Of a stretch of DNA of 64,000 nt, positions 1 through 64,000 are shown piece after piece; position 1 is the first letter of the stretch; each line of letters opens with the position of its first letter. The notes under the pieces were generated by a model. That model was not told where the DNA came from and made no database searches. It was given only the letters and a program-made list of their open reading frames with translations. Source of the DNA: Protonemura montana (Eukaryota; Arthropoda; Insecta; Plecoptera; Nemouridae); contig OX387603.1 in assembly GCA_947568835.1 (NCBI GenBank), forward strand, positions 2,395,701 through 2,459,700, read 5' to 3'. A program made the translations under genes and the position numbers.

Positions 1-275
1 GAAAATGCCATTTCTATGTTTGACATGTGCCAAAAATGATTAGAGAAAAAATCCAAGATAGAAAAAAGTTTCAAGAACAGAAAAAAAAAATGTATTCAGG
101 CGTGACAAGTTAGGAAACTCAGGTAAAGTGTAACATGTTGTGAAAATCTATTTAAATCCCCATCGTAGCGATCCCTGATCCCACCATACACACCTGGAAT
201 CTGGGTTCGTATCCTCTTTCAGTCACACATTTTTGCAGTCCTTTCCAAATTAAAAAGAAAAATAATTTAGCAAAC

Positions 276-3200
276 CTTTCCCAATAATGCCGCGAGGGTC
301 TCCGATTCTGATTCTGGATCGGCCTCCCCCCGCGCAACACGGTAAACCCGCAGGTCGTCCTCCGCAAGCGTTCGCAGGTGAAAAAACCTGTTGCCAGCCG
401 CGTCCTTGCCGAGGTCACGATGGTCACGCAGGTCCACGGCCTCCATCGTGGCACACATGTTGATTAGCACCGGGTGCTTGCTCTGTCGGCAAGAAAACAC
501 GGCCAATTGTTACACACCTTCCATGATTCATTGATAATAATTATGCACTTTTATTGGCTAAGCCTTTTTTTACACGTACATTTTCAGATGCAAATAAGAA
601 AAAACTCTGACCTAAACAAGTTCCTTAGTCATTAATGGGGTTTAACGACGAACTGTTTTAACATCTGGTCATGCGGCACTGGTCTAATAGCATTGATGAA
701 TGAGTGGATGATGATGAGGATGAACCTAACCTAGTCTAGAAGGGAGGAGGGGAAACCTGGTGCCGGCACGTAGCCTACTCCTGTCGAAGAACAAGGGGAC
801 CACTGGCTTAACGTCCCTTCCTAAGGACGGTACAACTCGAACAACATGATTCTTCCACAAATCCATGCTGTTGAGAGGTTGATAAGCAAGGCGAGTGAAG
901 TTGCTGTACTAACTTTCATCCTTCAACCTCTCTCCCGAACAGAACTGGTCATGTGTATGACGGTCACCCATCCAATACCTGACTCAGCGCAGTGTTGCTT
1001 AACTTTCATCCCTCCAACCTCTCTCCCGAAGTGAATTGGTCATGTGTATGACAGTCACCCGCCCAATAACTGACTCAGCGCAGTGTTACTGGAATCTGGA
1101 TTTTAGCATGGTGTTACGAGGGAATGTATTTGAAAATAGAATAGATCTTCAGTAAACTTTTAGCCACAAGTACTTGTAAAAAGAATGAATGCCAAAACAA
1201 CGGTAAAAGAATAGGAGAAGATGAAAGAAGGAATCACAGCGTTCCAAGTTAGGAATAGCCGATTGCGTCCAATGAAAGAGGTGTGCTGTTTTGGCTGCTT
1301 CCTCGTCCACACCAGACGGAAGACATGGACAAGAAAGCCTAAACGACTTACACAACTAGTAATCTGTTGCAATCAGCCACTTCCACCCTTGTGAATTGTG
1401 TTTCCCATCTTTCCAATTCAATTCAAACAATACAATAACTTGACAACAGCGCCTGCAGCGGAGCTAAACACTTACGAGCATGGAGTCGCAGAGTGCTTTG
1501 AAGATCAGAACTCGATGAACGAATGTTATTTCATGCAAGTTTTTTGTCTCCAATGGGTTGTTTTCACCGACTGTCTTCCAGAAAGACGGGTGGATATCGA
1601 ATACCTGTGAAATGAACACAAACTTAATTGTCACATTCTAGTTTGTAATAAAATGTACCATCAGCAGCTCTAGCATCTGGATAAAACTGGTTGTCAGAGT
1701 TATTTGCTTCGGGATAAGGAAAGCACAACAAATTTTATGATTGCAGTGCAATAATACAAACGTTCAAATATTATTATTTCAAAGATTACAATACTGATAA
1801 GAAAGTCATTATCGAATCATGACTTCTTCAAACTTGATTTTGTCCTCCCCAATGTCACCTTTTTGAGAGAGAGAAAATCAATTCATTTAAAAATCAATAG
1901 CTATCCATAGATATGGTTGACCATTAAGGTCTAGCTTACTGATCTATATTTAATACAATTTGTTATTAATATTATTTATGATTATGGTTATGTAATGAAC
2001 ACATTGTAATTATGAATTGTTGTTGTACAAATGGTTGTGTAAGATGCAAATTGATGATTTAAGAATGGCAGGAAATATTGAATCAAATATTGAGAGCGAG
2101 ATGAAGAAACGCTTGAGGAAGTTAGTGAAAAACGTCGGTATTCCTCCCCGAGCACCGACCAGCCACCGCCCACTACCTCCCATTTTCCGACAGGGATCTG
2201 ATATCGTCTGGACAAGTCGGCGATGCAGGGCTGGTATATCAACAACATATCTACAACAACCAACTCTAAAACAAATAAATCGCATTGAAGCAAGTGTGAA
2301 AACCGCAACGTTGCCGCCATCACTCACAGTGTCTTTGTTGCTGGGACGGAGTTCGTACCACGAGTACCATCGGCTCACTTTCTGCTTCAGTCGCGGCATC
2401 CAAACCTCGTACGGCATCGACGGGATTTCCTGGATACGTCGCCGCTCGCATTCCGTGCTTGACAAGGAGGCATACCGTCAATTGTCTCATTACGACTTGG
2501 CAGATGGGAAACACTTATTTTAGAGACAGTCACAATGTACACGACCAGTTTTGTTCAAGACAAGGAATCTATTTTGGGTTTTTTTTCAAGTTGGCAAGTT
2601 GTAACTACCTGTCCTCATGACTCAAAAGCCTAATTCTGAAAACAACTATTTCAAACAAGTTGATTTGCAATTTGCCAAAGGGCTGGAATAACGAGTATGT
2701 TTTTTATTATTATGAACACTATAACCGTGTCTCAAAAATCGCAAAAACAAGTACGTTGATTAGGAAATTGAAGGGAGAGTACGGAACTTACAGAGCGGAG
2801 AGTGGCAGTCCGCAATAGTGGGAATTATTTGTCTAACATTTTGGTTGTTGCCTTCATCACTGCAGAGAACAGACTCCAGTGGTAAAGGCAAAAAAAACGC
2901 TAAGTTCCGTACTCTCGCTTTAATTTCCCAACCAATGCATTCGTTATTTCAAACAAAGGTTTTTTTTTAATGCTAAGTAAAAACGAGTAATTTTCCTGAT
3001 GTTTTGCAACTCTTACCTGCTACATAACAGTTAAAACTTTTAAATTAGTTGTTTTTACTTAGCTAAAAAATCAGACAGTTTTTAGCATGAGCAGCCTCCG
3101 AGCCAGATTTAAACACAGCACAAGGGAGACAAGGCAGTAGCCAGCTTGGTGCAAGCCTTTTAACTTTCAACTCTTGTGCGTTTTTGTAAACTGCGGGCAA

Positions 3201-5800
3201 CTGAGCACTCACCAAAGAAGAGCCGTCATTACGTTATTCAGCATGTCCGAGCATTGCGGAAAGCTAAACATCCTCTCGAACTGGTACACCGAGAAGTCGA
3301 TCATTTGCAGCCATATCTTAGCTGTCTGTAGGAGACTCATCAATTCGGGGAACTGCGGATAGAAACAGAATTTCAATGAGAGAATCAGGTTAAAAATTAC
3401 TTTTTTTTATGAGTTATGAGTCTGTTAATACTGTTAAATGATCAACATATTTACAGACAGCTTTGTTCTAGTGAGATTAAAGTAACGTTTATAATGTAAC
3501 GCCGGGGTGGACGTTGGGTGGGGAAAAAGGCAATAGTTAAGTTATAGTCATGGTTTTATTGATTACACGTTAAACCCTGGTTATAATTATACATCCTAAA
3601 TGGTTACTATTGTTCTACGCAGAGAGCGGTGGGTTTAGTTCCGTGGTAGTTGAAGCTCTGCCGGTCCGAGGCGACGCTAGACGTCGTGAGACCTGCATGT
3701 ATTCTGCTGATGCGTGCACTTGATGCAAGATCATCAGTTTAGGCTATAAGGAGTGTGTCAGTCTGACTCTAGGTTAGCTATAGTGTATATCGACTTGAGC
3801 ATAGTATAGTGGGGTATGGCTAGGAAAAGTGTAACTTTGTTACAGTCGCCCCTCCATTGAAAAAGGAAAAGTGTTTTGAAAACTTTTCCGTGCTGGTAGA
3901 AGCAAGACTTGAGAGAGAAAAAACAATGCAAGGTAAGTAAAAAAAAGGTCTGATGGTGACACATTCCCTAACACCTCTTCACTGTCAAACTATTGCTTAG
4001 TAACCTTTGCAAATAAACCTACTATTCAATGATACCATTCCAAAGGAACCTAAAATTCAAAACATAGAACTTACAACAAACCATTACTACAAATGAATTA
4101 CAGGCAAGTAGTAAATCGTAATCTTAGAACTAACTATAACACTAGACAATTTGTTGTACATTTTGTAGAATAGTTTAGCAATTGAAATTTTCGCAAGTTA
4201 CAATTTATTGACTTCAATTATTGACACCTTAATTTAACAATGCAAAGGTACAAATGGAAGAACCTAAAAAATACAACAAAAGAATACCTAAAATGTCCAT
4301 GATTATAAATGTCTTTTAGTTTGGTTCATGGGTGAACTAGTTCGGAATTATGTTAACAGGTATGCCGCTTTGAAGTTAAGGTTAAAGTTAACAAATCGGA
4401 AATCGAATCAAAACAAAATTGGCAGTTGAACGTTGAAGTTAAAGGAAAGTTGCAAAAGGTAAATTTAAAACATGGAACGAGTTGAAGGGATGACGCACAC
4501 GAGTTGAGTTGACACGACTATTGGTTGTTAAGTTATTGTTATGGCACACGTTGGTTGTCAATGAGCTATCATAGTTGAATGACACATGACAGGTAGGCAC
4601 ACTTGGTGTTTGATTAACAGCTTGCGCACACGTGGGACTGAATCTGACAGTTGACATCTGTTACCATCACATGGGTAGCGCACGTGGTTTCGACGACTTC
4701 TGAAGCGACAGGTTGGTGTGTCGTGTTATCTAGTAGGCACACTCGGTGTTTAATTACTGGTGTCCTCGGTTGTCCCATGGCTGTTGCTCACCAATGTATT
4801 CTGCTCTTACAATGGTAGGCCAGGAAGAAATTTGCAGGCCAGCGGGGGAGCTGCCCGAGACAACACTAAGTTGTATGTTAAAATGCATCACGAGAAGTAG
4901 CCGAGGCGGGCTTAAGAAACATGTTCACGAGCGGAGCAGGCGCCGATCTAGTGCGCCTGCCTCCACCCACACCCTCAGCGAATTACCCACATTCGACAGG
5001 TGTACAAGCTAAAAGGTCTGCTGAAGAAGAAAGACTGGGAATACGAGAAGTAGCCGAGGCGGGCTTAAGAAACATGTTCACGAGCGGAGCAGGCCCCGCT
5101 TCAAAGCCCCAAGGACCCTCTGTTCGTCAACAAGGACCCTCTGTTCGTCAGCAAGGAAAGAAGTTATGGAAATGGTTTCGTTCAAAACCCAAGGCCCCAC
5201 GGACCCTCTGTTCGTCAGCAAGGAAAGAAGTTATGGAAATGGTTTCGTTCAAAACCCAAGGAGATATAGTTGGCGGTGGATCCTCGCAACGATCATAGCT
5301 ACGGGATGGTGATGGCTATCACGGAGCGCAAGGACCTCGCCTTCAGTTCCATCTGTTGTTGCACTCGTACTTCAAAGTCCCCGACGTGAGGGCGACCACG
5401 TTGCTGCTGTCTTCTAAGGCGAGTGGTACCGTGTTCGAGTGATGAGGACGTCTCATGGATGCGGTTTTCGCGTGGATGTCGGATGTTGACGGATAATTTG
5501 TGTGTGCCCTTGGTGTCGTTAGAACTCGTGTGGTTCGCAGGAGGGTTGGTTGGGTTGGCGGATGACCTCTTTCGATCCTGTAACAATATGAGTTTGCGGC
5601 AGTTAATTGTTCCTTTTACCTTCAATAACATTTTAAGGCTATGAACTGAACTGGTTTTTATTAAATTCATGGATGTTGATTAGTTCTTATTGTACCAGGT
5701 GTCTTAAAGTTGATGGTCATTGCTAAATTATTATTGAACCTTTATAGATTATAGATACATACTCTACTTATATATATATTTTTACTATTATTATTATTAA

Positions 5801-5860
<60 letters not shown>

Positions 5861-5917
5861 TTTTTTTTTTTTTTTTAATTTTTTTTTTTTTTATTATTAT
5901 TATTATTGTTATTATTG

Positions 5918-5964
<47 letters not shown>

Positions 5965-8900
5965 TTTTTTTATTTATTTATTTTTTTTTTATAGATAAGA
6001 CGTAAGGTCTGAAATATAAGAATGTGTGACAGGTAATGTTCAATAACGTAAGCGTTAGTTACTGCATATAAAGGACTGGCTGTGTGATAGCAGATTATAT
6101 AGCCTAGTATCATGTTTATCTTTGCGAAGGTCTCTTCGCGACGGTTCTCATACACGTCAGCATTCTTAACAGTCAGTCAGTTAGCAAAATGCTGAACCGC
6201 ATGGGAAACAAGCCAGGAGCAGTTTACATGCATACTCATCAAAGGTATGGTATCACGTGTACATGGTGGTAAGTGTGCCGACATAGTGTATTAGTTTGAC
6301 TCGCATTAGGGATATGAATCGGACGATATGAATCCGATTCTTGCACTATCTCCTCCATGATAGGCTTATGGTGGTGTGGAATTCTAAATGGATATTGAGC
6401 TACTGGTTTAGAGTCTCCTGTCTCGATATGGTGCTCGGCAATGCTTGTATAACCTAACTTAGAATTAGATTCTATCATTTCTAAGAGGAAACCGACAGTA
6501 ATTTCGCTTACTCCCAAGCAACTGAGAGAAGATGTGCCAGTGAAGCGAATCAGGAAGGTGTTACCTGAAGAAGAAGGAGGGTACAAGATCACAATGCCTC
6601 AAGGAATAACCCCACGCACAAAGCAGATTTTAGCAAAGCAGGAAAATATAGTTGGGAATACTAAAACGGTGTTTCAGCGGCTGGGTGAAAGTTCGGTTTC
6701 AAGCACGACATGTGTGGAGGAGCCAAAAGTCACTTTCTTAGGAATGGTGCCATCTAAGGCTGGCGCTGGCGGGTCATCTGTATTCCACCGGCTTGGCGGG
6801 AAGCGGAAGTCCGAGATCACTTAAAAAACGCCTTACTGTTGTGTCCAAGAAATCTGCTGTCATGAGCCGACTTGGAGCAGATGAAGAAGAAGAAGAATGT
6901 TTTTTTCTTCGTTTCTTCATCTAAATGGTCTAGCTTAAAATGTTTGGTTAAATCTACGGGTTCCTTAGGTGTGTCCCCTCGTAGAGCGTAACCTATCCCT
7001 GCTATTATCTTTGGGTTCTCATTTTCTATAGGTCTAAGGTCAATGGTTTCTAATTGGTATACTTTCCCTAGTCTCGTGTTCTTTGGAATCGTCACGGCGT
7101 CCCGCGAAAGATTCATCACCCTTATTTGAGCCTTCCTATCTACTCTTGATTTAAATAGTACTCGAGATACGGCCAAACCACTTATTTGCAATGGTTCCGG
7201 TTCTACTATCTGGTCCCCAAGAGTAGCTACTTCCTGAGTTCCTTCTAGCAACATTTCGCAAAGTGGAGGTACCACGATCTCTAAGCGGTTACGAATAAAA
7301 CACGCGCGCTGTGTTTCACTTGCCTGGTTTCTATCTTTAATTGGTAACTCTTTAGTTATGGTAGTAGTCTTAATGCTATGGTTTTCTTTAGATTGGTTTC
7401 TATCTTTAATTGGTAACTCTTTAGTTATGGTAGTAGTCTTAATGCTATGGCTTTCTTTAGATTGGTTTCTATCTTTAATTGGTAACTCTTTAGTTATGGT
7501 AGTAGTCTTAATGCTATGGCTTTCTTTAGATTGGTTTCTATCTTTAATTGGTAACTCTTTAGTTATGGTAGTAGTCTTAATGCTATGGCTTTCTTTAGAT
7601 TGGTTTCTATCTTTAATTGGTAACTCTTTAGTTATGGTAGTAGTCTTAATGCTATGGCTTTCTTTAGATTGGTTTCTATCTTTAATTGGTAACTCTTTAG
7701 TTATGGTAGTAGTCTTAATGCTATCCCCCTCCCTTACTCTATTGGTTTCCCCATTACTTATTAGAATAGCGTTCCGTTCATGGTTATACTAATTTCTCCT
7801 GGATTAACTATAACCTTAGTGTCTGCCTGTACCTTATCTTGCCTTTCCACCATACCGACGCCTGTGTGATTCCAGCGTTTATTTCCGCTCTACTTTCAGC
7901 CCTACTTCCCTCCCTACTAGCAGCCCTACTTTCAACATTATTATTAAATTCCGGGAGGACCATTTCTTGTTCGTCTGCTTGCGACATGGTGGGAAAATTT
8001 TAATATCACAAAATTACAAGCTTCACAACTCACCCAGAATAATGTTGATCGCCCACATTTTAACCATCGTGTTGAACCGTCGTGTTGAATCCGCAGCACG
8101 CCAACCCAGAATAATGTTGATCGCCCCCATGTTGACCATCGTGTTGAATGCAGAGCTGGTAACGGCAACTGGATTCGTTTCGGCCGTTGTCCGTCGTTTG
8201 TTCTTTATGTTCCTGTTCTTTTCTTTTTTTTTTTTTTTTCTTTTCTTGTTTTCTTTAATGTTGTCTTGAAATGTTTTAACCCTTCGGTAACTTCACTGCC
8301 ACCGGTTCGAAAACCAATCGAACACTAAAGTTACGCACAATAGTATGACGAGAAAAGAGACAAAAAAAAATTTGGTTTTTTGCGTGACCGAACTTTAAAG
8401 GCGCGTGAAAAAATCGAAATCGTACCGTTGCCACCAATGTAACGCCGGGGTGGACGTTGGGTGGGGAAAAAGGCAATAGTTAAGTTATAGTCATGGTTTT
8501 ATTGATTACACGTTAAACCCTGGTTATAATTATACATCCTAAATGATGGTTACTATTGTTCTACGCAGAGAGCGGTGGGTTTAGTTCCGTGGTAGTTGAA
8601 GCTCTGCCGGTCCGAGGCGACGCTAGACGTCGTGAGACCTGCATGTATTCTGCTGATGCGTGCACTTGATGCAAGATCATCAGTTTAGGCTATAAGGAGT
8701 GTGTCAGTCTGACTCTAGGTTAGCTATAGTGTATATCGACTTGAGCATAGTATAGTGGGGTATGGCTAGGAAAAGTGTAACTTTGTTACAATAAGAACAA
8801 CTATAACCAGGTCATATTGAAATATGGCTTACTTGCTTTACAGTTGAACACCATACAAACACTCAAATGTTACGCCATTTTTTCAATAGTTAAAAGCTTT

Positions 8901-11279
8901 ATTTTTGTTCAGCACCAAAATCAGAAATAATACTAGATCTGAGCCCCCGTGAAATTTTATATTTTTTTCCACAGAATTACTGCCGAGCAGGTATGTTCTG
9001 ATGTTATTTACATTTTACATTCAGGCCAGAAGAGAAATAACACCGGAAGAAAAAGGACTAAATATTGTCTAGCAAAATAGAATTATTCTTTCCGGTGTCT
9101 TAATTGCAATGAAATTAAACGGGATTTAAATGTAGAACTCATTTTGGATGGTTTGATTCAACTCCTAAAAGATCCCTTTAGCCCGTAGGTAAAAAGTCAT
9201 CAATTCAACAACAAAGATTTCATTTTCTTTCTTTCCAGAAAAACATCCAGATGATATTACTTTGTTTCCTAACTGATTTGCAACAGTTAGCTTAGTTGAG
9301 CAAGGCTGACTTACCTCAATCATTTTCCGCATTCTGGCAACATCTTCAACCATATGCGACTCAATGAAGCTTTTGGCCTCCTGCTTCGTCTCTTCCGTTG
9401 GCTCATCGTTCGCCTCATCCTCAGCCGCTAACAAAACGTAGAACATGACATAAATTAGGATGAACGTAGGGTCGGGTTGATATTTTATATGTTGATTGGT
9501 CGCTGTTCTAATCGTGTGGTTTGCAATTTTTTAAACATCTCTGCATTTCATTAATCACATAGACTTCTTTATCTACTGTACAAAATACATTTAGAAACTC
9601 CCAGTGAATTTTCTGTGACAGATCGAGAGATTCTAGATCGCACAGTTCTAGTTCTCGTTCTAGAACAGATCCGGTAAGATTTCATTTCAAACTTAAATAA
9701 AATTTTATTTTACATATAATCACTACACCGGACCAAAGACTTGGATCGGTTTATTTCACAAATAATTACGAGAGCAACATGATTGTTTTTGGACTCATGT
9801 TAACTTTATCTAAACTTAGCACTAGTTTTGACAAAAACTATTTCAACTGGTTTTTGAATGCTAAGTGAAGAACAACTAAATTTCCCAACGTTTCGTAACT
9901 TGTACCTGTTACTTTATCAAGGGTAAGAGCAGTCCTGACAATTTTCCGATAACAAAAGAACCACATAATATAATAACAATTACCTAAACGTTGGGAAATT
10001 TAGTTGTTCATTACTTAGCACTTAAAACCCAGTTCAAATAGTTTTTGATGAGAGCGACATTATTATTGTTTGTTTAATATAGTCCTTATATCAGGAGGAG
10101 ATTTGCATAAAACGCATTCATGCAATTACATAGAAACAAACAATACTTAAAATAATAAAAACATGCTAACTTGAACTTATGCTAACTTAAAATAATAAAA
10201 CATAATAAAAGACCACCCCTTTCCATCCTTTCTATTCTAATAAACTATAAATAAATGTTGTTTACTATTAATATTAGTATATAGTATAGTAACCTGTATA
10301 GTAATATAGTATAGTTTAGCTCGTAGCACAAATGTATATATATTTTTTTTGACAAGCCCACACACAAGTCTATCTTATGTGGGATTTTTCACTTCTTCAA
10401 TTTTGTTTACATTCTATATGTTTAAAATACCTGTAAAATTGTGTAAAATTAAAAGAATAAATAAATAAATAAATAAAATAAATGCAATCCCATAGAACAA
10501 CAGACATTAATACAACAACATATTGCAAGGTTTCAGTAAACCAAATAAATAATTTAAGAGATGGTTAATCTAATGATTGCATTGGGCAGAAAAATTTATT
10601 ATTATGACCACATAGTTAGTAACCTTTCAAAAATATGTGTGCAATGTGGGAGGAAAGAGCAACACACGTGAATGGTGGACTAGAGTTCGATCTCCAATTA
10701 TATACTCATTTTTGAGAAAATAGTACTAGTGAAAAAGTGATTGCTTTTTTGCTGGAAATATGAGGGCATTGAACTTTTCTGAAACTCACAGAAGTTTCCC
10801 GTCTCTCATGAAACGAGATTTCATAGAACTTACAGAGATCTATCGCACCACACTCTTAAAGCTTTATCAACAGTCAGAATGTCTCAAGATGTGCTAATCC
10901 TTAAAAAACAACACTGCTTTAGCATAGGATTTGCCTAGAAGGTACCTCATACACAATCACACTGGATCCGCTCCAAACCTTATGGCAAGCCCACCTAGAC
11001 CATGATGCTGTAGAAGCCATCTCCTGAGTGTTTGGAAACCTATCATGATATCATCTTGGGAGTTAATGGATATTTTTTCCAGTAGATTTTACTGGTAGCA
11101 CTGTGAACTAGTACTACATTCGATAGGTTTCCGACAGCAACTTAGAGAGGCCTCATATAAATGTGCAGAGTTCTTACAAACTAACCTGAATATTCAGCAA
11201 CATCTGATTCGACGAGTTCGGTTTTCGTAATTAGTATCGGAACCTGTTTAGCTGTCAGTTCTTCGGAAAGCTCCAGCAT
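276..11279 (-). CDS. BRD10/KIAA2026-like protein with DDT-type domain, 3' end beyond window
   Basis: Six exons are joined in phase: 11279-11186, 9427-9315, 3352-3213, 2457-2328, 1604-1476 and 482-276, giving 271 residues before the gene leaves the window on the left. Residues 1-69 are acidic and helical. Exon 3 reads like a DDT domain (FPQCSDMLNN then VMTALL). Exon 4 has MPYEVWMPRLKQKVSRWY. Exon 5 has NPLETKNLHEITFVHRVLIF followed by KALCDSML, and exon 6 has GKDAAGNRFFHLRTL. This block order is what I recall of human KIAA2026 (BRD10), a nuclear bromodomain protein; DDT regions commonly bind chromatin remodellers. The ATG follows an in-frame stop 12 nt upstream and a plausible 5'-UTR acceptor near 11303, so this is probably the true start, which would leave no bromodomain. 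The roughly 6-kb intron 2 contains an LTR element. The last visible donor (GTTTGC) is weak. Linking exons 1-2 to the rest rests on strand and phase only; the homology assignment is moderately sure. Confidence 0.6.
637..1092 (-). mobile_element. 5S-rRNA-headed SINE with duplicated head
   Basis: In minus orientation it carries the 5S-like head (GTTAAGCAACACTGC, GGGTGACC), repeated twice, followed by the family body with ACGGTACAAC/CCTTAACG-type central core. It lies in the last visible intron of the BRD10-like gene. Confidence 0.8.
2754..2937. mobile_element. Small MITE with inverted ends of about 35 bp
   Basis: GTTGATTAGGAAATTGAAGG...GAGTACGGAACTTA on the left matches the inverse of TAAGTTCCGTACTCTCGCTT...TTTCCCAACCAATG on the right. 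A single related end lies near 30455-30505. It is in the BRD10-like gene, intron 3. Confidence 0.7.
3495..3844 (-). repeat. LTR, left copy (3' LTR of the element)
   Basis: A 350-bp LTR with TGTAAC/GTTACA ends, matching the right copy throughout except for a 3-bp indel. The purine-rich minus-strand stretch beside it (about 3845-3860) would be the polypurine tract. Confidence 0.92.
4880..5262 (+). repeat. Imperfect direct repeats inside LTR element interior
   Basis: A block of about 55 bp (ACGAGAAGTAGCCGAGGCGG...) recurs at about 4889 and 5041, and a second block (CAAGGACCCTCTGTTCGTCA...) recurs between about 5109 and 5262. The surrounding plus-strand frame of 125 codons is made of these repeats and has no recognisable domain. 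Confidence 0.6.
5775..5992. repeat. T/ATT-rich microsatellite
   Basis: Long runs of (ATT)n and poly-T fill about 220 bp within the LTR element interior. Such tracts are prone to slippage and to assembly error. Confidence 0.9.
6239..6500 (-). pseudogene. Gypsy-like reverse transcriptase N-terminal fragment
   Basis: The minus strand reads SKLGYTSIAEHHIETGDSKP then VAQYPFRIPHHHKPIMEEIV. This is the hallmark start of Gypsy reverse transcriptase, where a His-x-Ile-x-Thr-Gly motif precedes Arg-Ile-Pro. It is cut off from the upstream polyprotein by the foreign segment at about 6495-6900. Confidence 0.65.
6495..6900 (+). pseudogene. Host-gene-like coding fragment (C19orf47-like) captured in the LTR element
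   Basis: The plus strand reads LTPKQLREDVPVKRIRKVLP then GGYKITMPQGITPRTKQIL, NTKTVFQRLGESSVSSTT and SSVFHRLGGKRK, then stops. After a one-base shift it resumes with SKKSAVMSRLGADEEEEE. Three copies of a V-[F/M]-x-R-L-G motif, and the phrase 'MP-G-TPRT-KIL', are what I recall of vertebrate C19orf47. It runs antisense to the retroelement and splits its polyprotein. Continuous coding over about 400 bp without introns suggests a processed copy. The frameshift marks it as non-functional. The family name is from memory and only moderately sure. Confidence 0.5.
6817..7787 (-). pseudogene. Retrotransposon polyprotein fragment with 23-residue repeats and post-protease segment
   Basis: A continuous minus-strand frame runs from a stop near 7790 to 6817. 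Its first part is a 69-bp tandem repeat translating as SIKTTTITKELPIKDRNQ plus SKESH, 23 residues per unit. Beyond it, IVVPPLCEMLLEGTQE and VMNLSRDAVTIPKNTRLGKV are typical of the Gypsy region between protease and reverse transcriptase. The last part (after ETKKK) is antisense of inserted foreign sequence, so the frame does not continue into polymerase. Confidence 0.65.
7321..7725. repeat. 69-bp tandem repeat, about six units
   Basis: The unit recurs every 69 bp (for example TTTAGTTATGGTAG at 7351 and 7420) and is nearly identical between copies. Its length is a multiple of three and it stays open in the minus frame of the LTR element's polyprotein, so the array enlarges that protein by whole 23-residue repeats. 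Confidence 0.9.
8438..8790 (-). repeat. LTR, right copy (5' LTR of the element)
   Basis: A 353-bp LTR. The primer-binding site follows on the minus strand at about 8437-8418. Its complement would be a tRNA 3' end with acceptor strand CGTTGCC, discriminator A and CCA. Confidence 0.92.
9779..10057. mobile_element. Hairpin MITE family B
   Basis: The ends carry the family inverted repeat (GGGTTTTGAATGCTAAGT type), and internally AAATTTCCCAACGTTTCG and its inverse occur. In BRD10-like intron 1. Confidence 0.75.
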
Positions 11280-14050
11280 AACGAAAATATTTCATCAACC
11301 TACTGACAGAGAATAATATTGTAGCAAAAGCAGTAACCACTAGGCAACAGGTTAGAACATGAAAACAGTACGCACAAGTTGGAATTACAATTTCTCTAAA
11401 TATGTAGCTTTCAATGGGAACAATTGCTATCTTGAAACTTAATTTGCATGGAAATAAATAAACGCACATTGCGCCAAAATACCAAGTAAACTGGTAAAAG
11501 CACGTTGCTTAGGTTAGGTTCAGCCATTACGTACGCCGCAAAGATTGAACGCCACTTCACGACAAAATATACAACCAAATGCTCTAGAAATTTCAAACGA
11601 GCATCTAAGTCAATATTAGGTAGATTTGTAGTTTCAAACTGGCGGGACTTACCTACTGTTATATATAGTCAACGCCTCTCAAGCAGTGCTAAATAGTAAC
11701 GGAACCAAAGTTGGTACTGTCATTACCGGGCACTCCGCACCAACTCTGCTGTCGCGTGCTGCGTAAGCTCAAGGACGTCAGGGTCTTTGACGTCAGGTGT
11801 GTAGTGACGGGTGTTGGGTGAACTGCATCGAAGCTGTTTTCAAACTATTTATACCTATTACCTATTACCGTTCTTACCCAACCCAAACTTTGCAATAGCG
11901 GGCGATTGTATTTGAAAATGTAGTTGTCACAGTGTTTAAACAATACGAAGTCGATAAAGTGTTCTTGAAATACATACTTCCCTAGATTTCTGCTTCACAC
12001 CTTCAGCCACAAACGAGCTAGGAGCAGAGCTAGGAGCATATAATTTGGATTGGCACATAATTCAGAGATATCTATGATATAACTAACACGGTCAGATTTT
12101 AAGAGATGGTCATAAAATAATTAATTGACGAACTCTATTAGCATATCTGTTCGGGGGATTTGGGATATGTCAATTCTACAGCTCATACAATTACTATGGA
12201 CCTGTCAGCTAGCCAAATAAATAAATAAATAAATAATATAATAGTCAAACGATGTTGGATAAAAAAAAAAAAAAAGTAAATGCTCTATTGGGTTGGGTAG
12301 GAGGGGGGAGGTCATGATATCTGTGTATACTCAAGGCTTCAAGCAGTGAGTTTATAGGTTTCATCAGAGTCCCAATGCTGATGATAAATGTTCTGGGAAG
12401 CAGTTCACTTGGTACCTGTGGTCACGGCTCGTTGACGCTTGTGGCTGTCTGTTTTTACAGACAGCAACAATTACATAAGTACGACTCAAAATATCAATAC
12501 TTGCACATCAATCAGTAAAACTAGCATTAAAAAAAGGATTACTTGAGTGTTAACCAGTCTCAAACACAAGTAACATGCTAGAAATAATAACATGGAATCC
12601 GGTTGTCATCAATTTTTGTTCCTATAATAGTAAGCAAACCGTTCGCCATCCGGTGCTGGGCCTCTGAATGAACCTAAAATCCCAATGCTTGTAGCGTTTA
12701 GAAGCATCCTGCTAATCACGAGCACAATCTGTTGAATCCTTCAAACTCTACTACCTCAGTAGGAAAATGTAAAAAAAACCAACAACAATTGATCATTTAT
12801 TTAACTCTTTTTTATTTGAACAGTTCATAGACATACAAACCTACTCTCCAGAATGAAATCCAATTACTTACTTTTCGTTTCCTGTTCGTTTTCAGGTTTA
12901 ATTTTAAAAGTTCACGGTAAAAATTACTCAGTATAACTAGAAGATTTATGCGCTTAATATTCATATTTTGGGATGTTTTCTGATGATGCCAAGATGAAAA
13001 AAATATATACAGATTGAAAAGTTTGACGAGTTCGGTCCAGTGAACCATCTTTGAAAAAAAGTGAGCTAGTAACTCAATTTGTAAATGGCAAGAAATAATT
13101 ATCATAATAATGGCCAGTTTCAGACATTTCTCTCAGCAAAGAGAACACAACTGTCTTCAGCAGAAGAGCTTTTTAATCAACAAAATCTTAATAAGATTTG
13201 AACAGAAATTGTTTCTGGACCAACTCTAGCTTGCAACTCGTTTATAACTAAGAAAGTATTTGTGTAGTTATAAAGTACCTGCTTTTAAATAATGATGTGC
13301 AAGCACTTTTTTTTTGTAATCGTTTGAAAACACTAAAAATATAATTAAAATTACTGGAACAAAACACTGAATAAGATTTTTTTCTGATCAGACTGTTGGC
13401 AGTGTTTTCCTAACGCTCAAATCAACACATTATCGAAGTTTTACTCTCACAAAACGATTTGAACTCTTTTAAATTGCAAAATTATTTAAAGCTTGGAATT
13501 GGTAAGAAAACAGAGTTAGCATCATGCACATTAGGTACGAATTTAACAAAAAACTTGCAGAAATGCTCCTGCAACAGCGCTTGCCCCAAAACTTAAATAA
13601 GTCGAGCAACTACCTCATTAACTTGCTGGCATACGAACCCAACCCAACAGACTTTTAACCACCTTTACAGTCTTCTAGTCCAGTGACATCTTGGTAAAAA
13701 AACAGACACATAAGATGACAGGTAGACAGCATCAAGGAGCCTCTACTTGCTGCTGCTCCCTGAAAAGAAGTGGTCACTCACAAAATTGGATTGTTTAGCT
13801 CACATGCTATCATGGCAATAGCCATAACAAAGTACACAGATTCCTCTCATTCTGATTCCTCCAATCGATGCAAAATATTCATGATAAGAATCAGTTTGTA
13901 TTGTTGGCAACAACAAAAACAATGCCACTATAATTTTGAAGAAGCCCTGTCCTACTAAAATACAACAAAGTGGCCCTAGAGTATGAGCATCTGCTTCTTT
14001 GCAAAGGCAAACAGGGCAGCAAGTCAAAGTCTCGATCGCGGCATGAAGAC
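11280..14050. other. Intergenic and promoter region between BRD10-like 5' end and LEMD3 3' end
   Basis: The left part should hold the BRD10-like promoter. A GC-richer stretch around 11700-11900 carries TGACGTCA at 11788-11795 and lies upstream of a candidate 5'-UTR acceptor near 11303. An (AATA)n tract near 12215-12237 may be a retroposon tail. The right part is AT-rich and includes the likely LEMD3 3' UTR. No convincing coding frame is seen. Confidence 0.5.
11788..11795. promoter_or_regulatory. Palindromic CRE/ATF-type site TGACGTCA
   Basis: A perfect 8-bp CREB/ATF palindrome about 0.5 kb upstream of the inferred BRD10-like start codon, in a locally GC-richer stretch. A site of this length can occur by chance, so regulatory use is inferred. 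Confidence 0.35.
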
Positions 14051-17000
14051 CTAGTTTCCGTCAAGCGGCAGCTGCCAAAAGCTGTTGGACAGCGAAAGCT
14101 TCTTGTTGTTGGAAGGCTTGAGCGGCGTGGTAATGTCTCTTGCATCTGGGAATCGCTCGTGGTAGCGTTCCAAACGGATGTATTTCACTGTCACTAGCTT
14201 GCCTGCAGGGAATAGACAGGCGATTATCACCGCTATTGATTCAGTTTAAAACTGATTATTGGGTCAAAATGACGTGCATTATTTTTGGGGGTAGGAATCT
14301 TTTCCAATTGAAATTCTGAAATGACAGATGTTATAAAAAAAACTTTTTCAGATTCCAGTTCAGGCCCTTGAATGATAAGAAATCTCAGGAATTGAGAAGC
14401 ATTTTAATTTGGTAACTTGCAAGCTCCCTTTTGTTTTCACCACAACAAATTTGATCTCAAATCTATCGTTTTGAAGATGAAAAGTGACCTTTTATGTGCC
14501 CCATTAACGATAGAAACTGAACACCCGAATACTTACTGTCAAACCACCAGCCGTGAACGGCGCGATACGCTATGCCGGCGTCTTCCAGCGTAGCACATTT
14601 CATGTAAACGAGCCCTTCGGGGCTTCGCGGCTCGAATGCTACGTGCAGAACGTTGACGCCTTCGCCACACTTCTCCAGCAACGCGTCGATCACTTTGTCT
14701 CGCCAGCCGTCCCCGCTCTCCCTGCAGGGACAAGAGCACGGATGTTTTATTACTTGCTTCGCTTTCTTGGCTAGGTTTGCATGAAATTGTCGACAATTAT
14801 TCACACACCTGTGCAATGGATACTTTAACTCCAATAGGGTGGCAAGAGGCTGGATATTGTAAATAGGGTGCCAAGAGGCTGGATATTGTGAATAGCCAAG
14901 AGGCTGGATATTGGCATTGATGGGACAGCATTGATAGTTGAACATGGATGACAAGGCTAACAAGCCACAATAGCACAAGCCGAAACATTAACCAACCTTA
15001 AAACTATCGCGGCTTACCACCATCACTTTGACCGTTAAGTTTAATAACCACTCCACTTTCCTCTTCCCCTTAGCCTTGGGGCAAACTACGCACCAAGATA
15101 AGCCAAGCTCTAATTGAATCGAGACTCATGTTGACAATTGGAAAGAGCGCGAGAGACTTGAGGACTCACCCTTGGTCAAACATGTGCCGGAGCTTGAGGC
15201 ACGGCGTGGGTGAACTTGGCGCACCGTTCTGCGCTCCTGGTTCTGTCACGAACGCCTGTCCCTGCCACAGCTTGGCACGGTGAGGGTCGTGGCCGGGCAA
15301 AGAGCCGCATCTGTGTGGCAAAACGCTGGTCACTGTGCGATTCGTAAGGATAGGAGCAACGCAAGACATGTGGTTTTGTGCAGAAGACAACGCATCGCTA
15401 CGATTATACAGGCCTAAAACGTTAGAATGGCAGTTTCTTTCGTAAAAAAAAACATACAGAAACAATGACAAAACTTTAGCGAACTGAAACCTGCTGGGAG
15501 GAAAAATTGCCCTATATTTCATGCCCTATATTTCATGCCCATATGCACGGTGTAAACCCTCTCACTGAAATTACGAGAGATAATTTAAATTCCTGTTTAT
15601 ATTCACTTCTTATGGCCTGAAATGTGCATGAAAATTATATGACACTACCTAAAAAATGAAAACACGTGTTACCAAGCGTTCGTTATAGTGTGTCCAGTAT
15701 CTCATTCCGCTAGGGCAATAGGGAAATCTCCTTAAGATTATTATTTAATTATTATCATTGTGTTCAAATACGTGTTTAAAATAAAATCTGACGTATTTTT
15801 TCTTTTTATAATCCGATCATAACTTTTCTATTTATATTTGTTTTAAGAATGGCTAAAATATGAATTCTCGTGGCGGGATTAAAACGGGCTGTGACGCCAG
15901 AAGTTTTGTTCTGACGTCATTTTGGGTCACCTTTGCGTTTGCTACTGTTTCTTGACGTTTTTTGACGTCATACTGACGTCAGATTTCACTTTACGTCATA
16001 AAAAATGGCGACCCTCGTTTTCGTACGAGATTGAAACGCAAACATTTTAAACAGGTATATTTTATTCAAAATTGGATTCAGAAGAAAATAAAAAAATATA
16101 TGTTCATTATTTTCTCACAGAAAAAAAAATAGTTTCAAATTTAAAGAGATTTCCCTATTCTAGATTTCCTGCAAGCACCCAACGCTCAAGTCTTTGACCC
16201 ATGAACTGTGTTACCAAGCCGTTCAGTAGAACTGCGGGTACAATCAAATGTCTTGCACTGTAACTGCAATATAAAGACATAGTAATTCTTCATTTTTTTC
16301 CTCTTCAGGCGTACTCTCTGGCCTTCATATCATAAAAGAAAAACAATTCTAAAAAAACTGGTAGGAAAAATGCAAATTAAGGAAGCTACTCAAGGTGGCA
16401 AAATGTCTAACGATAGTTTTGACAGCATTGAAGCTTTGTCAAGGATTTGTAGGCCTAAAACGGGGCTCGTTGCTTAAAGTTAATAATAATAAATAATAAC
16501 AATGGTTTTAGTAGCAACTTAGGACTACACACAATAAATTGCACTGTCTGGTGGTTACTATACAGTTGTAAATTTAAAGTTGTAAAATTTTACAATTTTA
16601 CTATCTTTGCAAGTTCATTGAATGGCAGGCTGTTCCAAAGCCTGGTGCCTCTGCCAAGGAGTGATTTAAGACAATAATGGTAGACAACCTGGTAAAACAT
16701 TCAGCCACTGGGCCTTTTTTAATATCGACAAACTATTCACAACGGAGCAATTCCGTGAAACACTCCAGGACAATTCGGAACGACCGAAAGATGGTTCTAA
16801 CGGTCAAGCCTCTAATGACCACTTGAAATACACATCAATCCAGACATGCAACACGTCAAAAACATTCACGACAAAGAGAATGGCACAAAGTTCAAAAACA
16901 AGAATTCTTAATTGTTGTCACATTTCTAAGTAGCACGTAATCTTTATTAAAATAATTCTGCCAAGCCGAAGTCGAGAACAAAATCCCTTATGTCGTAAAT

Positions 17001-20000
17001 AAAAGCAGTTAAGAAATGCAGCCGACGGGACATAAGATCCAAGCGGCGACCGACATGGTGGAAGTGGTAGACTCACGATGGGGAAACGTTGGGGGTCGCG
17101 GGCGGCGATGCTGGTGGAAGCCAGCGCCAGACCGGGCACTCCTCGCCAGCAACTTCCTGCACCTCGGCCCGGACACGAGACTCGTTACGTTCGAGGAAGT
17201 CCACCGCCTGCTGCCACACGCCGGCCAAACCTGCACAAGGAGCCTGTCATTATGTGGCTTAAACAGAATACAATTGTGCAAAACACTCATTATGATCATA
17301 ACTCATTATCATTATTATCATTACTGATTATTTTGTTTAGTTGCGTTTAGGAAGCTTGAACTTGGTAATTGTTATAATTTTATGTGGTTCTTTTCTTATC
17401 GGAAAATTGTCAGGACCGCTCAAACCTCTAAAGAAGTAACTAGTATATATTGCGAAAAGTCGGGAAATTTAGTAGCCCTTTACTTAGCATTCAAAACCCA
17501 GTTGAAATAGTTTTTGTTAAAACTAGTGCTAAGGATAAATCAAGTAGACTTGAGTCTAAAAACCATCACTCATAAAACAGTTCAATGATCCAGAGGGCTG
17601 ACTGAAATAAGGGCCAAATTTTTTAACAGTTTACCAGAATCAATAAAATGTAAAGTTGGTCTGGCTTTCAAGAATGCACTGAAAGAAAACATATTAAGAA
17701 ATTGTTTTTATTCTGTCGAGGCCTTTTTAAAACACAAATAATAGAACTGGTATTTTATGTTTATGTATCTTTTATGTATTTCACTATTAAAATGTTAACA
17801 AATATGAAATCAACCGTGGGAGAAAATAAAATAAAAAAACATAATTCAAATTATCCAGTTTTTACATACCCTGATCGACACAAAGCATTTTTTTTTTAAA
17901 CAGATCAATTCAAGTCCACGAGATTATCAGCGATTCTGCTTACGAACGCGATACAGAATCGCTGCGAAAATATTTAAAAAATAAAATTCGATGTCAAAAA
18001 CAAGTGGCATTGATAACGCTAGGTTGTTATGAAAATTACGCAAACGCACCCCAAGCGAAAAAATGACAAACAAATTTAACACATTTTTAGGTACTTTTTA
18101 GGACCACAAGTAAATCTCAACAGAGCAAGTCCGAATACAAGAGCAAGTATAGTCAACAGAATACGATTCTGAGATGAAGAATCACTGCGATATTTTAAAA
18201 ATATTGGTGGTCAGTAACTCACCCTAACATTGCTCTGAACCACAGCTCTGAACCACTTCACCAAACCAAACAAATCATGGTTTTAGACTTGCGTCTACTT
18301 TATCAAAACTTAGCACAGACTTGAAAAGGGTGAAGACCTGCACCACCCTCGACAAAGTAACAGACATAACATTCAAGTCATCAAGCAAAATATTTGTTTT
18401 ATTAGAAGTATTAAAAATACCCAGTTTTACTTATAAATAGATGAAGTGAATACAAGATCACCTTCACAAAATAAAACAGCTAAAACCAAGAACCGACATT
18501 GGAAAGTACTGTTTAGCCGCAGAGGGGGTACGTCTATGGAATAATCTGCCGAGACAAGCGGTAGTACCATTGCCAAAAACCTCCAACGAAATGAAGGCTA
18601 AACTTAGCAATATTCAAATAAAATAACAACATCCGATAGCATTTATAAAGAAAAGCATGTCAAAGTTGTGAAATAAAAATAAATAAATAAATAAAATCTG
18701 ATTTAAATTGCAAACGCTTGCAATGCGCGCGGTATTTTATTATTATCAACGCTATAAACGTCTCAAAAACTGATGCCCAAACGGGGACACGAACCCCGAT
18801 CTCCGCCTATCGCGGGTGTTGCTCTGAACCATTGAGGTATTTGGACACTGGCTTTTTGAGACGATTTTAGTGTATTTGATTAGAATGATGGATCTCCAAG
18901 GAGTAGAACCAAGAGGCTGTGAATACTCACAGTCACTCTGATTCTAGTGACGCTATATCACGTCACAACCTGTCAAACTCTTTAAAGAGATGACGAGCAA
19001 TAACTAAAAATCTACCACCGCCACAAAACGAGGTCAGCACTCACGGTCTCTGTCCTGCGGTGCGATGAGCTGGTCCCGGACGTGGTTGATTGCAAGGCAG
19101 CCGTGCCCGGCAGCCGAGCCCGGTGAAGCCGGCGCTGGCAGCGAGGCATGGTGGGTCTGCAGCACGCTCAGGATCCGCTGCACCAGCGAGAACACTTCTT
19201 GCCGTCCACGCTTCTTGCTGTTCGATCGCCACGACCAAAGCAGCTTACCGCCGTAGGCTGCACAAGCGCCTGAAGACGGAAACCACGACAAGTTAGAGCC
19301 GTGGGATTTTACAACCGATCCGACTGTTTGGGTTTTAGTTGGTATACAGTGATATGAGGCGCTCGGCATTTGTAACGCTAACACCGTCGAAACAAGTTCT
19401 GTTTGGGAGAGAGGTTGGAGGGATGAAAGTTAAGCAACACTGCGCTGGATCAGGTATTGGATGGGTGACCATCATACACATGACCAGTTCAGTTTGGGAG
19501 AGAGGTTGGAGGGATGAAAGTTAGTACAGCAACTTCACTCGCCTTGCTTATCAACCTCTCGACAGCATGGATTTGTGGAGGAATCCTGCTGTTTGAGTTG
19601 TACCGTCCTTCGGAAGGGACGTTAAGCCGGTGATCCCATTAGTGCTCTTTGACAGGAGTAGGCTACTTGCTGGAACCAATTTCCCCTCCTCCCCTCTAGA
19701 CCAGCTCAGGTTCATCATCATCCACTCATTCACCAACGCCATTAGACCAGTGCCGCATGACCAGATGTCAAAACAGTGCTAAGTTAAACACCACAAACAA
19801 ATAAAATAAATACCACGGAAACAAACATCTGTACTTCAAAAAAAAATGTAAAAAAAAAATCGTAATTAACAACGCTCTAATTTGACTGATCAATTTTGGT
19901 AAACAGAACGCCAAACTCACCGAAAATAGCTAGCACGAGTGTGCTAGCGATCGAGACCAGCTTGAGACGAGCTAGACAGGCCCAGGGAAGGTCGACGTGG

Positions 20001-23000
20001 ATTGCAAGAAGACCGCCGCTGCCCACTAAGATGTGATTGTCCTCGAGGCCTCGATTGTCAGCCGTGGCTGGCGTAGGCGATGCCGAGACCACTTGGATGT
20101 TCCAGTGAGGGTTGGCCAGCAGGAGCTTCTTCAGGTTGCGAAGGTCTCGCATGCACTGCCAGTCTTCCTGCGGCCGCAAAGACAAGAGACATTTATGGCA
20201 GGGGTTGGGCAGAGGCGGTTTTATGCTCTTGTTTCAAGTTTTCAAATGTGCCATCGAATAAGTGATGGCTGACCATGGAAAATAGATTTTGGTAAAATAT
20301 AATTGTCTCGTTAAGTTGATTGATTGATGGCACCCTATTCACAACATCCAGCCTCTTGGCACCCTATTCACAACATCCAGCCTCTTGGCACCCTATTCAC
20401 AATATCCAGCCTCTTGGCATCCTATTCACAATATCCAGCCTCTTGCCACCCTATTCACAATATCCAGCCTCTTGGCACCCTATTCACAATATCCAGCCTC
20501 TTGCCACCTTATTCGCAATACATTGCACATGCAACACATTCTCCTGTTTTTCAACCCAAGCTTTGCTAGAGTAACTGAATTTTGAGTCATGCGGTGTCCA
20601 GCACATACCAGGTCAGTCTTGCGGGAGAGCCACTGGACGAGCTGTTTCTCGGTCATGAGTGGAGATACGTAGGACCCGTCCCGCTCTGCAGGCCCACATT
20701 GAGCCTGGATGGCACGACGGACTAACTCAGGGTGCAGATGACGCATCAGCCGAGTAGCAGGCACAAGCTGGTCGGGGAGAATACAGAGGTCCTGTGGGCG
20801 GAAAGGTCAGAGACAAACAACGTTTATTTTCATATTAAGAAAATGCCTTCAACACAACCTTTCAATCTCGAAAAACTCCAATTTTGACGTTGAATGCATT
20901 TAATGCTGTGAAATATGATTTAAATCGCAAACACTTGCAATATACAAAGTATTTTGTTATTGCCAACACTACTACCTTATCAAAATTTGGTGCCTAAATG
21001 TTTGAAATTTCATTTTGTTGGAAATTCATTTTTATATTTTTAAATTGATCAGTGGTGTTTGACGACGCACTGGTTTAACAACGAACCCTGTGAAACAGGT
21101 CTAATGGCGTCGGTGAATGAGTAGACTTTGATGAACCTAACCTAGCCTAGAAGGGAGGAGGGGAAACCCGGTGCCGGCGCGTAGCCTACTCCTGTCGAAG
21201 AGCACCAAGGGGACCACTGGCTTAACGTCCCTTCCAAAGGACGGTACAACGCGAACAACAGGATTCCTCCACAAATCCATGCTGTCGAGAGGTTGATAAG
21301 CAAGGCGAGTGAAGTTGCTGTACTAACTTTCATCCCTCCAACCTCTCTCCCGAACAGAACTGGTCATGTGTATGATGGTCACCCATCCAATGCCTGACCC
21401 AGTGCAGTGTTGTTTAACTTCCGTGATCTCACGAGGACCGTTGTTTCTAACACGCCAAACCATTATAAAATAGGTTGTCAATCGTGGACTTACGTTGCTG
21501 TAATCATCTCCCACCATGTCCGCTGAGCACGTTGGGTAAGTGTTTTCTGCAAATAAAAAACAATTATGAATCAGTTATACATATACAGACAACTAACATC
21601 ACTAAATGCATCAGACGGATTAGATACGTAACGCATGGAATGAACCCCGTTTTTATTTACATGCAGTTAGGCTTACGAGTATTTTCCGACGAGAACGAAA
21701 ATGGTTGATTGTCCCGGATGTTGAGATAGGCGATTCCCAGCACAAAGAAGAAGATGCAGGCGACAAGGAGTAGAACCATCGAGATCGCCTGGGAGTTACT
21801 GAATAGCCGCGGCGCTTCTTCTGTCTTGAACTGTTGGGTTATGTCGCTAAAGAGATGGGACATGTCACAAAATTACAAAGTTAAAGGTGTGGTTTATCGG
21901 TGTGTCGGTACCAAGTGGCATTAGATTGGCAAAGTTGAACCATCTTTATAAAGACCAGAAAATGTATAATATTGCTAAAACTTTCAATGCAAGCTCTGAA
22001 AATATGAATTTATATTGAATCTACAAAACCCTTTTTCGATGTTTGTCGGTGCTTTATTGAAACTCTGTGAACTTTAAAATGGCTAAGATAATAAATACGA
22101 AAACAAACGACGGTTTGCTGTGGAAAGATCGCCGTCAACTGTTTCTAAAAGTCCCCCTCAAAGCAAAACTAGGTGTTAAATCTGCACTGAATATTATGAA
22201 AAACAGATAAAACTCACAGCAAGAAACTTAACATTTACTAAAAGTAAGCTTTTATTTTTATAAAGTTGTGTGGTCCCATTTGAAAAGTGGCTCGTGTCTT
22301 CCTTGCCATCCAATTCTCTATGAATCTCAACCGAGTCGCAAAGTCCAACACATGAAAATGAGGCCATCAAGATTACGGCTTTTAAATATGAATCATTAGC
22401 ATCTGACGCCTGTATTCGATCCAAACTAATAATAAATAAGAATAAATAAATAAATGTGTAGGTCATTGCTGATTTCTATTGCCTGATGCTAAAGCCAGCA
22501 GACTTCTCTCACCTGGTGTCAGGAGATCCATTATCACTGTTGTGAGCTGAGATTGGATAAAGTCGCGAATTTCGGGCAATGAAATCATCGAACTCAAAGG
22601 CTTTCTCTTTAAACAGTTTGGATGTTTGCGGTAACAAACCTGGAATAATAAATGTAATAATGAGACAGTTAAGGGTTTACATTGAATGATGATTGATTGA
22701 GCTGGAACATATTGAAGAAGAGCATCACATAGAAAACTTACTTTCAGTTTTTCGGCTTTCACGGCTGGCCTTCGCAGCCAAACGACGAGTGAAATCTGAC
22801 ACAAAGGGGCTCTCTGCTTTCGGGGTTGCCTGTTTACGATACGACAACAGGCTGCTAACTTGACTATCATTTCCATTTAACTCCGAGAGCCGAGGCGAGT
22901 GTTTCGCTGTGTTGGGCGATTCTACGGAGTCCGAATCAGAACCATTCTCGTCATATGAGACTCGCGATGGGCTTGTCTTTCTTGTTGTTGTAATTGACAT

Positions 23001-23372
23001 TGAAAAACGTCCACGATTTTTTGCTGGAGGCTCAGCCACTTTTGGAGGTGAATATGACACTGGTGAAGCAAATGTTTGCCTACGAGTATTGCGCGTTTTG
23101 ACAGCAGGTGGTGGTGGCGGCATGCTTTTCGCCGCAATGCTTCTTCCATGTTTGTCATTGTCGCTCTCCTCGCCGGAGCTATACTGAGAGAGCGATAATG
23201 ATTTCCGAGTTTTCGTAGCACGTGGTGCCGGAGACGTTGATTTTCCACTCAAATTATTCTCTAGTTTCTTAATTAGTAAGCCGCGGGTTGAACTAGTGAC
23301 TGGAATCGTAATGCCGATTTCTTTTAGTTTTTTAGAAATCTCGGCGTCCGACCAGTCGCTAAACGACGCCAT
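14051..23372 (-). CDS. LEMD3: LEMD3/MAN1 inner nuclear membrane protein
   Basis: Eleven exons: 23372-22742, 22639-22513, 21846-21677, 21546-21494, 20791-20609, 20167-19921, 19257-19045, 17230-17077, 15310-15170, 14721-14537 and 14202-14051. They total 2256 nt, exactly 752 codons, so 751 residues. Residues 1-45 form the LEM domain ([20 protein letters not shown]), which in this family binds BAF. A Ser/Pro/basic linker follows. One membrane segment lies near residues 273-296 ([20 protein letters not shown]) and the second near 454-470. The MAN1-Src1 C-terminal region contains [14 protein letters not shown] and [17 protein letters not shown]. The last exons form the UHM/RRM-like fold ([40 protein letters not shown]), which in vertebrate MAN1 binds receptor-regulated Smads and damps BMP/TGF-beta signalling. 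Human LEMD3 is longer, mainly in the N-terminal linker. All introns are GT-AG. An in-frame ATG also lies 33 nt upstream at 23405, but the conserved MASFSDW start fits the family better. Several introns carry SINEs, a MITE and 29-bp satellite arrays. Confidence 0.95.
14838..14925 (-). repeat. 29-bp satellite, about three units
   Basis: The unit is CACCCTATTCACAATATCCA plus GCCTCTTGG, here in inverse orientation. In LEMD3 intron 9. Confidence 0.85.
15717..16159. mobile_element. MITE A, copy 1 (443 bp, TIR AATAGGGAAATCTC)
   Basis: Inverted ends AATAGGGAAATCTCCTTAA and its inverse bound a non-coding body with three TGACGTCA palindromes (15912, 15963, 15974). The target duplication may be TA, as in Tc1/mariner-type elements. 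It lies in LEMD3 intron 8. Confidence 0.85.
17347..17572. mobile_element. Hairpin MITE family B, right half
   Basis: Contains GGAAATTTAGTAGCCCTTTA, AGCATTCAAAACCCAGTTGA and the terminal GATAAATCAAGTAGACTTGA then GTCTAAAAACCAT. The left arm is missing. In LEMD3 intron 7. Confidence 0.72.
17590..17740 (+). pseudogene. LINE C-terminal fragment
   Basis: The frame reads [20 protein letters not shown] then [11 protein letters not shown] and stops. 'FNSLPESI...FK..LK' is the usual end of non-LTR reverse transcriptases. In LEMD3 intron 7. Confidence 0.6.
18480..18698 (+). mobile_element. LINE 3' end with (AAAT)n tail
   Basis: The frame reads [20 protein letters not shown] then [20 protein letters not shown] and stops, followed by a short 3' UTR and an ATAAATAAATAAAT tail. 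A second copy lies at 57645. In LEMD3 intron 7. Confidence 0.75.
18703..18990 (-). mobile_element. tRNA-headed SINE, nearly full length
   Basis: On the minus strand it has a 5' flank module, a tRNA-like part with B box GGGGTTCGTGTCCCCG, TTTGAGACG, then the tail module GCATTGCAAGCGTTTGCAA type. It is in LEMD3 intron 7. Confidence 0.8.
19385..19800 (+). mobile_element. 5S-rRNA-headed SINE with duplicated promoter-proximal segment
   Basis: AAGTTAAGCAACACTGCGCT and GGATGGGTGACC mark the 5S-like part. The segment GGGAGAGAGGTTGGAGGGAT occurs twice, before and after it. The core GTACCGTCCTTCGGAAGGGA and a purine/AT-rich tail follow. It sits in LEMD3 intron 6. Confidence 0.85.
20328..20523 (+). repeat. 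29-bp satellite, about six to seven units
   Basis: Near-identical units of the same 29-bp sequence, in LEMD3 intron 5. Because 29 is not a multiple of three, all three frames read through as shifted repeats; the open frames here are artefacts. Confidence 0.92.
20885..20995 (-). mobile_element. tRNA-headed SINE tail fragment
   Basis: TTTAAATCGCAAACACTTGC and the following TTTTGTTATTGCCAACACTA resemble the tail module in minus orientation. It is degenerate, in LEMD3 intron 4. Confidence 0.55.
21047..21462 (-). mobile_element. 5S-rRNA-headed SINE, full length
   Basis: On the minus strand the head reads GGTTTGGCGTGTTAGAAAC then CTCGTGAGATCACGGAAGTT, continuing to GGATGGGTGACC and the family core. 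It lies 31 bp from LEMD3 exon 4, in intron 4. Confidence 0.88.
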
Positions 23373-23703
23373 TTTTCTACGGTGTGGTGGAGTCACTGCT
23401 ACCAACCTTACACGAACAAAACAAAAGTTTAAAACTTGCAGGCAAGTCTCCGAATATATTCGTTATCGCCTTTTCTTTCCTACAAAAAATATTAAAGCAA
23501 TGCAAGTATACATATATTAGATAAATTTTATTCCTGGCTTCTTGCAGTATTATTATTCCTAAAAAAAACCTAAAATATTCAACATAAGTGTGTGCCTCAC
23601 TATTATTTTTATTTGTGACCCATTGTTGCAAGAGGCGCCATCATTTTCAGACCAGACTCTACCTAGAGTAAGCAGATCTCAGGGATATTGTAGGCAACAC
23701 TAA
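23373..23703. promoter_or_regulatory. Short head-to-head intergenic region between LEMD3 and HSF-like gene
   Basis: Only 331 bp separate the LEMD3 start codon (minus) from the HSF-type start codon (plus), so both 5' UTRs and core promoters must share this interval unless 5'-UTR introns exist. This is the usual layout of a bidirectional promoter. I see no clear TATA box in a convincing position. The promoter role is inferred from geometry. Confidence 0.5.
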
Positions 23704-25886
23704 ATGGATAAAATGTCATTAGAATCACGAAACAGAGGGCGGAAGTTCCCTCAGAAGTTGTGGGAAGCTGTTACTTACAATGAAGATGGCTTAATATATT
23801 GGAGCTCATCTGGAAAATCCATAATCTTTCGGTATGATATGGTAAAAAAATATTCCTCACAAGAGAGCAATTCCTTGTTTCATACTAAAAGTATGTCCAG
23901 TTTCATACGTCTTCTGAATAGCTATGGGTTTCGCAAAGTGAAAAACGCAGAGAGAGACTTGCATGGAAAACCAAGCGCAGCTCTGCATCTGCAGTATTCT
24001 AGGGAATTCTTTCAGAAGGGCCGAGCTGACTTGCTTAGCTTGATAGAGCGAAACCCCAGAACACCCAAAGCCGAAGAATGGAAGAGCAAAATAGATTCTA
24101 TGCGGAGAAGCAAATTAAATTTCAGAGAGGTAAATATACAAACAATAGTTACTGTTCAAAATTAGCACACTAGATGTGGTATTCAAAATGTTAACAATGC
24201 ACCTAAATGTTCTCTTTCAGCAAGTTGTGAAAAACAAGCTTGAAATTGTTGACAGAGCTCGCAAGAATTATGCAAAAGTAATAGCAAATTCTTTGAAGGC
24301 CTATAAAAATGGCGATAAAGGTACCTACTATAGTTATTTTTGTCATTGAAAATATATCCCTTCTATTTGGTCAAGTATCTTTATAATTTATTTTTTTATT
24401 TTTAAATCTAGGTTTTGAGGATTGAATGAGTTGTGAGTCAACGATGGCAGGGCCCAATTGAAAAATATATGCAGAGACAATGTCAATGCAATTGATATAT
24501 TTTTACAGTCAGTACAGGTAGGAAGGCGGTACCTTCCTATTGTTAACATTGAGTTTCAATTGGGCTGTGGTAGAGATAACGTACGACAACTCATTCAATA
24601 TTTTTACACAATGAACCTTGTGTTCACAACATTTTTTAGCCCAACATTACATAGGTATGAAAAAAAAAGTACTTGCTTTGCACTGTGATTGCATTTGGCT
24701 TTGCATCTCCAGCAGAAGTAACAATTTTTCATTGAGTTTATCGATAAGTTTCACTGGTGTGTTTGTCACTTAGGTGATGCACCATTTACCTTCTATTTCA
24801 GGTAATTTTCTCAAAAAATCAATGACGACAGAAGGAATAAAACATCTTTGCGAGAATACAGATGATACTATTGTGCATGTAACATCTCGGGTTGTCGTTC
24901 TGAAAGTTCAACAAAATCAAGGCAGGTGAATTATGTTTTTTTTCAAGCAAGTAAAAAAGATGCGTACATTTAACTTGAAATCACCTCGAGTCGTGAAGTT
25001 TTATTGAAGATGCTAGTAATGCAACATCCGATTGAGGAGCCCAATGAGTACTTCAGTTACAGAGCAGTTTGCATGCCACAAAAAATAGTAAAAATTACCC
25101 CACTTCAAGGGGCCCGTCTTGGACACACGGTCCTTGAATTGAACAGGTGAGGCGTGGAACAGGGAATCCAGAACTACAACTCACCCAATATAAATAAAAA
25201 CTGTCAGAATCTCATGGAAATAGGGTCAGTGTGTTGGATGCTTTCAAAAACCTAACGATTAACACCGGCCCAAAAGACATTTGCTGAAAAATATCTAAAA
25301 AACACCACTAACCACTGCAATAAGTTATGATGGTTTTTAGACTCATGTCTGCTTGATTTATCCTTAGCACTAGTTTTAAGAAAAACTATATGAAATGGGT
25401 TTTGAATGCTAAGTGAAGGGCAACTACTTGACTACTTGACTTGCCTACTTGACTGCTCTAACCCTTGATGAAGTATCTAGTACACGTTACGAAACGTTGG
25501 GAAATTTAGTTGTCCTTTACTTAGCATTCAAAACCCATTTCAACTAGTTTTTCTTATAACTGCAATAAGTTATTCTGAATAGATCCTTAAGTCCAAATTT
25601 AATAACTAAGAAACTGTGGAAGCATAAGAAATAATGGCAATGCAGAAAACAAACTAGAGTTAAAATAACAAAAAACAGTTAATACTAGTTAAACTGTCAT
25701 TCCAATATGTGTCATTAATATATCTTGTTTGTAGATCTCAGCATATATACACTAGAAGACGCTCCGAAGAGAAAGCAGAAATTTGACCATCTTATTGGAG
25801 AATGGAACTCTTCAGAAATTGTGGACGACGACGTGCCAATCTGCGTCGACAAAGAAGAAGTCGTTGAGTACGAAGAGAAGTTTTAA
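23704..25886 (+). CDS. HSF-type DNA-binding domain protein (HSF5/HSFY-like)
   Basis: Four exons (23704-24129, 24221-24320, 24802-24921, 25735-25886) give 798 nt and 265 residues. Residues 10-120 are a heat-shock-factor winged-helix domain: RKFPQKLWEAV at the start, a GKSIIF strand, then SMSSFIRLLNSYGFRKV, which matches the recognition helix that inserts into DNA. The form resembles HSF5/HSFY rather than HSF1. After it comes a charged helix (VVKNKLEIVDRARKNYAKVI), then an acidic tail (VDDDVPICVDKEEVVEYEEK). I see no long heptad trimerisation region of the HSF1 kind. Intron 3 appears to use a GC donor (CAAG then GCAGGT). The nearby GT four bases on would shift frame and stop after about 17 codons, whereas the GC site opens the whole last exon. 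An AATAAA at 26691-26696 could end a roughly 0.8-kb 3' UTR. The gene converges on TRIM23. Domain assignment is strong; the subfamily is uncertain. Confidence 0.85.
25331..25560. mobile_element. Hairpin MITE family B
   Basis: Begins ATGGTTTTTAGACTCATGTC and TTATCCTTAGCACTAGTTTT; the second arm starts at about 25494 with CGTTGGGAAATTTAGTTGTC. In intron 3 of the HSF-like gene. Confidence 0.78.
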
Positions 25887-26690
25887 GAAGTCGTTTCTAA
25901 GTATTTCAATTGAATCAAGATCAAACCGGCCTATTTGTGATTAATTCTGTGATAAAACCGGACACATTTTTAAACTCAGGACACCGAATGGAGTAGGGTT
26001 GCACTTGCTATGTTTGTAAATTAACAAAAAGTTTGTTTGGTTTTAGTTTGTTAAATTGTTCGACTTTTCCAAATTTTGTCAAGTGGTTTGCATGTTTCTT
26101 TATTCAAAGTAGTTTTGTGACAATCTAATTATAGCTTGGTATTCATTTTAGTTTGCTAGCAAAGAATAATGTAAGGTTAACTACGGTTTTTAGTTATGAT
26201 GGTGATACTGATCAATTCAAAACGAAAAAATCTTTGTGAAGATATCTGAAGAAGTCACAACTTCTTTTTATAGATAAATGATTGAAAATAGAGTGTAACA
26301 ATACTCACATTCTTATATCTCCAGCCTGTCAAAAGTGTTCCTTATATTGTACCAAAAATAGACTGTCTCTGTCAAGAGTTTGTTAAAGTTTGTTAATTTA
26401 ATTTGTTGCTATGTTAAGTTTGTTGCTTGTTAAAATATCAAATATCAACTGTTAATTAATGATATTGTCTATAGTCACTCAGTCAATATGTGTGCAAATT
26501 GTTGAGCAAATGTAAAGTACAAATTGAAATTCTAGTTTATATAAATGCAAGCGGTGTATTCTTGCACAGAGCCCAACTGGCACGCTATAAAACACAATAA
26601 GTCACAAAAAGTCACTTTGTGTCCAAGTAAATAGCCCAAAGGTGATCAAAAGCATGCTGTGATTTCAACAAAAAATGTTGGCCAAGGAAT

Positions 26691-26696
26691 AATAAA
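26691..26696 (+). terminator. Candidate polyadenylation signal of the HSF-like gene
   Basis: AATAAA about 0.8 kb after the stop codon in the right orientation. It overlaps a second AATAAA. Placement is inferred without transcript evidence. Confidence 0.4.
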
Positions 26697-27687
26697 TAAA
26701 ACATCCGTATTAATTGTTAAAACAGCGTACATTTATTAAAATATTATTATAGGTTAACGATATTAGAATCTATATTGCAGCAGAGAATCGAGCTCTGTTC
26801 ACAGCAGAAGGTAACAAATGTTAGCTTTAACATTAAACTCTCCATCAACATGAAAAAATCAAAAAAACAATTTTTAAAGATTTAAAGATTTTCTAAATGT
26901 TTTTGAGCCTACACAATTTAACGATACAGTTCTATCAGCAATTTAAATGCCATTTCCATATAAATAACCGGAAGGTTACTGCATTCTATTTAAATTTCAA
27001 ATGGCCAAGCTAAGTACTAGCAATATATTGACGTTGCTTCATTAATTCATGAAATTCAAGAAAAGCAACAATGGTTCTTGGCTAGAACAGTAGATAAAGA
27101 CAATGCACATCTTCTGAAGCAACCAGTCATTGGATAAGAATTCACACTGAGTAATGAAATGATCAAATCACAGATTTAGAACGACAACGACAGACATCTG
27201 TGGATGTCAGGATTTTAATAGATTTCCATCTGCTTGCTAATAAGACCAAAGCGTAGACCAATAAGACCAAGACCAAAAGAAGCGAGATCAAAGATCCGTG
27301 AAAGAGAAAAATATCCGTTTGTCACAAGGACAAAAAAGAGATTTTTTGGAGAAAAACACTGAGTCCCCGAATTCAACCTCCCGACTAAACAATAAAATAA
27401 ATTACGTAGTTTTCTTTGAGAAAAATTAACAAATGATAATAAATAAATAAAACTGCAATTAGAAGATTATCGAGTCATTTTTTTCTTTCATGATAAGATC
27501 AATACTACCTTAAAACGTGGCACAATGCGAAGATGGTGCCAAGAAGCTGAATATTTGTTGTGTTGAAGAAGGAAAGAGAGAGGGAGAGCAACTTAACGGA
27601 GATGAAAAATGAAAAATGATCTAGAAATCTAAAGAATTTTAACTTTTCAGCGAGTTACCTTTGCCAGTTCAAAGATGTCGATTTTCT

Positions 27688-27865
27688 ATGATGGTTTTTA
27701 GACTCATGTCTCTTGCTCTTATGCTCTTATGCTATGCTTATCTTATGACTCTTATGCTCAAACCTCTGAAGAAGTAACTAGTATATGTTGCGAAACGTTG
27801 GGAAATTTAGTAGCCCTTTACTTAGCATTCAAAACCCAGTTCAAATAGTTTTTCTTAAATGTCGA
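27688..27865. mobile_element. Hairpin MITE family B, rearranged
   Basis: ATGATGGTTTTTAGACTCAT is followed by a CTTATG-rich insert and then the right arm with GAAACGTTGGGAAATTTAGT. Beside the TRIM23 3' end. Confidence 0.72.
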
Positions 27866-27984
27866 TTTTCTACTCTGATCAGTTGCGCTCCCGCTCTTTC
27901 CTTCTTCCTCACAATGAAACGCGGGTTAGTAACAGCGCAGTGCAGAGACATCAGCAAACTCTGTTTAAAACGCAACGTCCTCGT

Positions 27985-30900
27985 CTACGACAGAACTATT
28001 TGCCGAGAGAGCCAGTCGAGCCCGTCACGCAGGCCCGTCCCCGATTGAGCATCGCATGCCTGGACGTGCCAGCTGCGACCGGAGCAGAGCTTGCTCAGCG
28101 ACATCGTTTGCGCCAACTCCTCGATACTGGCACAGCCTTCCACATCCTAGAAACATAGAATGAGACGCTCTGACCACAAAGTCACAGAAAGACAGCATCG
28201 ATGTTTAGTATTATGATGGTTTTTAGACTCATGTCAACTTGATTTATCCTTAGCATTAGTTTTAAGAAAAACTATTTGAACTGGGTTTTGAATGCTAAGT
28301 AAAGGGCTACTAAATTTCGTAAATTTCGAAAATTTAGTTAACAACTTAAAAAAATTAACTAAATTTATGACAAATTCACCGTTAAATTTCGTAAAATTTC
28401 GGATTTTAGTAGCCCTTTTCTTAGCATTCAAAATCCAGTACAAATAATTTTTCTTAAGATGTTTAGTATTATTTAAACTGGTACTTGCTATGGTAGAGTA
28501 ATTTATCAATATAAATCCTTTCAAAAAAGTATACCAAATTAAGGAATAGGACCACGATCACCGCCTTTAGCAACTGTTGCTCTAATAATTGGAGCTCATT
28601 AGAAAATCCTCTCTAAATTTAACCAAATAAATTACAATAAATATGTTATCAACTTTAATTTCTAAGTTCCTCTCTAAATACCATATTAGCCCAGACAAAT
28701 CGCAATATTTGGGGTTTATATATTTCAATTTTTTCCTTGAATTCCTGCTCCAAATACATTGGTCTCATTACGTTTGAGGCCGCATTACATTCTGGCTACT
28801 AAGTTGTTAAAAAGTCAGATTGGAAAATTAGACAGCGAAGTCCTCTGCTTGCATTGGCACTCTGTACCGTGAGGGCACTTTGAGAGGTAAACATCCGACC
28901 GCAACTCTTCGATCAGATCTTCGAGCAGTGCTGTAGTCGAGGGTATACGTGGGTATACGCCGTACACTCAAAAAACTTTTTGACACCGAGCGTATACCCA
29001 AAAAAAATTTACAGGGAATACGCCCAATAAATACTCTTTGTAAAACTTTAAAATGCGTTTTGCAACGACAATTCTTAATCTCCCTACAACCTGCACTATA
29101 AAAACTCGAAAAGCAAAGTTTATTCCGAAAAGTGGGTAGTCCGTGTATGGGTATGGATGGGTATGCAATGGTTTTTCCAAGCAGTCAATATACTCATTCA
29201 ACCCACCCGAGGAAAGCGCGATTGCAGCGACCCCAACACCAAGTAGTAGTTTTAGTGTTGATAGGAATAAACTATCTATGAACTATAACTATTGAATAGA
29301 CGAAACGGTAAAGAATTCAACCCCCCCCCCCCCCCCCATACCCAGTACCTAACCTAGTGATGACCACGGCATTTGGAACTCACAGCCTGATAACCCAGCG
29401 TATACCCAAAAAAATATGTAGGACTACACCACTGCTCTTATTTCTCTTGGGCTGCAAAAACTCTGCATCGTGCGTGAGGTGTTTCTGTACCTGTTTGTTG
29501 GCCAGGATCAGGAGCGATGCGTCCTTCAGTTCCTTCTCCGAGAGAAGCTTCGCGAGTTCGCACAGAGCTTCGTCTAGTCTGTCCCGATCGGCAGAGTCGA
29601 TCACAAACACAACGGCCTGGAACATTGAACATACTGGCACCACTAATTTCTTAGACTGTAGCATCGAAGATGCTATGGTGAAATTATGATGAAATTATGA
29701 TCAACAGGATTCCTCCACAAGTCCATGCTGTCGAAAGGTTTATAAGCAAGGCGAGTGAAGTTGCTGCACTAACTTTCATCCCTCCAACCTCTCTTCCAAA
29801 CAGAACTGGTCATGTGTATGAATGTTCACCCATCCAATACCTGACCCAGCGCAGTGTTGCTTAACTTTCATCTCTCCAACATCTCTCCCGAACAGAACTG
29901 GTCATGTGTATGATGGTCACCCATCTAATACCTGACCCAGCATACCTGAGTGTTAAAGTAGTAGTGCCTCCACAGCGGACGAAGCTTTGGTTGACCACCG
30001 ACGTCCCAGACTGTGAAGACAAGGTCGTTGTGTTCGACTGTCTCCACGTTGAACCCTATGGTTGGAACGGCCGCGATGAACTCATCGTTCTTGAGCTTGA
30101 ACAAGATGGACGTCTTGCCAGCGCCGTCCAGGCCCAGGGTCAGGACTCGCATCACAACGTGAGGTCCAATGTGCACACGGTGATCCTGGAAGCAAGGAAT
30201 GTTCCTGGCATTAATTCAATTCTGTATTCTATTCGATGTTAAAACTGATTGACACACGATTCTGTTACTGAAAAAAAAGAAGCTTATGAAGTTTACAATA
30301 AAATCCCACTGTTTTGTTGCTTGGTTGCACTGGCCATTGTCTTTATCACTCGAGAGAAGAGCTCTTCTCTATCGAAAAAAAAAAAATCGGCAACGGCTAA
30401 AGGCAACGGCCAGAAAGTCAACAAATCCCCTTCTTTCGCAGACTACCACACTCGCTTGGTAAGTTCCGTACTATCACTTTACCTTTCCAATCAACATATT
30501 AGTTATCCCAGCACTTTGGCATAATACAAATCAACATATTCTTGTTATCCCAGCACTTTGACACATTACAAATCAACATATTCTTGTTATCCCAGCACTT
30601 TGACACATTACAAATCAACATATTCTTGTTATCCCAGCACTTTGACACATTACAAATCAACATATTCTTGTTATCCCAGCACTTTGACACATTACAAATC
30701 AACATATTCTTGTTATCCCAGCACTTTGACACATTACAAATCAACATATTTGTTATCCCAGCACTTTGGCACATTACAAATACACATATTCGTCATCCCA
30801 GCACTTTGACACATTACAAATCATCTTACAATAGTACGGTCTTTTTGAGAGAACTCAAAATCAGGGACACTCAAGATGTTGGCCTCGACTTATCTCCATG

Positions 30901-33900
30901 ACAACAGCTTACCTTCGTGAATGTGATGGGAATGGCTGCGTCCGGGAGAAGTTCGTCGGCACCGAGCTGCGCAAACTGCTGCTGCTGTTTGTCGACAAAG
31001 TCCAGAGCCTCGCGGATCTCACGGCCGGCGGCCAGGAGACGGGCATCGTCGAGGAGCGCACTCTGCTCGCACTGCACGCAAACGCTGGCCACCTTGGGAG
31101 GTACAAGAAGGCTGTGAGTTGGACGGACGGACAGTCGGATGTATCAGGTTAGATAAACCCGAGTGGAGAACATCTTGAGTTCAATGCATGTGATTGGGAG
31201 TTGTCATGGCAATTATTCTAACTGCGATACAATTTCGGACTAACACAGTTTTTGAAGGAGTCAAGAGATATTCCTTCTGCGTGGTTCTCTCCAGGGACCC
31301 CAACCGAAATAGATAACAGTTCTGGTTCCCTTTTTTAAATATTGTGAATTTCGGTTCCGGTTGTAGTTTCCGGTTCTCAGGAGACACAGCCAAAACGTAG
31401 AGCAACTCTGCATCTATCTCGACCTGTTTTTAGCTAAGATCTTCTTCGTTCTTCAAGTGCATTCTTTTCTCTTCTAAAAGAATTGGCACTCTTAAATGCC
31501 ACTCAGTAACTCTATAACAAGTGCCTCTGATGCCAAAACAAATTAAAATTCGGTTGCAGACAAACAATCGACGTTTTTCTTAAGATGAAATCTTATTTAA
31601 ATTGCAAACGCTTGCAATGCGCGGGGTATTTTACTATAAACAACACTATAACCGTCTCAAAAATTGATGCCCAAACGCAGACTCGAACCCGCAAAAGGTG
31701 GAGATCGGGGTTTGAGTCCACATTTGAGCATCAATTTTTGAGACGGTTATAGAGTTATTAATAATAAGACGTTTTTCTTGCTGCTGCAATGTTCTGTCAC
31801 ATGTCACCTGGCAGCTGTCATCTATCAGCAGCAGCTGTTACCTGTGAAACGGAGGTTGCGAGATCCTCTTGAAGCTGTCGCAGAGAGCAAACGCGGTCAC
31901 GCACGTGGGTGTCGACTGTTGTTCGCGCGGCCGTCTCTTGTCGAGCCAACGCCTCACGTTGAGCCGCAAAGTGCTGTGCCACGCGGAGCCGTGCCATGTC
32001 CGCAGTGCCTTCGGCTCCGTCGCTTCCTTCCAGTCGCTGGGCCGCGAGCTCTGACAAACATACTTGAGATTAACACATGAATGTTTGATGGGGTCTCTAA
32101 TATACAGGTGGGAAATAAATCGAGGGTTGATTTCACCAACGCCGTTTAAATCAAGGTTAATTGTCGTTTTCTTGAAGGTATTAGGACAAAATTGACTGTA
32201 CGAATTTTGACGGCACTTTGAAAGATTTGACAGAGGATTTAATTTTAGTTTGAATTAGGTGATGATTCAGGAAGCCTTTGTCCTGTTATATCAAATAAAT
32301 TTTATTTAGCAGCAGTCACTTTTTTCTCTCTGCTCAAATCACTGTTTAATATTTGAACCTCGAAGGACGGGGGTTTGACGTTTAAACGATTTGGAAGTCA
32401 AAGTAAGAAGTCCTGTTGATATTTTGTTTGTATCCCCAGTCACTGACACTGACCAACCCGGCCAATAATACCTTCTCCTCAGTCCAGTAACATTGACCTG
32501 AGCCTTGCTATCGCACTACAGATTAGCCGTGCACAAACATTTCACACAGAGGATAATTTAATATTTATTTTTGTACTCCTTTATATTTTTTTCCTCTCTA
32601 TTCCTCTTTTGTGCCAGTGTTCTGGACTAATAAAAACAATTCTTTAGTTGTTGCAATTGTTGTTTACATTAAATATTTTGTTAATGTGCAGGTAATTTGG
32701 CAGAGACTCGGGAAGCGTGAGTACTTTCGTCCTTGACAGAGACGAGTTTACCTCACAGACGATTGAATAACAATGGCTGCCAGCTTTAACAAAAACTATT
32801 TCAACTGGGTTTTGAATGCTAAGTGAAGAACAACTAAATTTCCCAACGTTTCGTAACTTGTACCTGTTACTTTATCAAGGGTAAAAGACAATGATCCTGA
32901 CAATGATTCGTTTTTTCCATACACATAATTGGCTAGTTAGTAAAAAACTCCAATTTGTTTGTGATTTTCTTTCAGAAAATACAAATTACGTTAGTTTTTT
33001 AGTTATTGACCCTGATTATTTTAGTTATATGGATTTAGGAAGCTTGAACTTGGTAATTGTTATAATTTTGTGTGGTTCTTATGTTATCGGAAAATTGTCA
33101 GGACTGCTCTTACCCTTGATAAAGTAACAGGTACAAGTTACGAAACGTTGGGAAATTTAGTTGTTCTTCACTTAGCATTCAAAACCCAGTTGAAATAATT
33201 TTTGTTAAAACTAGTGCTAAGTTTACATCAAGTAGACATGAGCCTAAAAACAATCATAATGGCTGACAGCTGCCGTAAGTAAGAACAAAATTAGCTTCGA
33301 GATTGCATATCATCATCGACCCAGCTTCAGTAATATTAGGTCTGCATATTTTTCGTCCCGCAATCGCGACTGAAAACTCACCAAGTTTGTGTACAGTCTC
33401 CGACATGTCCTCCATGAACTTCCTCATGTGCTGCACTGTATCGACCACTGATGCGCGGATGCTCTCGGCTTCCATCTCCACCAGAGCGTGCTGGAAAACA
33501 AATATCTATCTCAGAATAACCGCCCTACGCATTGACAGAACCTCACGAAAACTTCCGTCGCTTCGCTGGTGACGCTGATTAATGTCATGGCAACGACGAC
33601 GAATCAGTTTCATGCCTAAAGTGCCTAAAATCAACAAAAAAATAGTAAGAAACTTATGGTCTGATTTCAGGTTATATGATCACCTCTGTAGCTAAATTGC
33701 TGGAAAAGGAAAAGAAATCTACATCTGGTTTAAAGTAATTAGTGATTAAATTGTTTATCTTGTAGTATGATACGGTAAGAAGCCTACGAACCAAACGGTT
33801 TGGCGTGTTGGAAACACCGGTTCTCGTGAGATCACCGAAGTTAAGCAACACTGCGCTGAGTCAGGTATTGAATGGGTGACCATCATACACATGACCAGTT

Positions 33901-35570
33901 CTGTTCGGGAGAGAGGTTGGAGGGATGAAAGTTAGTACAGCAACTTCATTCGCCTTGCTTATCAACCTCTCGACAGCATGGATTTGTGGAGGAATCCTGT
34001 TGTTCGCGTTGTACCGTCCTTCGGAGGGGACGTTAAGCCGCTGGTCCCCTTGGTGCTCTTCGACAGGAGTAGGCTACGTGCCGGCACCGGGTTTCCCCTC
34101 CTCCCTTCTAGGCTAGGTAGGTTCATCATCATCCTCATCATCATCCACTCATTCACCGACGCCATTAGACCAGTGCCGCAGGGCCAGTTGTCAAAACAGT
34201 GCGTCTTTAAACACCTCAAATAATAATAATAATAAGAAGCCTACGAAAAGAATCTCCAACCTTGTGACTTTTGTGGCGTCCGTAGTCCTTGCAAATGAAG
34301 CACATGAGCAGCACGGCGGGCGGCAACGCTTGGCACTGTTCTTCCAGGCAAGTGAACTCTGCGACGTGAGACTGGTGGGTGGCACATCGAGGCCGCTCTC
34401 GAGGCTTCTCCGACAGCGGCACTCTCCTGCGAGTGAATTGCGATGGTCAAGCCTTGAATCCTGTCACTCACCGATCGGGGTTCGTGTCCCCGTTTGGGCG
34501 TCAATTTTTGAGACGGTAGCAGTGTTCATAATACTAATATACCCCGCGCATTGCAAGCGTTTGCAATTTAAATAAGATTTCATCTAAAATACAACGCATC
34601 CAACGTCAAATTGGAGTTATTAGAGATTGACAGGTTGTGACGTGGTATAGCGTCACTGAAATCAGAGTGACTGTGAGTATTCACAGGCTCTTGGTTCTAC
34701 TCTTTGGAGATCCGTCATTCTCATCAAATAGACTAAAATCCTCTCAAAAAATATGTGTCCAACTAGCTCAATGGGTTAGACTCTAGAGCAAAACCCGCGA
34801 AAGGTGGAGATCGGGGTTCGAGTACCCGTTTGGGCATCAATTTTTGAGACGGTAGCCTGCGGCTAAAATCTCCTCACCGGTGTTTTGACAGAGTCCTGGT
34901 GCCATGCGTCAGTTCGGAGCACGGTTCGCAAAGTTGAGTGAGACAGACAGTGCAGTAGATGGAAGCAGGATGAGAGCTGTCCTCATCGCAACCAGCGGCC
35001 GGTTGGCGCTGTCTCTCAGCCGCCGTCATGGGCTTTTCAACTGGAGCTGTGAGCTGCAGCCTCTCAAGCAGTTCGAGTAGCGCAAAGTTTTTCTTCAAGC
35101 CCCATACACCTGAGTTACCTAAAAAAGTAACGAGAGAAAGTGTTTTTAAGAAGATTGTTATAAGAATTACTTCAGTAAAACCTAAAGATAAACGCAGGAA
35201 ATAAAAAATGGGAGCTTAATGGTTTTTACGTACCAACAGGGGTGGGTTGTCTGTCAAATGGGCAGAGAATGGATTCTTCTCTAAGCGGTAAACGAAGAAG
35301 GCAAGCATGACAGACCGTGTGACCACAGTATAAAAGTCTTGGAACTTTGTCGCCTTGCAAGCCGAAGACATCTTCACACACTCTGCACTCAAGTACCTGA
35401 AAAGGTTGTCAGTTATATGAGATGGAAATGTTTGATTAAAGAATCATTTGTACCACTGATTTATTTGGCTGTCAGATTTAAAGTCAAGTACAGCTTACGT
35501 TTGATTTGTTTGCAGGCTTTAACGTTCGGTTGAACGTATATGAGTTGAAATGATCCATTTCACCGGCCAT
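27985..35570 (-). CDS. TRIM23: TRIM23 (ARD1) E3 ligase with ARF GTPase domain
   Basis: Ten exons (35570-35499, 35396-35234, 35118-34878, 34426-34261, 33490-33382, 32050-31842, 31092-30913, 30185-29946, 29616-29491, 28146-27985) total 1668 nt, so 555 residues; human TRIM23 has 574. Domains in order: RING at about 25-75 ([25 protein letters not shown]), then [18 protein letters not shown], two B-boxes at about 115-214 ([34 protein letters not shown]), a coiled coil to about 380, and a C-terminal ARF domain. The ARF part has the P-loop GLDGAGKT at 398-405, the switch motif WDVGGQ at 440-445 and NKQD at 500-503 split across an exon junction. The family is a membrane-associated E3 ligase acting in antiviral signalling and autophagy, with GTP binding by the ARF domain. 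Exon 1 (MAGEMDHF...) is set by an ATG and a good donor and is less conserved than the rest. Introns hold both SINE families, MITEs and a 42-bp tandem repeat. Exon 4 ends at an atypical GTTGGA donor. Confidence 0.95.
28212..28460. mobile_element. Hairpin MITE family B
   Basis: The left arm ATGATGGTTTTTAGACTCAT to GGGTTTTGAATGCTAAGTAA and the inverse right arm surround a short AAATTT-rich centre. In TRIM23 intron 9. Confidence 0.78.
29321..29337. repeat. Poly-C tract
   Basis: An uninterrupted run of about 17 C in TRIM23 intron 9, likely length-polymorphic. Confidence 0.9.
29700..29942 (-). mobile_element. 5S-rRNA-headed SINE fragment abutting a TRIM23 splice donor
   Basis: Two head modules (GGGTGACC, CAACACTGCGCTGGGTCAGG on the minus strand) are followed by the start of the body. 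The copy ends three or four bases from TRIM23 exon 8, whose GT donor is at 29945-29944, so intron 8 begins almost at once with transposon sequence. Confidence 0.8.
30485..30825. repeat. 42-bp tandem repeat, about eight units
   Basis: The unit is ATCCCAGCACTTTGACACAT plus TACAAATCAACATATTCTTGTT with few differences. In TRIM23 intron 7. Because 42 is a multiple of three, long but meaningless frames appear on both strands. Confidence 0.92.
31585..31765. mobile_element. Inverted composite of the tRNA-headed SINE
   Basis: A minus-oriented tail and middle (up to about 31695) meets head-to-head a plus-oriented B box and middle (GATCGGGGTTTGAGTCC...TTTTTGAGACGGTTATAG). The result is a hairpin-capable unit in TRIM23 intron 6. 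Confidence 0.75.
32785..33262. mobile_element. Hairpin MITE family B, longest copy
   Basis: Both arms are present with about 250 bp of unique centre, including a 78-codon hydrophobic plus-strand frame (about 32891-33127) without recognised homology. It may approximate the parent of the shorter copies. In TRIM23 intron 5. Confidence 0.75.
33791..34233 (+). mobile_element. 5S-rRNA-headed SINE, full length with 14-bp target duplication
   Basis: The head matches animal 5S rRNA closely (ACACCGGTTCTCGTGAGATC, ACCGAAGTTAAGCAACACTG, GGGTGACC). The body carries the family core and ends in (ATA)n. AAGAAGCCTACGAA flanks it perfectly at 33777-33790 and 34234-34247. It lies in TRIM23 intron 4, antisense to the gene. 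Confidence 0.93.
34430..34858 (+). mobile_element. tRNA-headed SINE, tandem partial plus complete unit
   Basis: A partial unit ends with the tail module (GCAAGCGTTTGCAATTTAAA) near 34570. It runs directly into a second unit with the 5' module, TAGCTCAATGGGTTAGA (A-box-like) and GATCGGGGTTCGAGTACCCG (B box), cut off before its tail. Both lie in TRIM23 intron 3, filling it from exon to exon. Confidence 0.78.
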
Positions 35571-38500
35571 ATTCAGCGATTAAGAAGTATATAACGTAGA
35601 TTTAAGTTATGTGTGTGAAGAGTTAGCTAGAGAATATGTTTAAACTTGGTAAATGTGTTAAATTCTATTGTTATGACACATGTATCAGAATTAGCCGTGA
35701 TACTAATGAATACACATTATTTTATTCATATTTTTTTAACTATCAACTGGTAATGATCGATGAACTTCAAGTTGATCCTTTATGACGTTCTCGTTTGCAC
35801 AAATATTTCCTACAGATTTGCTGTCAGGTAAAAAGGTTGGTAATAACTATAAGATCTCTGCTATAAGGTCTGTCTTAATAAGGTCGATTGCCAATATAGG
35901 TTATTTTATGTTTTTCCCTTGCATGCTTGTCACTGAATTTGCTTTCCTTTATGGACCAACATGAATATAAATTAACACCGATATTAGTTTCTCAAGTTGC
36001 ACAGCTCCTTTAATTTAGTTCGTCCAAAAACGAACAAGCTGAGAATGCTCATCAATATATTACACCTGCATTACAAAACAAGACTTTTGACATCAGATCT
36101 TCACTACCATTTTGAAATTGATTTGTCAAATTTCTGGCCATCATTTCCCTCCTAAAATTCAAATCCTTTGAAGCCAGACGAACTTTAAAAACGAATGGAA
36201 ACATCAATCTTTGTAGACAAAACCTAACATATAGGTAAACACTATATTATTTCATTCAATGGTGACCTAAAAGATCAAAAGGAAATAGGAAAAGGACACT
36301 GCATCTTAGTGCAGACCAAAGGTCAGAGATGTTTCTGCACCCACGAAATAAAAACTTGCCAAACGATCAATATTTTATTCCAGCTGTCGCCTACAAACTA
36401 CATCGAGACTACAGTATGGGATTGTTTTTTTTTCTTAAACCTGAGGCATGTTGTTATTCTGTGACAATATTACCTTAGGTACATAACAATGTTGTGTCAG
36501 TATAGAGCACATTTAATATGTTCAAATTTTTCGTCAAATTTGAACACAGTTTTTTTACAACAGAAATATAGAAATGTTATAAAGTTAAATTAATATTTGT
36601 AGTTAACACTAATAGCTTATCACTACCAACAATAACACTAACACTAGTATATTAACACAAATCTTCCTCATGGTGCAATATATTTATAATTGTATTCTTT
36701 ACATTTTTTCACTCAGATTTCCACTTTGCCACAAAGCAGTAAAGATTTCTCCTTGTAACAAAAGAAGAAGCAACATTAACTATTACCTCGTGGACAGATT
36801 TTTTTTCATTTGGGTGCGTATAAATCTTTGCGTTTTAGTTGCGTAGCTGATGCCAGCTACAGAAAAATATTGTACTTTTAAACAAATTGTTTGACGAAAA
36901 ATTTGTTCATGTCAAGTGCTGTTAACATATTTAATTCGTTCATTGAGTTATTGCCACACAATTTCCTGACTCTGAAACTGCCTTTGTAATCCGTTTCACT
37001 TAATGAGTTACTAATCTTTAAGTTTTGCTCTATGCAGCGTATCCGCTAGGTCTAAATAATGTCAGACCGTAGAAATGTATAAAACTTGCGATTGAATTGT
37101 TTTGATTTGATGCTATTTCTGATTTATCTAGGTATGCATTCCTTATAGGCCGGTATGTCTTGCGTTTATTAAGGTATGTGAAACATAATTATCATGACAA
37201 GAGAGTTTTATAATTATATCATATTTCTTTAAGATGCAAATTGTGCATTTAATTTTATTCCCATAGTATTAACGTTTAGCACATTGTTAGCTTAACTTTG
37301 TAATATGAGAAACAAAAGATAAACTATCAAATAAGATATTCAGTTTTGATTGTGACATCATCATTTTCCTAACAGACGTATATATATTTTTTAGAAAAAC
37401 TATTTGAACTGGGTTTTGAATGCTAAGTAAAGGCATTCAAAACCCAGTTGAAATAGTTTTTCTAAAAACTTGTGCTAAGGATAAATCAAGTAGACATGAG
37501 TCTAAAAACCAACGTAGGTATATGCACTAAACTAATGTTTCTGCAACATATATATTTTTTAAATTAAATGAAATGAAATTAACTTTTGACACTATTTTGG
37601 AAGTTTTTTGCTTAGTTTCATCTACATTGGCACACGAATGAGTTATTTAAAAATTCCTTGACCAATATAAAATCTATTTGAAAAAATTTCCAAATTACAA
37701 TCAGCTAACTTGTGTCCATTGACAGGAAAATCCATTTCTTTGGCACGCAGGACATATAACTGCTTTCTTTAAAGGAATTACACAACATGTTTGTAAATAG
37801 TCATATACAACTTTAAATTCACTTAGAGCTACCTCCAGGATTACAATCTCTACAATCTACATCGATTCAGAACGTTAAGTGAAAGTCGATTTTCTCTACA
37901 ATTTGCTGAGATATTTTATTCTTAGCAATATCTCTTCTCAAAATATATCACCCATTTTGGAATATTGATTCCTAAAATCCCACAAAAGGATTGTTTTTAT
38001 AAGTTGTATTAAAGTTCCTTACGATACAATTTTCTGCAAATTACGAGAATTTTGTTGAATAAAGAAGTAACGTACTGTCAACTCTTCAACCGTGGTCTTA
38101 CGATGAACCTTTGGGGGTTGATGGTTAACATAAGATTCTCATCTCAGAGATGTCGCTATAGACAGGGGCACGAATCACTTATACATGAATAAGAAACTAC
38201 GAAATCTAGTTCAAGTTCTTGTTCGGAAACCGTTTTAGCTTTAACTTGGCCTGTACGTTGCCACTGACATAGGTTTAACAGCGGTAAATATTAATATGAT
38301 TTGACAACTTTGCTTTCATGTGCATTTCCTTTCAGGTTTACCTTGCTTGCAAGTGAGATCCAAATATTGAGGTGAAATTTGTATGCTCAAAAAATCACAT
38401 TGGTGCTGAAAATAAAAAAATATCCACTTATGCAGTTTCAGAAATTCCTAACATTCTCATACTGGCCCTAGAAACACAACTATTGTAACATGTTCAAATC

Positions 38501-39342
38501 ACCTAACATATAAAGGTATATTTTATATTATTTCCAGCAATGGTGATCTGGAGATCATATTTCCCATTCTACCTGTCAAAAACAACGTTGACATCTATCA
38601 AGCATTTACTCAAAATCTTCCAGCTGCCCGAACTCTCTTGATGCATCCAGGGAAATCATCTCTTGTTATTTTTGGGGGTTGGGAGCAATGAATAAATATT
38701 ATAACAGTTGGTGAAACTGAATACATTGCCAACTAGAGAAGACAGCTAAAAAACAAATTTTTAAATTCCTTGAGCTTAACATTTGATTTAACACCAAACT
38801 TTAAAGCCCAACGATTTAACAAACCTAGTTTTGAACGATGCTAATCGATTTTACTATTTTCAATTAAATAAATTAAAATACTTGTCTTTGGTCTAATTCG
38901 TTTGTCCCTAATACGTACAGGTACTGACCGCTCCTAACAAATTTACTTGGAGACTTAATATTCAATTTAATTTCCATTTATGACGGTGCTTGTAACATTA
39001 CTTCCCAATACCAAGTACGCAAGTGTTATCGACTTTTTTTTTTTTAAATTAACTTCAACGTAGCTAGGTTTATCGAACAATTAGATAGCACTGCAAAATT
39101 GAGCGTTGAGAACCAATAGTACTTTCAGTCGAGGTGGGTTAGGAAGTATTGAACAGCGCAAGGTGCACTGGACTGATGACCAAGCATTGGATCTTTAATC
39201 ACAATTTAATAATAACTTACCAATCATCGAAATTTGTGTACAACTTAATCAAAGTTATAACCGCCAGTGATTTTAGAAAATGGACAGCACAATACTGCTT
39301 AGATTAGCCAATAAAAATACTGACGTTTTGTTTTACACATAC
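35571..39342. other. AT-rich intergenic region between TRIM23 and alpha-arrestin
   Basis: About 3.8 kb without a supportable gene. The left end is the TRIM23 promoter side. A short hairpin MITE lies at about 37388-37517. Homopolymer tracts and small direct repeats are present. No conserved coding frame is recognised on either strand. Confidence 0.55.
37388..37517. mobile_element. Hairpin MITE family B, minimal copy
   Basis: The two arms meet almost directly (GGGTTTTGAATGCTAAGTAA then GGCATTCAAAACCCAGTTGA), leaving only a few bases of loop. Intergenic between TRIM23 and alpha-arrestin. Confidence 0.75.
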
Positions 39343-39783
39343 AATAGGGAAATCTCTTTAAATTTGAAACTATTTTTTTATTTTTTTTTTGTGAGAAAAT
39401 AATGAACACGTATTTTTTTATTTTCTTCTAAATCCAATTTAAAATAAAATATCTCTGTTTAAAATGTTTGCGTTTCAATCTCGTATGAAAACGAGCGCCA
39501 CAATTTTTTATGACATGAAGTGAAATCTGACGTCAGTATGACGTCAAGAAACAGAAGCGAACGCAAAGGATACAACAAAATGACGTCAGAACTACGTGTA
39601 GTTAATCACAGCCCGTTTTAATCCCGCCACGAGAATTCATATTTTAGCCATTCTTAAAACAAATAGAAATAGAAAAGTTATGATCGGATTATAAAAAGAA
39701 AAAATATGACAGATTTTATTTTAAACGCGTATTTGAAAACAATGATAATAATTAAATAATAATCTTAAGGAGATTTCCCTATT
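39343..39783. mobile_element. MITE A, copy 2 (441 bp), inverted relative to copy 1
   Basis: It matches the reverse complement of copy 1 over its length and keeps three TGACGTCA palindromes (39528, 39539, 39581). It begins 110 bp beyond the alpha-arrestin stop codon and contains a minus-strand AATAAA near 39714-39719, which could serve as that gene's polyadenylation signal. Confidence 0.85.
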
Positions 39784-39893
39784 TGTGAATGAGATCTGTG
39801 ATTTGTCAACGTTTTCCCCTGGAAAATGACGATCGTCCAGCTGCCACGGTTTCTCTCGGGTTAGGTACATGTTGTTGCGACTCGTGAGCCAGT

Positions 39894-42800
39894 TCACGAC
39901 GCTAGCGACGGTCGCGACGGTGCTGGTTTCACCACCGCCGCGTAGACAGGCCGATAGAGAACGACTGAATCTTGGAGGTTTGTGCCGTCGTAGACTTGGC
40001 CCAGTAGGAACTCAGGTCCGATGTAATCGCCCCCTTCCACATGCTCAGATGCAACTTCTGTGAGGGAAAATTTGTTATAATCCGGTATCCACAAGGGGTA
40101 TCTTGAGCTCACTGAAGTTAAGCCACACTGCGCTGGGTCAGGTATTCGATGGGTGACTATCATACACAAGACCAGTTCTGTTCGGGAGAGAGGATGGAGG
40201 GATGAAAGTTAAGTAACACTGCACTAAGTCAGGCATTGGATGGGCGACCATCAACTTCATTCGTCTTGCTTATTAACCTCTCGACAGCATGGATTTGTGG
40301 AGGAATCCTGTTGTTCTCGTTGTACCGTCCTTCGGAAGGGACGTTAAGCCGGTGGTCTCCTTGGTCTTCGACAAGAGTAGGCTACGTGCCGGCACCTGGT
40401 TTCCCCTTCTCCCTTCTAGGCTAGGTTAGGTTCATCATCATCCAGTTATTTATTGACACCTTTAGACTAGTGCCGCATGGCTCGTTAGAAATTTTTTTCG
40501 CCCCTTTCTTTTTTTTTTAATACCGGCTTTTGAAAAACTGAAAAGCAGACGGAAACTATAAAGAGGTAACAAATTGAAAGCAATATGTTTTGAATGTTTT
40601 GAAAATAGAGTATTTTGGCAAAAGTGGCTTAAAATGCTGCTAAATGAACATAATAATTCCAATGCTGTCACTATACAGCAAAAAAAAGCAATAAAATGAA
40701 CGTTGTCATCTTTTATGACCGCAAGTCTCAATTGTTGCTGGTGCTAATATTTTCCGGCCTATCAGGCCACTTTATTTTAGGCTTCTCTGAAACCCAATCG
40801 GCTAACAAGATTACTCACCGTAGGTTAGGGCAGGCTGCTGGTTGGAGTTGGGAATGCGAAACGGTACCGTTGCTATGGTGATCGGGAAGTGCATTTGAAG
40901 ATCGTCGCCTGTTTTCTCAAACTCCAAGCTCACCTAAAGAACAATCAAGCCTTTCCAGTTATCAAGAACCTTTGCAAGCAAAAAGTGTAAATGTGCTTCT
41001 CTGTGGAGTCCAGCCTTTCTTTTCCTTCCCATCCCAATACCAAAAACGATCAGGATTTTATCAGGGGATGCATTTGCATATGCACCTTTGACAGTTTGGG
41101 TTTAGGCGCTACTTTAAATGGCTACAAATAATAAAATATACACACCATATCCAAGCTGGAAATGCAGATTTTAAATCAGAATCTTCTAAAATAGTTACAC
41201 AAGAAAGAAGTAATTATCAAAAGAGAATGACCAAAAACGAGACCAAGAATCCCTCCATCATTGGTTTAACATTTTGCAATAGAGCCGTAGCAATTTGCAA
41301 GATCAAACCAAAAACTGTGAATATATCCGATTGTAAGAGTATTGTAAAAAAAACTCAAGTGCATAAAAAAGTGCATTCTATTCAACTGACAAATTTTTGT
41401 CGTGTACAATGTGAATTGTATATATCGACATGTCTCATGCCAAAAGCGACCAATCGTGATAAATAAACAATTATTATTATAACAAAAACTATTTGAACTG
41501 GGTTTTGATGGTTTTTGTTAAAACTAGTGTTAAGGTTTGATCAAGTAGACACGGGTCTAAAAACAATCATAAGAATAGTCAATATTTGTTCTCAGTAAAA
41601 TGCAAACAATGAAGACTCCAATAAGATATGTTTTTAATTTAAAAAAATAGTAAAAAAAGAGAAAAGCGATAGATTTGACAAAAACTATTTCAACTGGGTT
41701 TTGAATGCTAAGTGAAGAACAACTAAATTTCCCAACGTTTCGTAACTTGTACCTGTTACTTTATCAAGGGTGAGAGCTCGTACCAAATAGTTGAAATAGT
41801 TTTTTTTTAAAATAGTGCTAAGATTACATCAAGTAGACACGAGTCTAAACCAAATCATAACAATTATTATTATGGCATTTCCACTAAGGAGCTTAAACCA
41901 GCAACCCAACCGATCCCTTATCCCACCCCCGCGAAAGCTGGAATATGTGTGTCCGGATATCTCAGTTGGTAAAGCACCCGACCGGCAATTGGGAGGTCCC
42001 GGGTTCGTATCTCGGTTCGGTTGCACATTTTTCCAGTCTAGCTTCCTAACCAATTATTATTATAATTATTATCCTGACCTTTAGCACGTAGTATATCTGC
42101 AAGAGACGACAAACCCCGACCAGCGTTGGAGGCAACACGGGCAGAACGAGGCTTGTATTCGAGTCCCAGCGGGTGACGCTGTCGGGACGTACCGGATCCC
42201 CTCGATATTCCAAGACAAGCCGCGACGACTCTTTGTTCACTCCCAGTACGCCGCGCTCCATGAAGTATTCCACGTACTGCAAGGATAACGCAGACACATT
42301 TATTTTCCTCGGTATTTATTGGTGCTTTGGTCATCTACACAATATATTGTATAAGCTTAGAGAAAAGAATATGGGTTACCCGTATTCCCATATTCAAATA
42401 CCCGTATTCTTTTCTCTAAGGTATTAGTGCTTAGTTTTGTATTTTAATATTGAGAAAGAAAGAAAACAGGAAAGAAGAAGAAAACGAGAATGCGGTTTCA
42501 CGCAATGGTATGATGCAAGGTTGTAAAATAAAGCTTTACCTGTTTTCTTGAAATGGAAAAAAATATATATATCTATTCCAAGATCTATTCAGATCTACGA
42601 TCTAAGATCTATTCCTAAGATACAGTAGATAGCTTCCTTTCGATAGATATAAAAATAAAATATTGAAATAAATGACATGCCTTAGAAAATATCGAGTCTA
42701 CAAAAGAAACATGGTACCAGCGGTTTTACAAACCCCAAGTAAAAACTACCAACATTGAATAAACTGTTGAGTGCAGGTTCTAGGTAGAGAAGCAACGTCA

Positions 42801-45800
42801 ATGTTACAGTTTCTGCGTGAAAGATGACTACCTTACCGACAAACATGCAGAGTACCGGAACGTCACGTTAAGTGGAGCCACTGTCGTATGAAATTTAATT
42901 TTGATATTTCTCGTAGGTTAACTCGCTTTTTAATATCTTTACATGTATATCAATCGTTGAGGTAAACATTGATGGAGATTTTTTGAGCACGAAAAGTCTC
43001 AAAAGCGAGTTAACCTACGAGAAATATCGAAATTAAAATTCATACGACAGTGGCTCCACTTAACGTGACGTTCCGGTACTCTGCATTTTTGTCGGTAAGG
43101 TAATCATTTGGCGGCCATCTTTCACGCAGAGACTGTAACATTGACGTTGTTTCTCTTCCTATAACCTACACTCAACGAATAAACGCTAGGGTACGTGGCC
43201 TGAAAAGACTGGCTATTCCAGTAGTAAATACTGAGCCAGTGTCTACCTGAACGAGGCGAGCCTTGAGCCGCACAACCTCCTCCCCGCGGTTGTCTACCGA
43301 GGCCTTGACCTTCAGCGACTCTCCACTGACGTACGCTGATCGCTCGAGCTGAGTTCTCAACGTCACGTGTCCGCGTTGGCAGCAGAGACAGCAAGTCGTT
43401 CGCTTGTCGTGCGCTACCATAGGTTTCTGTTGACCACGGCATATTAGTTACTTTCTGGAAGTTACCTACATTTTTTGTGAAATGGTTTGAATAATTATTA
43501 GATGATATGTTATTTAAATTGCAAACGCTCGCAATGCACGGGGTTTTTATTATTGTGAACACTTTAACTGTCTCGAAAATTGATGCTCAAATAGGGAAAA
43601 ATGTCCCCGTTTGGGCATCAAGTTTTGAGACGGTTATAGTGTTCATAATAATAAAATGGTCTGAACAATTTTTACTTTTGTCATTCATTTGTTCTGATTT
43701 GTTCTGTAGTTACAGCAGAGATTTGTGGATGGTTTAATGAGAATATTTTGCATTTAAATTTTAAAACAATATTATTCTTTTGTTTTGTATTTCAATACTT
43801 TACAACGTCAACAGTTAGTGCAGTAAAAGTACGGCTCCCACCGAGACACTTTTGTTTCGAAAGTTATTTCATGTTATACTTGCCAAGTACTGTTCGTCCA
43901 TGCAGTCAATGTGGGGACCGATGAGGGTGAAGTATTTCATCCCCTGCGGAGGACTCGCATAGGGAATGTCAACCGTCACCTGAATCAAAGACATTTCCGA
44001 AATGAAGCAACTATATCCCAGATCCAACATTATTTGGGCAATCGGCAAGTGTTCTACCTTGATGTAGTACCGTATGAAGCCTGGCTTGCTCTCGAAGGAG
44101 CACGGCAGTGCGCTTTCAGGAAGCGAGAAGCGGAACGGGAACTGGTGGACTCCTCTCGGAAGAATAGGAACGATGCCGTCGGCCTTGTCTGAAATTCAGA
44201 GTTTGTTAATAAAACGACAGTGGAGACCAGGCCATGAATGACATTGGTTTTAATTTTATAACTTAGAATGATCATGACCAGGATGCCCATTGCAGTTCAG
44301 GTAGTCGTGAAGTAGATACGCTAGGTGAAGTAAAACAAATCTATCTGTATTTATACGTCTGTTGCATCGCCCACCATCTAGGTACAAGGTATGAGTGACC
44401 CTCAATGGTACAGACGAGATACAAGTGGCACCTACATCTACAATTAGATTTTGTTTGGCTACATCTCAGCTGTGTAAGGTTAGGTCACACCCGAAGTTAT
44501 GCAAACTTTGAGGCTTCGACGTCGATTCGGGTATTGAAGGGTTACCATGCTTACCACAAACATGTTCAGGACACCAAAGTACTGATTTCGCGGACAATTT
44601 TCAGGTAATCTCTCAAACCCTACAGCGTATTAAGGTCAAAGGTTATGTTTCTATATTTACCGATAGGACATTCTTAGAGTGAGAAAAGCTCGCCCCATAA
44701 GATGTCCTGTTTCCACTTCCAAGCCAAAGTTGAAGGGATATGACGTAATACAAGAATATAAGTGTCAAGGACATTACCGAGGACGCTGCCATTGGACAGA
44801 GACATTCACAATTTCGTTGATCGTTCCTGTCCACCCTAGGATTATTTAGCAGTAATGGTCAATCCGTGTACAGAGAATTCGACACTTCACAGATTTATCT
44901 CTCTCTCTCTCGAACAAAATTAGATGTCAAGTGACAAGCTCAAGTGCAAAGACTCTCAAGTGTACGATGGTCACCCATCCAAAAACCAGACTGCGTAAAA
45001 TGTTGCTCAACTTCAGTGACTTTCATTACGAGAACGGACCCGTGTTATCGACATGTCCTAGCACTCTAGGTGTGATATTGACGGACAGTTTACCTTTTCC
45101 CCAGATGATGGAGCGCTCGTCGAGAAAGTATTGGTCATCTTTCACCGTTCTTTTGTCACCGCTGACCACCACCTTCCACTCCGCGTGCGCCTTCCCGCGA
45201 AGCACCACGCGCACCGCTGGCCAGGACAAGAGACAATCACATCATGGTCACAGAATCTGATATTTTGTTCCCAAACGAGGTATTGATTGATGAAACAATA
45301 CAAGCAAAAAGGAGCCTAAACGCATCGTTGTAAGCATCTATCGTCAGTTGAAAAATCGATTGGGATTTGGGCGGGTTTGACAGATTGCTTAGCATTTGTG
45401 GAATCTTAGAAATTCACAATAATAAGAGTCAACTTATTCTTGAATCCTAACCCTTACACTTGAAAACCAAATGAACTACGGGGAGATCCCATCTATCATC
45501 GAACATGATATCCATGTGCAAGTCTACTCGATATGAGTAGGTATAAGCGTCGTTCTCGCTGGAGCACTCCATGTCGGGGAATTGCAGCGCAACTGCGCCT
45601 ATCAGCTGAACTTGGCGGCAACTTGAGAGAAGAGAAGGGGTGCCGAGGTCCTCGAGAACGAAAAGGCTGACTCGACGTTTGCCACTAGGCAGGTCCTTGA
45701 GGGTCTCGTGGTATTCGAGTGTTCGACATGCCAGACAGTTGGGTGGAGGATTAGTTTGAAGGAGTGTCTAGAGATCATTGGGGTGGGGGCGTTTTGATGG

Positions 45801-46540
45801 TACGCAGATAGTTCAGGCAGAAAACGTAGAAGATGTAAAAAAGATGACTTGTGGAGGGTTAATTAAAAATAAAATCTTCAGGGCGAAGTACATTTTGAGC
45901 CTGTGATTACGCGACAATTGTCGATTCGCGTCGAATCTCGTCGTTTCATGCCCAAATTTGGTATGATCACGGGGGTGAAACGCAAGGCAATGTATTTTCA
46001 AAGTTTAGTCAATAATTTTTTATGTCTCGCTCGCTGCGTTAAAATAGGACTAAGTAGGTATTGATAATTTGAAAAGAGTACGTTCATCTAAAGATGTTTT
46101 AAAAGGTCCTGCAGGATCAACACACTAAAACAATAAAACAATTCTACTCCCAAGTGGTCTGGAGTGTTGATTCACCGGTTCTCGTGAGATCACCGAAGTT
46201 AAGCAACACTGCGCTGGGTCAGGTATTGGATGGGTGACCATCATACGCATGACCAGTTCTGTTCGGGAAAGAGGTTGGAGGGATGAAAGTTAGTACACTC
46301 GCCTTGCTTATCAACGTCTCTGCCTTAAGGGACGCTAGGAAATTACCTACACGTCTAGGAAACCACCCAGAGCACATTAAAAAAATAATTTGCGGTAATA
46401 TTAATGGAAATTAGTAAAACTAATTCACCTCTAAGCTTGAAATTCTCCACGGTGTCCAGGACTACTTGTCCCTGGATGATTTCTCCCGCATAGTACATCT
46501 CCTTGTCCAGCCGGATGTCAAACTCCCTGATATAGTCCAT
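39894..46540 (-). CDS. Alpha-arrestin (arrestin domain-containing protein)
   Basis: Eight exons (46540-46429, 45216-45094, 44188-44058, 43979-43884, 43426-43247, 42276-42079, 40933-40819, 40057-39894) total 1119 nt, so 372 residues. The N-terminal arrestin sheet begins IREFDIRLDKEMYYAGEIIQ, continues with VRVVLRGKAHAEWKV and HQFPFRFSLPESALPCSFES then GFIRYYIKVTVDI. The C-terminal sheet has CCLCCQRGHVTLRTQLERSA then YVSGESLKV, LPPTLVGVCRLLQIYYVLKV, and a tail ending LYRPVYAAVVKPAPS. Proteins of this family are adaptors that bring NEDD4-type ligases to membrane cargo, normally through PPxY motifs. I find no PPxY in this model, so its route to a ligase is unclear. Intron 4 looks like a GC-AG intron (TTG then GCAAGT). 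The downstream GT would shift the frame out of the arrestin fold. The start ATG is the first in exon 1 and fits the family. The ARRDC subtype cannot be assigned. Confidence 0.92.
40100..40485 (+). mobile_element. 5S-rRNA-headed SINE
   Basis: The 5S-like head CACTGAAGTTAAGCCACACT and GGGTGAC is followed by a partly repeated head and the family core with GGACGTTAAGCCGG. It lies in alpha-arrestin intron 7, just upstream of the last exon in gene orientation. Confidence 0.82.
41485..41858. mobile_element. Two hairpin MITE family B remnants
   Basis: A deleted copy (about 41485-41570) and a second copy (about 41675-41858) both show AACTATTT-AACTGGGTTTTG and end CAAGTAGACACG-GTCTAAA. In alpha-arrestin intron 6. 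Confidence 0.68.
41948..42045 (+). mobile_element. Second tRNA-derived SINE head (Ala-like)
   Basis: TATCTCAGTTGGTAAAGCAC (A box region), a possible anticodon stem-loop with GGC in the anticodon position, and GGTCCCGGGTTCGTATC (B box) follow tRNA spacing. The D-stem does not pair and the base before the anticodon is not T, so it is a tRNA-derived repeat, not a gene. A related 3' part lies near 198-245. It is in alpha-arrestin intron 6, antisense. Confidence 0.6.
42766..43176. mobile_element. hAT-like foldback MITE with 8-bp target duplication
   Basis: Two arms of about 180 bp (42766-42950 and 42990-43176) are inverted copies at roughly 90 percent or better by eye. Shared blocks include ACGTCACGTTAAGTGGAGCC and TCGTAGGTTAACTCGCTTTT. 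The ends read GTTGAGTGCAGGTTCTAGG and its inverse near-match. GAATAAAC occurs on both sides at 42757-42764 and 43177-43184. It is in alpha-arrestin intron 5. Confidence 0.88.
43510..43660. mobile_element. Inverted composite of the tRNA-headed SINE
   Basis: A minus tail module (TTTAAATTGCAAACGCTCGC) and middle is followed by a plus middle beginning TGTCCCCGTTTGGGCATCAA, ending in ATAATAATAAAA. The tRNA part is almost lost. It is in alpha-arrestin intron 4. Confidence 0.72.
44945..45060 (-). mobile_element. Degenerate 5S-rRNA-headed SINE head
   Basis: The minus strand keeps CACTGAAGTTGAGCAACA and TTTGGATGGGTGACC at the right spacing. The body is missing. It lies in alpha-arrestin intron 2, about 35 bp from exon 2. 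Confidence 0.6.
45447..45767 (-). CDS. HSPA12-like C-terminal open frame inside alpha-arrestin intron 1
   Basis: A stop-to-stop frame of 106 codons lacks an ATG near its start. Its upstream stop, CTCTAG, could also act as a splice acceptor. It reads LACRTLEYHETLKDLPSGKR, VSLFVLEDLGTP, then CRQVQLIGAVALQFPDM, and VDLHMDIMFDD near the end. The pattern of a hydrophobic strand, a Cys, 'IGxVxLxxPD' and a final 'VxLxMxxxFDD' resembles the extreme C-terminus of HSPA12-type Hsp70-like proteins. It lies on the same strand as the arrestin gene but does not fit the arrestin fold, and the flanking exons already join in phase. It could be the terminal exon of a nested gene, a retrocopy remnant or chance. 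The resemblance is from memory and weak. Confidence 0.3.
   Translation of the reverse strand, partial: TLLQTNPPPNCLACRTLEYHETLKDLPSGKRRVSLFVLEDLGTPSLLSSCRQVQLIGAVALQFPDMECSSENDAYTYSYRVDLHMDIMFDDRWDLPVVHLVFKCKG
46157..46345 (+). mobile_element. 5S-rRNA-headed SINE, 3' truncated
   Basis: A good head (CACCGGTTCTCGTGAGATCA, GTATTGGATGGGTGACC) runs into the body, which breaks off after CGCCTTGCTTATCAACG with a scrambled remnant. It lies in alpha-arrestin intron 1. Confidence 0.82.
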
Positions 46541-48616
46541 TCTGTTCCTGCTGCTGCTTGGCGCGTTCACTACCGCTGAAGCATTGCTGAAGCTGCCCCA
46601 TAACAAACAGAGGAGCAATTATAGCATGTTAGCTTGAAATACAAGTGACAGGCTAGGAAGTCCATATAGGAAGTCTGATGTGGCATACGGGCAGTTAAAT
46701 TTAAGTCAGTTTTGTCACTGGGCTTGTACGGAAATCCGAAAATAAATTGTATCTAAAATTATAGCAATTGAGTTTGTTTTCAATTACAAAAAGAAGATAA
46801 ATAACACTGACAATCAAAACTTCTGCAGTGCTGTACTTAACTGAAATATCATCCCTTCAAAAAATCTTTCTTTTCTCAGCTTTCTTTCTCCTGATTTGAT
46901 GGCGTTTTGTCGAACATATTGGAAAACAACAACGCTTACGAACAAAATAGTTGTCAAAACTGTGCGTTCTTAAATACCACGATTATACCAACGAAAGGAC
47001 AGGCCATTTTGCCAATTTCCTAATTGCTTTACAAGAAAACAAAACATATCTTGAATTCTGTATATTCATGAAGTCACAGTTAACTCGTTATAACTGCACT
47101 TGTTGAATCAATTATTGATCGCCGATATTTTATGAGTTGTCAACACTATCGACAGCAGGCCATGTCACCATTGATAGCTAATCCATACATTTTTCGCTAA
47201 AATCAAGAGCGATAACTTTTTCTGTCAACATCAAGTGTAGTGCTTTGTCATTCTGCCACAGAGGATGCGTCCAATTTGCCAAAAGCTAGCAACTCTCAAA
47301 AACCAATTGCGTGGGTGATAATTTTAATTTACAAATTCGACAACAACAATCTGTCATCGAGATAAAATCCCTTCAATATTTCCTAGCATCACATCGCTAC
47401 ACTAGGGCGACAGGAATCTGACAGTTTATGATAACAAAAATGTGAAACTTACCGTTAAATTTGCGAGCACACTACCCCTGGCTGGGTAGACTCACAGCGC
47501 AGCAAGCTGTAAGCGCAGACTGCCTACTTCCAGGCGCAACACCGAACGGCCAGTTCGATATCTTCAGCCAAGTCCAAAAACTGACGATTGGAAACATACT
47601 TGGGGGGTGCACGACCCGTGGAGTGAAAATTTCAAAACTTTTGTAACATTCTCAGTTTTTCAAGACTAGCTAGAGGTAAGTTTATATTTAATAGTGACGA
47701 TTAGGAAGATGTTCAGTGCTTTTAATGGATAGCAACAATTGTTACGATTGAATTAGAGTAAAATCAGCACATTTCAGATCTAAAAATACGTAGAAATTAG
47801 CATGTGGCCGCCTACGGGGATAGGCTACCCGCGGTGAACTAATTCACAATGGCAGCTGTGTGAGGTATATCTGTCAGAATTCTAACTATTTAATCATATT
47901 TTTGCAGTTTTAATACGAATTTTTTCATCAGATTTCGTTTACAATACGGTTTTTACCATGTTCTGCAAATAACTGAAACATTCACTCTCTTACTTTGTCC
48001 GTAGTGACTTTATCGTTTGGTTAGAGCCTGTGCTTTGTTTCACTCATTCACATGCGCAATTTTATGACGAAGTGTAGAATGCGTGGTTAGTGGTAAGTCG
48101 TAGACAAGTGCTGGTGAAAACATAATTGATATATTTCATATAAGAAAATAAATTTAGTTCCTGGTGAGAAGGAAGAAAGTGCTCAGTTTATGGGTTTGTG
48201 TGTTCCTAAACTTCAACGAGCTCAAAAACGGCAGGACGAAATATTTTGGAATGAGGATATTTTAGTTGAACCGTTTATTTTTCAGCTAAATTATAAGACC
48301 ATTGCTGTCGTGCAAAATTCATTTTTCACTGTTTTCACTGTTGACTGGACTGCGGGTGTTGAGACGGTGCGTGCCCCATAAAAATCTCATTGTAATGTTT
48401 ATTTTTGTTTCCAGGTATTCGTGATTAAATCCAACTATGAAGAGAAATAGTGCTATGTACGAAGCATGGATAAGGTTCCTTATCTTCTATGAAACTTTCA
48501 GCAATAACAAATAAACTTCCGTAATTTAAAAAAAAATTCAGTGACAGCATTAGTAACTTCTAAATTTGAGTGTGATATGAAACGGGTAGCTATTAAACCT
48601 CTGTGGTTGGGTTAGT
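46541..48616. other. Head-to-head intergenic region between alpha-arrestin and ZYG11B
   Basis: About 2.1 kb between divergent start codons, expected to hold both promoters and possible 5'-UTR exons. A 61-codon open frame near 47461 and a 63-codon frame near 48190 have no recognisable homology and are not called as genes. Otherwise nothing specific is visible. Confidence 0.5.
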
Positions 48617-51600
48617 ATGATGGTTATCGAGCAAGCACCGGGAACAATGTTTGATTCTCCAGTCTCTCTTCAAAACATCTGCATTGACTTCATCTGCGAG
48701 AATCTTGAAGCTCTCTGCAAAGTCTCGGGTGCTCAAGATGCATCTACCAGCTCAGATGTAGGTGTCACTGTTTCTTCTGATATATAAAATAATGTGATAC
48801 AGCTAAAAGATGTTTTTTGTGTTTAATTTGAACGTTTTTGATTGGTCTGTGATCTTAAATTTTAGAAAGATTTTGAAGCCAATTTATACTTGTGCCTTTT
48901 TTACATCTGGGAGAAATCTTTCTGTAGACTCTGACGACGTAAGCTAAAATGTAGATAAGGTTTCTGTTTGAAGTGTAGCCGGTGTGGGGGATTTGTCACT
49001 TTTAGAATAGGAAATGTGCATTGCCCAGAAGTTTATTTTAAAAATATATCCAAAGCTATATCGAACTGATGTAGAAGCACAGGTCAGCTCTGAAAGACCA
49101 GCGCTTTTTCTGCGATTTCTTTTTCCAGTTAGGGGCATTGTGTTACCTGAATTTTGTGGAAAAATGTCCAAGTCTTTATGTACCTCTGTGAGTGGTTTTA
49201 CAACCCTCACGTTCACTGTGCCAACTCCAAAGTTATCCCCTGTAAATCATAATCGATCCTGAACTTTGGTTTCAAAAATAAAAATGCCAATCTGTGAAGA
49301 AAATGTACTGAATAACCAGTAGGAAGGTACCTATTTAGAAAGAAAGCTTTGTAAAGGGATCAAATCCCATTTCATGAACCTTTACATTTGTTAGTATCTT
49401 TAGCATGAGTAATAAGTGAATTTTATACCTGGTATATGAGAATCAATACCAATGAAGATCAAGCAACACAAAATTGTTTAAAAAATGTAATTTCTTATTA
49501 TTCTGTCTTACTTTTGTTGAACTAGGCTGATCCTGGTCACTGTGTGTTTCGAGATGAAAATATCTTCATCCCAGCGGAGATCTCTGAGCAGTTGCTGGCA
49601 ACGCTGGGGGAAAAGAAGAAGCTTACAGACTTTAACCTCACTCTTTTCGATTCAAGTGTAACTAGGCTGAGGTACGTACGAACAACGATTCTAGTGACGC
49701 TATATCACGTCACAACCTGCCAATCTCGAGTAACTACAATTTGTCGTCGGATTTATTTGAAATCTTATATGCTTATTGTTAATGGTTATTGTTCTAGTTT
49801 TGAGCTCTAGATTTGAAAAATGTTGCCAGCAAAACTGTCTCAAGATAACAATAACGTCAATTGATTGTTTTGACCGGTCGACCGCTTTAACCGCCCGATG
49901 TTTCCGCAGACACGTGCGACTATGTAATAGCGGCCAACTGACTCCCAGAGGACTTCGCGTGCTCAAGAACCACAAGGTGTTTGACCTGGAGGCAACGGGG
50001 CTCAAAGTCACAGTCAACGACCTCATCGGCTGCCTCGGAGAGTGGACGTTGCAGAACCTGCGGTCGCTGAACGTCGCACGGAGCACCTTTCTTGACGGCT
50101 CCCGGTGAGTTTGACAGCGTTCACGCTTAACTGGCTTAGCGGAAATACCTTCTTTACGTGGAAGAGGAAATCACTATTTTAAAAAAGCAACGATACAAAA
50201 TTCAACACAAAGATTGGCAGAGTGGATGCTACAATAACCAAATGGAATCAGCTTGAAATAGAAGCTGCCAACCCATGGCCAGAAAAAGCAGACTGAACGG
50301 TTTGGCGTGTTGGAAACACCGGTTCTCTTGGGATCTTCAAAGTTAAGTTAACTGGTCATGTGTATGATAGGTGACCATCATACACATGACCAGTTCTGTT
50401 TGGGAGAGAGGTTGGAGGGATGAAAGTTAGTACAGCAACTTCACTCGCCTTGCTTATCAACCTCTCGACAGCATGGATTTGTGGAGGAATCCTGTTGTTC
50501 GCGTTGTACCGTCCTTCGGAAGGGAAGTTAAGCCGGTGATCCCCTTGGTCTTCGCCAGAAGTAGGCTACGTGCCGGCACGGGGTTTCCCCTCCTCTCTTC
50601 CAGGCTAGGTTAGGTTCATCATTATCCTCATCATCATCCACTCATTCACCGACGCCATTAGACTAGTGCCACATGGCCAGATGTTAAACACCACAAATCA
50701 ATCAATCAACCTGAAAAATCATATCAGTTTAGCATTGAAGGCTCGTTTTCTTCACAGAAAGTTTGAGATTATCGCCAAGACAACGGCTTCGTGCTGAACG
50801 GTTCTCTCTCCCGTTCCAGGTACTGCGTCGTGGTGGCACTCAGCAAGCTGAAAGCACTTCATTCGCTCAACGTCAGCAACACCGAGTTCAACCGCCACTG
50901 TCTCGAGATGGTCGCCGAAGACTTGCCGCAGCTGGAATCGCTCGACATTTCGAGCACGTGGGTCGACGACATAGCACCGCTGCGGAGATGGAAGACTGGA
51001 TCCTTGAAAACCCTGCGGATGTATAACCTTAAGGTAGAGATGGGAGAAAAATGTTGGTCTTCTATTTCTGATACCAGCATTTTTTAAATTTTTTTGGGTT
51101 TACTTAGTTTTGGGCTTTATGCCCTGGGACTTAGATTATACATCACAGTAGTTTACATCATTATTTACAATATTTTCCTTGAAAACTTTGAGATTTGACG
51201 GCCAGAGCTGCACGGCTTTGGATGGGAGAATTTGATTTGACCGCTGGGAACATAGATTTTTGATAATTAATACAAAAAAATTGCCCATCAATCCCATAAA
51301 ACTATAGGATTATATCTCATATGATTTTGTCAGGTCTTTTGCATGGATTTGCATGTATTTGTGGTGGAATCCTGTTGTTCGCGTTGTACCGTCCTTCGGA
51401 AGGGACGTTAAGCCGGTGGTCCCCTTGGTGCTCTTCGAAAGGAGTAGGCTACGTGCCGGCACCAGGTTTCCCCTCCTCCCTTTCTAATCTATGTTAAGTT
51501 CATCATCATCTTTCATTCACCGACGCCATTAGACCAGTGCCGCATGGCCAAATGTCAAGACAGTGCTGTGTTTAACCCCAGTTAACAGTCAATCAACTCG

Positions 51601-54600
51601 TGCAGGTATCCAGCTGCGACGGTGTGGCTCCGGTGCTGATAGATCTGCGTGCTCTGCGAGTCCTTGATGTCTCTGACGAACGTGACACGCATCCGTGTGA
51701 AACAATCAACCCGGTGCGCTGCAAGCTGGGCGCGTTCGTACGTTCCCTGCATTGCTGTCCGCTGCTCACCTCTCTGGACCTATCAGGTTAAAACATTCAT
51801 TCTCTCATTATTCGAGCAAAGGAGTCTTTGTGTGCCCTGTTAGTCTTGTTCCCTTTGATGGAAACCAAACAAGTTATCAGCTTTGGAAAGATAAACCCAG
51901 TGGTTTATTTGTAATGAAAAAGTTGGGTACGCTCTCAATTGAATTCAAGTGCTGTTCTAGATCTTATAATATTTAATACATATGATTTTTTTCTCTGAAG
52001 TTAAGTTTAATAAATTATTATTTTTTTACTTCAAAAAATTACGTATTTGCCAACTAGAGAAGAAAGACGAGAGCTTTTGAAGATGTGGAAAACAACTATT
52101 TGAACTGGGTTTTAAAAGAGGTTTGAATTAGCTAATTGTTATAATTTTGTGTGGTTCTTTTGTTATCAGAAAATTGCCAGGACTGCTCTTACCCTTGATA
52201 AAGTAACAGGTACAAGTTACAAAACGTTGGGAAATTTAGTTGTTCTTCACTTAGCATTGAAAACCCAGTTGAAATAGTTTTTGTTAAAACTAGTGCTAAG
52301 TTTAAATCAAGTAGACATGAGTCTACAAACAAGCTTTTGAAGGTATTTTCCCCGAATCTTTGTTTGTTTGTTTCCGCCGCTTTAAAACCCTAAAAGTTGC
52401 CCATTCTGAAAAGGACTGATGAAACGCTAACAACCAAACTCTTAACAATCGTTGAAAGCAAAGCAATTGCCAGCTACATGTTGTCTGCTACCTTTTGTCC
52501 TGTCCCGGTGAATCGTATACGTAACAAAGTAAAAATAAATGAATGCTTAATTCCAGGCAAGGAGGGATTCACAAGCATTGAACTGCAGTTGTTCCTCAAG
52601 CATCACCCGCATCTTAATTTCCTCGGTCTGCTGCATTCTGAAACGTGCTACGCCGACTCCATCACGAACTGCAAGCATCCGGACTTCAAAGACAGCTTAG
52701 TGGTAACACAACAAAAGCTTGTCACAAACATCAAACTATTATCATCTGCTTTCAACAATTTACTTCTGTTCTTGCTACTGGCACCTGTCACTGATCTCAA
52801 ATAACTTGATAGCAGTTGTCATGTAGATACTTTGAAGCCAAGACCGCCATCTTGAGAGTCTGATTTTGGGTTCTCTCAAAGAGTTCACGCTATTTCGAGT
52901 CTTTTAATCGGGAGTTTTTTTAGGTTTTTGTAGTTTTCACTGCTTTAATAGTGAAAATTGGTTGGAATGCAAATTTGAAAATGTATTTATTTATTTTTAT
53001 TCATGTTTTTTAAACTAAATACAATAATAGTATAGAACGAGTCAGAGTATTAACGTACAATATACAGTAATAATAATAATAATGACGAGCATAAAGTTTG
53101 TTATGCATAAAAAAGTTATGCATAAGTTATAGTTAAAGTTTGCATAAAGTTGGCATAAGCACGAGCTTGTGCCAAGCTGTAAATTGGTTTTTGCTATGCC
53201 TTTTGCACATCGAATCTTTGCCAAACTGCCGCCTTGTTTTGCTCGGGGCGGTAGGAAATGCGGCTAATCGTTGCAACCGGGTTTTTGCAGGTTACGGGAA
53301 CGGCTAGTGAAGTGCAGATCCTTGCGGGGCTGGACAGGTATCCTGACCGGCCACTTTACGTGCAGAAGTGCCTCTACAACCTCTTCCGGTTGACACCAAG
53401 CTTCTTCATAGCCAGGGTCGACGTCATCAAAGTGAGTCTTCGTTGCTGGCAAGCCACGGCGGAAAGTTTCCTCACGGAAGTGGAGGAAGTCGTTTTGATA
53501 ACCATGTCAGCGTTTACTCGTGGCTCAAAAGTGGTTCTCTTTGTTGTTGATAAAGTGATCCATCCAATGGCCCAAGATATGCTTGTTTTGGATTTTAATT
53601 TATTGCCAATAATTTGAATGCAAAACAATATCAATTAACAACAGTTTTGCTGTGGTTAGAAAGAGAGAGGGAGCCTCTAGCCTTTAGCAAGTTAGCAGAG
53701 ACAAATTTAGTCAAGAAATTCCGAGAATTTCCAAAAATTTAGAAATTCCAGCAATATTGAAATCTATCACCGCAGCAAATATCCAGCCTCTTGGCACCCT
53801 ATTAACAATATCCAGCCTCTTGGCACCCTATTCACAATATCCAGCCTCTTGGCACCCTATTCACAATATCCAGCCTCTTGGCATCCTATTCACAATATCT
53901 AGCCTCTTGGCACCCTATTCACAATATCCAGCCTCTTGGCACCCTATTCACAATATCCAGCCTCTTGGCACCCTATTCACAATATCCAGCCTCTTGGCAT
54001 CCTATTCACAATATCCAGTCTCTTGGCACCCTATTCACAATATCCAGCCTCTTGGCATCCTATTCACAATATCCAGCCTCTTGGCACCCTATTCACAATA
54101 TCCAGCCTCTTGGCACCCTATTCACAATAAACACTGTTTATGAGTATGGATTACTATTTGTTTGAATTGGTGAAGAGGAAAGAAGGAAACACAATCAAAT
54201 CAGATAAAAAAAGCCGATTTCAAAAGATGAAGAGGCGATGAAAAGTATTTGCATTGACGTGTAAATCTGCCCGCGTGACAGTTGGTGCTGCGAGGGATGC
54301 GTCTGCATACGCAGCAGTTTGGCGTTCAAATGGCGGCGACTGCTTGTCTGTACAACCTTACGAAGGGTGACCTCGCCTCCAAGATCCACCCGGTGGTACT
54401 CAAAGATGTCGTAGAGCTCACACTCACCGCAATGGAGACGTTTCCTAACCACTACCAGGTTGGTAAACGATAACAATAGTAATAGTTTATTATTATCAAC
54501 ACTATAACCGTCTCAAAATTGGTGCCCAAACAGGGACTCGAACCCTGATCTCCACCTGTCGCGGGTGTTGCTCAAACCCATTGAGCTAATTGGACACCTG

Positions 54601-57600
54601 CTTTTTGAGACAATTTCAGTGTATTTGATGAGAATGACGGGTCTCCAAGGAGTAGAACCACGAGGCTGTGAATACTCACAGTCACTCTGATTCTAGTGAC
54701 GCTATATCAAGTCACAACCTGTCAAACTCGAATAACTCCAATTTGACGTTGGATGCGTTGATGTATTTAGTAAAAATCTTAAGATAAGATAGCGTGTAAG
54801 ATAAGTGTAACATTGGGTGAGGCAAGTACAAAAAATTACTAATTAAACAACTAGTCAAAATGAAAATGGCTTAAAACTACGATGTTGATTTACAGTAAAG
54901 AATTTCTTTAAGGAATTAAAACAATTGCATATAAGGAAATTTAACAGTTAGTCCTGAAAGTTTTGGTCTCTCAATGCAGATGTCAAGACCGCAGGCAGTT
55001 TATTGAAAAAGCAAACTCCTACACAGAGCTGGCCTTCGTCGGAGCAATTTGTCACAATTAGGCATGCTGCCTCTCAACATGGGCTTCAACATTGATTGAC
55101 ACTTTTGTACTCTTCACAAATCTTTGTGTAAGAAACCTGGTGTGGTGGACCTGTATCTTGCCTAGGCCAGGTACATTATTGCCCTCTTTTGAAGGATGAA
55201 CAATTTCAAAGAGTGTGCTGATTGGCCCCATAGAATTATACCATAATGTAGTTTGGAATGTATGTTGAATGTATGTATGTGTAGCTCACATGTTCTTATT
55301 TTTCTTTACCTAGTTGCCACTGATAGAGATTCTATTGATGTAGGATTTCCAATTTAATTTGTAATCAATAGTCAGGCCAAGGAACCTTGTTTTGTCTAAA
55401 ACATTATAACTTTTTCATGAAGGCATAAAAGAGAGGTTATTGCATTGACCTGTTTAATCTTTGGGGTAATCTATGATAAAGAATATAAGAACAAAAAGAA
55501 CAAAAAAGAGATACGTCTCGAAATGGGAATATTTAGCATCTAGATAAGAAGAACGTAAAGATAAAATCTTAGATGTAACCAAAAAAGTTTGATGCAACTA
55601 CCGGAGGAACTTGTATTACGATGTATCACAATGTTATTATATAAATCCTAAGTTTTATATAAATAAATAATTATAAAATTAATAAGCGGTCTTGCGGACC
55701 ACTAGACTTGTCAAGATTTAACAATTAATTGCTCAAATGTATTGAAGATAAAAGTGGTAATGTTTTTCAACATTATCTCTTGGCTTATTTGACAGAAAAA
55801 TGTGTTGTATTTAATTGTTTTCTATATTTTATTATATTTCTTGAACTCTAGTAAGAAGAACTTCACTAATTTGAGAAAACTAAAATAATTATTTTTGAAA
55901 TGTGAGATAGTTTTCTATAAACGGAGATTTATCTCTTCTTTTACCGATGTTATTGAGGACTCCAGTTTTTCTTACCTACAAACCATGAGTTTTCATTAAC
56001 AAAATCTTACAAGACTTGGCCTACTAAAGACTTGGACTAAACTAGTTAAAGTTTTAAAACTCTTGCGCACTTTCTCTCGACTTGCAGCTGCAGAAGAACA
56101 CGCTGCTAACGTTATGCAGCGATAGAATCCTCCAAGAAGTCACGTTCAACAAGTTTCACTGCGCTACGCTCGTCATGAACTGCTTGTGCTCATTCGACGA
56201 CGCTTCAATGAACCGGATGTCAGTTGCGATTTGCAGCATTCTTGGTACGTGTTCGCTGTCGAAGTCTCGCTTTCAAGTTACTTTTCTTGATTTTATTTGT
56301 TTGTTTATTAATAGCTTTTGTATTACAACAATTACCTGAGGCTAATAGAATTACAATAGTGTTTGTAGAATTTACAATATAATAATAATAATGGTTTTAC
56401 TAGCCACTTAGATCCAGTCAGTGCCAATCAGCCATTTTGAACAGTTCGATGGCCTTCATGTGAGAACAAGCTTCAATTAAAAATTCTAAGCAACAGAATT
56501 TACCTTCACGAATCTAATCTCGAATATGTGTGTGTTCCCCTAAATGTGGACACAATTTTTAGAGAGTCTTGCTTGCAAACAACGGTAATTTTCATCAGAT
56601 TTGTTGATTATTTTACGCACGTCATAACCACTTAGCTTTCAGGTCCATGTTTAAAACTAAGATATGATATCCAGCTGAGTTAGACAAGTAATCTCTGCCA
56701 TGGCAGGCAGCAAACAGGATTCAAACGCAACCTAAGTGCTTGTGTTTTGTCGAGCAGCTGCCAAGATCTCCACGAAGGAGACGTCACAGCTTGGTGCCCA
56801 CCCGCAGTACATGCGCAAGTTGCTGGACATCGTACAAGGGAAGGTGATCGCGCGGCAGGTGGATATCACCGTCAAGTTTACGCTCTCTGCTCTTTGGAAC
56901 CTCACGGGTGAGTTCTGCGAGGGGTGGACCCGGATTTCAGGTCGGTTCAAGCATTTGCAGACGGTTGAATTTTTATTTTCTGTGTATAATAGCTTTGGTA
57001 TTACAATAATTACCTGAGGATAATAGAATTACAATAGTGTTTATAGAATTTACAATATAATAACATAGAATTTTTATATATATCACCATTTATGAGGCCA
57101 ATTTCTGCATCATCTTTGAGTACCTATGCGTACCAAATCGCACCGGGCTTCATTTTCATCAAGCTTTCAAAAGATATCATTTCAACTTTAGCAAACACCA
57201 TAAAATATTACCCCCATAAATCATCCTGCGCCCAGGAGCTCCTGGTAAGGTATAAAAGGCTAAGAAATTATTCCGTGCTAACACACTTTTGTCTCTCGGT
57301 AAGAACTCCGGCGTGTTTGTCATTGCAGACGAGAGCCCTCAAACGTGTCGGGTGTTTCTGGAGGAGAAGGGAATGCCGCTGTTCTTGGCTGTTCTCGAGA
57401 CGTTCCCTGGGGAGGCAGCTGTCGAGACCAAGGTCCTGGGTCTGATAAACAACATCGCCGAAGTGCCTACTCTTAGGGAGAAGCTGATGGTGGTGGACTT
57501 CCTCGTTAACCTCAGGTGAGTGCGGCCGATGGACAAAAATTGCAAACAATGCAGCGCTGGCTCATTTTATTTTAAAGACGAGTTGTTACGTTGAATTTTG

Positions 57601-59219
57601 AAAGAAACTGTAATAAGACAGAGAGTTGTGGTTTGAGTTCAAGATTGTGGAATAATCTGCCGGGAGGTGCGGTTGTACCACTGTCGAAAACATCTAAAGA
57701 AATGAAGGCTAAACTTAGCAATATTCAAATAAGATAGCATCATCCAATAGCATTTATAAAGAAACTAGCAGAACCCGCTGCCTACGGCCGCTTAAGATAT
57801 TGAGGGAGTCGGCATTTTGGTTTAAATGGGACCACAACCAAAAGTACCATGCAATACCATACAGTACCCCCATTTATTGAATTTGAAATTTGCCGCTTAT
57901 TTCATTCGGGGTCACTGCATTGTGGAAACTCTGTGGTATTCCAAAGTGACTACGATGACAATTTCGAAAACAAACGACATTGGCTGTCAAAAGATTTCCG
58001 TGTATGATTTCTTGAAATATTTCTTAGAGAGTGAAACTTGTGAAATACCTTTTACAATCTGGGCTAGCCAATCTTGCTAGCCAAGACACCAACAATATTT
58101 CAGTTCTGTCATTTATTTCCCTTCAGTTCTAGAGATTTTGAAAAGAATTTGACATTGACGTTGACATTGACATTGACATTGACGTTTGAATATCCTGAAT
58201 GCACTGCCTCAAAGATAAGTTTAAGAATTCGTTCACCTTGCTGTGGTTAAAAAACCAAACAAATGAATGCATCTGTCACTTTTTTTGCAAAATTATTTCT
58301 ATTTCACGTAAAACAAACGTAAATAACTTTGTTTAGGCTCAATTTCTTCAATAACTTTCATAGGCATGCATGAACAGTATTACCGAGCTGAAGCGGGTGA
58401 GTAAAAGGCAAGTTTTGAATCAAATAAAAATCGAACTGTGAGACATGGCTCCAATTTTCCTAGGCAGGAAATTTCAAACATAATTATCAATATTTCACCA
58501 AAAAAACGTTTTCAAAACTCCCTCAAAGTGTCACAATAGTGTTGAGATTTTAATTTTGAACAATTATAACCCAATTGCACACGATTTTAACCAAATTTCG
58601 CAATTTCCATCAACATGTACAGAAAAATGTTACCCCAGCTGGTCAGCTGGTCGGTCGCCAGATACAAACTAAAAAGTTGAACATCGCAATTTTAAAGCTT
58701 TTATATAAGGTTAACTAGTAGTGCACCCGCTGCGTACGCAGCTGCCATGTGTTAGGTGACAGTTAAGAGTAGTGTGTAGATTTGAATTGATTTCAACAAT
58801 TTCAATTTCAATACCTAGAAAAAGATCTTTTGCCAGCCTTTTCGTAGCGTAGCAACGGAAATTCAGAGCTCAAGGTTGCAATAAAATTTAGATATCCGTT
58901 GCTGCGCTACGAATTATTCCGTTGCCACGCGGTACGATTTCGATGGTGAAAAATGCATTGTTGTCGGACTTTTTCCGTTTGATTTTTTTGTTAATTTTCA
59001 GCATTTCAGCATTTCACCTGCAAACCGCGATTAAATCGCCGTGAAAACGGCACAATAGTGTGTAAAACCGAATTACGAACCGATCTAGCGCAAGCGCCGC
59101 CTTTTTAGACGAAATTTCACGATTTCTATAAAGATGTACAGACGCAAACCAATTCCGCCCCTTGGCAACGGATTAAGGCTTTTATATAAGGTCAATGCAT
59201 GTCAAAGTTGTGAAATGAG

Positions 59220-59250
<31 letters not shown>

Positions 59251-61367
59251 AATGTTTCTGTATTTAATGGCTTTTCATTGTTGAAACTGCTGTATAGTAT
59301 TTCCATGATTTTTAGAATATAGACTACATTTTATATATATTATAAAATATAAGATATTTTAGAATTTTTCAGGAGCAAACTAGATTTAGATTTATGTTAA
59401 TAACTACATATTTATACCTTGCCACAATGTTTTTTTTGTAGGCTTGTAAGATGTTATAAAAAATAAATAAACCGCCATAAAAAATTGCCGAATCAGAGCA
59501 ATTTTTACCTGTAAGTGGTATTGGATTAGATGGCAGTGTGCAGGACATTTTACCCAGTGGTTCTTACTCTGAAAATACTGTATTAGAAGCGTTATATGCA
59601 TAGAAACAATTATTGCAAACATCAGCAGAATTCAAATCAGGTTGTGCAATGCCGGCAGGAGGTTTGAATCACATTCGTTTATAGAGCAGCAAAGTTAAAA
59701 ATTTACTCTGTTATGACTCATTTCTTCCTTTATCAAAGGAAGGAGGGTGTGTATCAAAGGATATAAATGCCCCAAACCTTGATCGATACGATGTCTGACA
59801 ATCCAGTGGCCTGGAAATAAATCAGTCCATCGGATGAAATATCAACTGTAAACATTAACCACGCTATTGTCTCATGTACGTTGGCCCCTCTTTAAACGCT
59901 GTCTCGTTGTTCCTGCAGGAAGCTGCTGCATTCCGGGAGCATCGACGTGAGTTACTTTGCGGCAGGCATCATCGCCCATCTTGCCAGCGATCCACCGGTC
60001 ACGTGGACAGTCATAGACGTGCCACGTAAAGATATCCTTGAGGAGCTGGTGAGTCCCCATTACCAACATTGCTGAATAGATAGTGTACTTGTTTATTTCT
60101 GTTGTGCTTTAATGTCTTTTGCCAGTATATTTACATGATTTAAATTGAAAATGCTTGCAATGCCCAAATTATTTTTTATAGAGTAGAATAGAAGTTTATT
60201 TACAAATTTGGATGATACATAAAATGGAATGAACACATTTTTTCTTCCTGTTGGTTGCAATAAATTGTGAAGTTAAATTAGAAACATTAGTAACCTTTCA
60301 AAAATTGGGTCCCAAATGGAGACTCGAACTCTGTGACAGGTGGAGATCGGGATTTAAGTCCCCGTTTAGGTACCAATCTTTGAGGGAGTGTTCATTATAG
60401 TAAATAGTGTATTTAATTGATGTTGAAGTTGGCAGAGAAGAAGAAAAGTGGATAAAAAAGCTATCCAATAAAAATATAATCAAAGTGTCTCAAATCTCAA
60501 TTAACTGGTTACCTGCACATTTGCTACGATTTGAAAATCCTATCTGCAGTTCGTGTGGCCGTTGTTTAACCCCCCAAAACGTCCAACTCGGTTCCAACTC
60601 GTTCTCGATCCAGGGTGCTGTGGTGGGTGCTTGGGAGACGCCCGACGGAGAGATGGTAGCGTATCGCTCGTTCCGGCCGTTCTTTCCGCTGTTGACTCCC
60701 GGTGGTGCGAGGCAAGTGCAGCTGTGGGCTGCGTGGGCCGTTCACCACGTCTGCACCAAAAACTGTAAGCACGATTGTAGCTGGTGGAGAGGTTCATGAG
60801 AGATTTTGTTTGATGTGGACTAATTTATCTTTGCTATACATTGAAAAGTCATGGCCTGTTTTGATCCTGGCAACCCACTTTCTGGGTCTTGATTTTCAGT
60901 GATTTTTGAAAACCTTTTTTAATGAAGCCGAGTCGGTTTCTCTACCTAAGGGATCTACAATTTATCTATTTTCACTCTGAAATACCCAGCGTTTTAATGA
61001 ATTAATTTAAGACTTGCCTATCATACATTTTACAACATTAATTGTCTTTGTCTAGATTTAGTTTTAAAATGTATGCTCTACAAATTCCTTGACAGGGTAG
61101 AATTTGCCCTTAATAATAAGCTTCTTGAGTTTTGCAAAGTAAAGTCTGCACTTTTCACCCTTGCTACTGAATTGATACCAGCTTTGTTCAAGAGCTGATC
61201 TTTTCTTGAATACCCCTGCAGCGAAGCGTTACTGCCCGATGCTGGTGTCGGAGGGCGGTGATGTGGTGCTACGAGATCTGTTGGCGGACAGAGTGGAGAC
61301 GGACGTCCGCACCGTCTGCGCAAACATCCTCGAGGTGCTTCGGACAGAAGGCTTCGAGCCGCTATGA
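48617..61367 (+). CDS. ZYG11B: ZYG11-family CUL2 substrate receptor (ZYG11B-like)
   Basis: Fourteen exons: 48617-48757, 49526-49671, 49910-50104, 50820-51033, 51606-51786, 52557-52702, 53291-53431, 54282-54458, 56088-56244, 56758-56907, 57329-57515, 59919-60048, 60614-60764 and 61222-61367. They total 2262 nt, so 753 residues; human ZYG11B has about 744. The N-terminus has a VHL-box-like start (SLQNICIDFICENLEALC). Leucine-rich repeats span about 95-330 (LKALHSLNVSNTEF, LPQLESLDISSTW, LRALRVLDVSDE). Armadillo-type repeats follow: LVLRGMRLHTQQFGVQMAAT, LCSDRILQEVTFNKF, VDITVKFTLSALWNLT, KVLGLINNIAEVPTL, SYFAAGIIAHL, EMVAYRSFRPFFPLL and VQLWAAWAVHHVC. In the family the armadillo part recognises Gly N-degrons for CUL2-RBX1 ubiquitination. 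ZER1 is a paralogue, but these motifs fit ZYG11B better. All junctions are GT-AG with consistent phase. ATG 48617 is followed by a second ATG. The last exon lies inside a tandem duplication whose second copy is probably 3' UTR. Confidence 0.93.
49686..49765 (-). mobile_element. tRNA-headed SINE 5' module fragment
   Basis: TTCTAGTGACGCTATATCAC followed by GTCACAACCTG matches the 5' module seen near 18950 and 54690. The rest is absent. It lies in ZYG11B intron 2. Confidence 0.65.
50293..50705 (+). mobile_element. 5S-rRNA-headed SINE with internal deletion of the head
   Basis: GGTTTGGCGTGTTGGAAACA starts the head, but the middle is replaced by a repeated ATGTGTATGAT segment. The body and an (ATCA)n tail are intact. 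It is in ZYG11B intron 3. Confidence 0.83.
51340..51595 (+). mobile_element. 5S-rRNA-headed SINE, 5' truncated
   Basis: Only the body remains, from GGTGGAATCCTGTTGTTCGC through GTACCGTCCTTCGGAAGGGA to an (ATCA)n-type tail. Its tail runs to within about 10 bp of ZYG11B exon 5, so it supplies part of the acceptor region. Confidence 0.8.
52087..52332. mobile_element. Hairpin MITE family B
   Basis: Matches the 33030-33260 half closely (TTATAATTTTGTGTGGTTCT, CCCTTGATAAAGTAACAGGT). The left arm is shortened. In ZYG11B intron 5. Confidence 0.75.
53775..54130 (+). repeat. 29-bp satellite, about twelve units
   Basis: The same unit as at 14.8 and 20.3 kb, with single-base variants (CATCCT for CACCCT). 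In ZYG11B intron 7. Confidence 0.93.
54478..54767 (-). mobile_element. tRNA-headed SINE, nearly full length
   Basis: The minus strand reads CCAACGTCAAATTGGAGTTA, then a tRNA-like region with TTAGCTCAATGGGTTTGAGC and GGGTTCGAGTCCCTG, ending in ATAATAATAAA. It begins 20 bp after the ZYG11B exon 8 donor. Confidence 0.85.
54945..55470 (-). pseudogene. Non-LTR retrotransposon reverse transcriptase fragment
   Basis: The minus strand reads VLDKTRFLGLTIDYKLNWKS, the 'FLG-x-x-x-D-x-x-L-x-W' motif at the end of LINE polymerases, and after stops continues with GPISTLFEIVHPSKEG and FVKSTKVSINVEAH-like text. It is interrupted by stops and frameshifts. In ZYG11B intron 8. Confidence 0.65.
57640..57773 (+). 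mobile_element. LINE 3' end, split by a later insertion
   Basis: Matches the copy at 18.5 kb (TGGAATAATCTGCCG..., AATGAAGGCTAAACTTAGCA). It breaks off after CATTTATAAAGAAA and resumes at about 59196 with GCATGTCAAAGTTGTGAAAT and an (AAAT)n tail to about 59250. Confidence 0.75.
57774..59195. mobile_element. Unclassified element inserted in a LINE tail, two related units
   Basis: Unit 1 (about 57774-58712) and unit 2 (about 58713-59195) both start CTAG-AG followed by CCCGCTGC-TACG, and both end GCTTTTATATAAGGT. Unit 2 has the palindrome GCTGCGTACGCAGC near its start. No coding frame is recognised. The insertion splits an otherwise continuous LINE 3' end, which defines its outer edges within a few bases. 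In ZYG11B intron 11. Confidence 0.65.
60135..60405. mobile_element. Degenerate inverted composite of the tRNA-headed SINE
   Basis: A minus middle (AAAAATTGGGTCCCAAATGG) meets a plus B-box segment (GGTGGAGATCGGGATTTAAG), with an eroded minus tail module to the left. It is in ZYG11B intron 12. Confidence 0.6.
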
Positions 61368-61694
61368 GCATCCAAAGCCGTGCCTCCTCCAGTCAGCTTC
61401 GTTCGGAGAAATAGCGGTCGAAATGGGACGGGTTTTGAGGATAGAAAAAAGCGAAGTTTGTTACGTCGATGGATAGTTTGATGTGCGGTCTTAACAACTG
61501 GTTTGATAAAGATTTGTTGACCAGATTTTATGAGTCCAGTTTATAGATAGCTGCCGGTTACGATGAAAATGGCTGGGACCATCTGCGGCCGATAACTATT
61601 TATCTGCGGCCGTCAATGTTTTAAACGCTCGTTGCTGTATCTCGGTTGTATTTGGTTCGTTACGTTGGTAGCTTCAAGCTGTACGACGAGGATT
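60945..61694 (+). repeat. Tandem duplication, copy 1 (contains ZYG11B last exon)
   Basis: Starts CCTAAGGGATC and ends GTACGACGAGGATT, directly followed by copy 2. It includes the functional acceptor and exon 14. Confidence 0.95.
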
Positions 61695-62404
61695 CCTAAG
61701 GGATCTACAATTTATCTATTTTCACTCTGAAATACCCAGCGTTTTAATGAATTAATTTAAGACTTGCCTATCATACATTTTACAACATTAATTGTCTTTG
61801 TCTAGATTTAGTTTTAAAATGTATGCTCTACAAATTCCTCGACAGGGTAGAACTTGCCCTTAATAATAAGCTTCTTGAGTTTTGCAAAGTTAAGTCTGCA
61901 CTTTTCACTCTTGCTACTGAATTGATACCAGCTTTGTTCAAGAGCTGATCTGCGAAGCGTTACTGCCCGATGCTGGTGTCGGAGGGCGGTGATGTGGTGC
62001 TACGAGATCTGTTGGCGGACAGAGTGGAGACGGACGTCCGCACCGTCTGTGCAAACATCCTCGAGGTGCTTCGGACAGAAGGCTTCGAGCCGCTATGAGC
62101 ATCCAAAGCCGTGCCTCCTCCAGTCAGCTGCGTTCGGAGAAATAGCGGTCGAAATGGGACGGGTTTTGAGGATTGAAAAAAGCGAAGTTTGTTACGTCGA
62201 TGGATAGTTTGATGTGCGATCTTAACAACTGGTTTGATAAAGATTTGTTGACCAGATTTTATGAGTCCAGTTTATAGATAGCTGCCGGTTACGATGAAAA
62301 TGGCTGGGACCACCTGCGGCCGTCAATGTTTTAAACGCTCTTTGCTGTATCTCGGTTGTATTTGGTTCGTTACGTTGGTAGCTTCAAGCTGTACGACGAG
62401 GATT
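61695..62404 (+). repeat. Tandem duplication, copy 2
   Basis: Nearly identical to copy 1 but lacks about 19 bp covering the polypyrimidine tract and AG before the exon, and 21 bp between two direct CTGCGGCCG repeats further on. Confidence 0.95.
61951..62097 (+). pseudogene. Duplicated terminal exon of ZYG11B without splice acceptor
   Basis: The coding part is almost unchanged (ARM-repeat end CPMLVSEGGDVVLRDLLADR then VETDVRTVCANILEVLRTEG), ending in TGA at 62095-62097. The preceding acceptor is deleted, so canonical splicing cannot include it. It lies before the first AATAAA downstream of the gene, so it is probably transcribed as 3' UTR. Confidence 0.85.
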
Positions 62405-62751
62405 TCTTTGAACGCAGCTGGCCGTCTGAGGTAGTTCAGAATCTCCACGACAGTGCCATGGAACGAGTCTCTTTTGTGGACATGCATTTTTATTTCCGAC
62501 TAGACGAGATCGGTTGGGATTCGAGATGAAAAATAGGCCATATTTCAAGTTACCTTTTTAATTTATTTAGCTGCTTTAGCAGTGTTTTGTTATTTGATTA
62601 AACTATGTTGTGAAAAGAAGTAACCAGAGTTGGCATGTCAATTAGAAAAACCAGTTTCCTATTTTCCACAATTCCTTGGAAAAACCTACTCTAAACTTAC
62701 ACAAAACAAATGTACCATCGGCCCATCATACATCTTCATTGATAATTCCTG

Positions 62752-62757
62752 AATAAA
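62752..62757 (+). terminator. Candidate polyadenylation signal of ZYG11B
   Basis: The first AATAAA after the ZYG11B stop, 1.4 kb downstream. It would place the duplicated exon in the 3' UTR. An ATTAAA variant lies earlier, near 62588. Confidence 0.35.
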
Positions 62758-63167
62758 GAATGATAGACCTACTTGCTTATCGTACACCAGAATTTAAAGT
62801 TTGGGATTTCTATTTTATGCACAATCATGACAGCTGTTGATTATTTAATGCTATATTTTTAACATATCAAGCTTCCCTCGTCACTTAATTTTGCGTAGTA
62901 GCATTGCTTGATGCAATCGGCACTGCTTACGATAGTTTTTTTTTCTGTTCCAGACCAGGTAAGCATTGTTTTGATGATTCAAGAGATCTTTCTTCTGGGA
63001 TTCTTTCCTATCTTTAATTCCCTTGTAGAAAGGTAGCAATGGAAAGGTAGCAATGGAAAGGGAGAGTGCAACTTATTAGATATGTGTAACGGCACATTGA
63101 AATGCAAAAACCCACAACACAACACAACAAGAAGAAAAACAACAAACTCCAAGTCTCAATTAATTGT

Positions 63168-63173
63168 TTTATT
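63168..63173 (-). terminator. Candidate polyadenylation signal of RAD23
   Basis: TTTATT on the plus strand, AATAAA in gene sense, about 275 nt after the stop codon. Confidence 0.45.
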
Positions 63174-63447
63174 GATCAAAAAATTTACCATCGACCGACC
63201 CAAAGTCGAAATTCCGTTCCACAGAATGGCAGAAAATTTGATGGACAAGAAGCGAACGTGGCACTTCGAAAACCGTCTTAACCTAGAAAAAAACCATGGG
63301 GGGCGGGGGAGTGGGACATCGTCTTCGTCGCGTGTGGGTGTCTCTTGATCCTCTCCATTCACGTACGTTCAATTAGTATATATACAAAAAGCGGTGTTTT
63401 GGCTGCTGGCAACTCGTTTGGTTAGCGGCGGCGACTGGCTTGTGGAC

Positions 63448-63558
63448 TCAGTCGTCGAGGTTCTGCGATAGTAGGAAGTTGGCGGCAAGGTTCTCATTCT
63501 TCTCGCACGCAAAGTACGCTTGGACTACGAGGTGGTCGGGGAAGCCAAGCGCCTTTAG
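63448..63558 (-). CDS. RAD23: RAD23 C-terminal exon (UBA2), rest of gene beyond window
   Basis: One exon of 37 codons including the stop: [20 protein letters not shown] then [16 protein letters not shown]. This is the second ubiquitin-associated domain that closes every RAD23/HR23 protein; in human RAD23A/B the Leu-Gly-Phe-Pro, Cys-Glu and Asn-Phe-Leu-Leu positions are identical. The family shuttles ubiquitinated proteins to the proteasome and, with XPC, takes part in nucleotide excision repair. A TCGGCAG acceptor precedes the exon and enters it in phase 0. TTTATT at 63168-63173 (AATAAA on the minus strand) sits about 275 nt after the stop as a likely polyadenylation signal. RAD23A and RAD23B cannot be told apart from this exon. 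Confidence 0.9.
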
Positions 63559-64000
63559 CTGCCGACAAAAATTAACAGTCAACGCCAGACGTTTGGTCAA
63601 CCTACACATTTTTAATACAACAGCAACGACGTGAGTTCTCTATTGCGACATTTCAGTTGCAGAAACTACAGCAAAGATGGAGACGCTGAATTTACGGAAG
63701 TCATCGACATATTACGCTTGAAGTTTTGACTTCAATATTGGCAATCAGATCCGTTTAACCAGGCTTTAACTTGTGCTCTGTTTGCTGAACTGTAATCAAT
63801 ATCAATTCTTATAGGATATTGATTGGGAAGAGAACCCAAGTCATTTAAGGTGACTTTGAAGGTATTCAACTAAATTAATGCAAAGTCCATGAGGATGATA
63901 ATCTAACTTATGACATAAAATGAACTTATTAACTTAACAATTCTCTTCTAAGCTTTACACCCCATGTGACCAGTCAAATCGGTTCCCTCGATTCAGAACT
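63559..64000 (-). other. Last intron of the RAD23-like gene, running off the window
   Basis: From the splice acceptor of the last RAD23-like exon to the window edge I find no further exon with UBA, XPC-binding or UBL features. Confidence 0.5.

Follow-up and report, generated by a model that had tools for sequence, protein, structure and literature searches.

Antisense pieces of spliced host mRNAs in a non-autonomous Gypsy-type LTR element of the stonefly Protonemura montana

In the present study, we analyzed a 64,000-nucleotide stretch of the 258-Mb genome of Protonemura montana (C2:2395701-2459700; hereafter the window, to whose first letter the positions below refer unless another contig is named). 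An LTR element occupies 3495-8790 on the minus strand and is flanked by two copies of the target-site duplication ATAA, which were read in the sequence at 3491..3494 (left) and 8791..8794 (right). The sequence and an alignment of the LTRs placed the 3' LTR (TGTAAC...GTTACA) at 3495..3844 and the 5' LTR at 8438..8790, both on the minus strand. Judging by position and composition, 3845..3860, adjoining the 3' LTR, is a putative polypurine tract (minus-strand reading AATGGAGGGGCGAC). Beside the 5' LTR, 8424..8437, with the minus-strand reading TTGGTGGCAACG..., is the probable primer-binding site. The LTR pair showed 0 substitutions over 350 aligned bases and one 3-bp indel. The substitution-free LTRs and the ATAA on both sides agreed with the view of the first-pass annotation that the element had moved recently. 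Elsewhere in the window, a LEM domain and an HSF-type DNA-binding domain marked host genes or exons at 22728-23462 (minus strand) and 23704-24162 (plus strand).

The direction of the element was taken from the ORFs of a related copy on contig C13. The ORFs and an alignment to this copy located the start of gag (MSQADEQEMV...) at 7808..7999 on the minus strand. On the same strand, the ORF list contained an open frame (6817..7788) that runs through a series of 69-bp repeats and the post-protease region into antisense host sequence. Alignment with the C13 copy delimited this tandem array (7325..7724, minus strand), which lies in the coding frame; the 69-bp repeat of the protease-RT coding region is present in 5.8 copies in the window and about 15 on C13 (L038, ~3147-4167). 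A remnant of the RT start (6337..6462, minus strand) aligned at 99% to the C13 copy (L038:4641-4766), and a 3' region at 4965..4993 (minus strand), ending in ACATT, was found by alignment to be common to three older relatives (L026, L028, and L029). The locus had at first been described as a split retroelement polyprotein. The polyprotein was indeed interrupted, but the damage went beyond a split: compared with the C13 copy, the window copy also lacked env and the greater part of both gag-protease and RT-integrase. With most of gag-pol and env missing, the element is non-autonomous, as had been supposed.

The results of the classification indicated that the window element is a Gypsy-type LTR element. 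The window copy itself has the paired TG...CA LTRs and the short target duplication of the Gypsy/Metaviridae group, and Pfam gave no significant match on its minus-strand element frames. The gag-protease-RT-RNaseH-integrase order was observed in the C13 relative by Pfam on separate natural ORFs; its gag, RT, RNase H, and integrase-core matches exceeded the curated cut-offs, and its protease match was weak (Asp_protease_2, 8.3e-4, under the curated cut-off). In this relative, the gag, RT/RNaseH/integrase, and Baculo_F env frames are open and lie in pieces separated by nested elements. An autonomous errantivirus-like element has its own gag, pol, and env, and the window copy does not. The C13 locus (C13:17698501-17724500, L038-L040) measures 25 kb from LTR to LTR and is an env-bearing Gypsy element broken by two nested elements, namely, a second Gypsy element, whose gag has DUF7041, and a non-LTR element encoding endonuclease, RT, and RNase H. 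With both of these lying inside, the 25-kb spacing was rejected as the sign of a giant element. LTR pairs spaced similarly to this locus were also found on C6 and C5.

The first-pass annotation had recognized a host-like segment at 6495-6900. The host-derived stretch was real, but alignment set its limits and its match at 6476-6825 plus 6840-6897. Both parts lie on the plus strand, antisense to the element, and match a C19orf47-like cDNA. The first (6476..6825) corresponds to CDS 510-859 and contains an exon junction at 6645/6646, and the second (6840..6897) corresponds to CDS 1293-1350. Between them, the aligned plus-strand bases 6826..6839 comprise most of a shared 10-nt insertion and a few host bases, and the junction of an internal loss lies at about 6840. 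On the left, alignment revealed a 13-nt filler at the junction (6463..6475, AATTAGATTCTAT), which is identical in all three host-bearing copies. The MPxGxTPRT phrase and the three V-[F/M]-x-R-L-G motifs noticed earlier were all present. The plus-strand ORF 6453-6824 reads ...MPQGITPRT...VFQRLG...VFHRLG, and the third motif (VMSRLG, at about 6860) is in a different frame from the first two because the window copy lost about 430 nt internally; the lost sequence is still present in the C16 and C5 copies. The host ORF in the window matched DUF5577 in Pfam (9.2e-14), and no solved-structure match was found for it up to an E of 1.

The parent of this insert lies on the minus strand of contig C3 (L035) and was modeled by hand as a gene of six exons and 454 residues. 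It was observed that the insert matched the parent exon by exon, which provided the single intron-containing host gene, with exons joined in the insert, that reverse-transcribed capture had been expected to leave. The spliced parent model contained SAM_4 (1.9e-20) followed by DUF5577 (4.9e-13) in Pfam. We take this architecture to be that of C19orf47, and to that extent it supports the proposed C19orf47-type identity. The gene adjoining the parent is presumably phosphoglycerate mutase. A literature search of titles and abstract openings found no paper on the function of C19orf47, and Drosophila CG16812 is named as its counterpart in an excerpt of one report (PMC11021027).

The insert separates the post-protease region from the RT start, as first noted; these regions are contiguous in the C13 copy save for about 44 element bases, which are missing in the host-bearing copies. 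At the right junction, the window copy shows an overlap of 2 nt, and its element side differs by a few bases from that of the C16 and C5 copies. The left junction has the 13-nt filler and not microhomology, and a 9-nt match to parent CDS 390-398 is suggestive only. The 3' end of the insert falls before the stop codon, and neither a poly(A) tract nor a flanking target duplication was observed. These features bear on the possibility that LINE-type machinery made a processed pseudogene that landed inside the element. The non-LTR element nested in the C13 copy, with its endonuclease and RT, indicates that this genome has, or once had, machinery of that kind. However, the missing poly(A) and target duplication, the premature 3' end, and an insertion site that was deleted and not duplicated already contradict this route, which we consider extremely unlikely. 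A second possibility is the repair of a double-strand break, in which a broken genomic element would have been end-joined with host cDNA and later transcribed and mobilized. The loss of about 44 bp, the 13-nt filler, the minimal overlap, and the lack of a target duplication are what such a patch would leave. We know of no orientation rule for patch repair, so the antisense orientation of the insert poses no difficulty for it.

The search for the same insert elsewhere in the genome succeeded, since copies with identical host end points were found at C16:22.68 Mb and C5:17.94 Mb in addition to the window. Apart from small gaps, the C16 and C5 copies follow CDS 510-1350 throughout, and introns were exactly removed at three junctions in these two copies and at one in the window. 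The 13-nt filler, A676G, C857A, and the 10-nt insertion are common to all three copies. The C16 and C5 copies alone have 627C and 674C, at both of which the window retains the parent base, and they also share 1068G, 1159T, and an extra A, all within the stretch that the window copy has lost. The shared end points, filler, and changes suggested that the C19orf47-like piece was most likely captured once, before the three copies split, and then spread. The C16 copy is flanked by the target duplication CCAG, and its LTRs differ at 0 of 353 positions. The different 4-bp duplications (ATAA and CCAG) and the substitution-free LTR pairs indicated that the window and C16 copies arose by separate recent integrations. 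Segmental duplication was rejected, since the target duplications differ and the match between the window and C16 ends at the LTR ends. Among the copies with both flanks, the insert was present in three of eight, and 47 bp lay between the flanks in the other five (these counts are lower bounds from genome searches, and the letters of the empty site were checked in the C13 copy); a normal retroelement coding part was rejected on this basis. The C5 copy has undergone rearrangement and showed no LTR on its left side. At this locus (L037, C5:17938001-17948000), the host-bearing copy is joined to a further defective copy of the same family, and the target duplications do not match; nested insertion followed by LTR-LTR recombination would account for this junction. 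Both Gypsy families are represented by many closely spaced copies in C16:22.58-22.83 Mb, which has the look of an element graveyard or possibly of a small-RNA cluster.

The first-pass annotation described a single captured fragment, and we found helicase, epimerase, GILT, and second-family captures beyond it. A fragment of a superfamily-1 helicase mRNA was aligned at 4989..5051 on the plus strand, antisense to the element, with exons joined at 4999/5000. Its parent lies at C1:16713277-16713332 (L072). The piece has microhomologies at both ends, ACATT (4989-4993, 5 nt) and AGAAGT (5046-5051, 6 nt). At the left join, the older relatives L026, L028, and L029 read ...TTACCCACATT-ACTATGC, and the window reads ...TTACCCACATT-CGACAG-GTGTACAAGC, in which CGACAG is the end of one exon of the C1 gene and GTGTACAAGC is the start of the next; in the genome, an intron separates the two. 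The element stretch to the right of the helicase piece is a duplicate of one to its left, and the piece was found in the window copy only. The C1 parent matched AAA_12 (2.2e-18, Pfam) and lies near the UPF1, SEN1, and DNA2 helicases. Its last exon may be MOV10-like; no MOV10 chain was among the PDB matches listed. An aldose 1-epimerase exon fragment (65 bp, 89% to C3:18753801) was aligned at 5328..5391, again on the plus strand and antisense. This piece also occurs in the C13 (L040), C16 (L036), and C5 (L012) copies and is older than the helicase piece. In addition, the older relatives L026, L028, and L029 carry a piece of a GILT exon from C2 (about 100 bp, 90-93%). The epimerase and GILT pieces each lie within a single exon, so these alone are no proof of an mRNA source. 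A tentative host piece at 5110..5157 on the plus strand (48 bp, 94% by alignment) corresponds to a 21-nt repeat at C2:11182001-11182500, a coding-like stretch of QQGPSVR repeats on which Pfam found no match. The plus strand at 5390-5490 reads GDHVAAVF*GEWYRVRVMRTSHGCGFRVDV and has a Tudor-like look; this reading was dropped, as Pfam gave no match and the genome search found no host source.

The second env-bearing Gypsy family is distinct from the first, with env identities of 41% and 33% and an integrase identity of 52%. It holds CDS ~993-1127 of the same C19orf47-like gene, spanning the exon 4/5 junction. This piece lies directly downstream of env in seven copies that are 14-20% diverged from the parent. 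The two C19orf47-like captures took different fragments, lie at different places in different element families, and have diverged to different degrees. The five identified captures, namely, the main C19orf47-like, helicase, epimerase, GILT, and second-family C19orf47-like pieces, were all antisense to the element (5/5, or 6/6 with the tentative repeat piece; the counts are small and the hunt for captures was non-exhaustive). The coding strand was taken from ORFs in both families and from the LTR strand in the GILT-bearing relatives, and the direction of the second family came from ORFs in two copies and co-linear alignment in the rest. Assuming random orientation, five of five in the same direction would occur by chance once in 32 (one-sided) or once in 16 (two-sided), so an antisense bias beyond chance is suggestive only. 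The searches treat both strands alike, and thus the antisense excess is not a search effect. Excerpts of a plant review state that captured genes usually lie in the sense of gag-pol and describe most antisense sequence found between pol and the 3' LTR as being of unknown origin (PMC7264820).

Taken together, the window element most probably derives from an env-bearing (errantivirus-like) Gypsy element through internal deletions that left it non-autonomous; it would have acquired pieces of spliced host mRNAs by template switching of the reverse transcriptase and then been re-mobilized. Joined exons, shared host ends, target duplications, insert-free copies, and the microhomology of the helicase junctions were seen directly. 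As in LTR-mediated retrocopies, exons are joined in the C19orf47-like, helicase, and second-family pieces. The junction microsimilarity of such retrocopies was found for the helicase piece; for the C19orf47-like piece, the window copy shows it on one side only, at 2 nt, and the other side has filler. In the usual model of LTR-mediated retroposition, as outlined in part of a published account, switching between element RNA and mRNA takes place during first-strand synthesis (PMC5408686). Because such minus-strand switching would yield sense inserts, template switching in its simplest form does not account for five captures that are all antisense. A jump onto mRNA during plus-strand synthesis would be the simplest route to an antisense insert. 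In this scheme, a host mRNA would be co-packaged in the particle, and the polymerase, during plus-strand synthesis, would slip at a few matching bases from the element DNA onto the mRNA. Copying of the mRNA would yield the antisense insert before the polymerase slipped back onto the element. The chimera would have retained the ends needed for mobilization, with proteins supplied by intact relatives. The microhomology on both sides of the helicase piece and the back-jump that duplicated element sequence fit polymerase switching better than break repair, and five patches in the same orientation would not be expected from the latter. Break repair with cDNA, which we consider unlikely, remains the rival for the main C19orf47-like piece. 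With named host sources and several readable junctions, switching during plus-strand synthesis as a regular capture route is testable in one genome.

The captured pieces are most likely passengers without function. No coding use was seen in any of the three C19orf47-like copies, in all of which the host frame hits a stop at the shared lesion beside the 10-nt insertion; reading on in one frame meets 2 stops in the window, 12 in C16, and 12 in C5. Conservation of the second-family host bit was tested as a sign of function and was unconvincing, since its divergence was about equal to that of the flanks: of 21 non-independent pairs, 14 had a host bit less diverged than both flanks and 7 did not, and the margins were small. 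Frame reading and second-family divergence thus gave no convincing evidence of function. A different view is that the antisense pieces are kept because they would give antisense or small RNA against host genes, to the benefit of the element or through co-option by the host. The capture of one gene by two families, the antisense orientation of all five captures, and the origin of one piece in a superfamily-1 helicase gene are consistent with this view. So are excerpts of a Plutella study that links antisense cDNA with truncated retrotransposon sequence to silencing of the parent (PMC9674220), and siRNA from captured pieces in maize is cited in part of a review (PMC13317346). The second-family divergence and the fact that the window copy has itself shed about 430 nt of captured sequence argue against it, and we regard it as highly improbable. 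The broader proposal from the sequences, that env-bearing Gypsy elements here repeatedly store antisense pieces of host mRNAs, mostly downstream of pol, and that their RNA would pair with and lower the parent mRNAs, has similarly little probability. The stored pieces would perhaps include RNA-silencing helicase genes. If true, the elements would carry an antisense library aimed at the host, and with five antisense captures in one genome, the action of the pieces on their parent genes is testable.

Host-gene capture by LTR elements is already known; what is unusual here is the uniform antisense orientation, the remobilization, and the repeated capture of one gene. Tan and co-workers reportedly observed pieces from more than one parent gene in LTR-mediated retroposition. 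The partial account of that process resembles our case in the spliced host mRNA inside an LTR element and the microsimilarity at the joins (PMC5408686). In contrast, the present inserts are antisense, the chimera was remobilized and is flanked by target duplications of its own, and two families captured one and the same gene. Maize Bs1, as excerpted in a review, likewise holds several host-gene pieces in one LTR element, none at full length (PMC13317346). Unlike Bs1, the present element belongs to an animal, env-bearing Gypsy lineage, and its main piece shows no chimeric frame because the host frame is disrupted by a stop and by frameshifts. The antisense sequences in the excerpts of the plant review are also derived from coding sequence and lie antisense in the 3' part of Gypsy elements; those excerpts report no host source for most of them, whereas the genes are identified here and the pieces are short. 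Errantivirus-like Gypsy elements, which we take to be grouped by their Baculovirus-F-type envelope, are represented by the C13 relative with its gag, pol, and Baculo_F env, whereas the window copy lacks env and most of gag-pol. In the literature searched, which lay largely outside the subscription journals, antisense capture of host mRNA by an animal LTR element was otherwise met only in Plutella. There, according to the excerpted report, Pxyfem of Plutella xylostella consists of antisense PxyMasc retrocopies that, like the pieces described here, combine a partial antisense cDNA with truncated LTR-element sequence in many copies; Pxyfem makes small RNAs matching its parent gene, whereas the present pieces are known from their sequence (PMC9674220).
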